DNA of 64,000 nucleotides, taken from contig JAFDXR010000005.1 in NCBI GenBank assembly GCA_018267825.1, positions 248,001 through 312,000 on the forward strand. Direction: 5' to 3'. Below are positions 1 through 64,000 of this stretch, piece after piece (position 1 is the stretch's first letter; each line of letters starts with the position of its first letter). The notes below the pieces were generated by a model, which saw nothing but the letters and a program-made list of their open reading frames with translations, ran no database searches and was not told the origin of the DNA. The translations under genes were made by a program, and so were the position numbers. The DNA is from Bacteroidota bacterium (GTDB taxonomy: Bacteria > Bacteroidota > Bacteroidia > B-17B0 > Aurantibacillaceae).

Positions 1-591
1 CGCTTTGCTTATGCTACTGCGGACAGTACAGGCCATGGAGTTCCCGGTGCTATTATGAGTATTTTGAATATTTCTTCACTCGAAAAAGCCATTGAAACAG
101 AAACCGAACCCGCTGCAATCCTTAATGTTACCCGCACACTGATCATTGAACGCCTCAAAAAAGATGGCAGCCCCGAAGGCGGAAAAGACGGCATGGACTG
201 CAGTCTTGTGGTACTCGATCTGCCCAAATGCCAACTGAGTTATGCAGCAGCCAATAACCCTGTATGGATTATCAGACAACAGGAGCTTATAGAATGCAAA
301 CCTGATAAAATGCCGGTGGGTAAGCATGATAAAGAGGCGGAACCCTTTACCCAGCACAGTATAGAACTACAACCTGGCGATGTGGTATATACCTTCACTG
401 ACGGCCTTCCCGATCAGTTTGGCGGACCTAAAGGAAAGAAATTCATGTACAAACAATTTAAGGAGTTGTTGCTTTCCATTTCACACTTTCCGATGCCGGA
501 GCAACGTGAAAAAATTCTGGAATCTTTCAATACCTGGAAAGCCAATACAGAACAGGTAGACGACATGTGCGTAATCGGCGTAAGGATATAG
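1..591 (+). CDS. SpoIIE/PP2C-type serine phosphatase, C-terminal part (5' end outside window)
   Basis: The frame is open from the first base, so the gene starts left of the window and only the last 196 codons are visible. The visible part begins with the metal-binding signature ADSTGHGVPGAIMS of the SpoIIE/PP2C fold and continues with GMDCSLVVLDL, SYAAANNP, the motif FTDGLPDQFGG and the terminal EQVDDMCVIGV. This is a nearly complete phosphatase core. In Bacteroidota such domains usually sit behind TPR or sensor regions and dephosphorylate serine or threonine on regulatory partners. The domain is closely related to the C-terminus of the TPR-SpoIIE protein at 52340-54328. The methionine at 55 is internal to the domain and is not a credible start. 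The partner and the N-terminal sensor cannot be judged. Confidence 0.9.
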   Translation, partial: RFAYATADSTGHGVPGAIMSILNISSLEKAIETETEPAAILNVTRTLIIERLKKDGSPEGGKDGMDCSLVVLDLPKCQLSYAAANNPVWIIRQQELIECKPDKMPVGKHDKEAEPFTQHSIELQPGDVVYTFTDGLPDQFGGPKGKKFMYKQFKELLLSISHFPMPEQREKILESFNTWKANTEQVDDMCVIGVRI

Positions 592-595
592 CCCT

Positions 596-1129
596 TCAGC
601 GCAACGGAGGAAGCACGCTTGGCAGCTCAAGCCATTTCTTTCTGACAAGTTCTGTGATATCTTCACCGGGGTCAGTATCCAGATAATTGGGCCTGGATGT
701 ATCAAGAATGTACGAATACCTTCTGTCGTTACTGACAGCTTCCACTGCCATACAGGCCTTCTCACGCAACAGATCGTACCAGATATTTTGTTTCAACGTA
801 TAATCGTGGATTGCAGCGAGCCTGAACTGTTCCATGCGATCCGCCAATTCCTGAAATTGCGTATAGGCTTCTTTCTTCTCCTGCACAGTCCAGGTGCGGT
901 CCGTGTGCCCGATCGTGCTATATTTATTTTCGAGCATCTCCCGGAGGTCTGTCATGGAACGCTCCATCTGCTTCATATAAGATGCCATGGTGTCCTTCAT
1001 CTGTCGGTATTCGGGTGTACCAAGCGCCACGGAATCGAGGTTCACGTGCGCCCCATGCTGGGCATATCCCCCAAAAGATGCAAACAGAAAGCAGCCCGGA
1101 ATAAGTAAATATATTTTGATGAAACGAAT
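596..1129 (-). CDS. OmpH/Skp-like periplasmic protein with probable ATT start
   Basis: This is the third OmpH-like gene of the block. The body is helical and charged with a C-terminal region (YSYILDTSRPNYLDTDPGEDI) resembling the YVLDTS and PSDDI segments of the neighbour at 1189-1797. The first standard start is GTG at 1045, which gives 149 residues and no export signal. The same frame stays open to a TAA at 1133-1135 and encodes a clean signal peptide: basic start RFIKIY, hydrophobic LLIPGCFLFASFGG, cleavage after YAQ. The only plausible start is ATT at 1127-1129. I therefore extend the gene to 1129 (177 residues); start confidence is moderate. A chaperone role for outer-membrane proteins is inferred from the family and the position after bamA. 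A terminator lies just upstream. Confidence 0.7.
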   Translation of the reverse strand: MRFIKIYLLIPGCFLFASFGGYAQHGAHVNLDSVALGTPEYRQMKDTMASYMKQMERSMTDLREMLENKYSTIGHTDRTWTVQEKKEAYTQFQELADRMEQFRLAAIHDYTLKQNIWYDLLREKACMAVEAVSNDRRYSYILDTSRPNYLDTDPGEDITELVRKKWLELPSVLPPLR

Positions 1130-1144
1130 GTTTTAAAAATAAAA

Positions 1145-1167
1145 AAAGGCGCAGAATCTGCGCCTTT
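1145..1167 (-). terminator. Rho-independent terminator after the second OmpH gene
   Basis: A perfect hairpin with a 10-bp stem (AAAGGCGCAG pairing with CTGCGCCTTT) and a 3-base loop. On the minus strand it is followed by a run of seven T (1147-1141). It lies 22 bases after the stop of the gene at 1189-1797 and only 16 bases before the ATT proposed for the next gene, so the third OmpH-like gene must be reached by read-through. Confidence 0.85.
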
Positions 1168-1188
1168 AAAATATGTTAAGTCGGGGTA

Positions 1189-1797
1189 TTATTTTCCGCC
1201 GGTTTTTGGAGTTGTTTTAGGTGCTGTGCCAGTACCGGGTGTTTTTGGTGTGGTATTACCAGGTGTGGCGCCCGGGATGTTGGCGGCAGGCATTGAATCC
1301 AGTTTTTTCTTAACCAGTGGGAGGATGTCGTCGCTTGGCTCAGAGTAAATAACCACACCAGTACTTGTATCGAGCACGTATTTATAACCGTTTTCTTTTG
1401 CTACTGCATCAATGGCTTTTTTGGCTTTATCGTAAATCGGTTTTGATAATTCACCGTATTTACGCTGATAGTCTTCCTGGGCCTGTGCTCTGAAATCGTC
1501 GATACGTTTGCTGAGGTCCTGCAGTTCTTTTTGTTTGGTTTGTTTCACCAGGTCGCTCATGGTTGCTTCTTTTTCCATGTAGTCTTTGTATTTGGTCTCC
1601 AGTTCGGTTTGCATGGTTGCAACGGTACTTTCGAGATCTTTCAGGTATTTCTGAGCCACATCCTGTGCTACTTTGCTTTCAGGCATGATGGTAATTAATG
1701 AATCGAGGCTGATGTGTGCGATCTTTTGTGCATTGGCAAACGTCACTGATCCAACAGTAAGCGCAAGGATGGCAATCGATTTTACTAGTTTTTTCAT
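1189..1797 (-). CDS. OmpH/Skp-family periplasmic chaperone
   Basis: A 202-residue protein with signal peptide MKKLVKSIAILALTVGSV and cleavage after ANA. It starts the mature form with KIAHISLDSLITIMPE, the small N-terminal strand of the OmpH/Skp fold. Long charged helices (about residues 45-125, YLKDLESTVATMQTELE onward) would form the tentacle coiled coils, and the C-terminal strand YKYVLDTSTGVVIY closes the fold. Skp proteins bind unfolded outer-membrane proteins in the periplasm. A Pro/Thr/Gly/Lys tail of about 30 residues (TPKTPGTGTAPKTTPKTGGK) is an unusual low-complexity extension. It sits between two paralogues downstream of bamA, an order common in Bacteroidota. Confidence 0.9.
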   Translation of the reverse strand: MKKLVKSIAILALTVGSVTFANAQKIAHISLDSLITIMPESKVAQDVAQKYLKDLESTVATMQTELETKYKDYMEKEATMSDLVKQTKQKELQDLSKRIDDFRAQAQEDYQRKYGELSKPIYDKAKKAIDAVAKENGYKYVLDTSTGVVIYSEPSDDILPLVKKKLDSMPAANIPGATPGNTTPKTPGTGTAPKTTPKTGGK

Positions 1798-1833
1798 TTC
1801 TTGTTTTGTTTTATTTGATATTTAGATGTTAGC

Positions 1834-2352
1834 TTATTTCTTATTGTAACCTAAAAATGTAAGTACGTCGTCACTTTTGTCGTACTTATTGTTGGTATAC
1901 AGCATGGATACCTGTCCGGCTTTATCAAAAATGAAAGCCAGGCCGCTGCGCTCAGCAACTGATTTCACCGCATTGTAAACCTTATCCTGAATGGGTTTGA
2001 TGAGCTCCATGCGTTTTTTAAACAGGTCGCCATCAACGCCAAAACGTTGTTTCTGAAGGTCTTTTACTTCTTTCTCTTTATTGATGATCTCATTCTCACG
2101 TTTCTTCTTCATATCATCCGTCAGGAGTATCGATTCAGCCTGATAGGTTTTATACAGTTTATCGATCTCTGCATATTTTGCTTCCACTTCTTTTTGCCAG
2201 TCGACCGATGTTTTGTCGAGTTCTGCCTGGGCAGCCTTGTATTCGGGGATGCTTTGCAGAATATAATCAGTATCTACATAACCGATTTTTTGTGCGAAAG
2301 AACTTACAGCAAGGCCAATCGCAAATACAGATGTTAAAACTAATTTTTTCAT
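1834..2352 (-). CDS. OmpH/Skp-family periplasmic chaperone
   Basis: A 172-residue protein with signal peptide MKKLVLTSVFAIGLAVSSFAQ, followed by KIGYVDTDYILQSIPEYKAAQ, the typical N-terminal strand and helix of OmpH/Skp in Bacteroidota. The centre (about residues 45-125) is a lysine- and glutamate-rich coiled coil. The C-terminus GLAFIFDKAGQVSMLYTN is the returning strand. It lies 133 bases after bamA and 36 bases before a paralogue on the same strand. It probably holds nascent outer-membrane proteins for BamA; the family assignment is strong, the client range unknown. Confidence 0.93.
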   Translation of the reverse strand: MKKLVLTSVFAIGLAVSSFAQKIGYVDTDYILQSIPEYKAAQAELDKTSVDWQKEVEAKYAEIDKLYKTYQAESILLTDDMKKKRENEIINKEKEVKDLQKQRFGVDGDLFKKRMELIKPIQDKVYNAVKSVAERSGLAFIFDKAGQVSMLYTNNKYDKSDDVLTFLGYNKK

Positions 2353-2485
2353 ATGCCGCTAATTTGTTTTTTATGTTGCCCGATGCTTATGATGCTTCGG
2401 AGCATTTGTGAAAAATTTGATCTCAGCTTATTTTAACATAACGCATGCCAAGATACGTATATTTTAACAATTAACATTTTTTGCG

Positions 2486-5068
2486 CTATAACTCTCCAAG
2501 CTGTGCCCCGAGGGTAAAGTGGAACTGGCCTTTACCATTACCTATACTAGGATTGCCAGGTACATTGTCGAAGCCCCAACCATAATCGATACCCAATAAC
2601 CCGAACATCGGCAGGAACACACGCAAACCGAAACCGGCACTGCGCTTCACCTGGAATGGATTGAAGTCTTTGTACTTAGCCCAGCTGTTACCAGCCTCAG
2701 CAAATCCGAGTACAAATATGGTCGCCTGCGGATTGAGTGTTACAGGGTAACGCAGTTCCATGGTATAACGTGCGCATAAAGGATCGCCCTGCGAGCTGGA
2801 TAATGAGTTGTCGGTATACCCGCGGAGGGCGATGATCTCACGGGCAACATAGTTCTGGTAACCACTTAAACCGCTACCCCCCAGATAGAATCGTTCGAAC
2901 GGAGAAACGCCCACTTTACTGTTGTACATACCCAGGAGACCGAAACCGATCTTGGTACGTAATACGAGGTTCCTGGCTTCCTTGCCGTCGTTCGAGTTCG
3001 GTCCTTTTACTTTATTGGTAAGCTGCGTGAACCATTCGGCCGTTATCTTGTATTTCTGATACTCAATAAACTTATAACGTTCATTGGCTGGCATATTGGT
3101 GTAGTCGCGACCGTTGAACAGGGAATACGGCGGGGTTAACTGGGCCAGGAAAGAGAAGTTCGAACCGTTTTTAGGGAAGATCGGCGCATCGACCGAGTTA
3201 CGGCTCAGGTTTAGTTTCAGGTTGAAGTCGTTGGCATAACCCTGGCTGAAAATGAAGTAGGAATATTTATCGAGTGAGTAATAGTTGTAACTGATGTCGG
3301 CAAACATGGAGAAATAATCATCCGGCACTTTGAGGCGTTTTCCGAAACCGAGGGAAACACCGGTAATCTGCATGGACTGGCGGTTCGGGTTTTTAATTTT
3401 GTTGCCCTCACCATCGGTAGCATATTTTTTCTGACCGTTGGTAAACTGCGAGTGGAATAAACTAAAGGTCAGTGAGTTTGGTTTTTTACCCCCCAGCCAT
3501 GGTTCGGTGAACGACATATTATAGGATTGGTAGTATAAACCGCTGGTTTGTCCGCGGATACTGAATTTCTGACCGTCGCCGGTTGGCAGCGGGCTCCATG
3601 AGCGCGGTTTGAAAATATTGCGCATGGAAAAGTTGTTGAACGAAACCCCGAGTGTTCCAACGAGCTGGCCACCACCCCAACCACCGGAAAGTTCTACCTG
3701 GTCGGATGGTTTTTCTTCCACGCGGTATTCAATATCCACGGTTCCATCGGCCGGATTTGGTGTTGGAGTTACATTGAGTTTTTCAGGATCGAAATACCCT
3801 AACTGTGAAAGCTCGCGCTGTGTACGCATGATATCGGAACGGCGGAACAATTGGCCCGGCCTTGAACGGATTTCGCGGTAGATAACGTGGTCATTGGTTT
3901 TGCTGTTACCCATCACCGTTACTTTGTTAATGGTAGCCTGCTTGCCTTCATAGAGGTGAATTTCGAGATCGATGGTATCATTGTGTACATTTACTTCCTG
4001 CGGTGTTACCTGGAAAAACAGGTATCCGTCGTCCATGTACAACGAAGAAACGTCGTATCCGTTAGGATTCATGAATAATTTCTGATCGAGCAGCGACTGG
4101 TCAAAGGTCTCACCCGGCTTGATATTCAGGATGGTATCGAGCTGACCGGTGCGGTATTTGGCATTTCCGAGCCATTTTATGTTCCCGAAATAATACTTGT
4201 GCCCTTCGTCCAGGAAAACATCAATGTTTACGCGATTTTTCTTTACGAAATACACGGTATCTTTTACAATGCGTGCATCGCGATATCCTTTACTGTTGTA
4301 TTTTTCGAGAACAGACGGCAGATCTTTTTCAAGGTTAGACTCGAGGTATTTACCAGAGTTGAAAGGATTGTAGAGGCGGAACGGCTTGCTGTCTTTCATT
4401 TTGCGACGCAATTTCCAGTCTTTTACCACTTCATTGCCATAGAAGTTGAGGTTTTTGATCCGGACTTTTTTGCCTTTATTGACATGGATAGACACCATCA
4501 CGTGCGGGGTTCTGGCATTCTTCTCAAGTTCTGTGGTTACGTGAACGTCGGCATTGTAATAGCCTTTGTTGACGTAATAATCGCGAACCGTATTTTTCAC
4601 ATAACCGAGTGTATAATCGGTCATGATTTTTTCGGTCACTAACCTGATCTTGGCACGGATATCATCGGCTTCGCTTTTCTTCACATTGCCCACGAACTTG
4701 TAGCGCGACAGGCGTGGTTTTTCAACGACAGCAATTTTGATGAAGGCATCGTCGCCGACCACCTTCGTGATATAAACCTGGATATCTTCGAAAAGCCCCT
4801 GTTTCCAGAGGTTTTTAATGATCTCCGAAATTTTATCGCCGGGGATCTGGATCTTATCGCCAACAGTCAATCCTGACAGGAGACGAATAATGTTTTTGTC
4901 GGTATAAGGGGAACATTCCACTTCTATACCTCCAACGGTATATTGCCTGGGTGTGGCATAATCGATAGTATGTGCAGTAGAGTCACCATTTACCTGGACC
5001 TGCGCCTTGAGTGTAAAGCTACATAATACCAGGAGCAAGCAGGACATGTATAATCTGATGAACTTCAT
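2486..5068 (-). CDS. bamA: Outer membrane protein assembly factor BamA
   Basis: An 860-residue Omp85 protein. A signal peptide (MKFIRLYMSCLLLVLCSFTLKAQ) is followed by repeated POTRA domains over about residues 45-430 (for example the segments VNKGKKVRIKNLNFYGNEVV and INKVTVMGNSKTNDHVIYRE) and a 16-strand-type barrel from about residue 460 to the end. BamA inserts beta-barrel proteins into the outer membrane. The C-terminus reads FHFTLGAQLGEL, ending in Leu instead of the usual aromatic residue. Its ATG is 4 bases after the uppS stop, so the two genes are co-transcribed. The length agrees with BamA of this phylum. It is followed by OmpH/Skp genes that act in the same pathway. Confidence 0.97.
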   Translation of the reverse strand: MKFIRLYMSCLLLVLCSFTLKAQVQVNGDSTAHTIDYATPRQYTVGGIEVECSPYTDKNIIRLLSGLTVGDKIQIPGDKISEIIKNLWKQGLFEDIQVYITKVVGDDAFIKIAVVEKPRLSRYKFVGNVKKSEADDIRAKIRLVTEKIMTDYTLGYVKNTVRDYYVNKGYYNADVHVTTELEKNARTPHVMVSIHVNKGKKVRIKNLNFYGNEVVKDWKLRRKMKDSKPFRLYNPFNSGKYLESNLEKDLPSVLEKYNSKGYRDARIVKDTVYFVKKNRVNIDVFLDEGHKYYFGNIKWLGNAKYRTGQLDTILNIKPGETFDQSLLDQKLFMNPNGYDVSSLYMDDGYLFFQVTPQEVNVHNDTIDLEIHLYEGKQATINKVTVMGNSKTNDHVIYREIRSRPGQLFRRSDIMRTQRELSQLGYFDPEKLNVTPTPNPADGTVDIEYRVEEKPSDQVELSGGWGGGQLVGTLGVSFNNFSMRNIFKPRSWSPLPTGDGQKFSIRGQTSGLYYQSYNMSFTEPWLGGKKPNSLTFSLFHSQFTNGQKKYATDGEGNKIKNPNRQSMQITGVSLGFGKRLKVPDDYFSMFADISYNYYSLDKYSYFIFSQGYANDFNLKLNLSRNSVDAPIFPKNGSNFSFLAQLTPPYSLFNGRDYTNMPANERYKFIEYQKYKITAEWFTQLTNKVKGPNSNDGKEARNLVLRTKIGFGLLGMYNSKVGVSPFERFYLGGSGLSGYQNYVAREIIALRGYTDNSLSSSQGDPLCARYTMELRYPVTLNPQATIFVLGFAEAGNSWAKYKDFNPFQVKRSAGFGLRVFLPMFGLLGIDYGWGFDNVPGNPSIGNGKGQFHFTLGAQLGEL

Positions 5069-5072
5069 TGAA

Positions 5073-5819
5073 TTAACTGGAGGTTATCTGCTCGCTTGTT
5101 TTCCCGAAACGGCGCTCACGGTTTTGAAAATTAATAATGGCCTGGAAAAGATCTTCTTTGCGGAATTCGGGCCAGAGTTTTTCTGTAAAATAAAACTCGG
5201 CATAAGCCAGCTGCCAGAGTAAAAAATTGCTGATGCGGTGTTCGCCGCTGGTACGGATCATGAGTTCAGGATCCGGATATTCATTGGTGCAGAGGTATTT
5301 TTCAAGATCTTTTTCGCGGATTTCGGATGGTTTCAGTTTACCGGCCAGCACATCTTCGCCAAGCTGACGCACTGCAGTCATGATTTCCCATTTGGAAGAA
5401 TAGCTCAGCGCCAGTATAAGTGTGAGCCCGGTATTGGTTTCGGTAGTCGCCATAGCTTCCTGGAGTTCCTGGCGGCAGGAAGCAGGCAGTGTAGACAAAT
5501 CGCCAATGGCACGGAGCCTCACATTTTTAGCATTGAGTTTAGGTGTTTCGAGGCTGATGGTTGCCACAAGCAGTTCCATCAGGGCATCTACTTCTTCCTT
5601 GGGGCGGTTCCAGTTCTCGGTACTGAATGCATACAATGTGATATAATCAATGCCCGCCTCACCGGCAGCCTCTACAACTTCGCGTACCGAGTTAACCCCT
5701 TCATAATGACCAAATACACGGTTTTCGCCCTGCTGTTTTGCCCAGCGGCCGTTTCCGTCCATAATGATCGCGATATGATGTGGCACCCTGCTCTTATCTA
5801 TTCTCTCAATGAGGCTCAT
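5073..5819 (-). CDS. uppS: Isoprenyl transferase (undecaprenyl diphosphate synthase)
   Basis: A 248-residue cis-prenyltransferase. Visible signatures are HIAIIMDGNGRWAKQQG with catalytic Asp21, FSTENWNRPKEEVD and the C-terminal IRTSGEHRISNFLLWQLAY. It condenses isopentenyl units onto farnesyl diphosphate to give the C55 lipid carrier for peptidoglycan and surface polysaccharides, working at the cytoplasmic face of the membrane. It is the first gene of the uppS-bamA-ompH block, and a well-formed promoter lies directly upstream (5842-5872). The length is typical. Confidence 0.97.
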   Translation of the reverse strand: MSLIERIDKSRVPHHIAIIMDGNGRWAKQQGENRVFGHYEGVNSVREVVEAAGEAGIDYITLYAFSTENWNRPKEEVDALMELLVATISLETPKLNAKNVRLRAIGDLSTLPASCRQELQEAMATTETNTGLTLILALSYSSKWEIMTAVRQLGEDVLAGKLKPSEIREKDLEKYLCTNEYPDPELMIRTSGEHRISNFLLWQLAYAEFYFTEKLWPEFRKEDLFQAIINFQNRERRFGKTSEQITSS

Positions 5820-5841
5820 TTACTTATAAAACAAAGATTTG

Positions 5842-5872
5842 CGAAATTACACATTTAGCCTCAATAGGGCAA
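5842..5872 (-). promoter_or_regulatory. Candidate Bacteroidota promoter of the uppS-bamA operon
   Basis: On the minus strand TTG (5872-5870), a 20-base spacer and TAATTTCG (5849-5842) fit the phylum pattern TTG-N17-23-TAnnTTTG with one mismatch in the -7 box. The -7 box ends 22 bases before the uppS ATG. Confidence 0.5.
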
Positions 5873-5954
5873 AAAATAACATTTTTTAGTATTCAACGGA
5901 TTCCCCGGGTTTAAACGGAAATATTTGGGTATTATTGCCTAAAAAAAAGGCGTT

Positions 5955-7136
5955 TTGCTTAGCCCATACGACATTCATAACTATCTCGAAAAAACGGTTG
6001 TGTATTATCAGAAACTGCCTGTAGCGGAGAAGAAACGCTTTGTGTACCGTGTGGGGCAGTTTATTTTCAGCAAATCGATTGAGGGGCGCCAGGGCCTGAC
6101 GGTAACCAGTGAAATGAAGATTCTGCTTGCTGCCACGGCTGTGCAGCTCACATTCGGATTGCAAACCTGGGATTTGTCGTATTTCGGATACATCATGATT
6201 TATCCAGCCGATTACCAGAACCCGAATACAAAAAATTATCACAAAGGCGAAACCAACATGGGTGGTTTTATGTGTTTCAGCTGGAAACATTTCCTGGAGG
6301 GTATCGCAATACCGAACGATAAAATTAACCTCGGTCTTCATGAGTTTGGCCACGCCCTGCGTTTCAACGGAGTGCGCGGCAATGAGAGCGACTACTTTTT
6401 CACAAATTACTTTGATCGCTGGTTATCCTGCGCTGTTATTGAATACCAGAAACTGCGAAACAATGAAGCCAGTATTTTCAGAAAATACGGTGCTGTGAAT
6501 ATCAACGAATTTTTCAGCGTGGTAGTTGAAACGTTTTTTGAAACCCCGCAGGAGTTCAGGGCCTATTTCCCGGAACTGTTTGACCAGACCGCCATTCTGC
6601 TGAATCAATATATTGATGGCAACGGAAATGTACGACTGAATGTAAGGGAGGAACTGCTAAATAAAAAGAATATTTACCTGAAAAGAAACTACGGGCATGT
6701 ATTGTCATACACGGCCCGCGGAAATGGCCTCGTTATTTTTTCGGTGATCTTTTTTATTGTTGGCCTGTTATCGCTGCAAGGACAGGGTTATAAATATCCG
6801 CCGGCTTATATCTGTATGGCTGTTGCTGCTGTTTGCTGGCTTGTTTTCGAGCATCGTTATACCCGCGTTTCGTTTGACACGGAGGGCTTTGAGCTGCAAA
6901 AAGGGTTTCTGTTATTCAAAAATTATTCGCACAAAAAAATCCCCTACTCGCGTCTCATTTCATTTACGGGTAACAGCGAATCGGATGTAAACCCGGTATA
7001 CGATATGACACTGACGCACATGGACATGCAGGGTTCTTTTTACGAGGAAACAATCCGTGCGTGCTATGATGAAGCAACATTCGAACAACTGGCCAATGAC
7101 CTTCGGAGAAATTACATCCGCGTGTATATGAATTAA
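5955..7136 (+). CDS. MtfA-like (M90) zinc peptidase with C-terminal membrane segments
   Basis: A 393-residue protein. The N-terminal 250 residues resemble the MtfA/DgsA anti-repressor family: the zinc motif HEFGH at residues 129-133 within NLGLHEFGHALRF, and the preceding MGGFMCFSWKHFLEG. MtfA proteins are zinc-dependent peptidases. The last third is not part of classic MtfA: two hydrophobic segments (about 255-273 GLVIFSVIFFIVGLLSLQG and about 282-297) and a soluble tail with PH-like character. The start is TTG at 5955; an in-frame stop at 5940-5942 excludes a longer form, and AAAAGG just upstream could bind ribosomes. It converges with the next gene with a 12-base gap. The target is unknown. 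Confidence 0.75.
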   Translation: MLSPYDIHNYLEKTVVYYQKLPVAEKKRFVYRVGQFIFSKSIEGRQGLTVTSEMKILLAATAVQLTFGLQTWDLSYFGYIMIYPADYQNPNTKNYHKGETNMGGFMCFSWKHFLEGIAIPNDKINLGLHEFGHALRFNGVRGNESDYFFTNYFDRWLSCAVIEYQKLRNNEASIFRKYGAVNINEFFSVVVETFFETPQEFRAYFPELFDQTAILLNQYIDGNGNVRLNVREELLNKKNIYLKRNYGHVLSYTARGNGLVIFSVIFFIVGLLSLQGQGYKYPPAYICMAVAAVCWLVFEHRYTRVSFDTEGFELQKGFLLFKNYSHKKIPYSRLISFTGNSESDVNPVYDMTLTHMDMQGSFYEETIRACYDEATFEQLANDLRRNYIRVYMN

Positions 7137-7148
7137 TAAAGAGGGAGC

Positions 7149-7577
7149 TTAAACGCTTTCCTGTTTAATGGCAATTTCATACTGCTCTTTGCACCAGGCT
7201 TCAGCAGCATCCATGTCATCAAATACTTTGAAGAGGCATTTCGGCCGGTTGAAACGAAGGTAAAAATTGGCTACCAGTTTATGTGCCAGTGTTTTTACAA
7301 CAACAGCAATGCAGAGTTTCGGAAAACCGTCTTCATTGTCGCGCGAGTATTGACGGGCGTCTTCGGTGTATATTGTAGAACCATCTTCGGCAAAATAAAT
7401 AAACGGATACTTATCATCGCCGGTTAATTTGTTATAGGCAGTAAAATTTTCTTCCAGATCCTTTGCCGAAATTTCTGCCCCGGTTTTAAATTGTACACGC
7501 ACGATATGGTCTTCACCGAGGCTAATGTAAGAAACAGTTGTTTCCGTTTTTTTTGTTGGTTGGGAGTGGGACATCAC
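7149..7577 (-). CDS. Conserved hypothetical protein, SpoIIAA/STAS-like (DUF7793 type)
   Basis: A 142-residue soluble protein with no signal peptide. The pattern (strand IVRVQFKTGAEISAKDL, helix EENFTAYNKL, strand KYPFIYFAED, EDARQYSRD, then IAVVVKTLAHKLVANFYLRF, NRPKCLFKVFDDMDAAEAWC) matches my recollection of DUF7793 proteins, small alpha/beta proteins resembling SpoIIAA/STAS folds. No catalytic residue stands out, so a binding or anti-anti-sigma-like role is only a guess. It is a single gene, convergent with the MtfA-like peptidase and divergent from the aminopeptidase at 7680. Confidence 0.65.
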   Translation of the reverse strand: MMSHSQPTKKTETTVSYISLGEDHIVRVQFKTGAEISAKDLEENFTAYNKLTGDDKYPFIYFAEDGSTIYTEDARQYSRDNEDGFPKLCIAVVVKTLAHKLVANFYLRFNRPKCLFKVFDDMDAAEAWCKEQYEIAIKQESV

Positions 7578-7679
7578 AAAAAAACATGTAATTTAGTACG
7601 GAAGCAAATATATCCTTTTCTGAAGGATTACAAAGAAATACACCATATCTTTTATTAAACAAACCCCGTTAATACTCTC

Positions 7680-8972
7680 ATGAAATATTCTGCTATTAAA
7701 AAAGACCTGTTTATTGATGCCAGAAAAAATTTTGTAAAACACATGAAGCCCGGTGCAATGGCTTTATTTGTGAGCAACGACATTTTACCGACCAATGCCG
7801 ACGGTTCATTTGGCTTTGTACAGAACTCTGATCTCTTTTATTTATCGGGCATTGACCAGGAAGATACCATTCTGATGCTGTTTCCGGATGTGAAAGACGG
7901 CAAGCACAAAGAAGTTTTATTTATCAAGGAAACAAGTGAACTCATTGCTATCTGGGAAGGCGCCAAGCTCACAAAAAAACAGGCTACCGAAGTCAGCGGC
8001 ATCGAACATGTATATTGGTTTCACGAATTTGACAAGGTTTTTAAAACACTCGTTTTCCAATCTGAATCGTTTTATCTTAACAGTAACGAGCATACACGAC
8101 GCTACATTGATATGGAAACGGCACAAACCCGTTTCAATAAGCAACTGATGGCAAACTACCCGCTGCATAAAGTAGAACGCAGTGCCCCCATCATGCACAA
8201 AATCCGTTCGGTGAAACATCCGGTGGAAATTGAACTGATCCGCCAGGCATGCAACATCACTGAAAAAGGGTTTCGCCGCTTGCTTGGTTTTGTAAAACCC
8301 GGTGTATGGGAATATGAAATTGAAGCGGAACTCATTCATGAATTTGTGCGTAACAGAAGTCGCGGCTTTGCATACGGCCCTATTGTGGCCAGCGGTCCTA
8401 ATGCCTGCGTACTGCATTATGTCGACAATAATAAAAAATGCAAGGATGGTGATGTGATATTACTGGATGTAGCTGCGGAGTATGCAAACTATGCCAGCGA
8501 TATGACACGTGCTATTCCTGTAAACGGCCGTTACACCAAACGCCAGAAACAGGTATACAATGCGGTATTGCGTGTGATGCAGGCTGCTACCAAAATGCTG
8601 AAACCGGGCATGACGTTTGAAAAATACAACAAAGCTGTAGGCGATTTAATGACGGAAGAGTTACTGAAATTACGTTTGCTGAAATCGGGCGATGTCAAAA
8701 AACAAAATCCGAACTGGCCTGCTTACAAAAAATATTTCATGCATGGCACGTCTCACTTTCTGGGGCTCGATGTGCACGATGTAGGCTTCTTTTATGAACC
8801 AATGCAGGCAGGCAATGTATTTACCTGCGAACCCGGAATCTATATTCCGGAAGAAGGTCTTGGTATACGACTGGAGAATAACATCCTCATTACCAAAAAC
8901 GGTAATGAAGACCTCATGAAAAACATTCCGCTCGAAGCCGAAGAGATCGAAGACCTCATGAACTCCAAATGA
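7680..8972 (+). CDS. Xaa-Pro aminopeptidase (M24B), cytoplasmic
   Basis: A 430-residue aminopeptidase P family protein without a signal peptide. The N-terminal creatinase-like domain spans about residues 1-165 (VQNSDLFYLSGIDQEDTIL). The catalytic pita-bread domain carries the dinuclear metal ligands in LLDVAAEYANYASDMTRAI, HGTSHFLGLDVHD, FTCEPGIYIP and GLGIRLENNILIT. It removes the N-terminal residue ahead of proline in peptides. A terminator follows (9003-9039). A secreted paralogue with the same HGTSH-LGLDVHD motif is encoded at 49316-50686. The ATG at 7680 precedes the domain directly. Confidence 0.94.
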   Translation: MKYSAIKKDLFIDARKNFVKHMKPGAMALFVSNDILPTNADGSFGFVQNSDLFYLSGIDQEDTILMLFPDVKDGKHKEVLFIKETSELIAIWEGAKLTKKQATEVSGIEHVYWFHEFDKVFKTLVFQSESFYLNSNEHTRRYIDMETAQTRFNKQLMANYPLHKVERSAPIMHKIRSVKHPVEIELIRQACNITEKGFRRLLGFVKPGVWEYEIEAELIHEFVRNRSRGFAYGPIVASGPNACVLHYVDNNKKCKDGDVILLDVAAEYANYASDMTRAIPVNGRYTKRQKQVYNAVLRVMQAATKMLKPGMTFEKYNKAVGDLMTEELLKLRLLKSGDVKKQNPNWPAYKKYFMHGTSHFLGLDVHDVGFFYEPMQAGNVFTCEPGIYIPEEGLGIRLENNILITKNGNEDLMKNIPLEAEEIEDLMNSK

Positions 8973-9002
8973 ACCGGGATATCGTACTGAACACATTCAT
9001 AC

Positions 9003-9039
9003 ACGGGGAACAAGTCATGTTGTTCCCCGTTTCGTTTTT
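9003..9039 (+). terminator. Rho-independent terminator after the Xaa-Pro aminopeptidase
   Basis: An 11-bp perfect stem (ACGGGGAACAA with TTGTTCCCCGT), a 6-base loop GTCATG, and a T-rich tail TTCGTTTTT. It lies 30 bases after the stop codon. Confidence 0.9.
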
Positions 9040-9064
9040 ACCTTCCAAGATATTAAATTAGCGC

Positions 9065-9865
9065 ATGCTTAAGACCTGCACCTTCAAACATGGAACCGTT
9101 ACTTTTTCGGATACGGGTAAAGGACGCGTGGTGGTGCTCCTGCATGGTTTTCTGGGCTCGCACCAAATCTGGGAACAAACCATTGCCAATCTTTCCAAAT
9201 CGTACAGGGTTATCGCCATTGATTTACCGGGGCATGGAGGCACTGAAAGTTTCGGTTACATTCACACCATGGAACTGCAGGCCAAATGCGTGAAAGCAGT
9301 CATGGACCACCTGCGCCTGAAAAAATATGTGATCGTAGGGCATAGCATGGGTGGCTATGCAGGACTTGCATTCGCCGATTTGTTTCCTGAGAATCTCAAG
9401 GGGCTGTGTCTTTATCACTCCACGGCCTATGCCGATACCGATGAAAAAAAACACGACCGCAAACGCTCGATACGCGTGGTGAAAGCCAACCCGGGCATTT
9501 ATGTGCGTGAAGCCATCCGGAATTTATTTGCAACAAAAAACACCAAATACCTGAGCCGGGAAATTTCCTTTGCTCAGAAAATTGCATCAAAAACAACCAA
9601 ACGTGGTATTATTGCCGCACTCGAAGGTATGATTGCACGGCCCAACCGCGACATTATTCTGGGCATGGTGCATTACCCCGTGATGATGGTGATCGGTGCT
9701 CACGACAATATTCTTCCCTACCAACAATTGCTTGACCAGTCGGAACTTATTTCGCAAAAACATGTGCTCTTCCTGGAACATGACGGCCATATGGGTTTTC
9801 TGGAAAGCCCGCGCCAGAGTAACCAGGCGCTCCGCAAATTTTTAAGAGCCTGTTATAAATCCTGA
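9065..9865 (+). CDS. Alpha/beta hydrolase
   Basis: A 266-residue alpha/beta-hydrolase. The oxyanion region LLHGFLGSHQIW, the nucleophile elbow GHSMGG with Ser94, the acid in VIGAHDNILPY and the catalytic His in LEHDGHMGFLE are all present. The family covers esterases, C-C hydrolases and MenH-like enzymes, and nothing here settles the substrate. There is no signal peptide, so it is cytoplasmic. The next gene starts 4 bases after the stop, suggesting one transcript with the GNAT protein. Confidence 0.88.
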   Translation: MLKTCTFKHGTVTFSDTGKGRVVVLLHGFLGSHQIWEQTIANLSKSYRVIAIDLPGHGGTESFGYIHTMELQAKCVKAVMDHLRLKKYVIVGHSMGGYAGLAFADLFPENLKGLCLYHSTAYADTDEKKHDRKRSIRVVKANPGIYVREAIRNLFATKNTKYLSREISFAQKIASKTTKRGIIAALEGMIARPNRDIILGMVHYPVMMVIGAHDNILPYQQLLDQSELISQKHVLFLEHDGHMGFLESPRQSNQALRKFLRACYKS

Positions 9866-9869
9866 GTCT

Positions 9870-10310
9870 GTGCCTTACCGTGATCGTGATATTGAAATAA
9901 AACCATGCGATGCAGAAGCATTTGAGCGGGTAAAATATTATATCGATTGTTTTGATCTTGACAACCGCGGACTCAGGCCTGAAGAATTTCTCACGGCCTA
10001 TGTCGGCACAAGCCTCGTCGGATTCGGGCGGATCCGCCAATACGCCAGCTGCTATGAACTTTGCTCTCTGGGTGTCATTGAGCCAGAGCGCCGCAAAGGC
10101 ATCGGCAGAAAGCTCACCCTGCACCTGAAAATGAAAGCAGGCAATCCGCTATATCTCGTTTGCATCATTCCCGGTTTTTTCGAAGCCCTCGGTTTTTCGA
10201 TATGCGAACATTATCCGGCGGAGATCCGTGATAAACTGGATTATTGCACAGGCAGTCTGCCCGTACCGGAAACATATGTGGTGATGAAAAAAAACGAAGA
10301 CGTGCATTAA
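9870..10310 (+). CDS. GNAT-family N-acetyltransferase
   Basis: A 146-residue GNAT-like protein starting with GTG at 9870. The acetyl-CoA signature appears as LCSLGVIEPERRKGIGRKLTLHL (the R-R-K-G-I-G loop, about residues 71-76), preceded by strand VGFGRIRQYASCYELC and followed by LYLVCIIPGFFEALGF. The substrate is unknown. It follows the alpha/beta hydrolase by 4 bases and probably shares its transcript. Confidence 0.8.
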   Translation: MPYRDRDIEIKPCDAEAFERVKYYIDCFDLDNRGLRPEEFLTAYVGTSLVGFGRIRQYASCYELCSLGVIEPERRKGIGRKLTLHLKMKAGNPLYLVCIIPGFFEALGFSICEHYPAEIRDKLDYCTGSLPVPETYVVMKKNEDVH

Positions 10311-10350
10311 ACTTGCGCATTCCTGTTCTCATGCTTAATTTTACCCTCCT

Positions 10351-11412
10351 ATGTCATACATCATTTCCGGAATACAACAATTAGGTGTCGGCAATACCGA
10401 CGTACAGAAAACATTTGCATGGTACCGAAAAGCATTTGGCACCAATATCAAGATATTTGAAGAGGCTGCCATGGCTGAGCTTATGCTCCCCTATACCGCC
10501 GGCAAACCTCATGCCCGCCATGCTCTGCTGGCCGTGAGCATGAACGGTGGCGGTGGTTTTGAAATCTGGCAATATACGAGCCGTAAGGCCGAGAACGCCG
10601 CCTTTTTGCCACAACTGGGCGATCTCGGTATTTATGCCGGTAAAATAAAATCGTATGATATTGACGCCTCCTATAAACATCTGAAACAGTTTGGCGCTAA
10701 GCTACTGACCGATATTACAACAACACCCTATGGCCGCAAACATTTTTACATCGCGGATCTGTGGGGTAATGTATTTGAGATTATAGAGGAACGCAGTTCG
10801 TGGTTCGGAAAAAAAGATTTCAGTACAGGGGGCGTGCTGGGCGCTGTTCTCGGCGTAAGCGACATTAACCGCTCCTTAGCTCTATACCAGAATGTGCTTG
10901 GATTCGACACGGTGGTGAGTGACAATACGGATGTATTCAGCGACTGGAAAGGTGTGGCAGGCTCTGAGAAAAAATTCAGGCGCGTGGTGCTTCGTAATTC
11001 CAAACCCCGTGAAGGTAGTTTCGGTCCGTTGCTGGGCGATAATGAAATTGAACTGGTACAGGCACTGGATTACACGCCTAAAAAAATATTCGAAAACCGC
11101 CTCTGGGGCGATTGCGGTTTTATACACCTCTGCTTTGATATAAAAAACATGAAGGCACTTGAAAATGCCTGTGTTCGCGCCGGGCAGCCATTTACAGTAG
11201 ATGGCGGAGCCGGTTTTGAAATGGGTGAAGCAGCCGGACATTTTACCTATATCGAAGATCCTGATGGTTCGCTGATCGAGTTTGTAGAGACCAAAAAGCT
11301 ACCGGTTGTCAAAAAACTGGGGTGGTACCTCGATCTCAGAAAACGTGATCCGAAAAAGGCCTTGCCAATGTTTATTCTGAAAGCCCTTCGCTTCAATAAA
11401 GTGAAGGATTAG
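10351..11412 (+). CDS. VOC-family protein with two glyoxalase-like domains
   Basis: A 353-residue vicinal-oxygen-chelate protein. Two betaalphabetabetabeta domains are visible: residues about 7-145 (IQQLGVGNTDVQKTFAWYRK to GNVFEIIEE) and about 160-315 (AVLGVSDINRSLALYQNVLG to FTYIEDPDGSLIEFVETKK). Metal ligands expected for the family could be His in GFIHLCFDI and Glu in LIEFVET of the second domain; the first lacks an obvious full set. Members are dioxygenases, lyases or resistance proteins, and the reaction cannot be named. It is an independent gene with a 40-base upstream gap. Confidence 0.8.
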   Translation: MSYIISGIQQLGVGNTDVQKTFAWYRKAFGTNIKIFEEAAMAELMLPYTAGKPHARHALLAVSMNGGGGFEIWQYTSRKAENAAFLPQLGDLGIYAGKIKSYDIDASYKHLKQFGAKLLTDITTTPYGRKHFYIADLWGNVFEIIEERSSWFGKKDFSTGGVLGAVLGVSDINRSLALYQNVLGFDTVVSDNTDVFSDWKGVAGSEKKFRRVVLRNSKPREGSFGPLLGDNEIELVQALDYTPKKIFENRLWGDCGFIHLCFDIKNMKALENACVRAGQPFTVDGGAGFEMGEAAGHFTYIEDPDGSLIEFVETKKLPVVKKLGWYLDLRKRDPKKALPMFILKALRFNKVKD

Positions 11413-11540
11413 GATTTCAGTTTCTTCACCTGTTTATTATACCTGTTATACCGGCACAAAACCGCCTGTCAATACCCCCTTTTTTTAGTTTCAGAAGTGG
11501 AAAATTAATTGCACATTTATGACTCTAAAAAATTGAAGGA

Positions 11541-14228
11541 ATGAACTACAAACAGCTTTTAGCTTCAACAGCGCTTATCGGAATGACTGTGGCCTGCTCG
11601 GCCACTAAAAAAAACACCAGCACTGCATCTGCAAACACAGTACCAGAGCCGGTTATAAATCTCGACACGATTAAAGTGGTAGCAGATGAACCGCCTAAAA
11701 AAGCGGTATACCAGGCTTCCAATACCCGACTCACCGATATTATCCACACAAAGCTTGAAGTTAGTTTCGATTGGGCCAATGCGCAGCTGAAAGGGAAAGC
11801 AACCATACAGGCCAAACCTTATTTTTATCCTACATCCATGCTCTATCTCAATGCACGCGGCATGGAGATTAAAAGCGTTGGAGGAAGTACCTCCGTATAC
11901 AAACCTGTGATTGCAAAACCGGGGCAAAAAGTAACTGAGAATACTGCCGTACTCCCGATGAGCCTGTCGTATACCTACAAAAATGACACCCTGGCCATTA
12001 ACCTGGGCCGTGAGTTCAAAGCCAATGAACAATACACGGTGGTGATTGAATACATTTCAAAACCAAATGAACTGAAAGAAGGCGGCAGCAATGCCATTAC
12101 AAGTGATAAGGGTTTATACTTCATCAATCCGAAAGGCGAAGATCCCAATAAAATGCCACAAATCTGGACACAGGGTGAAACACAGAGTAACTCGGCCTGG
12201 TTCCCTACAATTGATAATCCAACCGAAAAAATGACGGAAGAAATTTACATCAATGTAGATAACAAGTACACAACACTTTCAAACGGGGTGTTGGTTGAGC
12301 AACTCAAGAATGCAGACGGAACGCGTACCGACCACTGGAAAATGGATCAGCCACACTCACCTTACCTGGTGATGATGGGTATCGGTGAATTTGTAAAAGT
12401 AACCGATGAGCCATGGAATGGTAAAGAAATCAGCTACTACGTAGAAAAGGAATATGCTCCGCACGCCAAAGCTATTTTCGGCAATACCAAAGAAATGATC
12501 GATATGTTTTCCAAAAGACTGGGTGTACCTTATGCCTGGCCGAAGTATGCACAGATCATTGCCCGCGATTATGTAAGCGGCGCTATGGAAAATACCACCG
12601 CAACACTGCATGGTGATTTCCTGTATCAAACTACCCGCGAAACACTCGATGGTATCCAGGGAGAAGATGTTATTTCTCACGAATTATTTCACCAATGGTT
12701 CGGTGACCTCGTAACCACAGAAAGCTGGAGTAACCTGCCGCTGAACGAAAGCTTTGCAACCTATGGCGAATACCTCTGGGAAGAATTCAAATATGGCCGC
12801 GATGCTGCCGACGATCACCATGCCGGTTCGCGCTCAGGATACTTTGCACAAGCCTCACAAAAACAGGTAGACCTTGTACGTTTTGACTATGAAAACCGCG
12901 AAGATATGTTCGATGCTTTCAGCTACAACAAAGGCGGACAGGTTTTACACATGCTTCGTAAAGCGGTGGGTGATGATGCTTTTTTTGCATCACTGAAACT
13001 TTACCTGGAAACCAATAAATTCAAAACCGCTGAAATGCACAACCTGCGCCTGGCTTTTGAAGAAGTAACAGGCCAGGATATGAACTGGTTCTTCAACGAA
13101 TGGTTCTATGCCAAAGGACATCCTGAACTGGATGTAACAAAAACTTACGATGCCGCTTCCAAAAAACTGACACTGACTGTAAAACAACAACAGGATTTCA
13201 AAAACACGCCGCTGTATAAGCTCCCTGTCGATATTGATATTTATGCAGGTGGCAAAACAAGCCGTCAACGCATCTGGGTAGATGATGTTACAAACACCTT
13301 TACCTTCGATGTAGCCACAACTCCGGACCTTGTTGTATTTGATGCAGAAAGACAATTGCTGGCTAAAACCACTTATACACAAACGCTTGACGAATATCTG
13401 TTCCAATACAAAAACGCTCCGCTCTGGCAGGATCGCGATGAAGCCCTCGATTTCTTTAAAGAAAACATGAAAGACAGTCGTGTGTATGAAACCGTAAAAT
13501 GGGCTGCACAAAACGACAAGTGGTACAAACACCGTATTGCTGCCATGGAATTGCTTAATGCTGTTGCCAAAGAAAAAGAAAGTGATCTGAAACCGGTGTT
13601 GATCAGCATTGCCAACAAAGACGAAAAAACAAAAGCCCGTGCCGCTGCAATCCGCACACTGGCTGCAAACTATACCGGCGACGACCTCACAGCACTTTAC
13701 ACAAAAGCTATGAACGAACAATCATACGCCATTATCGGAAGTGCGTTTGAAGCTATTGCCAAAACAAATCCTGCCCTGGCTGCCGAAAAAGCGAAAGCTC
13801 TTGAAAACGAATCAGCCAATGAAATCATGTTTGCTGTAGCTAATTTCTACGCTAAAAACGGAGACGACAGCAACAATGCATACTTCAAAAAAATCAAAAA
13901 GAACTTCACAGGCTTTGAACTCTTTGGTTACTTCGGTGTGTATGGCAAATTCCTGAAACGCTGCAATAACCCTGAAACCGTTCTTGATGGCGCTAAAGAG
14001 ATTGCCAAAGCCGGTGACACCGACAATAAATATGTACGGTATACCGCTATGAAACTGATCAAAGACAACCTGGTAAATACATGGCAGGACAAAGAAGACA
14101 AGCTGAATGCGAAAATTGAAAAAGCGAAAAAAGAAAACCAGGATCAGACGGCTCTGACGAATGAACTGAAAACAGTGAGCGATACAAAAACACAACTCAT
14201 CAGCATTTACAAAGCCCTGCAGAAATAA
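11541..14228 (+). CDS. M1-family aminopeptidase lipoprotein
   Basis: An 895-residue gluzincin. The N-terminus MNYKQLLASTALIGMTVAC has a lipobox ending at Cys19, so it is probably a membrane-anchored lipoprotein. The M1 domain shows the substrate motif GAMENTT and zinc site HELFHQWF with His380, Glu381, His384 and distal Glu403 (LNESFATY). A C-terminal HEAT-like helical region (about 650-880) matches other large M1 enzymes. It releases N-terminal residues from peptides at the cell surface or in the periplasm. It is followed 27 bases later by a dipeptidyl-peptidase-like gene, forming a peptide-degrading pair. Confidence 0.94.
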   Translation: MNYKQLLASTALIGMTVACSATKKNTSTASANTVPEPVINLDTIKVVADEPPKKAVYQASNTRLTDIIHTKLEVSFDWANAQLKGKATIQAKPYFYPTSMLYLNARGMEIKSVGGSTSVYKPVIAKPGQKVTENTAVLPMSLSYTYKNDTLAINLGREFKANEQYTVVIEYISKPNELKEGGSNAITSDKGLYFINPKGEDPNKMPQIWTQGETQSNSAWFPTIDNPTEKMTEEIYINVDNKYTTLSNGVLVEQLKNADGTRTDHWKMDQPHSPYLVMMGIGEFVKVTDEPWNGKEISYYVEKEYAPHAKAIFGNTKEMIDMFSKRLGVPYAWPKYAQIIARDYVSGAMENTTATLHGDFLYQTTRETLDGIQGEDVISHELFHQWFGDLVTTESWSNLPLNESFATYGEYLWEEFKYGRDAADDHHAGSRSGYFAQASQKQVDLVRFDYENREDMFDAFSYNKGGQVLHMLRKAVGDDAFFASLKLYLETNKFKTAEMHNLRLAFEEVTGQDMNWFFNEWFYAKGHPELDVTKTYDAASKKLTLTVKQQQDFKNTPLYKLPVDIDIYAGGKTSRQRIWVDDVTNTFTFDVATTPDLVVFDAERQLLAKTTYTQTLDEYLFQYKNAPLWQDRDEALDFFKENMKDSRVYETVKWAAQNDKWYKHRIAAMELLNAVAKEKESDLKPVLISIANKDEKTKARAAAIRTLAANYTGDDLTALYTKAMNEQSYAIIGSAFEAIAKTNPALAAEKAKALENESANEIMFAVANFYAKNGDDSNNAYFKKIKKNFTGFELFGYFGVYGKFLKRCNNPETVLDGAKEIAKAGDTDNKYVRYTAMKLIKDNLVNTWQDKEDKLNAKIEKAKKENQDQTALTNELKTVSDTKTQLISIYKALQK

Positions 14229-14255
14229 CAAACTTATTAAAAACACATCCGACGC

Positions 14256-16397
14256 ATGAAATACATCATTGCTTTATCTCTTACCGTTGCCACGAGCATT
14301 GGACTGGCCCAGGACAAACTCCTTACCATACAGGAAGCCGTTCTGAAAGGACGTACAAGCCTGGCTCCTAAACGCCTGCAGGCCCTTACATTTATTCCGG
14401 GTGCCGGGAAATTTTCGTATGTCGACAATAACGCTATTATCAGCGGTGAGGTTGCCACCGGAAAAACCCAGACACTCACAACACTCAACGCCATTAACAA
14501 AGCGCTGAAAGCAAACAATGAAGACAGCATGGCTGCAATCCCCGCATTTAGCTGGAAAAGTGCAAACGTCATTTCATTTGAAACTCAGAAAGGCCCTGCA
14601 ACATACACGATTGGCGGAGGCGCGGAAGTCCGCAGTGGCCGCGGTGTAAGCAAAAGCGGAGAGCTTGAAAACGAAGATAAAGCGTCTGTAACAGAATACC
14701 TGGCCTACACGCAGGACAATAACCTGTATGTAAAAAAAGGCGATGCTATTGCGCAGGTAACAACCGACGGAAGCTACGAACTGGTATATGGTAAAAGTGT
14801 ACACCGCGAAGAGTTTGGCATCAGCAAGGGTACTTTCTGGAGCCCTAAGGGGAACATGCTCGCATTTTACCGTATGGATCAATCGGATGTAACAGATTAC
14901 CCGGTTATTGACTGGAGTGTGAAACCTGCCAAAAATAAAAACATCAAATACCCGATGGCCGGTGGCAAAAGCCACTATGTAACTGTAGGCGTATACAATG
15001 TTGGCACTGATAAAACAACCTACATCAAAACAGAAGGACCTAAAGAACAATACCTGACCAATATTGCCTGGAGCCCGGACGAAAAATATATTTTCATTGC
15101 CATATTGAATCGTGAACAAAATCACATGTACCTGAATCAGTATGATGCAGCCACAGGTGCATTTGTAAAAACACTCTTCGAAGAGCAGGATGAAAAATAC
15201 GTGGAGCCACTCCACCCCGTGTTGTTCCTGAAAAACAATCCTGCGCAATTTATCTGGCAAAGCCGCCGCGATGGTTACAATCATTTGTATCTGTACGGCA
15301 TGGATGGCAAGCTTGTAAAACAACTCACCAAAGGTACCTGGGAAGTAAAGGACGTAAACGGCTTTGATGAAAAAGGAGATCGTGTTTTCTTTCATGCCAA
15401 TGAACAAAGCCCGGTGAACCAGGATTTTTATTCGGTGACCATTAAGAGTGGCGAATTAAAACGACTCACATACGGTAACGGATACCACACAGCTATCCTG
15501 GATGAAAAGGGAAATTATTTTATTGACAGCTACACATCCTGCTATACACCACGTGAATACAACATCATTAATACCACCTCGAAAAAAGCTGTAAATATTT
15601 TTAAAGCAGAGAACCCGATCAAAGACTACAAATTGGGTAAGTGGAGTTTATTCACCATTAAAAACGCTGATGGTACAGACCTCTGGTGCCGCTTGTTTAA
15701 ACCGACCAATTTCGATAGTACCAAAAAATACCCGGTACTGGTTTACCTCTACAATGGTCCGCACTCGCAGCTTGTTACCAACTCCTGGATGGCCGGTGGC
15801 GAAGTATGGTACCAATACATGGCTGAAAAAGGATTTATCGTATTTACACTGGATGGCCGTGGCACTTCATTCCGCGGGAAAGCTTTTGAGCAGGCTACAC
15901 ACAGACACCTTGGCGACAAGGAAATGGAAGATCAGCTGAAAGGTGTTGATTATCTGAAATCATTACCGTATGTAGATGCAAACCGCATTGGTGTGCATGG
16001 CTGGAGCTTTGGCGGATTTATGACCACCAGCCTCATGACACGTCACCCGGGCGTATACAAAGTAGGTGTTGCCGGCGGGCCAGTGATCGACTGGAGCTAT
16101 TATGAAATTATGTATACCGAGCGCTATATGGACTCGCCGCTGGAAAACAAAGAAGGCTATGATAAAAACAATCTGCTTAATTACACCGATAAACTGAAAG
16201 GAAAATTCCTGATGATTCATGGTGCGCAGGACGATGTGGTGGTATGGCAACATAGTATGATGTATCAGAAGAAAGCCGTTGACAAAGGCATACAGATGGA
16301 TTACTATGTATATCCGGGGCATTTCCACAATGTAATCGGTAAAGACCGCGCTCACCTGATGGAAAAGATTACCAATTATTTTATTGAAAATCTATAA
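14256..16397 (+). CDS. S9B prolyl peptidase, dipeptidyl-peptidase IV-like
   Basis: A 713-residue secreted serine peptidase. A signal peptide (MKYIIALSLTVATSIGLAQD) precedes an eight-bladed propeller domain (about 40-480; WSPKGNMLAFYRMDQ, WSPDEKYIFIAILN) and an alpha/beta-hydrolase domain with GWSFGGF (Ser584), the acid in HGAQDDVVVW (about 657) and His in YPGHFHN (about 690). Such enzymes cut dipeptides after proline or alanine. The upstream M1 aminopeptidase probably shares the transcript. A strong terminator follows at 16420-16447. Confidence 0.94.
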   Translation: MKYIIALSLTVATSIGLAQDKLLTIQEAVLKGRTSLAPKRLQALTFIPGAGKFSYVDNNAIISGEVATGKTQTLTTLNAINKALKANNEDSMAAIPAFSWKSANVISFETQKGPATYTIGGGAEVRSGRGVSKSGELENEDKASVTEYLAYTQDNNLYVKKGDAIAQVTTDGSYELVYGKSVHREEFGISKGTFWSPKGNMLAFYRMDQSDVTDYPVIDWSVKPAKNKNIKYPMAGGKSHYVTVGVYNVGTDKTTYIKTEGPKEQYLTNIAWSPDEKYIFIAILNREQNHMYLNQYDAATGAFVKTLFEEQDEKYVEPLHPVLFLKNNPAQFIWQSRRDGYNHLYLYGMDGKLVKQLTKGTWEVKDVNGFDEKGDRVFFHANEQSPVNQDFYSVTIKSGELKRLTYGNGYHTAILDEKGNYFIDSYTSCYTPREYNIINTTSKKAVNIFKAENPIKDYKLGKWSLFTIKNADGTDLWCRLFKPTNFDSTKKYPVLVYLYNGPHSQLVTNSWMAGGEVWYQYMAEKGFIVFTLDGRGTSFRGKAFEQATHRHLGDKEMEDQLKGVDYLKSLPYVDANRIGVHGWSFGGFMTTSLMTRHPGVYKVGVAGGPVIDWSYYEIMYTERYMDSPLENKEGYDKNNLLNYTDKLKGKFLMIHGAQDDVVVWQHSMMYQKKAVDKGIQMDYYVYPGHFHNVIGKDRAHLMEKITNYFIENL

Positions 16398-16419
16398 AAC
16401 AAAAGGTTATATGAAGGAT

Positions 16420-16447
16420 CCCGGAGCTAATCCCTCCGGGCTTTTTT
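16420..16447 (+). terminator. Rho-independent terminator after the S9 peptidase
   Basis: A 7-bp GC-rich stem (CCCGGAG with CTCCGGG), a 7-base loop and a CTTTTTT tail, placed 22 bases after the stop codon. Confidence 0.9.
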
Positions 16448-16529
16448 ATTCGGAAAACACGTATCATTCGTGTAAAATCAGCCGCAACCAAGATTATACC
16501 TGATACATAGGGTCTTAGGTCATGTAAAT

Positions 16530-16575
16530 AGGTATTTCTACGGATTGCTCGTTTGCTTTATTTTTCTTTACTTTG
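16530..16575 (+). promoter_or_regulatory. Repeated promoter element, copy 1 (upstream of PAS kinase)
   Basis: AGGTATTTCTACGGATTG at 16530-16547 is the first of three near-identical 18-bp elements. The final TTG serves as the -33 box; 20 bases later TTACTTTG (16568-16575) matches the -7 consensus TAnnTTTG at 7 of 8 positions. The element contains an imperfect dyad GGTA-N4-TACG. It lies 121 bases before the kinase ATG. The other copies are at 18221 and 18903. Confidence 0.75.
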
Positions 16576-16650
16576 AGTACATGTGTGTAGCATCCACAGG
16601 TCTTTGTCCCTGTCTTCCGTTTTCCCGGGATGCGCTTGAATGATTAACTT

Positions 16651-17763
16651 ATGAAGCCAGGATCCAACAAAATTGAGCTCTTTCGTTATCTGGAAACATT
16701 GTTCTCCGATCTGGAGCAGCAGAAAATTGCACTCGATGCATCTGCTATTGTAGCGATCACTAACATCAAAGGTGATATTACCTATGTAAATGACAAATTC
16801 TGTGAAATTTCAAAATATTCGCGTGAGGAGCTAATCGGTCAGAACCACCGTATCATTAACTCGGGAACACATCCTCCTGAGTTTTTCAAAAGCCTTTGGA
16901 AAACAATTGGCAGCGGGAATGTATGGAGTGGTGAAATAAAAAACCGCGCAAAAGATGGCTCTTATTACTGGGTAGCAACAACCATTGTTCCTTACCTGGA
17001 TGATAAAGGAAAACCCTATCAGTATGTGGCAATTCGTTTCGATATCACAAAACAAAAAAACATGGAGGATGATCTCAAAGAGCGTACAAGGCAGCTTGAA
17101 GATTTTTGTTTCATTGTGTCGCATAATCTTCGTGCGCCATTATCAAATCTCCTGCTGCTCACATCCATGATCGAAAGCACCAAGGGCTACGAGGATCAGA
17201 AAGAACTCATTGATAAATTATCGAAACCTGTGCATGTGCTCAACGAGACCTTCAATGAACTTGTAGAAGCCCTGCAGGTAAGGCAGGACACATCGCCTGA
17301 ACTCGAATATGTTTCCTTTGAAGAGTGCTTTGATAAAGTCATGGAATCACTGGTTGCCGGAAGCGTCATGACTGATTTTAAGGTTAGCAAAAATTTTAAT
17401 CGTGCACCCGGCATTATGTATCCTAAAAAATACATCAGCAGCTATATACATAACCTGCTGAGCAATGCCATACGTTACAGGTCGCCGGAACGACCCCTGC
17501 AGATAAGTATCGAAAGCTACATAAAAAACAACAGCACCTTTCTGGAAGTCCGAGATAATGGACTGGGCATAGATATGGCGAAGCATGGCGAAAAACTCTT
17601 TGGTCTGCGGCGCACATTTCATGGAAATCAGGACGCCAAAGGCTTTGGATTATTTATTACGAAAACCCAGGTCGAAACCATGGGGGGTTGCATCCGGGCC
17701 GAAAGTCAGCCGAATATGGGAACAACCTTCTACATTCAATTTAACAAACACGGATGCCAGTGA
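16651..17763 (+). CDS. PAS-domain sensor histidine kinase
   Basis: A 370-residue kinase without membrane segments, so a cytoplasmic sensor. A PAS domain covers about residues 25-135 (ITYVNDKFCEISKYSREELI, KDGSYYWVATTIVPYLDD). The dimerisation/phosphoacceptor helix carries His158 in IVSHNLRAPLSN. The ATPase domain shows N (SNAIRYRS), G1 (VRDNGLGID) and G2 (KGFGLFITKTQVE) boxes. It overlaps by 10 bases with a single-domain response regulator, its obvious partner. The kinase and regulator are paralogous to the pair at 19020-20655. The ligand is unknown; the PAS domain has the form common to redox, light and small-molecule sensors. Confidence 0.93.
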   Translation: MKPGSNKIELFRYLETLFSDLEQQKIALDASAIVAITNIKGDITYVNDKFCEISKYSREELIGQNHRIINSGTHPPEFFKSLWKTIGSGNVWSGEIKNRAKDGSYYWVATTIVPYLDDKGKPYQYVAIRFDITKQKNMEDDLKERTRQLEDFCFIVSHNLRAPLSNLLLLTSMIESTKGYEDQKELIDKLSKPVHVLNETFNELVEALQVRQDTSPELEYVSFEECFDKVMESLVAGSVMTDFKVSKNFNRAPGIMYPKKYISSYIHNLLSNAIRYRSPERPLQISIESYIKNNSTFLEVRDNGLGIDMAKHGEKLFGLRRTFHGNQDAKGFGLFITKTQVETMGGCIRAESQPNMGTTFYIQFNKHGCQ

Positions 17764-18158
17764 AAACATGTGAAACCATTTATGTAGTCGACGACGACGA
17801 AACATACCAGTTTATTGTAAAACGTGTAATAGAAGAAACCAGGCTGGTGAATAGTATCCGCGTATTCTCTAACGGATTAGAGGCTATTGAGTGTATTGAG
17901 AATTCTATATCGCAACCGGAAAGCCTTCCGGAGGTTATACTGCTGGATTTGTGGATGCCCGTAATGGACGGATGGGAGTTCCTGGAAAAATACCTGCTTC
18001 TGAAACCCAAAGTCGGAAAACGCATTTATATATACATTGTATCCTCTTCCATAAATCCGATTGATGTTCAAAGAGCCCGAAACATTACAGAAGTGACAGA
18101 TTATGTCGTTAAACCGATTACCCGCGATAAGCTTGTCAGCATGCTGCAAAGCCTATAA
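17754..18158 (+). CDS. Single-domain response regulator
   Basis: A 134-residue receiver domain with no output domain. The acidic pocket is DDD at 13-15, the phosphoacceptor Asp65 is in LLDLWMPVMDGWEF, the switch serines are at 97-99 and the conserved Lys120 is in VVKP. The ATG overlaps the end of the kinase gene. With no DNA-binding part, the protein must act by phosphotransfer or by protein contact. The sequence is closely similar to the regulator at 20239-20655, including the shared segments IYIVSSSI and MPVMDGWEFL, which points to duplication of the pair. Confidence 0.93.
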   Translation: MPVKTCETIYVVDDDETYQFIVKRVIEETRLVNSIRVFSNGLEAIECIENSISQPESLPEVILLDLWMPVMDGWEFLEKYLLLKPKVGKRIYIYIVSSSINPIDVQRARNITEVTDYVVKPITRDKLVSMLQSL

Positions 18159-18220
18159 ATATTGGTCTTCGGACCGGTGTTGAAATTTTTAACATTTATT
18201 TTACCGATCTAAATCAAAAT

Positions 18221-18266
18221 AGGTGTTTCTACGGATTGTGGTTCTTGTTTTTTTGACTTTATTTTG
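18221..18266 (+). promoter_or_regulatory. Repeated promoter element, copy 2 (upstream of 4-helix membrane protein)
   Basis: AGGTGTTTCTACGGATTG at 18221-18238, then a 20-base T-rich spacer and TTATTTTG (18259-18266) as the -7 box. It has one difference from copy 1 and the same spacing. It lies 109 bases before the ATG at 18330, which supports that start over an upstream TTG that would fall inside the -7 box. Confidence 0.75.
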
Positions 18267-18329
18267 TTACAGGGTTTTTCTTTATGTGATATAACCCATT
18301 TTCTCAAGCAGTATCCAGGTTCCTGTTCC

Positions 18330-18866
18330 ATGTTTAACCAAAATTTCCCGATCATGCAATCAGAAACATTATATTCCATTCCGCAGTTCCATAATCAAAG
18401 GCCAACACAACACGTTTTCGGCAGCATTGGTGCAGTACTGGCTATTGCAGGCATTATTGGCCTCCTGTTCCCGGAGTTTACACTAAACATCACCTTTCAC
18501 GAATCCTATTTTTCGATTTTACACGCACACATTGCTCTCGGGCTTTGTATTATATGTATAATTTATGCAGCCATTTATTCGCTTTTCTTCAGATGGCGGA
18601 AACCACTTCATCTGAGAATGGGTCTTGTTCATTGTATCCTGACAGTCGCACCTGTGATTGTTGCATGGATCCTGATGCTTTTCCAGGAATCCAATGTACC
18701 GACACGTTATCACACCAACGCGGCGATCCAGGACCTGTACAGTGAACGTTATTCTTTCAGCAATCTGATCATTACTATTCCCTGTTTTTTATTCATCCTC
18801 GGCCAGGTTATCTTCCTGATGAACCTTTGTCTGGCACTTATGCCACATAAGGAGGATGAGGATTAG
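18330..18866 (+). CDS. Four-helix integral membrane protein of unknown function
   Basis: A 178-residue protein counted from ATG 18330 (a second ATG at 18354 is also possible). Four hydrophobic segments are visible: VFGSIGAVLAIAGIIGLL, HIALGLCIICIIYAAIYSLF, LVHCILTVAPVIVAWILMLF and IITIPCFLFILGQVIFLM. Histidines at the edge of helix 2 (ILHAHIALG) and in helix 3 (GLVHCIL) are placed as in haem-binding membrane proteins such as oxidase subunit I fragments, but that is only a suggestion. It has its own copy of the 18-bp element found before both neighbouring kinases, so it probably responds to the same signal. Confidence 0.75.
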   Translation: MFNQNFPIMQSETLYSIPQFHNQRPTQHVFGSIGAVLAIAGIIGLLFPEFTLNITFHESYFSILHAHIALGLCIICIIYAAIYSLFFRWRKPLHLRMGLVHCILTVAPVIVAWILMLFQESNVPTRYHTNAAIQDLYSERYSFSNLIITIPCFLFILGQVIFLMNLCLALMPHKEDED

Positions 18867-18902
18867 CACCCTGTAGTGATTAGGTATTTTCTGCAAAAAA
18901 AG

Positions 18903-18920
18903 AGGTATTTTTACGGATTG
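18903..18920 (+). promoter_or_regulatory. Repeated promoter element, copy 3 (upstream of GAF kinase)
   Basis: AGGTATTTTTACGGATTG, one base different from copy 1, followed by a T-rich tract. It lies 117 bases before the ATG of the GAF kinase. The -7 box is less clear here than in copies 1 and 2; the sequence 20 bases downstream is GAAATTTA. Confidence 0.7.
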
Positions 18921-19019
18921 CGCTTCTCTTTTTTTTGCCGGAAATTTATAGTGGCTTTCCCTTTAATTCGCGGTTTTGGCTCGCCCAATTAATTAAAACC
19001 GGGAGGTGTAAACAGCATT

Positions 19020-20258
19020 ATGCAAAACACCAAGCACTATAAAGACATATCAAAACTTGTATTGGCCGTACAGGAACTTTCACTCGCCCGGAACCTGGAG
19101 GGAATCATGGCTATTGTGCGTCATGTGGCGCGAAGCATAACGGGCGCCGATGGCGCTACATTTGTGTTGCGCGATCATAATATGTGCTATTATGCCGACG
19201 AAGACGCCATTAGCCCTCTATGGAAAGGACAGCGTTTTCCGCTTGAGAACTGCATTAGTGGATGGACTATGCTAAACAAGGAGTCCGCCATGATTGAGGA
19301 TATATATGCCGACAGCCGGATCCCACACGAAGCCTACCGCCCTACGTTTGTAAAAAGCCTGCTCATGGTACCAATACGCACGATTGATCCGATTGGAGCC
19401 ATCGGAAACTACTGGGCACAAAAACACAAACCAACGGATGACGAAGTCACTTTGCTGAAGGCTTTGGCCGATATAACAGCTGTATCACTGGAGAATGTAA
19501 AGATATTTCATCTGCTTGAAAAAAAACTGGAAGAGCGTGAAGAAATGCTTCTTCATGTTTCCGAACAAAATAAAAAACTCGAAGAATTCTGCTATATCAT
19601 TTCCCATAACCTCCGAGCCCCACTCTCTAATATTGCATTGTTGGGCAGCATGATCCAGGGACACGAATCTATTGAAAAGAAATTACAGTACATGGACAAA
19701 TTAAAACCCATTACCGATTTTCTGAATAATACCTTTGATGAGCTCGTGCAGGTGACCCAGGTACGTACCAGTAATGATCTGGAGATTGATAATCTTAATC
19801 TCGAAACCGAAACAAATCATGTACTTCATCTTCTCGAGCCTGAAATACGTTCGGCCAGGGCAGAAATCAAAACAGATTTTCCTGAACGGAAAAGCCTGTG
19901 CTATCCCCGAAAATACCTCCAGAGCATCATCCAAAACCTGGTTAGCAACTCTATCCGATTCCGTTCTCCCGATCGCTATCCGTATATACATATCCGATGG
20001 TTCGAAGAGAATGAGTGGATGAAATTGACCATAAAAGATAATGGTCTGGGCATCGACTTAAAACAACATGGTGAAAAATTGTTTAAATTGCATAAAACAT
20101 TTCACCAGCATACCGATTCAAAAGGGTTCGGTTTATTTATCACAAAAAGCCAGGTAGAAGCCATGGGCGGAAAAATTATGGCTCAAAGCAGTCCGAATGA
20201 AGGAAGCACCTTCACCGTTTATCTTCAAAAACAAGATTATGCAGGCAGAAGTGAATAA
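19020..20258 (+). CDS. GAF-domain sensor histidine kinase
   Basis: A 412-residue soluble kinase. The GAF domain spans about residues 20-165 (VARSITGADGATFVLRD, LENCISGWTMLNKESAMI, LLMVPIRTIDPIGAIGNYWA). A short coiled coil leads to the phosphoacceptor His196 in IISHNLRAPLSN and an ATPase domain with VSNSIRFRS, IKDNGLGID and KGFGLFITKSQVEAMGG. From the histidine onward it aligns closely with the PAS kinase at 16651, while the sensor domains differ, so a transmitter was recombined with a new input. It overlaps its response regulator by 20 bases. Confidence 0.93.
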   Translation: MQNTKHYKDISKLVLAVQELSLARNLEGIMAIVRHVARSITGADGATFVLRDHNMCYYADEDAISPLWKGQRFPLENCISGWTMLNKESAMIEDIYADSRIPHEAYRPTFVKSLLMVPIRTIDPIGAIGNYWAQKHKPTDDEVTLLKALADITAVSLENVKIFHLLEKKLEEREEMLLHVSEQNKKLEEFCYIISHNLRAPLSNIALLGSMIQGHESIEKKLQYMDKLKPITDFLNNTFDELVQVTQVRTSNDLEIDNLNLETETNHVLHLLEPEIRSARAEIKTDFPERKSLCYPRKYLQSIIQNLVSNSIRFRSPDRYPYIHIRWFEENEWMKLTIKDNGLGIDLKQHGEKLFKLHKTFHQHTDSKGFGLFITKSQVEAMGGKIMAQSSPNEGSTFTVYLQKQDYAGRSE

Positions 20259-20655
20259 AATAAACACCTTGTATCTCGTCGACGATGACAAAAGTTTTCA
20301 GTTTCTGGCACAGGAGATCATTGAGCCAACGAACCTCGTTGAGGAAATCAAAATCTTTTCAAATGGCCTGGAAGCATTGAATTTCCTGAAGTCAGTGAGC
20401 AAACCCGAAGAACTACCCGAGATCATATTACTCGACATCAACATGCCAGTGATGGATGGCTGGGAATTTCTGGCCGAATTTATGCCTTTGCAACCAAAGC
20501 TTGGAAAAAAGATTGCCATTTATATTGTCTCTTCTTCCATTTCTCCGGCTGATATGCAACGTGCCCGTGCAACAAGCCTGGTTACCGACTATATTATTAA
20601 ACCGGTTAGCGAAAGCCAGTTTATAGAACTGGTAAGAAATCTGAAATCCAAATGA
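20239..20655 (+). CDS. Single-domain response regulator
   Basis: A 138-residue receiver domain from ATG 20239 (an earlier in-frame ATG at 20197 lies well inside the kinase and is less likely). DDD at 15-17, phosphoacceptor Asp66 in LLDINMPVMDGWEF, IYIVSSSI and Lys121 in IIKP are all present. No output domain follows. It is a paralogue of the regulator at 17754. The following membrane protein overlaps its stop by 4 bases (ATGA), so kinase, regulator and membrane protein form one unit. Confidence 0.92.
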   Translation: MQAEVNKINTLYLVDDDKSFQFLAQEIIEPTNLVEEIKIFSNGLEALNFLKSVSKPEELPEIILLDINMPVMDGWEFLAEFMPLQPKLGKKIAIYIVSSSISPADMQRARATSLVTDYIIKPVSESQFIELVRNLKSK

Positions 20656-20972
20656 ATAACGAAAGACTTATCTCCATAAGTGGATCCGCAGCACTGATCA
20701 TTTACCTGTTTTTGTGGCGCTTCATATACCTGAAAATCCGGCACAAAATAAACACCCCCCTGGCATACAGCATCCTGGTAACATCCACACTTATATCGCT
20801 GATGCTTTATGCCTATTTGCTTTTCGAAATCTTTACTGCCTTTGTTCCCGGTATACTGGAAGCCATCTGCATGCTGGTAACTATTGCCTGTTTCTATTTG
20901 TCGGCACCGGCTATACTCACCACTATCATTATGGCATTGCTGCGGTTGTCCCGAAAAACAGACAATTCCTGA
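20652..20972 (+). CDS. Small three-helix membrane protein
   Basis: A 106-residue hydrophobic protein with three predicted helices: ISGSAALIIYLFLWRFIYL, LAYSILVTSTLISLMLYAYL and AICMLVTIACFYLSAPAIL, with basic ends (KIRHKI, RLSRKTD). No family is recognised. Its ATG overlaps the stop of the response regulator, so translation is coupled. It may be the membrane effector or target of that regulator, an inference from position only. Confidence 0.7.
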   Translation: MNNERLISISGSAALIIYLFLWRFIYLKIRHKINTPLAYSILVTSTLISLMLYAYLLFEIFTAFVPGILEAICMLVTIACFYLSAPAILTTIIMALLRLSRKTDNS

Positions 20973-21024
20973 AATTGATTCCAGGCGGATGTAAAATTAC
21001 GATGGGATTCTTATCTTTATTGAT

Positions 21025-21666
21025 ATGAATAAACAGCGTTTAGAAGCATTCAGTGATGGGGTTTTTGCCATTGCCATTACCCTGCTCATACTCGACATCC
21101 GGCTGCCGGAGGTAGAATACAATCAACTCAAAACAAGTTTGCCAAAAATAATTCCAAACCTGTTGTCGTATGCCATGTCCTTTATTGTAATTGGTCTCTA
21201 CTGGATGTTTCATCACCAGTATACAGATCGTCTGAAACGCATCAACAGGCCCTTTATGTTTCTAAACCTGCTGAACCTACTCATCATTAGCTTCATGCCC
21301 TTTCCCACATCACTGCTTGGCAAATATTCCTTTACGACCATTCCTGTGCTCATCTATGGCTTTACCCTGATGATAGCCAATCTCACCGGCTTTCTCACGG
21401 TGTATTATGTAACCCGCCATGAAGATCTTTCGGATGGGCTCATTAATAAAGCCTATCTCCGAACCCAATATCCCATGTATATTGCCGTAAACAGTGTTTA
21501 TCTGGTGGCTTTCGTCGTTGCCTTTTTTGCTCCGAAGATCAGCTTTGCCATGTATGCCGGTGTACTGGGCATGCTGATTATAAGAGCTCTCAAAAACAGG
21601 GATATCGCGGTATGCGAGCCGGCAAAACCAAAATACACTTCTGCAACATCATCGCAGCCTGTATGA
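21025..21666 (+). CDS. TMEM175/DUF1211-family membrane protein (potassium channel-like)
   Basis: A 213-residue protein. It opens with MNKQRLEAFSDGVFAIAITLL, the FSDGxFAIAITLL signature of TMEM175 proteins, which line a potassium-conducting pore. About six hydrophobic segments follow (IPNLLSYAMSFIVIGLYWM, FMFLNLLNLLIISFMPFP, TIPVLIYGFTLMIANLTG, YIAVNSVYLVAFVVAFF). Bacterial members have one such repeat and tetramerise. The GNAT gene overlaps its stop by 4 bases. Confidence 0.9.
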   Translation: MNKQRLEAFSDGVFAIAITLLILDIRLPEVEYNQLKTSLPKIIPNLLSYAMSFIVIGLYWMFHHQYTDRLKRINRPFMFLNLLNLLIISFMPFPTSLLGKYSFTTIPVLIYGFTLMIANLTGFLTVYYVTRHEDLSDGLINKAYLRTQYPMYIAVNSVYLVAFVVAFFAPKISFAMYAGVLGMLIIRALKNRDIAVCEPAKPKYTSATSSQPV

Positions 21667-22220
21667 TAACACTTGAAACACCACGCCTTCTGCTCCGCCA
21701 GTTCCATATTGATGATGCGGAAGATATGTTCGACCTGAATAACGACCCGGATGTGATACGCTACACCGGCGATAAGGCATTTGCCAATATCACGGAAGCC
21801 ACAACACTTCTCAGAAACTACGATCAATACGAAAAATACAAAAGCGGACGACTCACCGTTATTCTGAAAGACACACAGGAAATTATGGGTTGGTGCGGAC
21901 TGAAATATCACCCCATAGAAAATGAAACAGACATCGGATACCGTTTTAAGAAAAAATTCTGGAATAAAGGCTATGCAACTGAATCGGCCATGGCATCACT
22001 CCATTATGGATTTGAAACCCTTCAGCTCCCCAGCATTGTGGGCCATGCCATGACCGATAATAAAGCCTCCATAAGGGTATTTGAAAAACTGGGGATGAAC
22101 TTTGAAAAAGAAGATATCTGTATGGAACAACCCAGTGTATTTTACAGAATTACAAAAGCACAATGGCACCAAAAAAACCGAATATACCATGACAACCAAA
22201 GAAATTCTCAAACAGCTTGA
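21663..22220 (+). CDS. RimJ/RimL-type GNAT acetyltransferase
   Basis: 185 residues from ATG 21663, chosen because it overlaps the preceding stop as ATGA and begins with MITLETPRLLLRQFHIDDAE, the typical RimJ/RimL N-terminus; the frame is open further upstream. Other markers are NNDPDVIRYTGDKAF, IGYRFKKKFWNKGYATESAM (acetyl-CoA loop) and NKASIRVFEKLGM. It acetylates an amino group, perhaps an N-terminus, but the substrate is unknown. Its 3' end overlaps the next gene by 32 bases. Confidence 0.9.
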   Translation: MITLETPRLLLRQFHIDDAEDMFDLNNDPDVIRYTGDKAFANITEATTLLRNYDQYEKYKSGRLTVILKDTQEIMGWCGLKYHPIENETDIGYRFKKKFWNKGYATESAMASLHYGFETLQLPSIVGHAMTDNKASIRVFEKLGMNFEKEDICMEQPSVFYRITKAQWHQKNRIYHDNQRNSQTA

Positions 22221-22899
22221 ATCACTTGGAAGTGAACAAACCAAAAAAATCCTGTTAAAGCATGGCGCCCGGGAACCTGTATATGGTGTGAAGGTGGAAG
22301 ACATGAAGAAACTCGTGAAACAGGTAAAAGAAAACAAGAACAAAACAGCCATTGAGCTATTTCATACAGGCATCTATGATGCGGTTTACCTGGCAGGCCT
22401 TATCGGCGACGGCTCAGGCATGAGCAAAAAAGAATTACAGGACATGGCGAAGGCCTCCAAAGGTGGCTGGGGAAGTGAATATGCCATTCCGTGGCTGGCT
22501 ACAGAAAGCCCATATACCCTGGAACTCGCTCTGGAATGGATCGATTCCAAAACAGAAACAATAGCTACCTGCGGATGGTGCACTCTATCGAGTATGGTGG
22601 CCTGTACCGAAGACGAAAAACTTGATACAGTCCTGCTGAAAAAACTATTGGCGCGTGTCGAAAAAGAAATTCATAAAGCGCCTAACCGTGTAAGGTATAC
22701 GATGAATGGCTATTTGGTAGCATTGGGGTGTTTCGTAAAAGACCTGACCGACGATGTTATCGCTGCCTGCAAACGTATTGGCCCGGTGAGTGTGGATATG
22801 AACGGAACAGCCTGTAAAGTTCCTTTGGCTACGGATTATATTACTAAGCTTAAAGCAAAAAATGCCCTCGGTAAAAAACGTAAAAATATAAAATGCTGA
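22189..22899 (+). CDS. AlkD-like DNA alkylation repair / HEAT-repeat protein
   Basis: 236 residues from ATG 22189 (a longer frame from 22102 would run inside the preceding gene). The series of short helical repeats (VKVEDMKKLVKQVKENKNKT, AIELFHTGIYDAVYLAGLIG, SEYAIPWLATESPYTLELAL, NRVRYTMNGYLVALGCF) fits the AlkD superfamily of DNA-alkylation-repair-type HEAT proteins. AlkD removes positively charged alkylated purines; whether this member keeps that activity is uncertain. It lies within a run of overlapping genes (GNAT before, nuclease after). Confidence 0.8.
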   Translation: MTTKEILKQLESLGSEQTKKILLKHGAREPVYGVKVEDMKKLVKQVKENKNKTAIELFHTGIYDAVYLAGLIGDGSGMSKKELQDMAKASKGGWGSEYAIPWLATESPYTLELALEWIDSKTETIATCGWCTLSSMVACTEDEKLDTVLLKKLLARVEKEIHKAPNRVRYTMNGYLVALGCFVKDLTDDVIAACKRIGPVSVDMNGTACKVPLATDYITKLKAKNALGKKRKNIKC

Positions 22900-22904
22900 T
22901 AGCC

Positions 22905-23945
22905 ATGAAAAGTATTGTAAGGCTTAATAACCTGCGCATAAAATCTCTTTTGATGTTGACGCTGCTGGCCGCAGTTTCCGGGTTTTCGCAAAAAGTAGCG
23001 AAAACCAGTCACGGCGAAATTTTTCTGATTTATCCGGATGGTACATGGAAAAATGTAACGGCCGATTCTGCTGCGAAACCACTTCACTTTTCAGCGATCA
23101 GTGCAACACACACTAAAACAGACATTATTAAGCACACGTATTACACCATTGGATTTGACCCAAAATCGAAAATTCCGGAATGGACCTATTACCACCTCAC
23201 ACGGCAGGAAGTAGACAGTGCCGTTCTTGACAGAAAAGGCGATTTTGTAACGGATCCAAAATATAATCATGACCAGGCGATCGACAATGATTATGCAGGT
23301 TCGAAATACGACAAAGGCCACATGGTACCTTGCGAAGACATGTCGTTTAATGAACAGGCCATGAAAGAAACATTTTATTACAGCAACTGCGTCCCACAGA
23401 CTTCGAAACTGAATCGCGGGCAATGGAAAAATGCGGAACAGCTTGTACGCAACTGGGCTGTAGACAACGGTTCTGTCGACGTATTCTCAGGGCCTGTGCT
23501 GGAGCCCGGGCTGCAAGGGCTTGGCAAAACCGGCGTGCTGATTCCGAAATATTGTTATAAAATTGTACTGGATTATACAGAGCCCGTTATCAAGGCCATT
23601 GCATTCGTCATGCCCAACCAGGACGAATCACTCCTCGACGTAAAAACATATACCTGCACCATTGATCATGTAGAAGCGTTGACAGGTATCGACTTTTTTC
23701 CTGAACTGCCGGATGCTGCTGAAAAGGAACTCGAGTCGCATGCCGACGTTTCACTCTGGAACTGGGACATCCACCGGAAAGACATACCTGCCTCGACTGA
23801 AACACCTCAAGTCACCACTCCTCCACAGGAAACAAACACCACACCTGTAAGTGTGCAATGCAGTGCAAAAACCAGTAAAGGTGAGCGTTGCAAACACATG
23901 ACCACATCACCCAATGGAAAGTGCAAACAACACGGTGGGAATTAA
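22905..23945 (+). CDS. Secreted NUC1-type DNA/RNA non-specific endonuclease with C-terminal Cys/His module
   Basis: 346 residues from ATG 22905 (the ATG at 22893 adds only MLIA). A signal peptide (IKSLLMLTLLAAVSGFSQ) is followed by a short SH3-like or DUF-type segment (HGEIFLIYPDGTWKNV). The betabetaalpha-metal nuclease domain carries YDKGHMVP (Asp136-Lys-Gly-His139, the DRGH motif with Lys for Arg), YYSNCVPQTSKLNRGQWKN and DFFPELPD. A Pro/Thr linker leads to a small module with CSAKTSKGERCKHM and GKCKQHGG, a Cys3His zinc-binding pattern seen in DUF5763-type tails. It probably degrades extracellular or periplasmic nucleic acid. Confidence 0.9.
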   Translation: MKSIVRLNNLRIKSLLMLTLLAAVSGFSQKVAKTSHGEIFLIYPDGTWKNVTADSAAKPLHFSAISATHTKTDIIKHTYYTIGFDPKSKIPEWTYYHLTRQEVDSAVLDRKGDFVTDPKYNHDQAIDNDYAGSKYDKGHMVPCEDMSFNEQAMKETFYYSNCVPQTSKLNRGQWKNAEQLVRNWAVDNGSVDVFSGPVLEPGLQGLGKTGVLIPKYCYKIVLDYTEPVIKAIAFVMPNQDESLLDVKTYTCTIDHVEALTGIDFFPELPDAAEKELESHADVSLWNWDIHRKDIPASTETPQVTTPPQETNTTPVSVQCSAKTSKGERCKHMTTSPNGKCKQHGGN

Positions 23946-24038
23946 ACACTTCAAAAACCACGTTGTTTCGGCGATTTATTTTTGCATTTATTTCTTTGAT
24001 CCGTTTTAATTTTTGCAATAAACAACAATTTTGAATGA

Positions 24039-24063
24039 GTTATTTGCAAAAAACGCAAATAAC
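24039..24063. repeat. Perfect 9-bp inverted repeat in an intergenic region
   Basis: GTTATTTGC, 7 bases, GCAAATAAC. It lies between the nuclease stop (23945) and the gene at 24196. It lacks a T-tract on either strand, so it is more likely an operator than a terminator. The surrounding 250 bases are AT-rich and hold no gene. Confidence 0.6.
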
Positions 24064-24161
24064 ATGGCCGATCCCGGACTCCATTAAACCTTATTTGTAA
24101 TTTCCCCAATCCCGAAAACACATCCTGCGAAAACCCGTTTCATGGCCCACTCTGCGGCCTG

Positions 24162-24169
24162 TAGTTTTG
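24162..24169 (+). promoter_or_regulatory. Candidate -7 box (TAGTTTTG)
   Basis: It matches TAnnTTTG exactly and lies 27 bases before the ATG at 24196. No clear TTG stands at the -33 distance; TTT at 24138-24140 is the nearest. Confidence 0.4.
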
Positions 24170-24195
24170 CAACATAAACTTTAAATGAATCGATT

Positions 24196-25392
24196 ATGAA
24201 AAAATGTATGATCATACTGGCGGGGATGTTTTTCCTGAATGGGATCACGGCCCAGAATAATAAAAAAATTGCCACTGTACTGAACATGGATTCCAAGAAC
24301 ATGAATTATGGCGATGAGCAGATGGGAAACCTCCTGCGCATTGAACTGGAAAAACTCGACACCTTCCAGGTTGTGGATCGTTATGATCTGAGCTACTTTA
24401 TGGAGAAAAAAGTAAAACAACAATACGATGAATTATATAAAGACATGTTTGCCGGTAAGCCCCAGAAGGCCGACAGTTGTTACCGCAGGCTCTACAATGA
24501 AACCCAGGCAAGGTTCGACAACTGTTTCAGTAAACAGTGTCTTGTGGAAGTAGGCAAAGCATTCAATTCAGACAAAGTTGTTACGGGAACCGCAGAACGG
24601 TTTGGCGACATCATTATCCTGACATTAAAACTGATTGATGTAAAATCCGAGAGCATTGAAAAAACACAGGTCAACGAGTACCTGAATGTGCAGGACGAAG
24701 TCCCTCTGATGATCCGTATGTCGCTGCTGCAATTGTTGCACAAATCGTATGATCCTGAATTACTCAAAACAATCAGTAAACGCAATAATTATGAGAGTGC
24801 GATAAACAACAATAATAAAATGAGTGTAAACCTCAATGGTCCTCGCAGTGGTTTTACCCTGTTTACCGGCGAAACAGCCAGGATCATCCAATCACCCAAA
24901 GAACAGGGAGGATTTAATGCATACCCTGGTATGTTTCAGTTTGGCTACCAGTTCGAAAAACAGTACCTGAATGAAGGTTCTTGCCAGGCGCTCTTTGAAT
25001 TTATTCCGACCATCACGGGCTTCAACGAAAATATTTTCATTCCATCGCTCACCATCATGAACGGATTCCGTGAAAATAAATATGGCTGGGAGATTGCCTT
25101 CGGTCCCACATTTGCGGGCATTACAAAAGCCGATGGTTATTACGATGCCAACGGTAACTGGCAGCTTGCGAAAAAATGGAATGAAAACACCCTGGGCAAA
25201 AATCCTTACACCATTACCAACCGGCTGGATAGCCGGGGTGATCTTCAGTTGAACGCCGCATTTATACTGGCTGTGGGCAAGACCTTCAAATCGGGTAGGC
25301 TCAATATTCCCGTGAATTTTTATTGGGTGCCTGGCAAAGACGGTTCGCGCTATGGCGTATCGGTCGGATTCAATGCCAAAAAGAAAAAATAA
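24196..25392 (+). CDS. Secreted CsgG/TolB-N-like protein with C-terminal barrel-like region
   Basis: A 398-residue protein with signal peptide MKKCMIILAGMFFLNGITAQ. Residues about 25-190 resemble the CsgG/TolB N-terminal fold (KIATVLNMDS, LLRIELEKLDTFQVVDRYDL, CLVEVGKAFNSDKVVTGTAERFG, IILTLKLIDVKS). Residues about 215-398 are rich in alternating hydrophobic strands with aromatic residues (GMFQFGYQFEKQYL, YGWEIAFGPTFAGI, LNIPVNFYWVPG, YGVSVGFNAKKKK), suggesting a small outer-membrane barrel. No named family is certain. It may be an outer-membrane-associated secretion or sensing component. Single gene. Confidence 0.65.
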   Translation: MKKCMIILAGMFFLNGITAQNNKKIATVLNMDSKNMNYGDEQMGNLLRIELEKLDTFQVVDRYDLSYFMEKKVKQQYDELYKDMFAGKPQKADSCYRRLYNETQARFDNCFSKQCLVEVGKAFNSDKVVTGTAERFGDIIILTLKLIDVKSESIEKTQVNEYLNVQDEVPLMIRMSLLQLLHKSYDPELLKTISKRNNYESAINNNNKMSVNLNGPRSGFTLFTGETARIIQSPKEQGGFNAYPGMFQFGYQFEKQYLNEGSCQALFEFIPTITGFNENIFIPSLTIMNGFRENKYGWEIAFGPTFAGITKADGYYDANGNWQLAKKWNENTLGKNPYTITNRLDSRGDLQLNAAFILAVGKTFKSGRLNIPVNFYWVPGKDGSRYGVSVGFNAKKKK

Positions 25393-25407
25393 TTTTTATC
25401 CCTTCAC

Positions 25408-25962
25408 TCAAAACCAGCGGGCCGGGTAACTCCGGCTTTTGCTGATATTATTCACCAGCAGTGCCACCACAAACAAAATAAGAACTCCGCTTAATACCGG
25501 GCTCAGCACATACATGTAGCCAAGTGCTTTTATTTTTTCACTGCCTATATTGGCAATCAGGGCTGTGGCGCCTCCCGGTGGATGAAGGGTTTTGGTGATC
25601 TGCATCAACACGATCGACAGAGACACGGCGAGAGCTGAAGACAACCAGACCTCTCCGGGAATAAGCTTATGAACAGTAACACCCACGAGGGCACAAACCA
25701 GATGTCCGCCAATAAGATTGCGGGGTTGCGCCAGCGGGCTGTTTACAATGCCATAAATCAGCACCGAAGAAGCGCCAAAGGAACCTATGAGAAAAACCGT
25801 ATCGTGCATGGTCAGATAATCACTGTGAATAAAACCGATAAGACCAATACCCAAAAAGGCGCCAATGAACGTGAGTATATGTTCCTTGGTATCGATAAGC
25901 GTTTCGCGATAAAGCACATACTTCACCTTGCGGTACTGTCGTTTAATAGAATTTGTCGGCAT
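25408..25962 (-). CDS. HPP-family integral membrane protein
   Basis: A 184-residue protein with four or five hydrophobic segments and the family motif TLHPPGGATALIANIG, plus FGASSVLIYGIVNSPLAQPRNLIGGHLVCALVG, both characteristic of HPP proteins (PF04982). Some plant and cyanobacterial members transport nitrite; the substrate here is unknown. The gene is convergent with 24196-25392 (15-base gap) and divergent from the hydrolase at 26013. Confidence 0.9.
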   Translation of the reverse strand: MPTNSIKRQYRKVKYVLYRETLIDTKEHILTFIGAFLGIGLIGFIHSDYLTMHDTVFLIGSFGASSVLIYGIVNSPLAQPRNLIGGHLVCALVGVTVHKLIPGEVWLSSALAVSLSIVLMQITKTLHPPGGATALIANIGSEKIKALGYMYVLSPVLSGVLILFVVALLVNNISKSRSYPARWF

Positions 25963-26012
25963 GATAATTTCGCTGTAATTTTATCCGGCTAAATTACAAA
26001 TCGGCCCCCAGC

Positions 26013-26657
26013 TTGAGAAAAATATATGCTATACCCGGCCTCGGCACCGATGAACGTTTATACCGCTTTATTCACGTCGCCAACACAGAACTTGTTGTTT
26101 TACAATGGCCCGAACCACCAGATAACATAAGTCTGGAGGAGTATGCCCGACTTTTCATTCCGCAGATTAACCAGCAGGAGCCTTATTATTTATTGGGTGT
26201 TTCGTTTGGCGGGATGATCTGTTCTGAATTATCAAAAATCCTGCATCCCCAAAAAACCATCCTGATCTCAAGCAGTAAATGCCGGTCCGAGCTTCCCCGT
26301 TTCCTTCGTTTCTTCAGCCATGTTGCTATCCATCGCCTGATCCCTGAATCCGAACATCGTCGTATGGCCCGCATGGGGCGTTGGTTTCTGGGCTTTCAAA
26401 AAAACTATATGCACGAGTTTATGTCGATGATCCATAAAATGCCACCGAATTATTTCCGGAACTGCATTGATTGCATTGTAAAATGGAAAAGCACGGACTA
26501 CAACAAAAATATTGTTCACATTCATGGTGATGCCGATCGTTTATTGCTCTACAAATGCGTGAAGGCCAATTACACCATAAAAGGCGGAACCCACGCCATG
26601 GTCATAAACAGGGCCATGGAAATAAATCATATCCTTGAAAAGGAATTAAACGGTTGA
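26013..26657 (+). CDS. Small alpha/beta hydrolase
   Basis: 214 residues from TTG at 26013 (MRKIYAIPGLGTDERLYRFI). The nucleophile elbow is GVSFGGMI (Ser about 69), the probable acid is in IHGDADRLLL and the catalytic His in IKGGTHAMVI. These features mark an alpha/beta hydrolase; the substrate is not evident. The 3' end overlaps the convergent dihydrouridine synthase by 12 bases. No ATG lies near the beginning of the fold, which supports the TTG. Confidence 0.8.
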   Translation: MRKIYAIPGLGTDERLYRFIHVANTELVVLQWPEPPDNISLEEYARLFIPQINQQEPYYLLGVSFGGMICSELSKILHPQKTILISSSKCRSELPRFLRFFSHVAIHRLIPESEHRRMARMGRWFLGFQKNYMHEFMSMIHKMPPNYFRNCIDCIVKWKSTDYNKNIVHIHGDADRLLLYKCVKANYTIKGGTHAMVINRAMEINHILEKELNG

Positions 26658-27638
26658 TGCAGCCTCAAACTGAGCAGGAATCTGGTCCAGCACTTCCAGA
26701 ATTTCGGGAAGGGTATTTAATGTCACAAGCCTGGTACGGGTATCCTTGAAATTCGGAATCCCTTTGAAATAATTTGTGTAGTGAGGCCGCATTTCGAGCA
26801 AGCCCAGCTTCGGCCCCTTCCACTCTACTGATTTCAGTAAATGCGTGCGACAAACTTCGACACGGTTTGCCAGCAACGGTTTCGGCAGGTGTGTGCCGGT
26901 TTTAAAATAATGCTTGATTTCGTTGAAAATCCAGGGGTAGCCTATCGCCGCCCGGCCGATCATGATTCCATCCACACCATAGCGGTTTCTGTACTCCAGG
27001 GCTTTTTCAGGACTATCGATATCACCGTTTCCGAAAATCGGAATGTGCAGGCGGGGATTATTTTTCACACGGGCTATATGGCTCCAGTCTGCAGAACCTT
27101 TATACATCTGCGCCCGGGTGCGGCCATGAATCGTCAGTGCCCTGATACCGACATCCTGCAGACGTTCTGCCACTTCCATGATATTGATGCTGCTCTCATC
27201 CCAACCCAAACGTGTTTTTACGGTTACCGGCAGGTTCGTTGACTTTACAACGGCTTTGGTGAGACGCACCATCAGGTCAATATCTTTAAGAACACCGGCA
27301 CCGGCGCCTTTGCATACAACCTTTTTCACGGGGCAGCCAAAATTAATATCAAGCAGATCAGGTTGTGTGGCATCCACAATTTTTGCAGAAAGTGCCATGG
27401 CCTCTTCATCACCTCCAAAAATCTGGATCCCGATAGGCCGCTCATAATCAAAGATGTCGAGTTTCTTACGGCTCTTGATGGCATCACGGATCAGGCCTTC
27501 GCTACTGATGAATTCGGTATACATCAGATCAGCGCCATACTGCTTACACACATAGCGGAAAGGCGGATCACTCACATCCTCCATCGGAGCAAGCAATAAA
27601 GGGAATTCACCCAGTTCGATATCGGCGATTTTTACCAA
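26646..27638 (-). CDS. tRNA-dihydrouridine synthase (DusB type)
   Basis: 330 residues from TTG at 27638, giving MVKIADIELGEFPLLLAPMEDVSD, the usual N-terminus of the family; the frame stays open upstream but that part is not conserved-looking, and GTG at 27644 is an alternative. The TIM barrel shows the FMN-binding APMEDVSD, the catalytic-cysteine motif INFGCPVKKV, GAGAGVLKD, VKTRLGWD, IHGRTRAQMYKG and GRAAIGYPWIF. It reduces uridine in tRNA with FMN and NADPH. It is expressed away from the secreted protein at 27738. Confidence 0.94.
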   Translation of the reverse strand: MVKIADIELGEFPLLLAPMEDVSDPPFRYVCKQYGADLMYTEFISSEGLIRDAIKSRKKLDIFDYERPIGIQIFGGDEEAMALSAKIVDATQPDLLDINFGCPVKKVVCKGAGAGVLKDIDLMVRLTKAVVKSTNLPVTVKTRLGWDESSINIMEVAERLQDVGIRALTIHGRTRAQMYKGSADWSHIARVKNNPRLHIPIFGNGDIDSPEKALEYRNRYGVDGIMIGRAAIGYPWIFNEIKHYFKTGTHLPKPLLANRVEVCRTHLLKSVEWKGPKLGLLEMRPHYTNYFKGIPNFKDTRTRLVTLNTLPEILEVLDQIPAQFEAASTV

Positions 27639-27737
27639 GGCCACAAAGTTACCAAAAAACGTTAAAAAGCCCACTGTTTTAAGGCTCTTTAACAAGCCCT
27701 GTTTCCGGAAATACGATGAATCCCTGATTTTTGACCT

Positions 27738-28211
27738 ATGAATAAACTCACCATTATCGGCCTGTTTACACTTGCATCCTTTTATGGATTTGCACAAAAC
27801 GACAACAATACCGGAAACGCGCCCGGCAATGTGTTTAATATAAATAATCCTGCCACAGCCATTCAAAGCCAGGTGAATGATAATACCCCAGTTAATACGG
27901 ATTCGCCACAACAATTTGTGCAGGGAAATCTGAATAAAGTGGATGCCGACAATAACATGAATATTCCCCAGCAGCAACAGGCTCAGAATTTCAATTCAAA
28001 TCCCGGAAATACCAATGATTCGAAAGACCTGTCGTTCAATATTCCTAAAATGTCTTTTGGCTCCGCTTCCGGTGGAAGTTCCTCAGGAAAAAGACACAGT
28101 TCTGATTTTTCGAAGAAGCTGAAAAAATTCAACCGGAAGATGTCTTACGTATTTTCAAAAAAAGGAAAGAGCTCATTTCGCGTCGACAATTGTTTTGCCT
28201 GGGCAAAATAA
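27738..28211 (+). CDS. Secreted Asn/Gln-rich low-complexity protein, unknown
   Basis: 157 residues with signal peptide MNKLTIIGLFTLASFYGFAQ. The mature part is rich in Asn, Gln and Ser (NDNNTGNAPGNVFNINN, NIPQQQQAQNFNSNPGNTN), and the last 45 residues are strongly basic (GKRHSSDFSKKLKKFNRKM). No domain is recognised and the middle is probably disordered. It converges with the helicase gene, 19 bases apart. Confidence 0.6.
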   Translation: MNKLTIIGLFTLASFYGFAQNDNNTGNAPGNVFNINNPATAIQSQVNDNTPVNTDSPQQFVQGNLNKVDADNNMNIPQQQQAQNFNSNPGNTNDSKDLSFNIPKMSFGSASGGSSSGKRHSSDFSKKLKKFNRKMSYVFSKKGKSSFRVDNCFAWAK

Positions 28212-28230
28212 TCAGCATACAGTCTTCCTG

Positions 28231-30165
28231 CTATAATTGCGCATACTCCCAGGCAGACCTGTAAAAGCCTTTGGTCTCGCAGTATTCGATAAAGGCCTTA
28301 TAAAACGGATGATTGCCCACAGTGGCTGTATCCATGATCACCACAAGTTTTTTCTTCGCCCGTGTCAGCGCCACATTCATCCGGCGGATATCCGACAGGA
28401 AGCCGATTTCAGAAGAGGTATTGCTTCGCACCAGCGAGATATAAATCACATCCCTTTCTTCGCCCTGGAAACCATCGATCGTTTTTACAGCCACCGATGT
28501 CACCGGAAACTCCGTATAATCAATGCCTTTGGAAACATCAGCCAATAGGCCAATCTGCTCTTTGTAGGGCGAAATAATCCCAACCGAAATACGATGCACA
28601 GGATCCGTGTACCGGTAGTGTTCCAGCAAAAGCTGCAGATGCCGGAACAACAAATCCGCCTCTCCAGTGTTCGACAGGCTCAGTGTTTCGGGGTTCTGCA
28701 CTTCGTCAAAGCTGCAGCCCGCTGTATCCAGTAATTCCACAGGCGTCGACAGAAGCGGATCATCACTTTCATTAACCAGCACACTATCCCTGACACTTAC
28801 ATCGGCTTCCAGGGCATTGCCGTAAAAGAATGCATTACTGAATTCCATAATGGCCTGGTGCATGCGGTATTGGCGTGTGAGCAGCGACGATATATTTTCA
28901 AACTCCATGCAGCGGTCGAGCATGGTTTTGTCGAGGCCTTCTTTTTTAGCCTGCAGGCTTTTTACAACTGGCGGCAACTGAAAATGATCACCACTCAGAA
29001 TCAGGCGGTGGCATTTCAGCAAGGGGATCCAAACCATAGGCTCCAGGGCCTGTGAAGCCTCATCAAAAAACAATGTGTGAAATGTTTTTTTCGCAAGCGC
29101 CCGATGTGTGGATGCAACCGGTGTACAACAAATAACCTCTGTGTTTTCAAACAGAGAGTCTACGATATAATCTTCCAGAAGCCGTGCTTCTTTGATACAG
29201 TTTTTTGCTTCGCTGTAATACGCTGCGCGCTGCGCGGCATCTTCCTTCCCGAAAACCCGCTTATACTTCGAAGCCATTCTGAAATATTCTTCGGCATTCC
29301 GGCGCAGCATCCGGATGTCTTTATAGTGTTCGTGATTCTGAATCTGCCCGTCGACCGAGGAGTTCTGGAGTTCCTCCGAAATCCGCGCCGGATGGCCAAC
29401 ACGAAGCACCCTTACGCCCTGCTCCATGAGTTTTTCGGTGAGCAGGTCAACCGCTGTATTTGTAGGCGCACATACCAATACCTGCTTCTCCGTTTGCAAA
29501 GCCAATCGTATGGCCTGTACCAGCGTCGTGGTTTTTCCGGTTCCCGGAGGGCCATGAATAACGGCTACATCTTCGGCACTGAGCACATGACGCACGGCAC
29601 GGTTTTGCGAAAGATTTAAGCCCGGCACAAGCAATTGCTCATCCGGTTTTTCGAAGCCGGGTTTCTCTTCGCCTTCCAGTATCTCCCGCAACTCAGCCAC
29701 ACGGTTATTTCTGGCGCCAATAACAAGGTCCAGCGCTTTCTGCATTTCGGTATAACTGTTATCATCGAACTGGATGTTTATGCCCAGCTTTCCTTCATAA
29801 CACCAGTCCGGAAGATCATCGGTATGCATGATGATCCGCATTTTATTTTTATTGACCTGTTTAATCGTGCCATTCAGTTCAAAAACTTCGTTGGGATTTT
29901 TATTTGAAAAGAGGGTCACATTCTTTCCGCTACTGAACTGGTGCGGTGTATCCTGCATGGATGTACGCTCTACTTCCAGCTGAATAAGCTCGCCATAGCC
30001 AAGCTCGTTGGATAAAACCTGGATAGGATACCAGGTAACACCATTGGCTTTGCGGGTTTCGATGTTTGCTTTCAGAAACTGTTCTTTATATTGATAAAAG
30101 TCTTCCTCCCGTTCAATGATCAGGAGTTCTTTCAGATGTTTTAAGCGGTCTGTATTATTCTTCAT
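28231..30165 (-). CDS. Superfamily 1 helicase, UPF1/IGHMBP2-like
   Basis: A 644-residue cytoplasmic helicase. An N-terminal beta-barrel-like region (LSNELGYGELIQLEVER, FELNGTIKQVNKNKMRI) precedes Walker A GPPGTGKT at residues 205-212, motif Ia APTNTAVD, Walker B FDEASQAL, motif III GDHFQLPPV, motif IV/V ISPYKEQIG, TIDGFQGEERDV and motif VI NVALTRAKKKLV. This is the UPF1-like SF1B pattern of 5'-3' RNA/DNA helicases. Its ATG lies one base after the stop of pbpC, so both are in one transcript. Confidence 0.93.
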   Translation of the reverse strand: MKNNTDRLKHLKELLIIEREEDFYQYKEQFLKANIETRKANGVTWYPIQVLSNELGYGELIQLEVERTSMQDTPHQFSSGKNVTLFSNKNPNEVFELNGTIKQVNKNKMRIIMHTDDLPDWCYEGKLGINIQFDDNSYTEMQKALDLVIGARNNRVAELREILEGEEKPGFEKPDEQLLVPGLNLSQNRAVRHVLSAEDVAVIHGPPGTGKTTTLVQAIRLALQTEKQVLVCAPTNTAVDLLTEKLMEQGVRVLRVGHPARISEELQNSSVDGQIQNHEHYKDIRMLRRNAEEYFRMASKYKRVFGKEDAAQRAAYYSEAKNCIKEARLLEDYIVDSLFENTEVICCTPVASTHRALAKKTFHTLFFDEASQALEPMVWIPLLKCHRLILSGDHFQLPPVVKSLQAKKEGLDKTMLDRCMEFENISSLLTRQYRMHQAIMEFSNAFFYGNALEADVSVRDSVLVNESDDPLLSTPVELLDTAGCSFDEVQNPETLSLSNTGEADLLFRHLQLLLEHYRYTDPVHRISVGIISPYKEQIGLLADVSKGIDYTEFPVTSVAVKTIDGFQGEERDVIYISLVRSNTSSEIGFLSDIRRMNVALTRAKKKLVVIMDTATVGNHPFYKAFIEYCETKGFYRSAWEYAQL

Positions 30166-30166
30166 G

Positions 30167-32530
30167 TTATTTTTTTTCGCTCATCACTTCAAATAATACC
30201 GTCAGGCTTTCACCGGCATCATCTGTCAGGTTCAGGTAATGCTTGCCTTTCGTTGGATTTACTGCCAATTGATGTATATCTTTTGTTGTTCCGGCCAAAG
30301 CCCCGTCGAGGTGCCAGAAAATAGTCCGGCCGGGTTCGCGATGAGCAGCCTCAAAGATAGCCTTTCCCTGTTCGCCGTTCAACTCCGTGGGCACATAAAT
30401 AAGTGTCCCCGATTTGGGATAAATCATTTCCATGTTGCGGCCGGCCTGGGGCGCGCAACCGGGCCTGAATGGCGGCAGAGCAACGTAGGTAGGATTTCTG
30501 CTCTTATAATAATATTCCTGCACGGGCGGTAGTACAAACCAGGGAACCGTGACCATATCGGCAGGCATCACGCAGGCATCTGTAACCTGGTATTGTTTTT
30601 TGGCATCGAGATGCACCCATTTGTGATATGAACACACGGCTGATTTTTCGCTCTGCTTTGGCACCCACTCATATTTTGTTTTCGGACAGATATCAGAAGG
30701 CCGGCAACCGCTGTTCTCACAGACTTTAATATGATTCAGATCGCTCACCGGCATTCTGAACCAATCGGTATATCGGGGTAGCTGTCCGAATACCGAAAAC
30801 AAAACCGGGGCAGCTGTAGAAATACCGGTAAGCCCTGGGCGCCCTTCTCCATCGGCATTTCCAACCCACACGCCTACTACATAATCGGGAGTCACCCCGA
30901 TAGCCCATCCATCGCGAAAACCGAAACTTGTCCCTGTTTTCCAGGCTACTTTCTGCGAACTGCCAAGCCGTTGCCAGCTGGCATCAATATCAGGGCGCGA
31001 TACTTCTGCCATGGCTTCAAAGGTCAGCCAAACCGAACCTGCACGGATGAGTGCATCCTGTTGCTTTTTATTTTCTGCGCTCACATCATGCGCCATATAA
31101 ACCGGTTTCTCCCAATCGCTGCTGCTGTATGTGCCACTTCTGTTGTATCGTGTTAATGTTCTGGCCATAGAACCATACGCCGAACACATATCCCAAAGCT
31201 TCCCCTCTGCTCCGCCGAGGATCAGCGAAAGTCCGTAATCATCGGCACTACGGTCGATCGTCGTCAGGCCCAGCTGTCTCAGCCGGTCCGCAAATTTCTC
31301 GATGCCGTATTGCTGTAGCATCTTCACTGCCGGAATATTCAGACTCCTTGAAAGGGCCCTTTTTGCGGGCACTGCCCCATCGTAGGTCAGGTCGTAATTC
31401 TGTGGCGTATACCCTGCTACCTGTGTAGGCACATCGGCTACCAGGGAGTTTGGCAAAATATCGCCGTCATTAAGCATAAAACCATAGAGGTAAGGTTTCA
31501 GCAAACTGCCCGTACTGCGCGGTGCAGCGATCACATCTACATCTTCGCCATGCGGTTCTTTATCTTTCAGCGGTGTGTTTCCTATATACGAAACCACTTC
31601 ATTTTTCTTCACATCCAGGACCAGCACGGCCATGTTATGAATCTCATTATTTTTGAGAGCCAGCGAACTTCGTTTTACAATTTCCAATAAACGATCCTGC
31701 AGATCTCCGTCAATACTGGTGCTGTATATACGGCCACGCCCGCCTTCCGCCACGCAGCGGTTCAACAGGTGCCGCGCCTTGTTAGGTAATGGAAAAGGTT
31801 TTTGTGGTAAGGGTTCCTGCAAGGCCAGCTGAAGGTCTTCGGTGCTGATACGCTTATTGGCATATAGTTTCCAGAGGAGCCTGTTGCGTTTTTCAAGCAG
31901 TTTCTCCTGGTTCTTACCGGGGTAAATGAGAGAGGGTGCATTGGGAAGAACCGCCAGGGTAGCGCATTCAGCCCACGATAGTTTGTCGGACGTGCGACCG
32001 AAATAACGCCAGGAAGCTGCATCAATCCCTACAACGTTGCTACCGAAAGGTGCATGCGCTGCATACAGGTTAAGGATGTCGTTTTTGCTGTGACTCAACT
32101 CGATGCGGAGGGCCATGATCATTTCCAGAATTTTTTCTGAATACTCCCGTGGTTTGTTTTTCCGGATGAGCCTGATGAGTTGCATGGTAATGGTACTACC
32201 ACCGCTCACAACCTTGCCCGCTTTCTGATTCTGGCGAAAGGCCCGCCAGATCGATGCCGGATTAATACCCTGGTGCGCATAAAAATACTGGTCTTCGAAA
32301 AGCACCACGCATTCCCTGAACTTTGGATTCAATGTCATTCCCTGGGGGAAGCGCCATTGCCCGTCTTCAGAGATTTCGGCAGACAGCAGGTTGCCCTCGC
32401 GGTCTTTTAACAAGGTAGAATAACTATCACTGAAAAGCGGATCGGGAAGGCAACACAAAAACCATAAGCCTAAAGCAAAAATAAGGGTACTGTATATAAT
32501 TCTTTTTATGGTAAAGAATCGCCTGATCAC
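30167..32530 (-). CDS. pbpC: Penicillin-binding protein 1C
   Basis: A 787-residue bifunctional class A enzyme. An N-terminal membrane anchor (IIYSTLIFALGLWFLCCL) is followed by the GT51 glycosyltransferase with FEDQYFYAHQGINP (Glu79) and GGSTITMQLIRL (110-121). The transpeptidase has STGSLLKPY (Ser342, Lys345), SRSLN and KTGTSFG. A C-terminal BiPBP_C-like beta domain follows (CENSGCRPSDICPKT onward). It polymerises and may cross-link glycan strands. In many bacteria pbpC neighbours an alpha-2-macroglobulin gene; none is seen here. The ATG overlaps the stop of the sterol desaturase gene by 4 bases. Confidence 0.95.
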   Translation of the reverse strand: MIRRFFTIKRIIYSTLIFALGLWFLCCLPDPLFSDSYSTLLKDREGNLLSAEISEDGQWRFPQGMTLNPKFRECVVLFEDQYFYAHQGINPASIWRAFRQNQKAGKVVSGGSTITMQLIRLIRKNKPREYSEKILEMIMALRIELSHSKNDILNLYAAHAPFGSNVVGIDAASWRYFGRTSDKLSWAECATLAVLPNAPSLIYPGKNQEKLLEKRNRLLWKLYANKRISTEDLQLALQEPLPQKPFPLPNKARHLLNRCVAEGGRGRIYSTSIDGDLQDRLLEIVKRSSLALKNNEIHNMAVLVLDVKKNEVVSYIGNTPLKDKEPHGEDVDVIAAPRSTGSLLKPYLYGFMLNDGDILPNSLVADVPTQVAGYTPQNYDLTYDGAVPAKRALSRSLNIPAVKMLQQYGIEKFADRLRQLGLTTIDRSADDYGLSLILGGAEGKLWDMCSAYGSMARTLTRYNRSGTYSSSDWEKPVYMAHDVSAENKKQQDALIRAGSVWLTFEAMAEVSRPDIDASWQRLGSSQKVAWKTGTSFGFRDGWAIGVTPDYVVGVWVGNADGEGRPGLTGISTAAPVLFSVFGQLPRYTDWFRMPVSDLNHIKVCENSGCRPSDICPKTKYEWVPKQSEKSAVCSYHKWVHLDAKKQYQVTDACVMPADMVTVPWFVLPPVQEYYYKSRNPTYVALPPFRPGCAPQAGRNMEMIYPKSGTLIYVPTELNGEQGKAIFEAAHREPGRTIFWHLDGALAGTTKDIHQLAVNPTKGKHYLNLTDDAGESLTVLFEVMSEKK

Positions 32531-33426
32531 TTTGGTTGGTTTTGTGCAGCGCGGAGCTCAGCCCTCAGCTGGCTGGAAGTCTTGGTACTTCCATCATGGC
32601 TCCAGCCCGGCGGTCCAAACACATACATAAATTTGTCGCGGATCGAATTCCCTTTTTTCAGGTCCTTTCCGATGGATATCCACTCATGAAAAACCATGAT
32701 AAAAGGATTGTATGTTTCAATGTTTTTGGTAAGCCCGTAACGCACCTCCTCTTCTTCTGCCTGAAAAGTTCCGAAAAGTTTATCCCAGATAATAAGCACC
32801 ATGCCCATATTTTTATCGAGGTATTTTATATTGCTCGCGTGATGCACACGGTGATGCGAAGGTGTTGAAAGAAACCATTCCAGGGGCCCCAGTTTACCGA
32901 TTGTTTTGGTGTGAATGAGGATACCGTATATCTGTGTAGCTGCATACATAAACAGGATATCCAGTGGCTCAAAGCCCACAAGTGCCAATGGAATGAAATA
33001 AATGAAACGGTAGAGCGGCTGAAAAACCGACGAACGGAACCCCACAGTGAGATTGAACTCCTCGGAAGAATGATGTGTGACATGTACGGCCCAGAAAAAA
33101 CGGCAATAATGATCGACACGATGCAGCCAGTAAAACATAAAATCCTGTCCTATCAGCAATGCAAACCAATACACAAAAGGATGAAGACTTTTATCGATGG
33201 TTGCAAAACGGTATTGGAAGAAAAAGCCCAGTACTGCCAGGCACATAACACGTACCAATATATCGAGCCCGAAATTAAGCGCACTCAAATATATATTGGA
33301 TAATATACCTTTTGTAGAATAATACTTCTTATGGTGCACATAGCTCCATATCAGTTCAGTACCGATTACCAGGACATAAACAGGTGTGGTAATCTTTAAA
33401 AGCAGTTCTTCGCGAAAAATTTCCAT
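32527..33426 (-). CDS. Sterol desaturase / fatty acid hydroxylase family protein
   Basis: A 299-residue membrane di-iron protein. Histidine boxes are HRVDH (102-106), HVTHH (115-119) and HHRVHH (about 194-199), set among hydrophobic segments (ILVRVMCLAVLGFFF, VYWFALLIGQDFMFYWL, YRFIYFIPLALVGF). Members hydroxylate or desaturate lipids; the substrate here could be a sphingolipid, carotenoid or fatty acid of the envelope. It begins 13 bases after the giant surface protein gene and overlaps pbpC by 4 bases. Confidence 0.93.
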   Translation of the reverse strand: MEIFREELLLKITTPVYVLVIGTELIWSYVHHKKYYSTKGILSNIYLSALNFGLDILVRVMCLAVLGFFFQYRFATIDKSLHPFVYWFALLIGQDFMFYWLHRVDHYCRFFWAVHVTHHSSEEFNLTVGFRSSVFQPLYRFIYFIPLALVGFEPLDILFMYAATQIYGILIHTKTIGKLGPLEWFLSTPSHHRVHHASNIKYLDKNMGMVLIIWDKLFGTFQAEEEEVRYGLTKNIETYNPFIMVFHEWISIGKDLKKGNSIRDKFMYVFGPPGWSHDGSTKTSSQLRAELRAAQNQPK

Positions 33427-33439
33427 AATGATAAGGACA

Positions 33440-36400
33440 TCAATCTTTCAGCAAAGATAAATATCCTTTTTCAGTCTTGGTTGTATCTTTTATATCTGTA
33501 TAATCAACCAGGTAGAAATAAGTTCCCGAAGGCACAGATGCCCCGGACTTGGTTTTCCCGTCCCAGTAGCCATTGATTCCATCCCATTCGTACATTTTCA
33601 GCCCCCAGCGATCATAAATGGCACAATGCAGGGTTTTAATACCGTTAGACGTGATTTTAAAGAAGTCGTTTACATTATCGGAGTTTGGCGTAAATACGTT
33701 TGGAATCAGGATCGTGGCCTCATTGATAACCCTGACACACTTTACCACCGTATCGGTACAACCGGCACCCGACAATGCCACCAGCTGAATACAGCAATTA
33801 CCGGTATCGGCAGGCGTAATCAGCGGATTGGTTTGTGTGCTTGTACCGCTGCAGAATTGCCATGCATAAGTAGCGGCATTTGCGCTGGTGTTATTTACCT
33901 GAATCGAAGACCCAATCGTCACCACATCGCCCCCCGGCATATTAAAGGATGCTGTAGGATTTGCAAACACAGTGATCGGGATATTCAGCGTATCGGTACT
34001 TGTGCAACCGTTTGTACCTGTGCAAACCGCATAGGCGCTGTAAGTTCCGGCTGTCGGATAGCAATGGTTCAGTGCGGCTCCGGTGGCTCCATCGCCATAA
34101 TGGATATTGATGACCGAAAATGCTGAACTGTTGGAGACAGTAAAGTTTGCACAAAGTGTGCTACAACCGCTGTTTACATCCGAAGTGAGAGATACCGAAG
34201 CCGGTGTTACAACCATTACCTGTATGGTATTAGTCACCTGGCATCCGCCATTATCCCCGGTTACCGAATAAGAGGTCGTTGATGCAGGCGTTACAGTAAT
34301 AACAGACGTATTCTGTCCGCCCGGCAACCACTGGTAATTTGTAGCTCCTGTGGCAGTAAGCGTTGCGCTCTGACCAGCGCATACACTGGTCGCTGAAGCC
34401 GTGAGTGTTAAGGATGGCAGAGGCGTTACCGTTACTGTAGGATTCATTACTGCTGTACATCCGTTGCTCTGGCCGGTTACCGTATATACGGTGGTTGACG
34501 GCGGTGTGACAGAAACGGTATTTGTATTGGCACCTGTAGACCATGTGTATGTAGTAGCACCGGATGCTGTAAGCGTGGCCGTTTGGCCAATGCATATCGC
34601 AGCAGGGTTCACTGTTAAAACAGGTACTGCATTTACAAGCACCTGTGTGGTGGCGCTTGCCGCACAGCTTCCGCTGCTTCCTGTAACACTATATACCGAA
34701 GTAGAAGCAGGTGATACGGCTATAGAAGACGTTGTTGCACCACCGGGAGTCCAGGTGTAACCGGATGCACCGGAAACCGTAAGTGTTGCCGACTGACCGG
34801 TACAAATGGTGGCTGAGTTTACAGAAAGAACCAAAGCCGAAACAACCGATATGTTTCCGGTGGCCTGGGCCGTACATGTGCCGTTGGCTCCAAGTACAGT
34901 ATACGTGGATGATGCTGCAGGGCTATCGGTATATGTAGCTCCGGCAATTGAGCCCGGAGTCCATGTATAGGCTGTAGCACCTGAGGCCGTCAGTGTTCCC
35001 GTTCCGCCCGCACAAATGGTAGCAGAAGCTACCGAAACCGTTGGCGTCTGTGTTACAGAAACGGTGGTTGTTGATACACCTGTACAAAATGCTGTGGCGC
35101 CTGTCACCGTATAAACAGATGTTGTTGCAGGGCTTACTGAAATTGTATTGGTTGTTTGCCCGCCCGGCGACCAGGTATAGTTTGTGGCCCCCGAAACAGT
35201 AAGCGTTGCGTTATCACCTGAACAGATCGCTGCTGATGTAACGGTTAATGTTGGCGGCGAACTGATGGTAACTGTAGATGTTGAACTGCCTGTGCAGGTT
35301 CCTACTGTACCGGTTACTGTATAAATGCTGGTTGAAGCCGGTGTTACGGCCACAGACGAAGCCGCTGTTCCCATGGGCGCCCAGGTATACGTTGTAGCGC
35401 CGGATGCTGTGAGGGTCGCGGTTTGTCCGGCACACACCGTTGGTGAATTGACTGTAATGGAGATACCCGATCCTACTACCATGCTCGCTGTGGCAAGTGC
35501 CGTACAGGTTCCGTTAGCTCCAAGTACCGTGTAAGTTGATGTGGATCCCGGATTTGCCGTGTACGTTGTTCCTGTTGAAGAGCCCGGCGACCATGTGTAT
35601 GATGTGGCACCGGATGCCGTTAATGTACCGGTACCGCCCGGGCAAATGGTTACAGATGCAACCGATACAGTCGGGGTCTGGGTAACAGTTACACTGGTTG
35701 TAACAGTATTGGAACAGAACGCTGTCGCCCCTGTCACGGTGTAGTTTGTGGTAGTGGCCGGTGTAACAACCACACTGGCGGTTGTTTGCCCGCCTGGTGT
35801 CCATGTATAATTCGTTGCGCCCGATACGTTCAAAGTAGCACTGCTTCCCGAACAAACAGAAGCTGATGTCACCGTGAGTGTAGGAGGTGTACTGATGGTA
35901 ACGGTCGATGTACCGCTGCCTGTACATGATCCGTTTGTACCATTCACAGTATAGGTTGTTGTAACACCCGGGTTTACAGCCACGGTAGACGCATTGGTTC
36001 CCATAGGCAACCACGTATACGTCGTAGCTCCGGATGCTGTCAGTGTAGCACTCTGGCCTGCACAAATCGTTGGTGAGTTAACGGTAATGGAAATACTGGA
36101 GCCTACTGTAACACTGGCCGTAGCCTGTGTTGTACAGCTACCATTGGCACCGGTTACAGTATAGGTTGAATTAGATGCAGGAGCAGTAGTATACGTTGAT
36201 CCCGCAACACCACCCGGCGACCAGGTATAGTTTGTAGCCCCACTCGCCGTGAGCGTGGCTGTTTGTCCCGGGCAGATTGTAACAGATGCCACACTTACGG
36301 TTGGTGTGGTAGTCACTGTAACAGTTGTTGTGGCAGTTGATGAACAGGAGCCTGTAGCGCCGGTTACAGTATAGTTTGTTGATACAGTTGGACTCAGGGA

Positions 36401-39181
36401 TACAGAAGCTGTTGTTTGTCCGCCAGGTGACCAGGTGTAGTTTGTAGCTCCGCTGGCTGTAAGTGTAGCAGTATTGCCTGAACAGATCGAGGCATTGGTA
36501 ACCGTAAGGCTTGGTAAAGCATTAACCGTTACCGTGCTTACCTTAACCGAAGAACAGGTTCCGTTGCTCCCGGTGACTGTGTAATTGGCTGAAGCTCCCG
36601 GGGTAATAACAACACTTGAGGTTGTTTGTCCGCCCGGAGTCCAGGTATAGGCTGTTGCGCCTGATGCTGTCAGTGTAGTGGTTTGTCCGGCACAAAGAGT
36701 GGGCGAATTCACGGTAAGCGTTACACCAGGTGCAACGGTAACCGAACCGTTAGCCTGCGCTGTACAGGTGCCGGTAGCTCCAAGCACCGTATAATTGGCT
36801 GAGGACGCCGGTGAAACAGTAAATGTAGATCCTGTGGATCCGCCCGGTGACCAGGTATAGTTGGTGGCCCCGGATGCTGTCAGGGTGGTTGTCTGGCCCG
36901 GACATATCGTAGCCGAACTTGCCGTAACAGTAGGGGTTGTAACCACATTTACGGTAGCTGTTGTAGAATTTGTACAGGTACCATTGGCCCCGGTTATTGT
37001 ATAGGTAGTTGTTACTGTTGGCGAAACAGCCACTGTAGCCGTTGTTTGTCCGCCCGGTGCCCAGGTATAATTGGCAGCTCCTGTGGCTGTTAACGTGGTG
37101 GTGCTTCCGATACAGATGGTTGAGCTTGCCACTGCAACGGTAGGTTGCGGCAATACGGTAACCGTTGTGGTCTTGGTCCCTGTGCAGGAGCCCGCAGAGC
37201 CAGATACGGTATAAACCGTTGTGGAAGCAGGGGTTACGGAAATAGATCCTGTATTGGCTCCACCCGGACTCCAGGTAAATGTAGTAATACCGGTAGCGGT
37301 GAGGGTTGTGGTTTGGCCGGCGCAAATCGTGGGTGAGTTAATGGAGATACTGGCACCCGTTCCAACAGTAATAACGATTGGCAAACGGAATGTTCCGGGA
37401 CAGGAACCGGCATAAACGGTGTATGTACCCGCTGCTGTATAGGTTGGCGTCGTGTATGTGTTTCCGCTGGCGATAATGGCTCCGCCGGTAGCTGTGTTAT
37501 ACCAGTCGATGGTAGCAGCCGTATTGGTTGATGCGGCTGTCAGTGTGGTTGACTGGCCGGTACAAAGTGTCTGGCTGGCCGATGTCGTTAATGAATAAAC
37601 AGTTGTTGTTTTAATCTGATTCTTAAGTCCTACATCACCGGAGCTTGCGCCGTTCGGCGGAAATGCAGAGGAAAATGCCGTGGCGTTGGTTGTGCCGTTT
37701 GTACCACCATTTACACTCTGGGTAAATGCACTTCCGTTAGAGGCAATATATCCACCACCACCACCACCACCGGGGCCCTGCCCTTCGCTGGTTGTAGCGC
37801 CGGTTATAACCTGGTTACCGCCATTGCCGCCATTGGCAAGGGCTGTGATCGCCGAAACGGTTCCTAAACTTTCAAGAACAATGGTTCCACCACCACCGGC
37901 TCCACCGGCTCCATCAATACCCTGTGTCGGATTCGAAATATTAAAAGATCCAAACGCATTACCGCCATTATTTCCATTGGCTGTGATCGTACCTGTTCCG
38001 GAAACTGTTCCATAATTGAGCAGGTAAATAATCCCGCCACCGTTTCCACCTGAGCAGGCCCCGGAACCGTTAGATTGGCCGGAGGTCATGTGGCCGGAGC
38101 CACCGCCGCCGCCCATAAATATTTTTCCGGAAGAATAATCCATTGGATGGCCGCCAAAACCTCCGTAATTCGGACGTTTGTAGCTACCCCATTGGGCCAT
38201 ATTCGGCCCTATTGTATTCGGGCTAACCGATGTTGTTGTTGATGTGCCGTAACCACCTTTTCCTCCGCCACTGGATACGACAGATGCACGTCCGGGCCAC
38301 TCCAGGTTAAAGGCTGTTGCATAAGCCGTATTACAAATGCCATAACCATTCCATCCACTGATATTACCGGCGTTGGCACCACCGCCACCACCACAGTTAT
38401 TGGCATTACCACCGCCACCGCCATTAGCCGGTGCACCTTTACATTGCTTGCCAAGGGTATCGATTGCAAGCGCGTTGTTTAAACGGTCGCTTCCGATTCC
38501 TTCTCCTTTTTCTGCCCCGTCATTCGGGTTTTTGGTTGCAAAGTTTCCGTTACCTGTACCCCCATTCCCAACAGCTACACCCCCCCGGAAACCGAGCCCG
38601 TTGGCATTGATCGTACCTCCTGAATTTACCACGGTATTACCATCGACCTCAGCACTAAGAATACCACCTATTGTACCATTCCAGGTATCGGTTGTAAGTA
38701 CACCTCCACTATTAACGGTAAGACTGTTATAGCGTGGAACACGTACTACCTCTACTTTTCCGGCAGCGCTGTATGAATATTTCAAACCGCATACCAACTC
38801 AATTTGTGTAGAAGATATCACCGATTTTACTTCGGCAAACTCGTAATTGCCGCAGCTTCCATAAGAATAAATATTACCGTATGTACTGTCCGGAGCCCAT
38901 ACAGGAACAGGACTGAGTTTCATGAGTGCGCCCTGCATCTGGATTACCATAACGAGATCGCCCGCCGCCAGGTTTCCGGAGAATCTGGCATTTGCGTTCA
39001 GCGAACTGGCTGCCACAGTAATCGTATTGGTACCGGCAGCGGCGTCTGCTGTTAATGATGTAAATTCATTGATTTTGGTATTGGCGGCACTAACCACTTT
39101 AGCACCATCTTTTCCTTTTTGGGCGAAGGTCTGAAACCCAAAAGCTATGCAAATAAACAGGATGTATAATCTGGTTGTCAT
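33440..39181 (-). CDS. Giant repetitive surface protein with gliding-motility-type (T9SS type B) C-terminal domain
   Basis: 1913 residues. After a signal peptide (MTTRLYILFICIAFGFQTFAQ) and a region with VVMVIQMQGAL comes a glycine-rich stretch (about 190-530) with many GGGGG blocks. Then follow about 16 Ig-like modules of roughly 71 residues (about 533-1660), each with the pattern ICxGQxxTLTASGATxYTWxPGG ... YTVTGxxGxC. After these come PKD-like segments (CANFTVSNSSAFSVINIHYG, YAWQFCSGTSTQTNPLI) and the terminal VFTPNSDNVNDFFKI ... IYDRWGLKMYEWDG ... SGTYFYLVDY, the gliding-motility-associated C-terminal sorting domain. It is probably exported by the type IX system and attached to the cell surface as an adhesin. 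Confidence 0.95.
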   Translation of the reverse strand: MTTRLYILFICIAFGFQTFAQKGKDGAKVVSAANTKINEFTSLTADAAAGTNTITVAASSLNANARFSGNLAAGDLVMVIQMQGALMKLSPVPVWAPDSTYGNIYSYGSCGNYEFAEVKSVISSTQIELVCGLKYSYSAAGKVEVVRVPRYNSLTVNSGGVLTTDTWNGTIGGILSAEVDGNTVVNSGGTINANGLGFRGGVAVGNGGTGNGNFATKNPNDGAEKGEGIGSDRLNNALAIDTLGKQCKGAPANGGGGGNANNCGGGGGANAGNISGWNGYGICNTAYATAFNLEWPGRASVVSSGGGKGGYGTSTTTSVSPNTIGPNMAQWGSYKRPNYGGFGGHPMDYSSGKIFMGGGGGSGHMTSGQSNGSGACSGGNGGGIIYLLNYGTVSGTGTITANGNNGGNAFGSFNISNPTQGIDGAGGAGGGGTIVLESLGTVSAITALANGGNGGNQVITGATTSEGQGPGGGGGGGYIASNGSAFTQSVNGGTNGTTNATAFSSAFPPNGASSGDVGLKNQIKTTTVYSLTTSASQTLCTGQSTTLTAASTNTAATIDWYNTATGGAIIASGNTYTTPTYTAAGTYTVYAGSCPGTFRLPIVITVGTGASISINSPTICAGQTTTLTATGITTFTWSPGGANTGSISVTPASTTVYTVSGSAGSCTGTKTTTVTVLPQPTVAVASSTICIGSTTTLTATGAANYTWAPGGQTTATVAVSPTVTTTYTITGANGTCTNSTTATVNVVTTPTVTASSATICPGQTTTLTASGATNYTWSPGGSTGSTFTVSPASSANYTVLGATGTCTAQANGSVTVAPGVTLTVNSPTLCAGQTTTLTASGATAYTWTPGGQTTSSVVITPGASANYTVTGSNGTCSSVKVSTVTVNALPSLTVTNASICSGNTATLTASGATNYTWSPGGQTTASVSLSPTVSTNYTVTGATGSCSSTATTTVTVTTTPTVSVASVTICPGQTATLTASGATNYTWSPGGVAGSTYTTAPASNSTYTVTGANGSCTTQATASVTVGSSISITVNSPTICAGQSATLTASGATTYTWLPMGTNASTVAVNPGVTTTYTVNGTNGSCTGSGTSTVTISTPPTLTVTSASVCSGSSATLNVSGATNYTWTPGGQTTASVVVTPATTTNYTVTGATAFCSNTVTTSVTVTQTPTVSVASVTICPGGTGTLTASGATSYTWSPGSSTGTTYTANPGSTSTYTVLGANGTCTALATASMVVGSGISITVNSPTVCAGQTATLTASGATTYTWAPMGTAASSVAVTPASTSIYTVTGTVGTCTGSSTSTVTISSPPTLTVTSAAICSGDNATLTVSGATNYTWSPGGQTTNTISVSPATTSVYTVTGATAFCTGVSTTTVSVTQTPTVSVASATICAGGTGTLTASGATAYTWTPGSIAGATYTDSPAASSTYTVLGANGTCTAQATGNISVVSALVLSVNSATICTGQSATLTVSGASGYTWTPGGATTSSIAVSPASTSVYSVTGSSGSCAASATTQVLVNAVPVLTVNPAAICIGQTATLTASGATTYTWSTGANTNTVSVTPPSTTVYTVTGQSNGCTAVMNPTVTVTPLPSLTLTASATSVCAGQSATLTATGATNYQWLPGGQNTSVITVTPASTTSYSVTGDNGGCQVTNTIQVMVVTPASVSLTSDVNSGCSTLCANFTVSNSSAFSVINIHYGDGATGAALNHCYPTAGTYSAYAVCTGTNGCTSTDTLNIPITVFANPTASFNMPGGDVVTIGSSIQVNNTSANAATYAWQFCSGTSTQTNPLITPADTGNCCIQLVALSGAGCTDTVVKCVRVINEATILIPNVFTPNSDNVNDFFKITSNGIKTLHCAIYDRWGLKMYEWDGINGYWDGKTKSGASVPSGTYFYLVDYTDIKDTTKTEKGYLSLLKD
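34200..37590 (-). repeat. Tandem Ig-like module array with three-module higher-order repeat
   Basis: About 16 modules of roughly 212 bp inside the giant gene. Modules fall into three types by their first strand: A (TPTVSVASVTICPG), B (ISITVNSPTxCAGQ) and C (PPTLTVTSAxxCSG). The order A-B-C recurs about four times with a period near 630 bp; A-type module starts lie near 36911, 36287, 35651 and 35023. This indicates growth of the array by duplication of triple units. Confidence 0.85.
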
Positions 39182-39221
39182 GATCGTTTATTTTTTTCAC
39201 CTCGATACTTCGGGAGGCTAC

Positions 39222-39229
39222 CAAATATA
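39222..39229 (-). promoter_or_regulatory. Candidate -7 box of the giant surface protein gene
   Basis: TATATTTG on the minus strand matches TAnnTTTG exactly and ends 40 bases before the ATG. No TTG is found at the expected -33 distance, so the assignment is tentative. Confidence 0.35.
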
Positions 39230-39244
39230 AACAAATTCAATCCA

Positions 39245-40504
39245 TTATTTAATTTCATTGAGTAAAACACCTATGTACTCTGAGTAATTCCAGGGCTCGT
39301 TCTGATACAGACATCCATCAAAACTGAAGATGAATTTTAAATTCAGGATGGAAAACAGCGCCAATATTACCAATGACCACTTCAGTTTTTGGCGTGAGAA
39401 CCAGCAAACCGGAATGAAGAGCAAAGGCACAATATCGTTTATGGCGCGGTGACCAAAACCACATCCGAGTGAAGTGCTCCACCAACTGCTGTATATAAGT
39501 ATATATACGCAAATGCCTACAAAAACAGGTACCCGCAGTGCATGACGCTGGCCTGCATACAATACCAGGATGAACAATAAAGCCGGGTAATAAATGAAGA
39601 GACCATTATTTGAGGAAAACAGTAATTCTAACAGGTGCTGCCCGGAAAATGAGGTGAATCCTTCATTTTTGTAGGGCTGTACAAACATATTTCCAAAAGC
39701 ATAACGATAATATAACAGTTGCGGCAAAACGATAAGCACACCGGAAATCAATGCCATCAGGAACCAGCGTGTTTTCATCCATTGCCTGATAGCAGCCTGT
39801 GTTTCTTTGGGCAATACAAAAATTGAAAAAGGAAGAAAGACCAGGACAAAAACCGCATCAATGGGCCGTATGATGACATAGAGAGCTGCCCATAAAAGCA
39901 TAAAGAAAAGATGACGTGCATGTCGTGTACCAAGCCATGTATCTGCCTGGTATATAATGGCTGCAAGCACACAAAATGAATAGATGTGTGACATGCCTCC
40001 CTCGAAAATACCGTAATAAAAAATACCGGTACAGCAGATCATAAAGGCCAGCAGAAGCGCAGACACAGATAATGACAGACGCCGGCTGAAAAACAGAAAC
40101 ATAAAATACATGCCAAGCGTGAGGTAAAAGCAGCCGGCTATATCAACCGACCGGAGATAGGGTTCGGAGTAGCCTGTTTTATCGGCAGCAAAGGCATGTG
40201 CCGTAAACCAGAAAGGACTTTGCAGAAGTGCCACACCATAGGGATATTTGGTTATGATGGTTTGCCGCGTCGTATCAAAATAAAATCCGTTGCCTGTGAG
40301 TGAGTCTGCATGGGCTAAGAAGCGTGATGCATCGAGTTTATAGATAAAGGTTGCCGGGAGATAAACATTATATCCTGCTTTATCGGCCCAGAGCTCTGCA
40401 TGGTAGGTAAAAGGTTTTGCATGACTGTGGCGGTTTAACGACAAAAACACAAAAAGGCCGAATAGGATCAGGAAGACCAATCGTATTTTGAGTTTGGAAG
40501 GCAT
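39245..40504 (-). CDS. Multi-pass membrane protein, GT-C glycosyltransferase-like
   Basis: 419 residues from ATG 40504 (MPSKLKIRLVFLILFGLF). The frame is open to 40564, but that extension runs through the terminator at 40524-40558 and is rejected. About eleven hydrophobic segments are visible, with an early non-membrane segment YHAELWADKAGYNVYLPATF, which resembles the first loop of ArnT/PMT-like GT-C proteins, where an acidic residue activates the acceptor. Such proteins transfer sugars from lipid carriers. No family name is certain. It lies 63 bases upstream of the giant surface protein. Confidence 0.75.
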   Translation of the reverse strand: MPSKLKIRLVFLILFGLFVFLSLNRHSHAKPFTYHAELWADKAGYNVYLPATFIYKLDASRFLAHADSLTGNGFYFDTTRQTIITKYPYGVALLQSPFWFTAHAFAADKTGYSEPYLRSVDIAGCFYLTLGMYFMFLFFSRRLSLSVSALLLAFMICCTGIFYYGIFEGGMSHIYSFCVLAAIIYQADTWLGTRHARHLFFMLLWAALYVIIRPIDAVFVLVFLPFSIFVLPKETQAAIRQWMKTRWFLMALISGVLIVLPQLLYYRYAFGNMFVQPYKNEGFTSFSGQHLLELLFSSNNGLFIYYPALLFILVLYAGQRHALRVPVFVGICVYILIYSSWWSTSLGCGFGHRAINDIVPLLFIPVCWFSRQKLKWSLVILALFSILNLKFIFSFDGCLYQNEPWNYSEYIGVLLNEIK

Positions 40505-40523
40505 GCTTTGGAAAATTACACAT

Positions 40524-40558
40524 AAAAAAAATCCCCTCAAATGCTTGAGAGGATTTTT
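40524..40558. terminator. Bidirectional terminator hairpin
   Basis: ATCCCCTCAA and TTGAGAGGAT form a 10-bp stem with one mismatch and a 4-base loop. A seven-A run on the left (T on the minus strand) and TTTTT on the right allow use in both directions. It ends the gene at 40610-41047 on the minus strand. Confidence 0.8.
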
Positions 40559-40609
40559 AAGCAACTTAAAGTTTAACCCTTAATTATAACCCTTACAGCT
40601 GCCGTATTT

Positions 40610-41047
40610 TTAGTTGAGCTTGAACGGAGGAATTTTTCCTTCTTTCATCAACTGAACACTTTTTTTCTTATGGTCTTCAAAGCTACCAAATGCCAGGGCA
40701 TCCAGCATCTCTTCGCGTGTCATATTTGGATTACCAAATTGTTTACGAATATCGTTTGAGCAACGGTCCACGTATTTTTCAAATTTTGATGGCGCCCAAA
40801 GGTATTCCTTCTTCACGGTTTCTTTCTCAAGCTTGAACTCCTCAGGCAAGCCACCTTCGATTTTTGATTTGATCTCCAATCCCTCGTACGACTTCGGCAA
40901 TTGGCGGTTATCAAATAAAAATGGTTTTGAAATCATGATCACATGTTTCTTACGTTTTGGGTCGATCATGGACAGGCCCTCAATACGCAGACCTTTTTTC
41001 TTAAGTCCACCATATTTACTTTCAAAACTCTTTAGTATCTCGAACAT
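40610..41047 (-). CDS. Hypothetical protein, unrecognised
   Basis: 145 residues, soluble, rich in Lys and Glu, no signal peptide. The N-terminal half (MFEILKSFESKYGGLKKKGL, KRKKHVIMISKPFLFDNRQL) looks alpha/beta. The C-terminal half has charged helices with NMTREEMLDALAFGSFEDH. No motif points to an enzyme. It is flanked by a 198-base gap upstream and a terminator downstream, so it is expressed alone. The coding character is good (long open frame and terminator position). Confidence 0.65.
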   Translation of the reverse strand: MFEILKSFESKYGGLKKKGLRIEGLSMIDPKRKKHVIMISKPFLFDNRQLPKSYEGLEIKSKIEGGLPEEFKLEKETVKKEYLWAPSKFEKYVDRCSNDIRKQFGNPNMTREEMLDALAFGSFEDHKKKSVQLMKEGKIPPFKLN

Positions 41048-41155
41048 GGCTATTAGAATTTATTAACAAAGTTCGGAATTAAATTGTTAATAAAGTAGCT
41101 TTTTAGACGAACCCGTCCTTTTATCGTCCAAAATTTTGTTGAAAATCAGTTCATT

Positions 41156-41172
41156 ACCGGTTAAAAACCGGT
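41156..41172. repeat. Perfect 7-bp hairpin in an intergenic region
   Basis: ACCGGTT, AAA, AACCGGT. It lies in the 198-base gap between the hypothetical gene at 40610-41047 and the DUF3352-like gene. There is no T-run on either strand directly after it. The rest of the gap shows no gene. Confidence 0.5.
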
Positions 41173-41245
41173 TGATGGACGGAGGAAAGCAATTTCAAAT
41201 TGCTGAAAATCAAGACCTTAATAATTAAAACCAGCCCTGTTAGAA

Positions 41246-43819
41246 CTATTTAGTACACTTTACCAAATTATTATCTATAAGTAAAAGATAGTTTTTGTTA
41301 TCGTTAAACAGGTCGTACGACATCACATGGCGGGAACATCCGGATAAAGACCGGATCCGCTTTCCATCAGCCAGGAGTACATCCACTTTATTACCCGCCC
41401 GGTCGAATGCCAGCACCTGTTTCCCTCCCGCAGCCTCAACCTGGCAAAGCACCTGGTCGTATACCGCTGAACTGCTGAAACCCTCTCCCAGTTTAGACCC
41501 GAACAGATCATATATATAAATACCTCCTTCGCCGTAGAGCACCAGGTCAACCTGTTTATCTTCATTCACGGCGAAATACGACGCATTGAAATCATGTATG
41601 TCGTTATCCAGTTTGATGATCTCTTTTTTATCCTCAAAATTGATTTTGCAAAGACTGTTATCCTGATTATTGATGTATATAATGCGGGTTGACTGTATGC
41701 TCTTTCCGGCTTCAACATAAAAGGATTTGAGGTGCGCTGCCACCTTGTTGGTCAATCCGACGCGGCCATCGCCCTTACGACTGAATACATAGATCTTACC
41801 GGCTTCATCGGCTGTCACAAGGTAATCGCTGCCGGCTACTTTAATGTACTGCACCGGGAGGCTCACCACATCCTCTGTTCGTACCGGCACAAAACCCTCG
41901 GTCCTGATTCCGTACATAGAGTAGTTATAAATTTTGTGGTCGGCACACGATACAAACACGCGGTAGTCTTTATTCTGATCGTAATCAAAAAGACTAATGG
42001 CTCCCGTGATTTTTGCCGGTAAACGAACCGGGTATCCCTGCACATAGTTCCCATTGCGGTCGATCAGGTGCAGGTAATTATCGGTATTGAAAAAGATCTG
42101 AAATTTATTATTTCTGAAAATATCGACTGTGTAGATGGCAGACCTGATCGGCTCATTTATTCTTTTCTTCCATATCACGGAACCGGTAGCCGTGCATAAA
42201 TACAGGCTTTGCTGTTCATCCTGGAAAACCAGTTCGTTTTCTCCTGTGCTGTGATTTTTAAAAGGATATACCGGTGTCTGGATAGTTGTATCGGCTTTAA
42301 GTGTCCACAGGTAAGATCCATTACTGTCAAAGGTTTCAGCCTGCCTGTATTGAATATTGATCCGCGTTACGAATTCGTTTTTGGCATTGGTCGCTGTGAG
42401 GCAGATGTGAGAAATCTGTTCTTGTTTTCGCCTAAAATCTTCCCATACGATCAATCCTTTCTGCTTATACACTTTCATCAGCGAAGGGTTTTCGTAGTAT
42501 ATAAAGTTACTTTGCTGCATCAGGTTCTGGCTGGCAAACTGCATGAATTCAGCGTTTGTAAACAACAGATCGCCGGCCAGGTAGGTATCGAGATAGTCCA
42601 TGGCATCGGTTACGGATTCAAACACGAACAAATGATCGTCCATCACACACCAGACTTCGCCTTTTCCAAGCAACCTGTTAAAAACAGGCCTAACCTTCAC
42701 CATCGGAACCATGCGTGGGTGTTTTAATACGCTGTCGCCAAGGATCTGCAACATAGCGTGGACCTGACTTGTATCGATCAGGCTGTACACCTTCATGTGT
42801 GCCAGTCGACTGTTATGATTGCTGTAATTCACACTGGTGATCTGCCCGCCCAGGTTAGCCGTAAATTCTTTTTCTATGTTATAAAGCGCACTATCGTTGA
42901 GTTGCTTCCATTGTTTTTCTGAAACCGGGTCAGCCTCTTCTTTCAGAAGCTGCGCGGTATTTTTGACAATGCTCACACTAAAGCTTACGGTTGCCTTTGG
43001 CAGCAGATCTATACAGTCTATGGAACCGGCAGGCTCATGATACAGGGTTTGCCAGGCCGAAGAAGCCAGGGGTTTCACATAACCGGTAAGGTTCATGGTA
43101 TTGGGGGCGGTTTGTACATTGAACATGCTCTCCCCGTTTATGAGTTCGTGGTTGAACAGGGGTTGCTCATGGGTGAAGTATATATTAAAAAAATCGTCGT
43201 TATCGAGCACCTTCAGGGCATTATAGCTGCTGTCGACAGCCATGCTCTGCTTCGTTTCAATGGCTATGGCATCACTCAGCAGCGACACATCCGAACTGAT
43301 CATGATAATTTCTTCATGCAATGTGATATACCAGTCCTGCCCCGGAGAAACAGGTGCCACATAGACTCCGGAAGTTACATTCTTTGCGGGTTTCAATTGC
43401 TTTGCAAGGTAATCAGAGATCATGGCTACATCGCCGCGTTCCTTAAGACCGAAGACGATGAGATTCCCTATGTTTTTGCCCCGTTTGTAAAAAGCATCGT
43501 ACATCGCATTATCTTCCAGCAGCGGGCTTACATTATCGTCGAAACCCGGCAGCGACTCAAAATAATGAAGGGCGGCTTCTGTGGATTTAATGACGGTTGA
43601 GGAATCCAGAGCCTTCCAGATCAGGTTCTGGCGGGTCAGTTTATTGGATAGTTCTTTGAAGCTATTGGTTTGTATAACGCAAAAGGCGCCTGCGGGAAGA
43701 TGTGCTACAGGATCGGACGTGGGTTTTTTATTATTCCTGATATGAATATATCCCCACACGCCGGCAACAACAGCCGCAGCGATAAACAGCCAGAAACCTA
43801 TAAGCCGGAGTTTAGACAA
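41246..43819 (-). CDS. Membrane-anchored protein, DUF3352-like domain plus beta-propeller
   Basis: 857 residues. One N-terminal membrane segment (LIGFWLFIAAAVVAGVWGYI) leaves the rest outside the cytoplasm. Residues about 40-480 have the DUF3352-like pattern (LPAGAFCVIQTNSFKELSNKL, GLKERGDVAMISDYLAKQL, LIDTSQVHAMLQILGDSVL). Residues about 490-857 contain PQQ/WD-like propeller strands (GSYLWTLKADTTIQTPVYPF, LYLCTATGSVIWKKRINEP, DNYLHLIDRNGNYVQGYPV, GEGGIYIYDLFGSKLGEG). The function is unknown; propellers of this kind often bind partner proteins in the periplasm. RNase HII is encoded 84 bases upstream on the same strand. Confidence 0.75.
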   Translation of the reverse strand: MSKLRLIGFWLFIAAAVVAGVWGYIHIRNNKKPTSDPVAHLPAGAFCVIQTNSFKELSNKLTRQNLIWKALDSSTVIKSTEAALHYFESLPGFDDNVSPLLEDNAMYDAFYKRGKNIGNLIVFGLKERGDVAMISDYLAKQLKPAKNVTSGVYVAPVSPGQDWYITLHEEIIMISSDVSLLSDAIAIETKQSMAVDSSYNALKVLDNDDFFNIYFTHEQPLFNHELINGESMFNVQTAPNTMNLTGYVKPLASSAWQTLYHEPAGSIDCIDLLPKATVSFSVSIVKNTAQLLKEEADPVSEKQWKQLNDSALYNIEKEFTANLGGQITSVNYSNHNSRLAHMKVYSLIDTSQVHAMLQILGDSVLKHPRMVPMVKVRPVFNRLLGKGEVWCVMDDHLFVFESVTDAMDYLDTYLAGDLLFTNAEFMQFASQNLMQQSNFIYYENPSLMKVYKQKGLIVWEDFRRKQEQISHICLTATNAKNEFVTRINIQYRQAETFDSNGSYLWTLKADTTIQTPVYPFKNHSTGENELVFQDEQQSLYLCTATGSVIWKKRINEPIRSAIYTVDIFRNNKFQIFFNTDNYLHLIDRNGNYVQGYPVRLPAKITGAISLFDYDQNKDYRVFVSCADHKIYNYSMYGIRTEGFVPVRTEDVVSLPVQYIKVAGSDYLVTADEAGKIYVFSRKGDGRVGLTNKVAAHLKSFYVEAGKSIQSTRIIYINNQDNSLCKINFEDKKEIIKLDNDIHDFNASYFAVNEDKQVDLVLYGEGGIYIYDLFGSKLGEGFSSSAVYDQVLCQVEAAGGKQVLAFDRAGNKVDVLLADGKRIRSLSGCSRHVMSYDLFNDNKNYLLLIDNNLVKCTK

Positions 43820-43903
43820 AGCAGTATAAATGTAGGCCTATATACGGCTGACGAATATCAGCGAAGGGCTATTTTATTAATAAGGGATTGTGAATTGAAT
43901 TGC

Positions 43904-44503
43904 TCAGAACTCCAGTTCCAGTTGTGACGGCAGGAGCTGAAAAGTCATGCGATGCAGTGGTGTGGGTCCGAACTCACGGATGGCATCCCGGTGTTTCTTT
44001 GTAGGATAGCCCATATTCTGCTCCCACAGGTAATGCGGATACATGACTGCAGCCTGCTTCATAAAATCATCACGGTATGTTTTGGCCAGGATGCTTGCAG
44101 CAGCAATACTCAGGTATTTACCATCCCCTTTGATGATGCAATGATGCGGAATATCTTTGTATTTTTTAAACCTGTTACCATCAATAAGCAATTGCTCCGG
44201 TCTCTGGGCCAGCTGATCGAGGGCGCGGTGCATGCCCAGGAATGAGGCATTCAGAATATTGATCTCATCGATTTCTGTATTCGATACTTCGGCCACAGCC
44301 CAGGCGATGGCATCTTTTTCAACAACCTCACGGAGATCGTAGCGTTGCTTCTCGCTTAGTTTTTTGCTGTCATCGAGGAGCTTATTCCTGTAATTCTTAG
44401 GCAATATAACAGCAGCCGCGAACACAGGGCCGGCCAGGCAGCCCCGCCCTGCTTCATCGCAGCCGGCTTCTGTTAAATGTTTATCGAGGTAGGATTTAAG
44501 CAC
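43904..44503 (-). CDS. rnhB: Ribonuclease HII
   Basis: 199 residues of the type 2 RNase H family. The catalytic acids are visible in [19 protein letters not shown] (Asp18, Glu19), LLIDGNRF and [24 protein letters not shown] and [16 protein letters not shown] are further family marks. It cleaves RNA in RNA-DNA hybrids, including single ribonucleotides in DNA. The length is typical. It follows the peroxiredoxin gene by 7 bases on the same strand. Confidence 0.96.
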
Positions 44504-44510
44504 CCGGCGC

Positions 44511-44981
44511 TTAGTTCAGTTTTTCGAGACAGGCCTTGATCGCGGCGAAATTTGGTTGCTCGCCCGCGTTCTCAAGTACTTCGGCCAGTTGCACAATGCC
44601 GTTTTTATCGATCACAAAGGCACTGCGTTTTGATACGCCATGCATGCCGAAACCGAATGTTTCATATAAAGACCCGTAATTGCGTGATGCTTCTTTATTG
44701 AAATCCGACAATAAGTCGAAGTTGTAGTTTTGCGACTCTTTGAATTTACCCAGTGTAAAGAGTGAATCAACCGATATACCCAGTACTACGGCATTGAGTG
44801 AATTATACATGGCGTAGTTATCGCGGATGGAGCACAGTTCTGCCGTGCACACGCTGGTAAAGGCCAGCGGGAAAAACAGAATCACTACGTTTTTACCTTT
44901 ATAGTCGGAAAGTGCGATTTCTTTTTTTTCCGTATTGAATAATTTGAATTCAGGGGCTGTTTGTCCGATCTGTAGTGCCAT
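44511..44981 (-). CDS. Peroxiredoxin (AhpE/Bcp-like)
   Basis: 156 residues of thioredoxin fold. The peroxidatic site is [14 protein letters not shown] with Pro38, Thr42 and Cys45; Cys50 follows within the same helix as a possible resolving residue, as in atypical two-Cys enzymes. An Arg is expected later in the fold. It reduces peroxides in the cytoplasm. It is divergent from a second, AhpC/Prx1-type peroxiredoxin at 45098, and the 116-base gap probably carries both promoters. Confidence 0.92.
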
Positions 44982-45055
44982 GGTGTTTTTATGTTTGTTA
45001 ACGGTTTTTTAATTAAACACCCAAAATAAATATGGGTTTAAACAAAGTTATGTTA

Positions 45056-45063
45056 TAATTTTG
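45056..45063 (+). promoter_or_regulatory. Candidate -7 box of the AhpC/Prx1 gene
   Basis: TAATTTTG matches TAnnTTTG exactly and lies 35 bases before the ATG at 45098. TTT at 45036-45038 stands 17 bases upstream in the -33 position instead of TTG. Confidence 0.45.
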
Positions 45064-45097
45064 TAGGCTCATTGTAAAACCATAAAAAAATATAAAT

Positions 45098-45727
45098 ATG
45101 CCATTAGTAGGAAAAAAAGCACCGTCGTTTAAAGCAGCAGCTGTCATTAACGGCGAAGAGATCGTTGAGAACTTTTCATTGGATCAGTATCTTGGTAAAA
45201 AATATGTTATTTTCTTTTTTTACCCGAAAGATTTCACATTTGTATGTCCAACCGAATTACACGCTTTCCAGGAAAAACTGGCTGAGTTTGAAAGCCGCGG
45301 TTGCGCTGTCGTAGCCTGCAGCACAGACACTGAACAAAGTCACTGGGGTTGGTTACAGGTAGACAAAAAGAATGGTGGTATTAAAGGTATCACCTACCCG
45401 ATTGTTGCCGATACCACAAAAACCATTTCATTAAACTTCGATACACTTTCAGGTGATTACGATGTGGATGAAAACGGCAACCTGGTTGCTACAGGCCCTA
45501 TGATCGCGTTCCGTGGTTTATTTCTGATCGACAAAGCCGGTATGGTTCGCCACGCCCTGATCAACGACCTGCCATTGGGCCGTAATGTAGATGAGGCTAT
45601 CCGCGTTCTGGATGCTTTACAATTCAACGAAGAAAAAGGAGAGGTTTGCCCTGCCAACTGGAGCAAAGGTAAAGACGGTATGAAAGCCGATCATAAAGGT
45701 GTTGCTTCTTATTTAGCAGCACACTAA
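45098..45727 (+). CDS. AhpC/Prx1-type peroxiredoxin
   Basis: 209 residues. The active site YPKDFTFVCPTELHAF contains Pro43, Thr47 and peroxidatic Cys50; the resolving Cys184 sits in GEVCPANW. These mark a typical two-Cys peroxiredoxin of the Prx1/AhpC group, which reduces hydrogen and alkyl peroxides. A strong terminator follows (45748-45777), so it is a single-gene transcript. It is divergent from a second peroxiredoxin. Confidence 0.96.
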   Translation: MPLVGKKAPSFKAAAVINGEEIVENFSLDQYLGKKYVIFFFYPKDFTFVCPTELHAFQEKLAEFESRGCAVVACSTDTEQSHWGWLQVDKKNGGIKGITYPIVADTTKTISLNFDTLSGDYDVDENGNLVATGPMIAFRGLFLIDKAGMVRHALINDLPLGRNVDEAIRVLDALQFNEEKGEVCPANWSKGKDGMKADHKGVASYLAAH

Positions 45728-45747
45728 GCTATACTTTAAATCTGCGC

Positions 45748-45777
45748 AAAAGGCCCTGCATGTGCAGGGCCTTTTTT
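45748..45777 (+). terminator. Rho-independent terminator after the AhpC/Prx1 gene
   Basis: Stem AAAGGCCCTGCA with TGCAGGGCCTTT, a 2-base centre that in practice opens to a short loop, and a TTTTTT tail, 21 bases after the stop. Confidence 0.92.
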
Positions 45778-45857
45778 ATTTGCCTTGTCATTACGGGCCT
45801 GTCGGTAAAACCCTAAATGAGTTGTCGCCACAGGATCGACATAATATCTATTGCTTG

Positions 45858-45894
45858 AACGCAGATGGCGCAGATCTTTATGATTTACGCAGAT
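45858..45894. repeat. Short CGCAGAT repeat cluster
   Basis: Three copies of CGCAGAT (in AACGCAGAT 45858-45866, GGCGCAGAT 45867-45875 and TTTACGCAGAT 45884-45894) in the intergenic stretch between the peroxiredoxin terminator and gldN. I recall similar GCAGAT-type arrays in non-coding DNA of other Bacteroidota and cyanobacteria, but have not verified it. The rest of this gap shows no gene. Confidence 0.55.
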
Positions 45895-45945
45895 AAAAAA
45901 CAATAGATTAAAGATGAGCAGACTCAGACAAACCACATCAGAGAT

Positions 45946-46791
45946 TCAATGTTCAAACTGATCGAAATCCTTACTTAAAAGTTCGCGGATGGTTTTATCA
46001 CTTTCGTATTCGATGGTTTTGCCTTTGGAGTAATCATTCACCGAACGATTGAATACATTTGTTTTCTTCATAACATAAAATTCGAACTTCCGTTTCAGAA
46101 ATAATTTATCATAGGTCAGTGAATCTTTCGGATCGGTAAGTGGTACCTGGTAAGACGAGAGCAGGTTACGGCATTCATTGTAATACAGGTAAAACAAGGG
46201 TTTTTCTTTTTGCTGCTTGTCGTCGAAAAAAATCGGGGCAATACAAACGATCCGCTTATCGGCCTTTGCCCAGTGGGAGTCGAAGTACCAGTCTTCGCAC
46301 ACAATATAGCCCGAGAGACTGGCGCTGCTGATGTCTTCATCGCGCACCTTCTCCGTTTTGGTTTCGTTGCCCTCCGAATCGAAAACAGTCTCCGTAATGG
46401 TATCGTGTACCCTCATCATCGACAATACTTCTTTTTTGGGGATCAGGTTTGCCTGGGCTGAGCTGAAATTATCGGAGCGAAACGCATTGATCTTCCCGGT
46501 TTTAAGTCCGAATCTGAGAATTTCCCACAGATCGAACTGGCATGTTTTGGGTTGATTATAATTCATAAACTGATTTCCGGGGCTCTTCAGATCAATGATT
46601 CTCCAGATCCGTTGTGAGATCATGCCTTCGGGGCGAGTGAGCGTATCGAGCTTCTCAGGCTCGTTATAAAAGGTTTTATAGCAGGTCGCCGCTGTTTTAG
46701 CGTAAGATCCGGGTTTGTCGACACCGGGAATGTTCTGTGCCGTCAGACAAAATCCTAAACTGATAAATATGACTGCTGTTACATACTTCAT
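45946..46791 (-). CDS. gldN: GldN-like gliding motility / type IX secretion protein
   Basis: 281 residues with signal peptide MKYVTAVIFISLGFCLTAQ. Recognised features are EGMISQRIWRIIDLKSPGNQ, LWEILRFGLKTGKINAF, LSGYIVCEDWYFDSHWAKADKRIVCIAPIFF and the C-terminal NRSVNDYSKGKTIEYESDKT, matching GldN proteins. With GldK, GldL and GldM, GldN forms the periplasmic ring linked to the type IX secretion motor. Here it is alone, apart from gldKLM, which usually accompany it. This may be an extra GldN paralogue, or gldN may have moved. Confidence 0.82.
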   Translation of the reverse strand: MKYVTAVIFISLGFCLTAQNIPGVDKPGSYAKTAATCYKTFYNEPEKLDTLTRPEGMISQRIWRIIDLKSPGNQFMNYNQPKTCQFDLWEILRFGLKTGKINAFRSDNFSSAQANLIPKKEVLSMMRVHDTITETVFDSEGNETKTEKVRDEDISSASLSGYIVCEDWYFDSHWAKADKRIVCIAPIFFDDKQQKEKPLFYLYYNECRNLLSSYQVPLTDPKDSLTYDKLFLKRKFEFYVMKKTNVFNRSVNDYSKGKTIEYESDKTIRELLSKDFDQFEH

Positions 46792-46892
46792 GACGGGGCC
46801 TGAAACTAAATTTAAGGATTTCCTATTGATTTCAAAACCAGGCTTTTTAGCCAGAATTATGAGGTATAATGAGGAACTTTCCGAAAAATGAC

Positions 46893-46900
46893 TATTTTTG
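46893..46900 (+). promoter_or_regulatory. Candidate -7 box of the DUF5606 gene
   Basis: TATTTTTG matches TAnnTTTG exactly and lies 17 bases before ATG 46918. It overlaps the theoretical start at 46888, which favours the shorter protein. No TTG is found at -33. Confidence 0.4.
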
Positions 46901-46917
46901 TTGCTCTAAATTTTAAA

Positions 46918-47472
46918 ATGATGATCGATTTATCAGGAATAATAGCTATTTCAGGCATGCCAGGCCTGTATAAAGTAGCTGCACAGGCTAAGAATGGTAT
47001 TATTGTAGAAAGCCTGGCCGACAAGAAACGTTTTTCGGTGAGTGCTACCAGCAAGGTAAGCTCCCTCGATGATATCAGTATGTTTACAACCGGCGATGAT
47101 AAACCCGTTGCTGAAATCATGAAAAACATTCATGACAAGGAAAAAGGTGGTGCTGCCATTGATTCAAAAGCCGATGACAAAGCCATTGTTGCTTATTTTG
47201 CCGAGATTTTACCTGAATACGACAAAGAGCGCGTTTATGTAAGTAACATGCGCAAACTGTTTAACTGGTACAATGCCCTGCAAAGCACTGGTAACCTGAA
47301 AATGAAAGAAGAACAGGCTTCTGCGGAAGAAACAGCCAAGCCAAAAGTAGCTGAAGAAAAAGCGAAAAAAACAGCGGCTAAAACAGCGAAACCAAAAGAT
47401 ACAGGTAAAGGTACCAAAACCAGTGCCGGTGTTAAAAAAACAGCTGGTGTTCGTAAAACAGGCACCGCTTAA
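46918..47472 (+). CDS. DUF5606-family protein
   Basis: 184 residues from ATG 46918 (ATG 46921 is equally possible). The N-terminal 130 residues (IDLSGIIAISGMPGLYKVAA, AKNGIIVESLADKKRF, EYDKERVYVSNMRKLFNWYN) match DUF5606 of Bacteroidota, a small domain of unknown role with an SH3-like strand pattern. The last 50 residues are a Lys/Ala/Thr-rich tail (EKAKKTAAKTAKPKDTGKG), histone-like and probably able to bind nucleic acid. A terminator follows. Cytoplasmic. Confidence 0.82.
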   Translation: MMIDLSGIIAISGMPGLYKVAAQAKNGIIVESLADKKRFSVSATSKVSSLDDISMFTTGDDKPVAEIMKNIHDKEKGGAAIDSKADDKAIVAYFAEILPEYDKERVYVSNMRKLFNWYNALQSTGNLKMKEEQASAEETAKPKVAEEKAKKTAAKTAKPKDTGKGTKTSAGVKKTAGVRKTGTA

Positions 47473-47496
47473 TATCACACGATTTTTTGTAACTTC

Positions 47497-47524
47497 AGAT
47501 CGCCCCGAAAGGGCGATCTTTTTT
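47497..47524 (+). terminator. Rho-independent terminator after the DUF5606 gene
   Basis: A 9-bp perfect stem (AGATCGCCC with GGGCGATCT), a 5-base loop CGAAA and a T6 tail, 25 bases after the stop codon. Confidence 0.92.
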
Positions 47525-47601
47525 ATTTTATAACCCCTGAGAAACCGGCCACGATCACGGATGTGCATGTACCGGTTTCCAACAAACGAATACGACCTGC
47601 T

Positions 47602-49296
47602 ATGAAACGACACTATCTTTCACCTGATTTTAAAATTACAAGCTGGGACACCCTGAAACCCCTTCTGGAAGAGCTTAAAAACCGCTCTATTCAAACAGCC
47701 GACGAACTCCTGCAATGGCTTAAAGACCACAGCGAGCTGGAAGCAGTGATCAGCGAAGATGGTGCATGGCGTTATATCCGCATGACCTGCGACACAAAAA
47801 ATGAACAGCTGCAAAACGACTTCAATTTTTTTGTCACCGAAATAGAACCGCACCTGGCACCTTATGCCAATGAACTCAATAAAAAACTGGTAGACTCGCC
47901 GTTCATCAATGCACTGACCGATGAAGCTTACCGCGTATATATCCGTGGCGTGAAAAAGAACATCGAGCTTTTCCGCGAAAAAAATATTCCGCTGCAAACA
48001 GAGCTGCGCCAGAAAGAACAGGAGTTTGGCAGTATCTCTGCTGCACAGAGCATTAGGCATGAAGGTGAAGAAATGACTTTACAGAAAGCAGCTACATTTT
48101 TTAAAAATACCGATCGCTCCCTGCGCGAAACGATTTACAAAAAAATACAGGAGCGTCGCGGTGCCGATGAAAAGAGTCTGAATGAGCTGTATGATGAACT
48201 CATTAAGCTGCGAAACCAGATCGCTTTAAATACAGGCTTTAAAAACTACCGCGATTATAAGCATGAAGACCTGGGCCGCTTTGATTACAGCGTGCAGGAT
48301 TGCTTCAATTTCCACGATGCCATACAGGCCCACATTGTGCCGCTGGTAAAGGCCAATGAACAGGAACGTAAAGATGCCCTCAGACTGGACTCATACCGTC
48401 CCTGGGACCGCGAAGTGGATGTTGACGGCAAAGCACCGCTGAAACCATTCACTAACGGTAAGGACCTTACCGACAAGACCATTGACTGTTTCAAAAAAGT
48501 GGATCCGTATTTTGCGGATTGCATCACTACCATGAACAGCATGAAACGCCTTGACCTGGAATCCAGGATTGGGAAGGCTCCCGGAGGGTACAACTACCCG
48601 CTGATGGAAACCGATGTGCCTTTTATTTTTATGAATGCCGTAGGCCTTCACCGCGATATGGTAACGATGGTGCACGAAGGCGGACATGCTGTGCACGCGT
48701 TTCTGGCGGCAGACCTGGAACTTACTGAATTTAAAAGCACCCCCAGTGAGGTAGCTGAACTTGCGAGTATGAGCATGGAGCTGATCAGCATGGAACATTG
48801 GGAGTCTTTTTTCCCGGATAAGGACGATCTGAAACGCGCCCGTAAAGAACAGCTTGATAAGGTGTTGCAGGGTCTGCCGTGGATTGCACAAATTGACAAA
48901 TTTCAGCATTGGGTATATGAAAACCCCGGTCACTCGCACGAAGAACGCTACGCTTACTGGATGAAACTATGCCAGGAGTTTGGCACCGGCGTGGTCGATT
49001 ATACCGGGCTTGAAAATAATCTGAAACGGAGCTGGCAGGTGCAACTTCACCTGTATGAAGTGCCATTCTACTATATTGAATATGGCATGGCCCAATTGGG
49101 TGCTATTGCTGTGTGGCGCAATTACAAGAAAAACCCGGCGAAAGGATTGGAGCAATACAAAGCTGCCCTGAAGTTAGGCTATACGCGAACCATACCTGAG
49201 ATTTATAAAGCAGCGGGTATCGAATTCAATTTTTCACCGGCTTATGTAAAAGAGCTGGCTGATTTTGTGAAAGCAGAATATGAGGCGTTGAAATAA
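47602..49296 (+). CDS. M3-family oligoendopeptidase
   Basis: 564 residues from ATG 47602; the ATG at 47563 would add an unconserved stretch near the terminator. The zinc site is VHEGGHAVHAF with His358, Glu359, His362, and the distal Glu falls in STPSEVAELASMSMELI. KTGFKNYRDY-like NTGFKNYRDYKHEDLGRFDY and FYYIEYGMAQLGAIAVWRNY are further M3/PepF marks. It cleaves short peptides in the cytoplasm. Single gene. Confidence 0.94.
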   Translation: MKRHYLSPDFKITSWDTLKPLLEELKNRSIQTADELLQWLKDHSELEAVISEDGAWRYIRMTCDTKNEQLQNDFNFFVTEIEPHLAPYANELNKKLVDSPFINALTDEAYRVYIRGVKKNIELFREKNIPLQTELRQKEQEFGSISAAQSIRHEGEEMTLQKAATFFKNTDRSLRETIYKKIQERRGADEKSLNELYDELIKLRNQIALNTGFKNYRDYKHEDLGRFDYSVQDCFNFHDAIQAHIVPLVKANEQERKDALRLDSYRPWDREVDVDGKAPLKPFTNGKDLTDKTIDCFKKVDPYFADCITTMNSMKRLDLESRIGKAPGGYNYPLMETDVPFIFMNAVGLHRDMVTMVHEGGHAVHAFLAADLELTEFKSTPSEVAELASMSMELISMEHWESFFPDKDDLKRARKEQLDKVLQGLPWIAQIDKFQHWVYENPGHSHEERYAYWMKLCQEFGTGVVDYTGLENNLKRSWQVQLHLYEVPFYYIEYGMAQLGAIAVWRNYKKNPAKGLEQYKAALKLGYTRTIPEIYKAAGIEFNFSPAYVKELADFVKAEYEALK

Positions 49297-49315
49297 AATT
49301 CCGGAAACTGTATGG

Positions 49316-50686
49316 TTATTTCACCGAATTCATCAGCAGTTCGATTTCTGCAATGCTGCGGGGTAATTTCGCACTGAGCACTTCGGGTTCGCCGGTGGTA
49401 ATAAGTACATCGTCTTCGATGCGTACACCGATGTTCCACCATTTTTTATCGCAGGGCGATCCCGGCGGGATATAGATTCCAGGTTCAACGGTGATCACAG
49501 AATTAGGTTTAAGCTCGCCGTAGGTGCCGGCATCATGCACATCGAGTCCGAGGTAATGTGATGTGCCATGAAAAAAGTAGAGCTGATAGTCATCTGCATT
49601 TTTAATAATGCCCAGGTCGACCAAACCCTTCTTAATAACAGCCGATGTAGCTTCGTGTGTGGATCTGAATTTGTTGCCGGCCTTACAGGCCTTGATTCCC
49701 TCCTCCTGGGCTTTCAGTACAAGATTGTAAATGATAGCCTGTGCCTCACTGTATTTGCCATTCACCGGCAATGACCGTGTGATGTCGGCTGTATAACCGT
49801 GATACTCGCCACCCGCATCGACCACCAGTATATCTGTTTTGGTGAATTTTTTACGGTTGCTGGTGTAATGCGCTACACAACCATTTTCGCCGGCCCCGAC
49901 AATAGACGGGTATCCGATATCCTCGGCACCATTGTACCTGAAACCATATTCCACAATGGCCTGGGCCTGGTATTCCGTACCTGCTGTTTTCAGTTTTTTC
50001 ATCAGATCCAGATGTGCCTGGCATGAAATATCGATAGCCTTACGCAGCAGTGTTAACTCTTCCGGAGTTTTGATTTCGCGCAACTGATTCATCAACCTGT
50101 ATTGACCGGTTGTTTCCACAGTCTTCAGGCTGTCGGTTAAGTATCTGTAATTTTTTTCGAGATCAAACAAATCGTATTTATCATAACGATCGTCGCGTAC
50201 ATCATTATAAAAATAGGGATTGTATATTTTGGTGAATGATGCAAATGGTATTGTACTGAGTTGAAAGCTGTCGGCATAGCAGGCCGCTTTGAATTTCAGG
50301 ATGCCGGTAACTTCTTTTACAGTCATGCGTTTCCCTGTCCATTTCTCCTGCTCTTCATCTTTTGGTTCAATGACCAGAATCTCATCGGTCGTTACTTTCC
50401 CGATGGTCTGAGGTGTTTTAAACACTAGCAACATGGCATTGGGTGAAGAAAACCCGGTAAGGTAAAAAAAATTCGGATCCTGGCGATAGGTGTAATCCAC
50501 GTCATTGGAGCGGTTTCTCACCGGATTGGCAAACATAACCACGACAGAATTATCACTCATACGGGCGCGCAGTTGCCGGCGGCGTTCCACATGAAAATCG
50601 GCCGGAAGCAAATCGGTATCATACAGGGATGATTGCGCAATGCCCCATTGTATAAAGCCTGCCAGGAAAAACAGTAAGTATTTCAT
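49316..50686 (-). CDS. Secreted Xaa-Pro aminopeptidase (M24B)
   Basis: 456 residues. A signal peptide (MKYLLFFLAGFIQWGIAQS) is followed by the N-terminal domain (MFANPVRNRSNDVDYTYRQD, PNFFYLTGFSSPNAML) and the metal-binding domain with LVVDAGGEYHGYTADITRSL, HGTSHYLGLDVHDAG, ITVEPGIYIP and GVRIEDDVLIT. It removes residues before proline outside the cytoplasm, which complements the DPP4-like and M1 peptidases at 11541-16397. It is a paralogue of the cytoplasmic enzyme at 7680. Confidence 0.95.
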   Translation of the reverse strand: MKYLLFFLAGFIQWGIAQSSLYDTDLLPADFHVERRRQLRARMSDNSVVVMFANPVRNRSNDVDYTYRQDPNFFYLTGFSSPNAMLLVFKTPQTIGKVTTDEILVIEPKDEEQEKWTGKRMTVKEVTGILKFKAACYADSFQLSTIPFASFTKIYNPYFYNDVRDDRYDKYDLFDLEKNYRYLTDSLKTVETTGQYRLMNQLREIKTPEELTLLRKAIDISCQAHLDLMKKLKTAGTEYQAQAIVEYGFRYNGAEDIGYPSIVGAGENGCVAHYTSNRKKFTKTDILVVDAGGEYHGYTADITRSLPVNGKYSEAQAIIYNLVLKAQEEGIKACKAGNKFRSTHEATSAVIKKGLVDLGIIKNADDYQLYFFHGTSHYLGLDVHDAGTYGELKPNSVITVEPGIYIPPGSPCDKKWWNIGVRIEDDVLITTGEPEVLSAKLPRSIAEIELLMNSVK

Positions 50687-50749
50687 ATTTCGGGAACTTA
50701 AGCGTTAGAAAAGCGCAACGAACAATTCGTCACGCTTTCTCTATCTAAG

Positions 50750-52267
50750 TTACGACAATTTATTCAAAGCGGCATCGAGGCGAGCCAGAACTTCGTCTTT
50801 GCCCAGCATGGCCAGCATATCAAACAACTGCGGGCCTCCGGCAACGCCTGAAGTCAGTACGCGCAGCAACTGCATATCCAGCTTACCCAGGTCGGTTTGT
50901 GCTGCATTGAACGTATCGTGCAGGGTATGTGTATCCCAGGCACTGATGCCCGCAAATACAGTACGCAGTTTTGTATATTGTTCTTTCGATTGAGCATTCC
51001 ATTTTTTGGCAATCACTTTTTCATCGTAGCCGGTTGGCGCTACAAAGAAATAGGTGCCAAGATCATAAAACTCATTTACAAAATGAGCCTTTTCCTTAAT
51101 CAGGCGGCAAAACTCCACAATGAAAGCGCGATCTTTTTTAAGGCCTTTACTTTCCAGTATCGGTGTAAATGCATCGGCCAGTTCCTCGTCGGTTTTCTTA
51201 CGCAGGTATTGCTGATTGAACCATTTGGCTTTCTCAGGATCGAATTTGGCCCCGCTTTTATTCACACGCTCAAATTCAAACAGGTTGCCAAGTTGCTCGA
51301 GGGTGAAAATCTCTTCGTTGTTTCCCGGGTTCCAGCCCAGCAGGGCCAGTACGTTCACAAAAGCTTCCGGATAATAGCCGGCTTCTTTGTAACCCAGGTA
51401 CGACGATTTATCGCGTGGATCGCTCCAGCTTAAAGGGAATACCGGGAAGCGCGACTCACGTTTCGAAATTTTTCCATTCCCGTCTGGATTCAGAATCAAT
51501 GGTAAGTGAGCCAGTTTAGGCATATCGTTTTCCAAACCGAGGTAACGGTAAATTAAAATATGCGCCGGTGCACTTGGAAGCCACTCTTCCCCACGCACAG
51601 CATGCGATATCTTCATTTCAATATCATCCACGATATGCGCGAGGTGATAAGTAGGCATACCATCGGATTTCAACAATACTTTATCATCCACCTGTGTGGA
51701 GTTCACAACCACCCATCCGCGGATAATATCGTGGAAGCGAATCTCTTCGTTACGCGGCACTTTCAGGCGTACTACATGAGGGGCTCCTTCATCGAGCAGG
51801 CGTTTTACCTCGTCTTCACTTAACGTTAGCGAGTTCCGCATATTCTGGCGGGTTACCGCATTGTATTGCGGAGCCACAACTTTCGCGGCAGTGAGGCGTT
51901 CGCGCATGGCGTTCAGTTCCTCTTCTGTATCGAATGCGTAATAGGCATGACCGCCGGCAATGAGCTGGTCGGCATATTTTTTATAAATACCCAGTTCTTT
52001 ACGTTCACTCTGACGGTAAGGTGCATAGGGTCCGTCACCAAATCCAACACCTTCGTTTGGCTTAATACCACACCAGGTTAATGCATCGATAATATACTGT
52101 TCGGCACCATCTACAAAACGGGTCTGGTCAGTATCTTCGATACGTAAAATAAAATCGCCTCCGTGTTTTTTGGCGAACAAATAGTTAAATAATGCCGTAC
52201 GAACTCCTCCCATGTGCAAACCACCGGTAGGGCTTGGGGCAAATCGAACTCTCACTCTTTTTTCCAT
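50750..52267 (-). CDS. gltX: Glutamate--tRNA ligase
   Basis: 505 residues from ATG 52267 (MEKRVRVRFAPSPTGGLHMG); an in-frame ATG at 52276 is the alternative. The class I signatures are GGLHMGG in place of HIGH and GKISKRE in place of KMSKS, followed by the FPVFPLSWSDP segment common in this phylum. VRFAPSPTG, FILRIEDTDQTR and HAVRGEEWLPSAPAH confirm the family. It charges tRNA-Glu. A promoter must lie in the short gap shared with the divergent gene at 52340. Confidence 0.97.
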   Translation of the reverse strand: MEKRVRVRFAPSPTGGLHMGGVRTALFNYLFAKKHGGDFILRIEDTDQTRFVDGAEQYIIDALTWCGIKPNEGVGFGDGPYAPYRQSERKELGIYKKYADQLIAGGHAYYAFDTEEELNAMRERLTAAKVVAPQYNAVTRQNMRNSLTLSEDEVKRLLDEGAPHVVRLKVPRNEEIRFHDIIRGWVVVNSTQVDDKVLLKSDGMPTYHLAHIVDDIEMKISHAVRGEEWLPSAPAHILIYRYLGLENDMPKLAHLPLILNPDGNGKISKRESRFPVFPLSWSDPRDKSSYLGYKEAGYYPEAFVNVLALLGWNPGNNEEIFTLEQLGNLFEFERVNKSGAKFDPEKAKWFNQQYLRKKTDEELADAFTPILESKGLKKDRAFIVEFCRLIKEKAHFVNEFYDLGTYFFVAPTGYDEKVIAKKWNAQSKEQYTKLRTVFAGISAWDTHTLHDTFNAAQTDLGKLDMQLLRVLTSGVAGGPQLFDMLAMLGKDEVLARLDAALNKLS

Positions 52268-52339
52268 AGGCTGCAAAGATAGGATATAAAGCCGAGACTT
52301 AAAACGCTTTGTGGTTCAACAAAAAAACAATAGATTTAA

Positions 52340-54328
52340 TTGGTGAATTACTTCCGCTATACCATTCTGTTGCTGCTACTGGCAGGCTTTTTTGTTGTCA
52401 GGGCGCAGAACCACAATATTGATTCGCTGATAGAGCTTGTTAAAACAGCGCCCGATGATACCAATAAGGTCAAAATGCTCAATAATATCGGCTGGGACAT
52501 CAGTTACGAAAATCTGGAGATCGGTCTCGATTATGCCATGCAGGGCTATAACCTCACTAAAAAATTACACTACGACAGGTACTACTCCAGTATATGCGGA
52601 ACTGTAGCGGCGATCCTGGCCGATCAGGGACAGTACGACAATGCGATCCGGTATTACCACGAAGGCATTAATAAGGCATTAAAATATCACAATTATGAAG
52701 ACCTGGGTGATCTCCATACAGGTATGGCAAGCATGTATCAGAAGCGGGAAGAGTTCCGCCAGTCGCTTGCTGAAAACCTGGCGGCATTAGAGGCCTTTCG
52801 GAAATCAAGTCGCGAAACAGCCATATACGCCGTGTATAACAACATGGGGTCTGTATATGAACAAATGAATAAACTTGACAGTGCCCTGTATTATCTGAAC
52901 ATTTGCTATGACTATAATCTGAAAAAAGGGCGCGAAGGCAAACTCGTATATAACTGTATTAACCTGGCTGATATTTATTATGCACAAAAGAACCTCCCAA
53001 AAGCCATGGCCTTATCAGAACAGGCTGTTGAGATCGGCAGACGTTTAAAGATCAGTTACGTGCTGGCTCCTGCCCTCATGCAAAAAGCGCAATGCATGGC
53101 GGCCGAAAAAAAATACCAGGAAGCAATCCCCTATTTTGAAGAGGCACTGTCGATGAGCAAAACCAGCGGTGAAATTGACATGCTCAAAAATGCCACCTGG
53201 CACCTGAGCGATTCATACAGGAATATCAGCAACTATGAAAAAGCTTATGAGTATCTCCAGGAATATGAGGTGTACAAAGACAGCATGTTCAATATTGAAA
53301 ACAACAAGCAAATCCGTTTGATGGAAGCCAAATTTGAGAACGGGAAAAAACAAAAAGAAATTGAGCTGCTCCATGAAAAAACCAAAGCCCAGGAACTGAA
53401 ATCGGAAAAGAACCGCTTGTTCCTGTCTATAGCCATTATCAGTGTTGTTGGCCTCCTGATCATTGCATTTGTGCTGTACAGCCGAAACCTGTTGCGCAAA
53501 AAAGCGAATGCCAAACTGGAAATAGTGAACCGGGAAATCCAATTACAAAAAGAACTGGTGGAGCATAAGAACAAGGAAATCACTGACAGTATTTATTATG
53601 CCAAACGCATTCAGAAAGCCCTGCTCACCTCCGACAATTATATACGCCGTCACCTGCCCGAATTTTTTGTAACGTACATGCCTAAAGATATTGTGAGCGG
53701 TGATTTTTACTGGGCCATCCATGCAAATTCCAGATTTTACATCATGGCCGCCGATTGTACAGGACATGGGGTTCCCGGAGCGATGATGAGCATGTTATGC
53801 ATTAATTTTCTGAATGAGATCATTACCGAAAGACACATCACTGAACCGGAAGCTATTCTCAATCAATTGCGCAAAGATGTGATCCGGGCACTGAACCCCG
53901 AAGACAGTACCGAGGAATCGCAGGATGGCATGGACTGTACATTGATTGCGATGGACCTGACCAGGAAGCACCTGGATTACAGCGCTGCCAACAACTCTTT
54001 TTATATTCTCCGGAACGGCAACATTATTGTGTGCCGTGCCGATAAAATGCCTGTGGGTAAATCGCCGCGGGAGCATGAACCCTTTAAACAATATGAACAA
54101 ACGCTCGAACCCGGAGATTTTATCATTATGCTCACAGATGGTTATGCCGATCAGTTTGGCGGGACTCATGGTAAAAAGTTCAAATACAAACAACTTGAGG
54201 AATTGCTGATAAGCCATGCCCACCTGGCACCGGCTGAACTCAAAGCCCTGCTCGAATCGACCATTACCTCCTGGCGTGGAAACCTGGAGCAGGTAGACGA
54301 TATTACGGTTATTGGCATTAAAGTATAA
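52340..54328 (+). CDS. TPR-containing membrane protein with SpoIIE/PP2C phosphatase domain
   Basis: 662 residues starting at TTG 52340 or GTG 52343. A signal peptide (YTILLLLLAGFFVVRAQ) is followed by TPR repeats over about residues 30-310 (DQGQYDNAIRYYHEGINKAL, NNMGSVYEQMNKLDSALYYL, KYQEAIPYFEEALSM), then a membrane helix at about 355-378, a coiled coil, and a cytoplasmic SpoIIE domain with DCTGHGVPGAMMS, DGMDCTLIAMDL, LTDGYADQFGG and EQVDDITVIGI. A periplasmic TPR sensor thus controls a cytoplasmic serine/threonine phosphatase. The gene is followed by a CHAD-like gene after 2 bases. Confidence 0.93.
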   Translation: MVNYFRYTILLLLLAGFFVVRAQNHNIDSLIELVKTAPDDTNKVKMLNNIGWDISYENLEIGLDYAMQGYNLTKKLHYDRYYSSICGTVAAILADQGQYDNAIRYYHEGINKALKYHNYEDLGDLHTGMASMYQKREEFRQSLAENLAALEAFRKSSRETAIYAVYNNMGSVYEQMNKLDSALYYLNICYDYNLKKGREGKLVYNCINLADIYYAQKNLPKAMALSEQAVEIGRRLKISYVLAPALMQKAQCMAAEKKYQEAIPYFEEALSMSKTSGEIDMLKNATWHLSDSYRNISNYEKAYEYLQEYEVYKDSMFNIENNKQIRLMEAKFENGKKQKEIELLHEKTKAQELKSEKNRLFLSIAIISVVGLLIIAFVLYSRNLLRKKANAKLEIVNREIQLQKELVEHKNKEITDSIYYAKRIQKALLTSDNYIRRHLPEFFVTYMPKDIVSGDFYWAIHANSRFYIMAADCTGHGVPGAMMSMLCINFLNEIITERHITEPEAILNQLRKDVIRALNPEDSTEESQDGMDCTLIAMDLTRKHLDYSAANNSFYILRNGNIIVCRADKMPVGKSPREHEPFKQYEQTLEPGDFIIMLTDGYADQFGGTHGKKFKYKQLEELLISHAHLAPAELKALLESTITSWRGNLEQVDDITVIGIKV

Positions 54329-54330
54329 TT

Positions 54331-55329
54331 ATGCAAAAACACACATTCAATCCGTTTCACGTTTATGCCTCGGCATTGAAAGCGCTTCTGACGAAAGCGG
54401 GCAAAAGTAAAAATCCGGCTTTGTATCTATACACGCATGAAGCCCGGACACCTTTATTCATGCTGGAAGCACTGACCCGCATGTATACGCACCACACCGG
54501 TGGCAGTAAAATGAATATATGGCGCAAACATTTCAAAAAACTGGAAGACGAATTAGGCGTTGTTGATTACTATGATGGATTTCTGAAAGAATTTAAAAAG
54601 AATAAACATATTTCCCCGGAGATTATCGCCTATATTGAAAAGAAAAAGACTAAAAGCCTGCAAAAACTACAGGCTACCTTAACCCGAAAAGGCTGGCTGA
54701 ATGGACTATTGAAACGTTTCGACATTGCCAATGCCTATATTGATTACGACGGTGCACATATAAAATTACTGCACCATGCCATCCACTTACAGGAAGACCG
54801 GATCATGGATCTCGTAAAAGCCACCCGAAACGGATTTACTGAACTGGAAGAAGAAGTGCATGAACTACGCCGGCAGTGCCGCTGGTTAAGTATGTATACA
54901 CAAGCTCTTTGTGGAATTATTCAATTGAAAACTCCGGCAAAACATTATGCCTGGGAGAAATATTATATAACAAATGCTGTTATAAAAAATCCTTATAACC
55001 GTGTTGCCAAAGCACCCGAAGGTATTACACCTATATATTATGATGCAAGCGTTGTATATGCCCTGAGTGATCTTATTGCGAAACTCGGTGTCATAAAAGA
55101 TAAGGGACTTGGCCTGGAACTCCTGGCAAAAGGAATCCGGAAAACGCAGCAGATACCCACAAAAGCAGCGACAGCTAAAGCACTGACGCTACTTGGCAAA
55201 AACTATGCAACTATGCCCGAGGTACTGAAAGAAGCTTTTGTGCTTTGCCATGCATTTTTCATGGAACATAAAGTATTCCAACATGGCATACTTGTAAAAA
55301 CTGTTACTTCACCCCGATCTCGTCGATGA
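54331..55329 (+). CDS. Divergent CHAD-like helical protein
   Basis: 332 residues, no signal peptide. Two segments recall the two halves of the CHAD four-helix bundle: YTHEARTPLFMLEALTRMY with LEDELGVVDYYDGFLKEF (compare the RDxDV-type loop), and EVHELRRQCRWLSMYTQAL. CHAD domains bind inorganic polyphosphate through conserved basic residues, several of which are replaced here, so binding is unproven. The ATG lies 2 bases after the TPR-SpoIIE gene, so both are co-translated. Its 3' end overlaps the convergent GH92 gene by 26 bases. Confidence 0.6.
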   Translation: MQKHTFNPFHVYASALKALLTKAGKSKNPALYLYTHEARTPLFMLEALTRMYTHHTGGSKMNIWRKHFKKLEDELGVVDYYDGFLKEFKKNKHISPEIIAYIEKKKTKSLQKLQATLTRKGWLNGLLKRFDIANAYIDYDGAHIKLLHHAIHLQEDRIMDLVKATRNGFTELEEEVHELRRQCRWLSMYTQALCGIIQLKTPAKHYAWEKYYITNAVIKNPYNRVAKAPEGITPIYYDASVVYALSDLIAKLGVIKDKGLGLELLAKGIRKTQQIPTKAATAKALTLLGKNYATMPEVLKEAFVLCHAFFMEHKVFQHGILVKTVTSPRSRR

Positions 55330-58210
55330 AAATGTAAGCATCGTATCCGGCGCCCTGATGCCATTCGGGAAGTTTACCAAAATTGTAAGCCTTCACTTTT
55401 ACATAGCGATACATCTCATCTTTGGGAAGATTGGTTTTCGCTGACAGGTTTTGTGTTTTCACAGTATAGTCTTTTGCAGGTACGGTATTCGCAACTTCGC
55501 CGGCGGGCACAAACGTTTTCCCGTCTTTGGAAACCGAATACTCCACTTTCGATGGGAACAGAATCCATGCGCGTGTATCCTGGAGATAATCGGATGTAAT
55601 TTCTTTAACAGGCTGCAGCTTACCCAGATCAATAACACATTCGAAATCCTGCCCCTGGTAACCCTGCCAATCGCCCTTCCGCCAGTTTACATCGCCACAA
55701 ATACCATCGATCAGGCCTTCATCGCCTCCGGCCGCATATTGTTTGCTGTATGTACTGTTAATACGCACTGTCCAGCGATTTGGTTTTTTATAAATATGCG
55801 ATGTTATGACAATACTGCTATCGGATTCCCGGTAGGCTTTTACTTTAATAACCGCCGTAGTGTCGAGTGTAAAACCACCTGCATATTGTTTCGATGCTTT
55901 TGTTGGTTCTGTTCCATCGAGGGTGTAATACAGCGTTGCCTTTGCATCAGTATTTTCAAACGCTATATCCGCACGCCCTGTAAAAATACTGAGCGGTGCT
56001 TTAATGATGGGAGCTACAACTACCGGATATGTTGTGATACGGCTGATCGGACGATCCGGAATCTGTTTGCCGAATACCCCCGATGAATCCGGAGTCGCAG
56101 ACATATAAAACACAACACGTCCACCGTTCATTAATGTGTAATGGCTGATGGATGAATGGTTGATTTGTCGTCCGTTGATTTCCATGGAACGGATATAGTT
56201 AAACCCTTGCGAAGCACCAGAGGTTTTACGACTCAGGTTTACATATTTTCCATTTTCGAGCTGAATTCTCACAGAGTCGAACAGGGGCGCTCCTATCACA
56301 TAATCCTGGCTTCCTGGACATACCTGATAAAAACCCATGGAACTCATTACATACCAGGCGCTCATCTGCCCGCAGTCTTCGTTACCGATGAGTCCATCGG
56401 GTGCATTCTTATAAAACTCATTCATGATCTGCAAAACACGTTGTTGCGTTTTATAGGGCTTACCAATATAGTTGTACAGGTAAGCCATGTGATGACTTGG
56501 TTCATTACCATGCGCATACTGCCCGATCAGTCCGGTAATATCAGCCTGTTCGCGACCCGATGTTTGCGGCGAAGTTGTAAAAAGCTCATCCAGTTTGTTT
56601 TCAAATGCTCTATCACCGCCCATCAGTTTCACAAGGCCCTGCACATCCTGCGGCACAAAAAACGTGTATTGCCATGAATTTGCTTCTGTGTAATGATTAT
56701 TCACTTCTTTAGGGTCGAAAGGACTCAGCCAGTTTCCGTTTTTACGCGGGCGCATAAAACCGGTCTGCGAATCGAAAACATTTTTATAAGCCTGCGCCCG
56801 TTTTATATATTTTGCATAATCGCTCGGATTGTTCAGCTTGAGGGCCACCTGTGCGATGCACCAGTCATCATAGGCATATTCCAGTGTTTTAGAAACACTC
56901 TCCGATTCATCGTCTACCTGCAGGAAATTATTTTTATTGAACACCGGAATGCCTTGTCCTGTGTAATTGGATGCAGCCAGCATAGCACCGAAAGCCTGTG
57001 TTTTTTCAAAACCGTGAATGTTTTTCAGGAATGCATCAGCCATAACAGACACGCTATGATAGCCTATCATACAATCGGTTTCATAACCGGAGAGTTCCCA
57101 CATTGGCGGGCGGCCACATTGCTGCCATTGCGCAATAAATGTATTCACGAAATCGGCCGTTCGTTTCTGATCAATGATTGTGAACAGGGGATGCTCCGCA
57201 CGAAATGTATCCCACAGCGAAAACACCGAATAATAGGTGAAGCCCTTTGCTTTATGTGCCTTATGATCACGGCCCATATACATACTGTCGACATCCATAG
57301 CCAGGCTCGGATGCGTCATGCAATGGTATAATGCCGTATAGAACACTTTTACCTTTTCAGGATCTGATGAGGAAACGCTGATCTTTGAAAGTTCCTTATT
57401 CCAGGCTGCCTCAGCCTGCATACGATATACCCCGAAGTTCCAGTGAGGGGCTTCTGCCTGCAGATTCTTACGGGCTCCATCCACACTTACATTCGAAATC
57501 CCTACTTTCACTCGAAGCACTTCCCCCTCTTTTAATCTGAATAATAAATCGGTTTTAATTTTATTAGAGCCACGCTCCTCTTTTTCATCCACTTCAAACG
57601 GACGTGAAAAGACCATATAAAAATAAATGGCCTGTTCCTTTGCCCAGGCTTCACTGATCCTGTAACCTTCGATTGTGGAATCGTTCAGGATATTTATTTT
57701 ACCATCCAGCAATTTATCCCGGTGCGTCAGGTCAATAATGATGTGCGCCGGTTTATTTTTAGGAAATGTATATTGATGAATCCCCACACGCGATGTTGCC
57801 GTCAGCTGTACATTTACCTGATTCCCTAATGTGACATCATAGTAACCGGCCGATGCATGTTCCTGTTTGTGTGAAAAACGGCTGGCATAGGACCTTGGAT
57901 CAAACCCTGTTTTGGCCGTGGCCGGCATCAGCATCACATCTCCATAATCGCTGCAACCTGTTCCGCTTAAGTGTGTATGTGAAAACCCGTAGATCAGCGA
58001 ATCGCTTTCGTGATAGCCACTGCAACCATCCCAGCTTCCGTCAATGCGTGTATCGGGGCTCAGCTGCACCATTCCAAAAGGCATCACTGCACCCGGAAAT
58101 GTATGGCCATGCCCCCCTGTTCCTATAAAGGGATTTACAAAAGAGGCGGGGCCCTGCGGCAAAACAGTGAGCCATAAGGTCATAAACAAAATGGATACAA
58201 ATGCTTTCAT
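55304..58210 (-). CDS. GH92 exo-alpha-mannosidase
   Basis: 968 residues. A signal peptide (MKAFVSILFMTLWLTVLPQG) is followed by the GH92 N-terminal beta-sandwich with GTGGHGHTFPGAVMPFGMV and the catalytic (alpha/alpha)6 domain with PMWELSGYETDCMIGYHSV and GNEDCGQMSAWYVMSSMG. After about residue 730 come chitobiase-C-like (LYYTLDGTEPTKASKQY) and F5/8-type C-like (YQGQDFECVIDLGKLQ, YRYVKVKAY) modules that may bind glycans. GH92 enzymes remove alpha-mannose from N-glycan cores, using calcium. It is the last gene of the operon running from the right edge. Confidence 0.95.
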   Translation of the reverse strand: MKAFVSILFMTLWLTVLPQGPASFVNPFIGTGGHGHTFPGAVMPFGMVQLSPDTRIDGSWDGCSGYHESDSLIYGFSHTHLSGTGCSDYGDVMLMPATAKTGFDPRSYASRFSHKQEHASAGYYDVTLGNQVNVQLTATSRVGIHQYTFPKNKPAHIIIDLTHRDKLLDGKINILNDSTIEGYRISEAWAKEQAIYFYMVFSRPFEVDEKEERGSNKIKTDLLFRLKEGEVLRVKVGISNVSVDGARKNLQAEAPHWNFGVYRMQAEAAWNKELSKISVSSSDPEKVKVFYTALYHCMTHPSLAMDVDSMYMGRDHKAHKAKGFTYYSVFSLWDTFRAEHPLFTIIDQKRTADFVNTFIAQWQQCGRPPMWELSGYETDCMIGYHSVSVMADAFLKNIHGFEKTQAFGAMLAASNYTGQGIPVFNKNNFLQVDDESESVSKTLEYAYDDWCIAQVALKLNNPSDYAKYIKRAQAYKNVFDSQTGFMRPRKNGNWLSPFDPKEVNNHYTEANSWQYTFFVPQDVQGLVKLMGGDRAFENKLDELFTTSPQTSGREQADITGLIGQYAHGNEPSHHMAYLYNYIGKPYKTQQRVLQIMNEFYKNAPDGLIGNEDCGQMSAWYVMSSMGFYQVCPGSQDYVIGAPLFDSVRIQLENGKYVNLSRKTSGASQGFNYIRSMEINGRQINHSSISHYTLMNGGRVVFYMSATPDSSGVFGKQIPDRPISRITTYPVVVAPIIKAPLSIFTGRADIAFENTDAKATLYYTLDGTEPTKASKQYAGGFTLDTTAVIKVKAYRESDSSIVITSHIYKKPNRWTVRINSTYSKQYAAGGDEGLIDGICGDVNWRKGDWQGYQGQDFECVIDLGKLQPVKEITSDYLQDTRAWILFPSKVEYSVSKDGKTFVPAGEVANTVPAKDYTVKTQNLSAKTNLPKDEMYRYVKVKAYNFGKLPEWHQGAGYDAYIFIDEIGVK

Positions 58211-58242
58211 AAGCCTAAGGTAATTAAAAAAGAAAGCGTGAA

Positions 58243-58668
58243 TTACATCAATTCCTGCGGAAAATCGTCTTCCAGAATATAAACACCATCCATGGGGTTT
58301 ACAAGGGGCTTGGAACTTTTGAGGAATACCGAAAACAAAACACCGGATGCTGTCTGGCTTTTATCGGTTTTACTGATCAGTTTTTTAGAGAAGGGGAACT
58401 GCATCACGGAACCATTATCCATGGTGCACTCCACAATCGTTGTATCCGGAATATCATAACAAAACTCCGTATCGTCCGGCATTAGCCCCTTCAACTGATA
58501 CACGGCATTGTTCTTTACCTTGATAGAAGCCACATTTCCCTGCACAACAAACTCATCTTCCCAGAGGTATTTAATATTATCGTCGCTTTCTTTGCCATCA
58601 TACTCTGCATCGGCATAAGCCTGATCGAATTTAGAGTTTACCAACTTAACATTTAAGGTTACTTTCAT
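58243..58668 (-). CDS. Unknown 141-residue protein inside the glycan operon
   Basis: A soluble protein with no signal peptide, rich in Asp and Lys, with beta-strand-like alternation (MKVTLNVKLVNSKFDQAYAD, NVASIKVKNNAVYQLKGLMP, TTIVECTMDNGSVMQFPFS, SGVLFSVFLKSSKP). No family is recognised. It sits between the beta-mannosidase (23-base gap) and GH92 (32-base gap), so it is co-transcribed with secreted glycosidases although it lacks an export signal. It may be a cytoplasmic binding or regulatory protein. Confidence 0.6.
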   Translation of the reverse strand: MKVTLNVKLVNSKFDQAYADAEYDGKESDDNIKYLWEDEFVVQGNVASIKVKNNAVYQLKGLMPDDTEFCYDIPDTTIVECTMDNGSVMQFPFSKKLISKTDKSQTASGVLFSVFLKSSKPLVNPMDGVYILEDDFPQELM

Positions 58669-58691
58669 GATATACAGGTTTTATATAAATA

Positions 58692-61223
58692 CTATTTCTG
58701 CTGACGATGCATTTTCTCATTCTGAAAAATATCGTAGAGACTTCTTGTTTTGATTTCCCCGGGCCCTGGAACGTATTTCGAATCCACATGCACAAGCCGG
58801 GTTTGCCCGGGTTGCAGATCAAAGAAATTATCCTCCAACGGTTTACAAAAATACGGATTACAGGCTTGCGGCAGTTCAATTCCGAGGGCTAAATTTGAAA
58901 CACTCACTGAAAATCCGCCCTGAACAGGTTTTATTACAACGTGAGGCTCTTTCAGTTTCAGATTTTTGGGCGGGACCAGAAAATCGATACAGGAGGCCTG
59001 GAATTTTCCGGATGTGAATTCTACTGAAACATATACTTCCGAAGGATCGTGCCCCGTGAGAGAGTCGGCACGAAACAAACTAAGCGTATGCGTTTCGTGA
59101 GCCAGCATAACACACATATCGGTATATGACCAGATCACTTTCCCATCCATGGTTTTTAAGCTGTAAGTCAATGCACCCGTATAGCTTTCGTCTTTATCAT
59201 TACTGAATGAAAGACAGTAGTGATTGTTTTTTACAAAACCTGAAAGCAATACCGGCTCGAAGGCCCGTTTTGCCGCATAATACATATACTTGGGTCGTTT
59301 GTAATAATCGCTGGCACTCCAGGACGTAACCGGCCAGCAGTCGTTGAGCTGCCAGAATAATGTACCCATACAATAGGGTGCCGAACGACGATGTGTCTTA
59401 ATGGCATTGCCTATTCCCCAGGCCTGCAACCATTGTGTGGCATATAAGTAATCTGTGAATTTAGTCGGAACAAACAAATCACGTTCAAGATATTCGTTAA
59501 TGGTTTCAAAACCGGCAGGGTGTTTCTGGTGGGCCTGAATGCAAGGTGATGTGCGGTATACCATAGAATCACCACAACACCATTTCAGGGTTTCCATACC
59601 TGGGGCCGATTGAAAGCCATACTCCGTCATGAAGCGTCCCACTTTTTTTCCGTAGGTTTCAAAAGGTTCATGTCCCCACCATACGCCCCAGTAATGCGAA
59701 TCGCCCTGCTTCAGACTTTCTTTATGCCCCCAGCCAATCTCCGGAGAAGAGGGCCAATAAGGCATTTCAGGAGCACAGGACTGTATTGTTTCCGGGATAA
59801 GGTTTTGAAACAATTGTGTATAATCTTTCATGATCCGTGCAGAATCTGATTTGGAATAGGCGTATTGCTTTTGCCAGCCCCAGTTATACCAACCCTCGCT
59901 CACCTCGTTATTCCCGCACCACAGTGCCATGCATGGGTGTTTTCGCAGGCGTATCACCTGTTCCTTTACTTCCTGCTTTACATTATTTACAAATGCCGTA
60001 TCGCCGGGATACATGGCGCAGGCAAACATAAAATCGTGCCATACAAGTATTCCTTTTTTATCGCAGGCATCGAGAAACGCTTCGTCGGCATACACACCCC
60101 CACCCCACACACGCAGCATGTTCATGTGAGCATTGGCAGCCGATTCCACAATCTGCTCATAATCTCCGGGCGATACGCGTGGCAGAAAAACATCGGGAGG
60201 AATATAATTGGCTCCTTTCATGAATACCGCCTTCCCGTTGATTTTAAAATAAAACGTGCGCCCTGCAGAATCTGTATCCTGCACCAATTCTATTTTCCGG
60301 AAACCACTCTTTACATCTTGCTTGTCTATCTGCTTATTGTTATGCAACAAGGACAGCTCAAATGCATAAATTTTTGCAGAGCCCTGTTCGTTGCAGTTCC
60401 ACAAGGCAGGATGACGGATGCTATGCGGAATACTGATCACATTTTCTCCGGTTTTCAGTGCGTGTTGAGCCTGATGAATCAGTGCTTTTGTTTCGTTATT
60501 GAAAATATTGAGCTGATAATTGCCTGGTGTTGTGCAGTAGATATGAACCTGAACATCAAAGTTCACGATGGCCGTATCGATCTGCTTTTGCACAACACAG
60601 GCATCCTCTATTTTTGCATCGTTCCAACCCTGAATATAAATGGGTTTCCAGATGCCACAGGTTACGAGCCGTGGTGCAAAGTCCCAGCCATACTGATATT
60701 GAGCCTTGCGTGTAAACACCTTTTCATCGCCCGGCAGGGTGTATGACAAAGTTGCTGCCAGGGCTTTCCCTTTTTTCACAGCCGATTCAAAAACAATTCT
60801 GAATTGATTTTTCCCTGCTTTCAGAAATGGCCTGGCTTCAATAGTCCAGCTCCGGAACATATTGTCTGCTTTTAATACAAGACTATCGTTCAGGTAAACA
60901 TTAGCATAGGTATCCAGTCCTTCAAAGCGGACATCAACATGCTGATTGGCCAGTAATGCCGGTGTAACCTGAAACGTGCCCCGGTATTCCCAGTCCTGGT
61001 TCTCCACCCATTGTACAGCTGTTTCGTTGGTGCCGGAAAACGGATCGGGAATTTTTTTGCAGGCAAGCAGATCTGTATGAACAGTTCCGGGCACTGCGGC
61101 ATCGTGCCAGTCGTTTTGCCCGGCCCGGGAGAATTGCCATTCGGCCTGCAGCATCTGCGCCGGATTCTGGGCCCGTGTCAAAACAACAAGCATAAATAGA
61201 ACCAGGGTGGAGATTGTTCTCAT
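58692..61223 (-). CDS. GH2 beta-mannosidase
   Basis: 843 residues with signal peptide MRTISTLVLFMLVVLTRAQ. A jelly-roll sugar-binding domain (about 20-200), an Ig-like domain and a TIM barrel follow. WCGNNEVSEGW contains the acid/base Glu and FMTEYGFQSAP the nucleophile Glu of GH2; RVWGGGVYADEAFLDACD is also typical of beta-mannosidases. It cleaves the Man-beta-1,4-GlcNAc bond of the N-glycan core. Its stop side is 23 bases from the unknown gene, and its ATG overlaps the cutC-like stop by 4 bases. Confidence 0.94.
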   Translation of the reverse strand: MRTISTLVLFMLVVLTRAQNPAQMLQAEWQFSRAGQNDWHDAAVPGTVHTDLLACKKIPDPFSGTNETAVQWVENQDWEYRGTFQVTPALLANQHVDVRFEGLDTYANVYLNDSLVLKADNMFRSWTIEARPFLKAGKNQFRIVFESAVKKGKALAATLSYTLPGDEKVFTRKAQYQYGWDFAPRLVTCGIWKPIYIQGWNDAKIEDACVVQKQIDTAIVNFDVQVHIYCTTPGNYQLNIFNNETKALIHQAQHALKTGENVISIPHSIRHPALWNCNEQGSAKIYAFELSLLHNNKQIDKQDVKSGFRKIELVQDTDSAGRTFYFKINGKAVFMKGANYIPPDVFLPRVSPGDYEQIVESAANAHMNMLRVWGGGVYADEAFLDACDKKGILVWHDFMFACAMYPGDTAFVNNVKQEVKEQVIRLRKHPCMALWCGNNEVSEGWYNWGWQKQYAYSKSDSARIMKDYTQLFQNLIPETIQSCAPEMPYWPSSPEIGWGHKESLKQGDSHYWGVWWGHEPFETYGKKVGRFMTEYGFQSAPGMETLKWCCGDSMVYRTSPCIQAHQKHPAGFETINEYLERDLFVPTKFTDYLYATQWLQAWGIGNAIKTHRRSAPYCMGTLFWQLNDCWPVTSWSASDYYKRPKYMYYAAKRAFEPVLLSGFVKNNHYCLSFSNDKDESYTGALTYSLKTMDGKVIWSYTDMCVMLAHETHTLSLFRADSLTGHDPSEVYVSVEFTSGKFQASCIDFLVPPKNLKLKEPHVVIKPVQGGFSVSVSNLALGIELPQACNPYFCKPLEDNFFDLQPGQTRLVHVDSKYVPGPGEIKTRSLYDIFQNEKMHRQQK

Positions 61224-61897
61224 AACACTAGGTTTCTTTTTAACGCTATGATTTCTTCCGGGTCAATTTTATCTCGCTGTTTATCGAGTGCGGCGGAGTG
61301 ATATTCTACAGCTCCCGTGACATTGCGGAGATCAGAAATATTGGAGGCCCTGACGCCACCACCCGGCATGATCACAATGCGGTTATTGGCCCGGGTTATC
61401 AACTCCCTGATCTGTGCTGCGCCGGCCATAGCTGTATCCTGTCCGCCGGATGTCAGGATACGTGAAAAACCGCAGGCTATAACATTTTCCAGTGCTTTTC
61501 CGGGATCAGGAGTTATATCAAAAGCACGGTGAAATGTACATGGCAGCGATCCGGTCGAAGATACAAGATATTTACAAGCATCTAAATCAACCGTATTTTC
61601 CGAAGTAAGAGCACCAAAAACAAAACCGGCACAACCCATTTCACCAAAAAGAATCATTTGCTGTTTCATGTATTCCAGTTCGGAAGCCCTGTATATAAAA
61701 TTTCCCGCACGCGGCCGGATCATTATAAAAACAGGCACCTTTACCTGTTTTATAACCTGCATCGCCGTTTCTGCAGAGGGGCTTATGCCGCCACAGGAAT
61801 AGTCTTCACACAGCTCAATACGACCGGCGCCATTTGCTGCTGCGACAAAGGCCGATTCAGCAGAAAAACAGGCTATCTCGAGTGTGTATTGTTTCAT
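61220..61897 (-). CDS. cutC: CutC-family TIM-barrel protein
   Basis: 225 residues, cytoplasmic. The CutC signature is visible: LEIACFSAESAFVAAANGAG, RIELCEDYSCGGISPS, FIMIRPRAGNFIY, CTFHRAFDIT, ILTSGGQDTA and IVIMPGGGVRASNI. The family is named for copper homeostasis, but biochemical evidence in bacteria is weak and its barrel resembles metabolic enzymes. It overlaps the beta-mannosidase gene by 4 bases and follows the asparaginase-like gene by 12 bases, so here it belongs to a glycan operon. Confidence 0.92.
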   Translation of the reverse strand: MKQYTLEIACFSAESAFVAAANGAGRIELCEDYSCGGISPSAETAMQVIKQVKVPVFIMIRPRAGNFIYRASELEYMKQQMILFGEMGCAGFVFGALTSENTVDLDACKYLVSSTGSLPCTFHRAFDITPDPGKALENVIACGFSRILTSGGQDTAMAGAAQIRELITRANNRIVIMPGGGVRASNISDLRNVTGAVEYHSAALDKQRDKIDPEEIIALKRNLVL

Positions 61898-61909
61898 AGC
61901 AGAAACAAA

Positions 61910-62896
61910 CTACAATTTACTTTTAGCATCAAACATCTTATTTCCGGTAGCATCTGCAAGGGCATAGGAAAATCCTTTCTGCAGGCTATAAGCACCGTGT
62001 TCTCCCTTTTTATTCAATGCCAGAAATCCTACCTGTACATCTTTGTAATCGGGATTTTTAGCCATCAAACGCTCAACAGCTTTCCTACAGGCCTCCATGG
62101 GCGACAAACCCTGTCGCATCAATTCAACAACCAGGTAGGATCCGCAAATGCGAAGCACGGTTTCTCCAAGCCCGGTGGCACAGGCCGCCCCTACTTCATT
62201 GTCTACATACATACCTGCCCCGATAATCGGTGAATCCCCCACACGTCCATGCATTTTATAGGCGAGTCCGCTTGTGGTACATGACCCCGAAAGATTACCA
62301 TCGGCATCCAGGGCGATCATCCCAATGGTATCATGATTTTCAATATTGATGATCGGTTTATATTGACTTGTTTTCAACCATGCCTTATATTGCTTTTCCG
62401 CTTCCGGCGAAAGTTTTTCTGACTCCAAAGGAAATCCATTATCCAGAGCAAATTTCTGTGCACCGCTTCCCACCATAAGCACATGCGGGGTTTTCTCCAT
62501 CACCATCCGCGCAACGGCTATGGGATGTTTGATACGCTCCAGGCAGGCAACTGCACCGCAGCGTCCTTTCTCATCCATGATACTGGCATCCAGTGTTACA
62601 ATGCCATCACGATCCGGCAATGCCGACAAACCAACACTCAGGTTCCGTATATCAGCTTCTGTCACCATCACGCCTTTTTCTACTGCATCCAAAGCCTTTC
62701 CATTGGCCGCTAAAATTTTCCACGCGGCTTCATTGGCAGCCAGGCCGTGATCCCAGGTTGAGAGAACTACCGGTTTTCTTACAGGCAATCCTGCCTGACC
62801 GGCTAATGTCAATGCTTTCCCCCATTTTGAAACACCGCTGAGTGTTAATACTGAAAGGAGAGCAGAACCCTGAATAAACTTACGTCGTGTTGTCAT
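61910..62896 (-). CDS. Glycosylasparaginase (N4-(beta-N-acetylglucosaminyl)-L-asparaginase)
   Basis: 328 residues. The N-terminus TTRRKFIQGSALLSVLTLSG is a twin-arginine-type signal. The Ntn-hydrolase fold shows STWDHGLAANEAAW near the start and the self-cleavage site NHDTIGMIALD, where Thr190 becomes the N-terminal nucleophile of the beta subunit. SGSCTTSGLAYKMHGRVGDSP and GAGMYVDNEVGAACATGLGE line the active site. It hydrolyses the GlcNAc-Asn bond, the last step of glycoprotein breakdown. It lies between the GH20 gene (5-base gap) and the cutC-like gene. Confidence 0.95.
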   Translation of the reverse strand: MTTRRKFIQGSALLSVLTLSGVSKWGKALTLAGQAGLPVRKPVVLSTWDHGLAANEAAWKILAANGKALDAVEKGVMVTEADIRNLSVGLSALPDRDGIVTLDASIMDEKGRCGAVACLERIKHPIAVARMVMEKTPHVLMVGSGAQKFALDNGFPLESEKLSPEAEKQYKAWLKTSQYKPIINIENHDTIGMIALDADGNLSGSCTTSGLAYKMHGRVGDSPIIGAGMYVDNEVGAACATGLGETVLRICGSYLVVELMRQGLSPMEACRKAVERLMAKNPDYKDVQVGFLALNKKGEHGAYSLQKGFSYALADATGNKMFDAKSKL

Positions 62897-62901
62897 AGCT
62901 T

Positions 62902-64000
62902 TTATTTTTTGATCAGGAAATGTTTTGCGTAATGAATGTTTTTCCTGTCAAGAATAGCACTGTTTACTTTCAGTCTCGACAAGAAAAACACAAAACTCTT
63001 TTTCTCTGCAGGAGTCCATAACACCTCTGCTAATGCGCACATCCGTGGCACTGCCATATATTCCACCTGGTTTCCGGTTAAGATATATTCGGTCCATACA
63101 TTGCCTTGCGCACCCATAATGTATTTTGACTCTTCGGCATTTAACACACCCGGTGTTGGATTATACGCATAAACCGAATCCAATGGATTGTAGCCGCCGA
63201 TAGCGTGTGGCTCTTTACTCTTGTTCCGGCTTTGGTAATGATCGAAATAACAAGGCTTTCCTGGTGTCATTACCACCATGTGTTTTTGGCGTGCTGCTAT
63301 GATACCGCCTTCTGTACCCCGCCAGCTCATCACTGCAGCATTGGGCGCTAGTCCACCCTCCAGAATTTCATCCCAGCCAATAATCTGTTTTCGATGAGCA
63401 TTTACAAATTTTTCGATGCGACGTATAAAATAACTTTGCAGTTCATGTTCATCTTTCAGTCCTTCCTTTTTAATCAGGGCCTGGCAATGCGGGCAGGTCT
63501 TCCAGCGGGTCTTCGGGCATTCATCTCCGCCAATATGAATATATTTCCCCGGAAATAAAGTCATGACCTCAGCCAGTACATCTTCCATAAATGCAAATGT
63601 TGAATCTTTGGTACAATACACATCATCAAACACGCCCCACTCTTTCTGCACATCAATTTGTTTCCCCGTGCACGACAGGTAAGGATAAGCGGCAATGGCG
63701 GCAACCGAGTGACCCGGCATTTCGATTTCAGGAACAATAGTAATGTGACGTGCCCTGGCATAAGCTACTACTTCGCGAATATCATTCTGTGTATAAAACC
63801 CGCCATAACGTATGGTATCAAACTTATGATCACTGTATGCCCCAACCATAGAACCATGGCGCCAGGCACCCACAGATGTGAGTTTCGGATATTTTTTAAT
63901 TTCAATGCGCCAGCCCTGGTCATCGGTCAGATGCCAATGAAATGTATTGAATTTGTAAGAAGCCAGAAGGTCTATGTATTTCTCAACAAATTCTTTAGTG
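62902..64000 (-). CDS. GH20 beta-N-acetylhexosaminidase (5' end outside window)
   Basis: The open frame continues past the right edge, so the N-terminus is missing; about 366 residues are visible. Near the edge the barrel motif NTFHWHLTDDQGWRIEIKK is readable. The catalytic Asp-Glu pair is in YIHIGGDECPKTRW, with HQIIGWDEI-like KQIIGWDEILEGG and TPGKPCYFDHYQ downstream. It removes terminal GlcNAc or GalNAc by substrate-assisted catalysis. It is the first visible gene of the operon; the promoter lies beyond the window. Confidence 0.95.
   Translation of the reverse strand, partial: TKEFVEKYIDLLASYKFNTFHWHLTDDQGWRIEIKKYPKLTSVGAWRHGSMVGAYSDHKFDTIRYGGFYTQNDIREVVAYARARHITIVPEIEMPGHSVAAIAAYPYLSCTGKQIDVQKEWGVFDDVYCTKDSTFAFMEDVLAEVMTLFPGKYIHIGGDECPKTRWKTCPHCQALIKKEGLKDEHELQSYFIRRIEKFVNAHRKQIIGWDEILEGGLAPNAAVMSWRGTEGGIIAARQKHMVVMTPGKPCYFDHYQSRNKSKEPHAIGGYNPLDSVYAYNPTPGVLNAEESKYIMGAQGNVWTEYILTGNQVEYMAVPRMCALAEVLWTPAEKKSFVFFLSRLKVNSAILDRKNIHYAKHFLIKK

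Follow-up and report, generated by a model that had tools for sequence, protein, structure and literature searches.

Within the 64,000-nucleotide window analyzed here, one open frame on the minus strand (33440-39181) specifies a surface protein of 1,913 amino acids; all features named below lie on the same strand. A signal peptide, judged by eye from the sequence, occupies residues 1-20 (39122-39181) and is followed by an N-terminal glycine-rich head resembling AgmC_N (residues 21-535; 37577-39121), which was delimited with the NCBIfam model, alignments and a structural model and includes a small beta-barrel part (residues 37-150; 38732-39073). The stalk opens with an Ig_7 domain (residues 534-606; 37364-37582; PF19081, 48.5 bits against a cut-off of 27.3) and continues with twelve 70-residue modules in the order A-B-C repeated four times (residues 606-1445; 34847-37366), as seen from spacing, identity, class models and a tree. 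A thirteenth, A-like module (residues 1446-1515; 34637-34846), placed by a class-model margin of 4 bits, and modules 14 and 15, without clear class (residues 1516-1657; 34211-34636), complete the array. The C-terminal part combines a stretch with PKD-like patterns, recognized by eye and without a Pfam match at E 0.01 (residues 1658-1824; 33710-34210), with a type B sorting domain of the type IX secretion system (T9SS; residues 1825-1910; 33452-33709). A fatty acid hydroxylase gene (32527-33426) lies 13 nt downstream. A Pfam scan of the whole protein at E 0.01 returned CHU_C and Ig_7 only. Among the stalk units, the domain at residues 534-606 alone reaches Ig_7, and the predicted model of one module triple gave no usable fold (pLDDT 37.6); an Ig-like fold of the 70-residue modules is putative.

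The initial annotation had described the stalk as modules of about 71 residues falling into three subtypes that recur in fixed order with a period near 630 bp, some four times. The recurring modules are real, but their unit is 70 residues: anchors from residue 617 to residue 1527 are spaced by exactly 70 amino acids, with the last spacing alone measuring 71. The fixed order of three subtypes is borne out by mean pairwise identities among the 15 modules of 50.2, 50.1, 63.3, 49.8, 49.8 and 56.8% at offsets 1 to 6, i.e., 63% at a distance of three modules versus 50% at one, two or four. Autocorrelation of the array reaches 0.464 at 70, 0.460 at 140, 0.594 at 210 and 0.521 at 420 in the protein, and 0.517 at 210, 0.583 at 630 and 0.547 at 1260 in the DNA, over a background mean of 0.253. 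Protein and DNA thus both carry extra identity at the triple distance, the absence of which had been named beforehand as the result that would speak against the pattern. Class models assigned modules 1-12 to ABC four times over, module 13 weakly to A, and modules 14 and 15 to no clear class. The modules are rich in Thr, Ser, Gly and Ala, which brings any pair to about 50% identity, and one could therefore suspect that chance or low-complexity composition produced the triple pattern. This is hardly credible. Only 6 of 20,000 random module orders matched the period-three excess (allowing for a free choice among periods 2-7 gives p = 0.003), the ABC order is followed in two held-out genomes, and phase labels cluster on a module tree. 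The three-class repeat stalk on this T9SS surface protein is real and clear; it belongs to a known general kind, of which it is an unusually clear case.

The glycine-rich front, also recognized in the initial annotation, is a conserved domain and not a low-complexity linker. In 20 homologues, residues 21-535 are 42-72% identical and dozens of glycines never vary; AlphaFold2 modeled the domain with a pLDDT of 83.3 and a pTM of 0.90. As a control for composition, the head profile at E 10 matched 0 of 46 reversed or shuffled sequences versus 23 of 23 real ones. NCBIfam AgmC_N (NF047640) matches the head with 142.2 bits (E 2e-41), below the equivalog threshold of 275 bits; across the phylum this model hits 35 of 296 genomes, none of them above the cut-off. 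The head is homologous to the glycine-rich N-terminal region of AgmC, a protein named for Myxococcus gliding, but differs from it in falling below the family cut-off and in being followed by an array of modules with a T9SS tail. Literature searches on AgmC returned nothing relevant to its role among the records listed. In VIA-align comparisons, residues 37-150 (17-130 of the model) are similar to the small beta-barrels found in phage tail proteins and depolymerases (9n71_A, Z 11.2, rmsd 1.7 over 77; 7w1c_A, Z 10.5, rmsd 3.9 over 87). A PDB fold search with the whole head gave weak or local matches only and no good solved counterpart of the glycine-rich rest, a result that does not by itself establish a new fold; likewise, no solved structure matched the head profile at E 1. 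Among predicted structures, a protein from an algal virus matches best (TM 0.48 of the query, E 2.6e-13), and matches to the model also include predicted proteins from Bathycoccus and Ostreococcus viruses, Orpheovirus and Pandoravirus. A viral origin of the head gained no support at the sequence level, relatives being found neither in IMG/VR (pattern scan and tblastn) nor in phage records. The closest named records with this head are metagenome-assembled genomes (MAGs) labelled Flavobacteriales, Bacteroidetes and Fluviicola; others are one Myxococcales MAG and two cyanobacterial records.

The type IX tail noted at the opposite end proved equally genuine. Its type B signal exceeds the curated cut-offs of both CHU_C (PF13585; 76.1 versus 27 bits) and TIGR04131 (51.5 versus 35 bits). 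The host genome, searched as 4.8 Mb in 33 contigs, encodes core T9SS components, among them SprA (2,411 bits) and two GldM proteins above cut-off (291 bits given for GldM), as well as PorP/SprF family proteins (18 of 20 places above cut-off) and TIGR04131 type B tails (55 of 57 places above cut-off). For Por_Secre_tail, 150 places were scored among 230 candidates; together with the 57 type B places, this makes up a very large T9SS secretome. No PorP/SprF shuttle gene occurs within 100 kb on the contig, the nearest lying about 107 kb away, and the surface protein is therefore a putative orphan type B substrate. As far as PMC12618676 describes them, the type B substrates of F. johnsoniae (SprB, Fjoh_3952 and the orphans Fjoh_1123, Fjoh_1720 and Fjoh_4934) resemble our protein in combining a type B tail with a predicted adhesin. 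The lack of an adjacent shuttle gene recalls 3 of the 12 F. johnsoniae type B substrates in that account, where three orphans share one distant shuttle. Those substrates are unlike the protein studied here, which is without SprB repeats and has a different head.

An SprB-like mobile adhesin, carried along the cell by the gliding machinery, would share the type B tail with SprB, and both the gliding-type T9SS genes in the genome and the kinship of the head to AgmC, named for gliding, accord with this idea. We nonetheless regard it as unlikely. The SprB repeat (PF13573) is absent from the protein in the Pfam scan at E 0.01, an sprF-like gene is not adjacent, and type B tails also direct static adhesins, at least as reported in PMC12618676.

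Homologues were sought in 60 genomes including this one, none of the other 59 being of the same genus, and 20 homologous regions were fetched for comparison. The fatty acid hydroxylase gene directly follows the surface protein gene in 10 of these 20 regions, across genera. Counted in the gene copy adjoining the hydroxylase gene, the array holds 15 modules here and in G030, 14 in G025, 13 in G013, 12 in G021, 11 in both G007 and G014, 10 in G005, and 9 in each of G026, G029 and G036. Applied to the first ten modules, class models built from this protein give ABCABCABCA for G025 (10 of 10 in phase; shuffle p 0.0006) and ABCBBCABCA for G013 (9 of 10 in phase; p 0.0076); they detected no significant ABC order in 8 of the ten other head-bearing proteins run through them. 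With 13 phased modules here and 10 in G025, these two arrays differ by one triple. A per-array test of 30 arrays found period three significant only in the present array (G000; 0.003), G029 (0.008), G025 (0.013) and G013 (0.027). A maximum-likelihood tree was built with 42 phased modules of these four species of two genera, which were picked since the pattern is visible there. On it, the phase label has to change 3 times, against a minimum of 2 and a shuffled mean of 20.3; with 70 columns, many forks of this tree are unresolved. Early modules cluster across species (e.g., module 4 of G013, G025 and G029), whereas later modules pair within species at a distance of three, namely 9 with 12 and 7 with 10 in G000, 6 with 9 and 7 with 10 in G013, and 6 with 9 in G025. 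The A, B and C classes are thus older than the split of the two genera.

Recent events in the same register are visible in the DNA of sister species. G013 carries a tract of about 270 bp at an offset of 636 bp with 85-97% identity in 60-bp windows, preceded by about 30% identity and followed by 65-75% falling to about 25%. G025 has high-identity tracts at 627 and 1,254 bp, i.e., three and six modules. Because of these tracts and the within-species pairs three modules apart, duplication or conversion in register of three must have recurred. High-identity tracts in G030, G004 and G002 lie at single-module offsets, and modules 3-6 of G030 (L040), with 90-94% amino acid identity, bear witness to expansion by single modules. 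These four modules are merely 41-62% identical at four-fold degenerate sites, which suggests strong protein-level constraint following single-module duplication.

The array in the present genome is in a different state. Tandem Repeats Finder reports no array, the longest exact direct repeat in the frame is 23 bp, and no 120-bp window reaches 85% identity at any offset tried. At four-fold degenerate sites, modules three apart are 34.5% identical versus 30.0% expected from codon usage; the best module pair (7 and 10) shares 79% of amino acids, 72% of nucleotides and 50% of such sites, and these sites are 28-50% identical in the best six pairs. The protein pattern has been kept and DNA identity has decayed; therefore, the array does not look recombinogenic now, and turnover by triples is a fossil in this genome. 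Assembly collapse among the visible copies is unlikely because they differ by at least 28% in DNA, an argument that identical copies dropped by the assembler would escape. The expansion by units of three proposed in the initial annotation thus survives as history, with classes common to two genera and tracts at the triple offset, while the copy-number variation between strains that it implied finds no support in the decayed array here.

A currently length-variable adhesin of the Periscope type, in which recombination between near-identical repeats makes stalk length vary from strain to strain, would accommodate the spread of 9 to 15 modules over this genome and the ten others with the hydroxylase neighbour, as well as the high-identity tracts in G013, G025, G030, G004, G002 and G054. 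The synonymous decay, the nucleotide divergence of even the best pair, and the lack of any 85% tract over 120 bp or any tandem array make this reading improbable for the present protein. Literature searches on repeat-number variation, higher-order adhesin repeats and concerted evolution in T9SS repeat proteins brought up only the Periscope paper as relevant (PMC8201768). To the extent covered by that source, Periscope proteins (SasG, Rib, Sgo_0707) likewise have a stalk of tandem domains, with an N-terminal domain in front of it, an anchoring signal at the C-terminus and short junctions that often contain proline; the present protein has a conserved N-terminal head, a candidate functional domain, and a C-terminal sorting tail. 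The Periscope screen, as described there, required tandem repeats of more than 50 residues with at least 80% identity. The repeats studied here differ in staying at or below 79% identity in protein and 72% in DNA, in their three-class unit and in the T9SS tail.

Whether three is a general unit of such arrays depends strongly on the sample. Among 30 arrays that were either hits to this protein or its homologues, identity at offset 3 exceeds that at offset 1 in 27, but this sample is biased, having been chosen by similarity to an ABC-ordered protein and containing many mutually orthologous arrays. Arrays with fewer than eight modules were left out of this comparison and of the per-array test (G001, G002, G003, G024 and G054, 5 of the 23 head-bearing proteins), and region L092 yielded none. 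An order-blind sample, obtained with a single-module query, comprised 38 regions and 17 contiguous runs of at least eight modules; here, identity at offset 3 is above that at offset 1 in 8 of the 17 runs, and the strongest offset is 1, 2, 3, 4 or 5 depending on the run. A general three-module rule was rejected on this contrast. Arrays of the same module type, in this genome and in relatives, occur with units of two, three and five, few being as regular as those of this protein, G013, G025 and G029. One 2,280-residue frame (L124, G007:C2:298001-317500) holds a five-module supra-repeat with an offset-5 excess of 20.4% (z 8.1) and pairs up to 100% identical. Two further families show a two-module unit (L118, G455:C30; z 3.4) and a three-module unit (L138, G425:C35; z 3.9).

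The junctions between modules offer a possible reason for keeping the register. A proline marks most module starts. In this protein, the A-phase modules (1, 4, 7, 10 and 13) all lack it, whereas each of the eight B and C modules among 1-13 has it. In four species taken together, it is found at 25 of 26 B and C starts but at 4 of 16 A starts of phased modules. Selection could accordingly keep the triple as one mechanical unit, in which each turn has two junctions stiffened by proline and a hinge without it and high-identity copies are held non-adjacent, a possibility that we consider unlikely. Besides the proline contrast, the likeness of the copies in protein despite synonymous decay favors it. 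The contrast weakens, however, when class is taken from module bodies in ten other proteins (A 30/55, B 20/22, C 21/24; i.e., 41/46 for B and C together; the modules counted are not independent), and the order-blind runs show no preference for three; therefore, triple units are not a general feature of such arrays, and the same holds for avoidance of similar neighbours. A broader version, in which A-B-C would have stayed in register as such a three-domain mechanical unit from a time before at least two genera separated, with stalk length changing by whole units and near-identical domains kept from lying side by side, is rather unlikely.

We think it probable that the protein is a T9SS-exported stalk presenting an N-terminal head, grown by ancestral A-B-C duplication and now effectively fixed in this genome. 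The architecture fits a candidate length-variable adhesin. Module order, the classes and their common ancestry, the loss of DNA identity, the tail type, the homology of the head and the T9SS components are direct results, and export, stalk shape, head function and adhesion are inferred. The signal peptide would direct the protein to the periplasm, and the type B tail would mediate passage through SprA and subsequent hand-over to a PorP/SprF-like shuttle whose gene lies at another place in the genome. A long stalk of about 16 small modules would then keep the glycine-rich head at a distance from the cell, where the head is proposed to bind some surface or polymer. In an ancestor, the stalk would have grown by duplication of the three-module block A-B-C. 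Sister lineages presumably underwent independent triple-register recombination, which chiefly affected phased modules in the middle of the array and towards its C-terminal end, and the first modules beside the head tended to hold their position. In the present genome, the copies would have diverged in DNA with the protein pattern kept, leaving the array effectively fixed. The missing ABC order in most other head-bearing proteins (8 of 10), the single-module expansion in G030 and the distance to the nearest shuttle gene on the contig all weigh against this account.

Module identity, phylogeny and synonymous decay together separate how a stalk was constructed, whether it is still changing and how much its register matters. 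Since sister species hold the array in recently homogenised and decayed states, the rate of triple-unit turnover should be measurable. The conserved head, which occurs in Bacteroidota, the Myxococcales MAG and the two cyanobacterial records, is more promising than the stalk as a guide to function.

Beyond the surface protein gene, a 14-pair terminator-like hairpin (40527-40558) falls within the predicted start of the open frame 39245-40564; that start has therefore probably been mispredicted, and the hairpin may precede the beginning of a transcription unit. A 145-residue protein (40610-41047), for which neither Pfam nor NCBIfam gives a match at E 0.01, stands out as far more conserved than its neighbours: identity is 86-89% across five regions from another genus, and one more region shows 67%.
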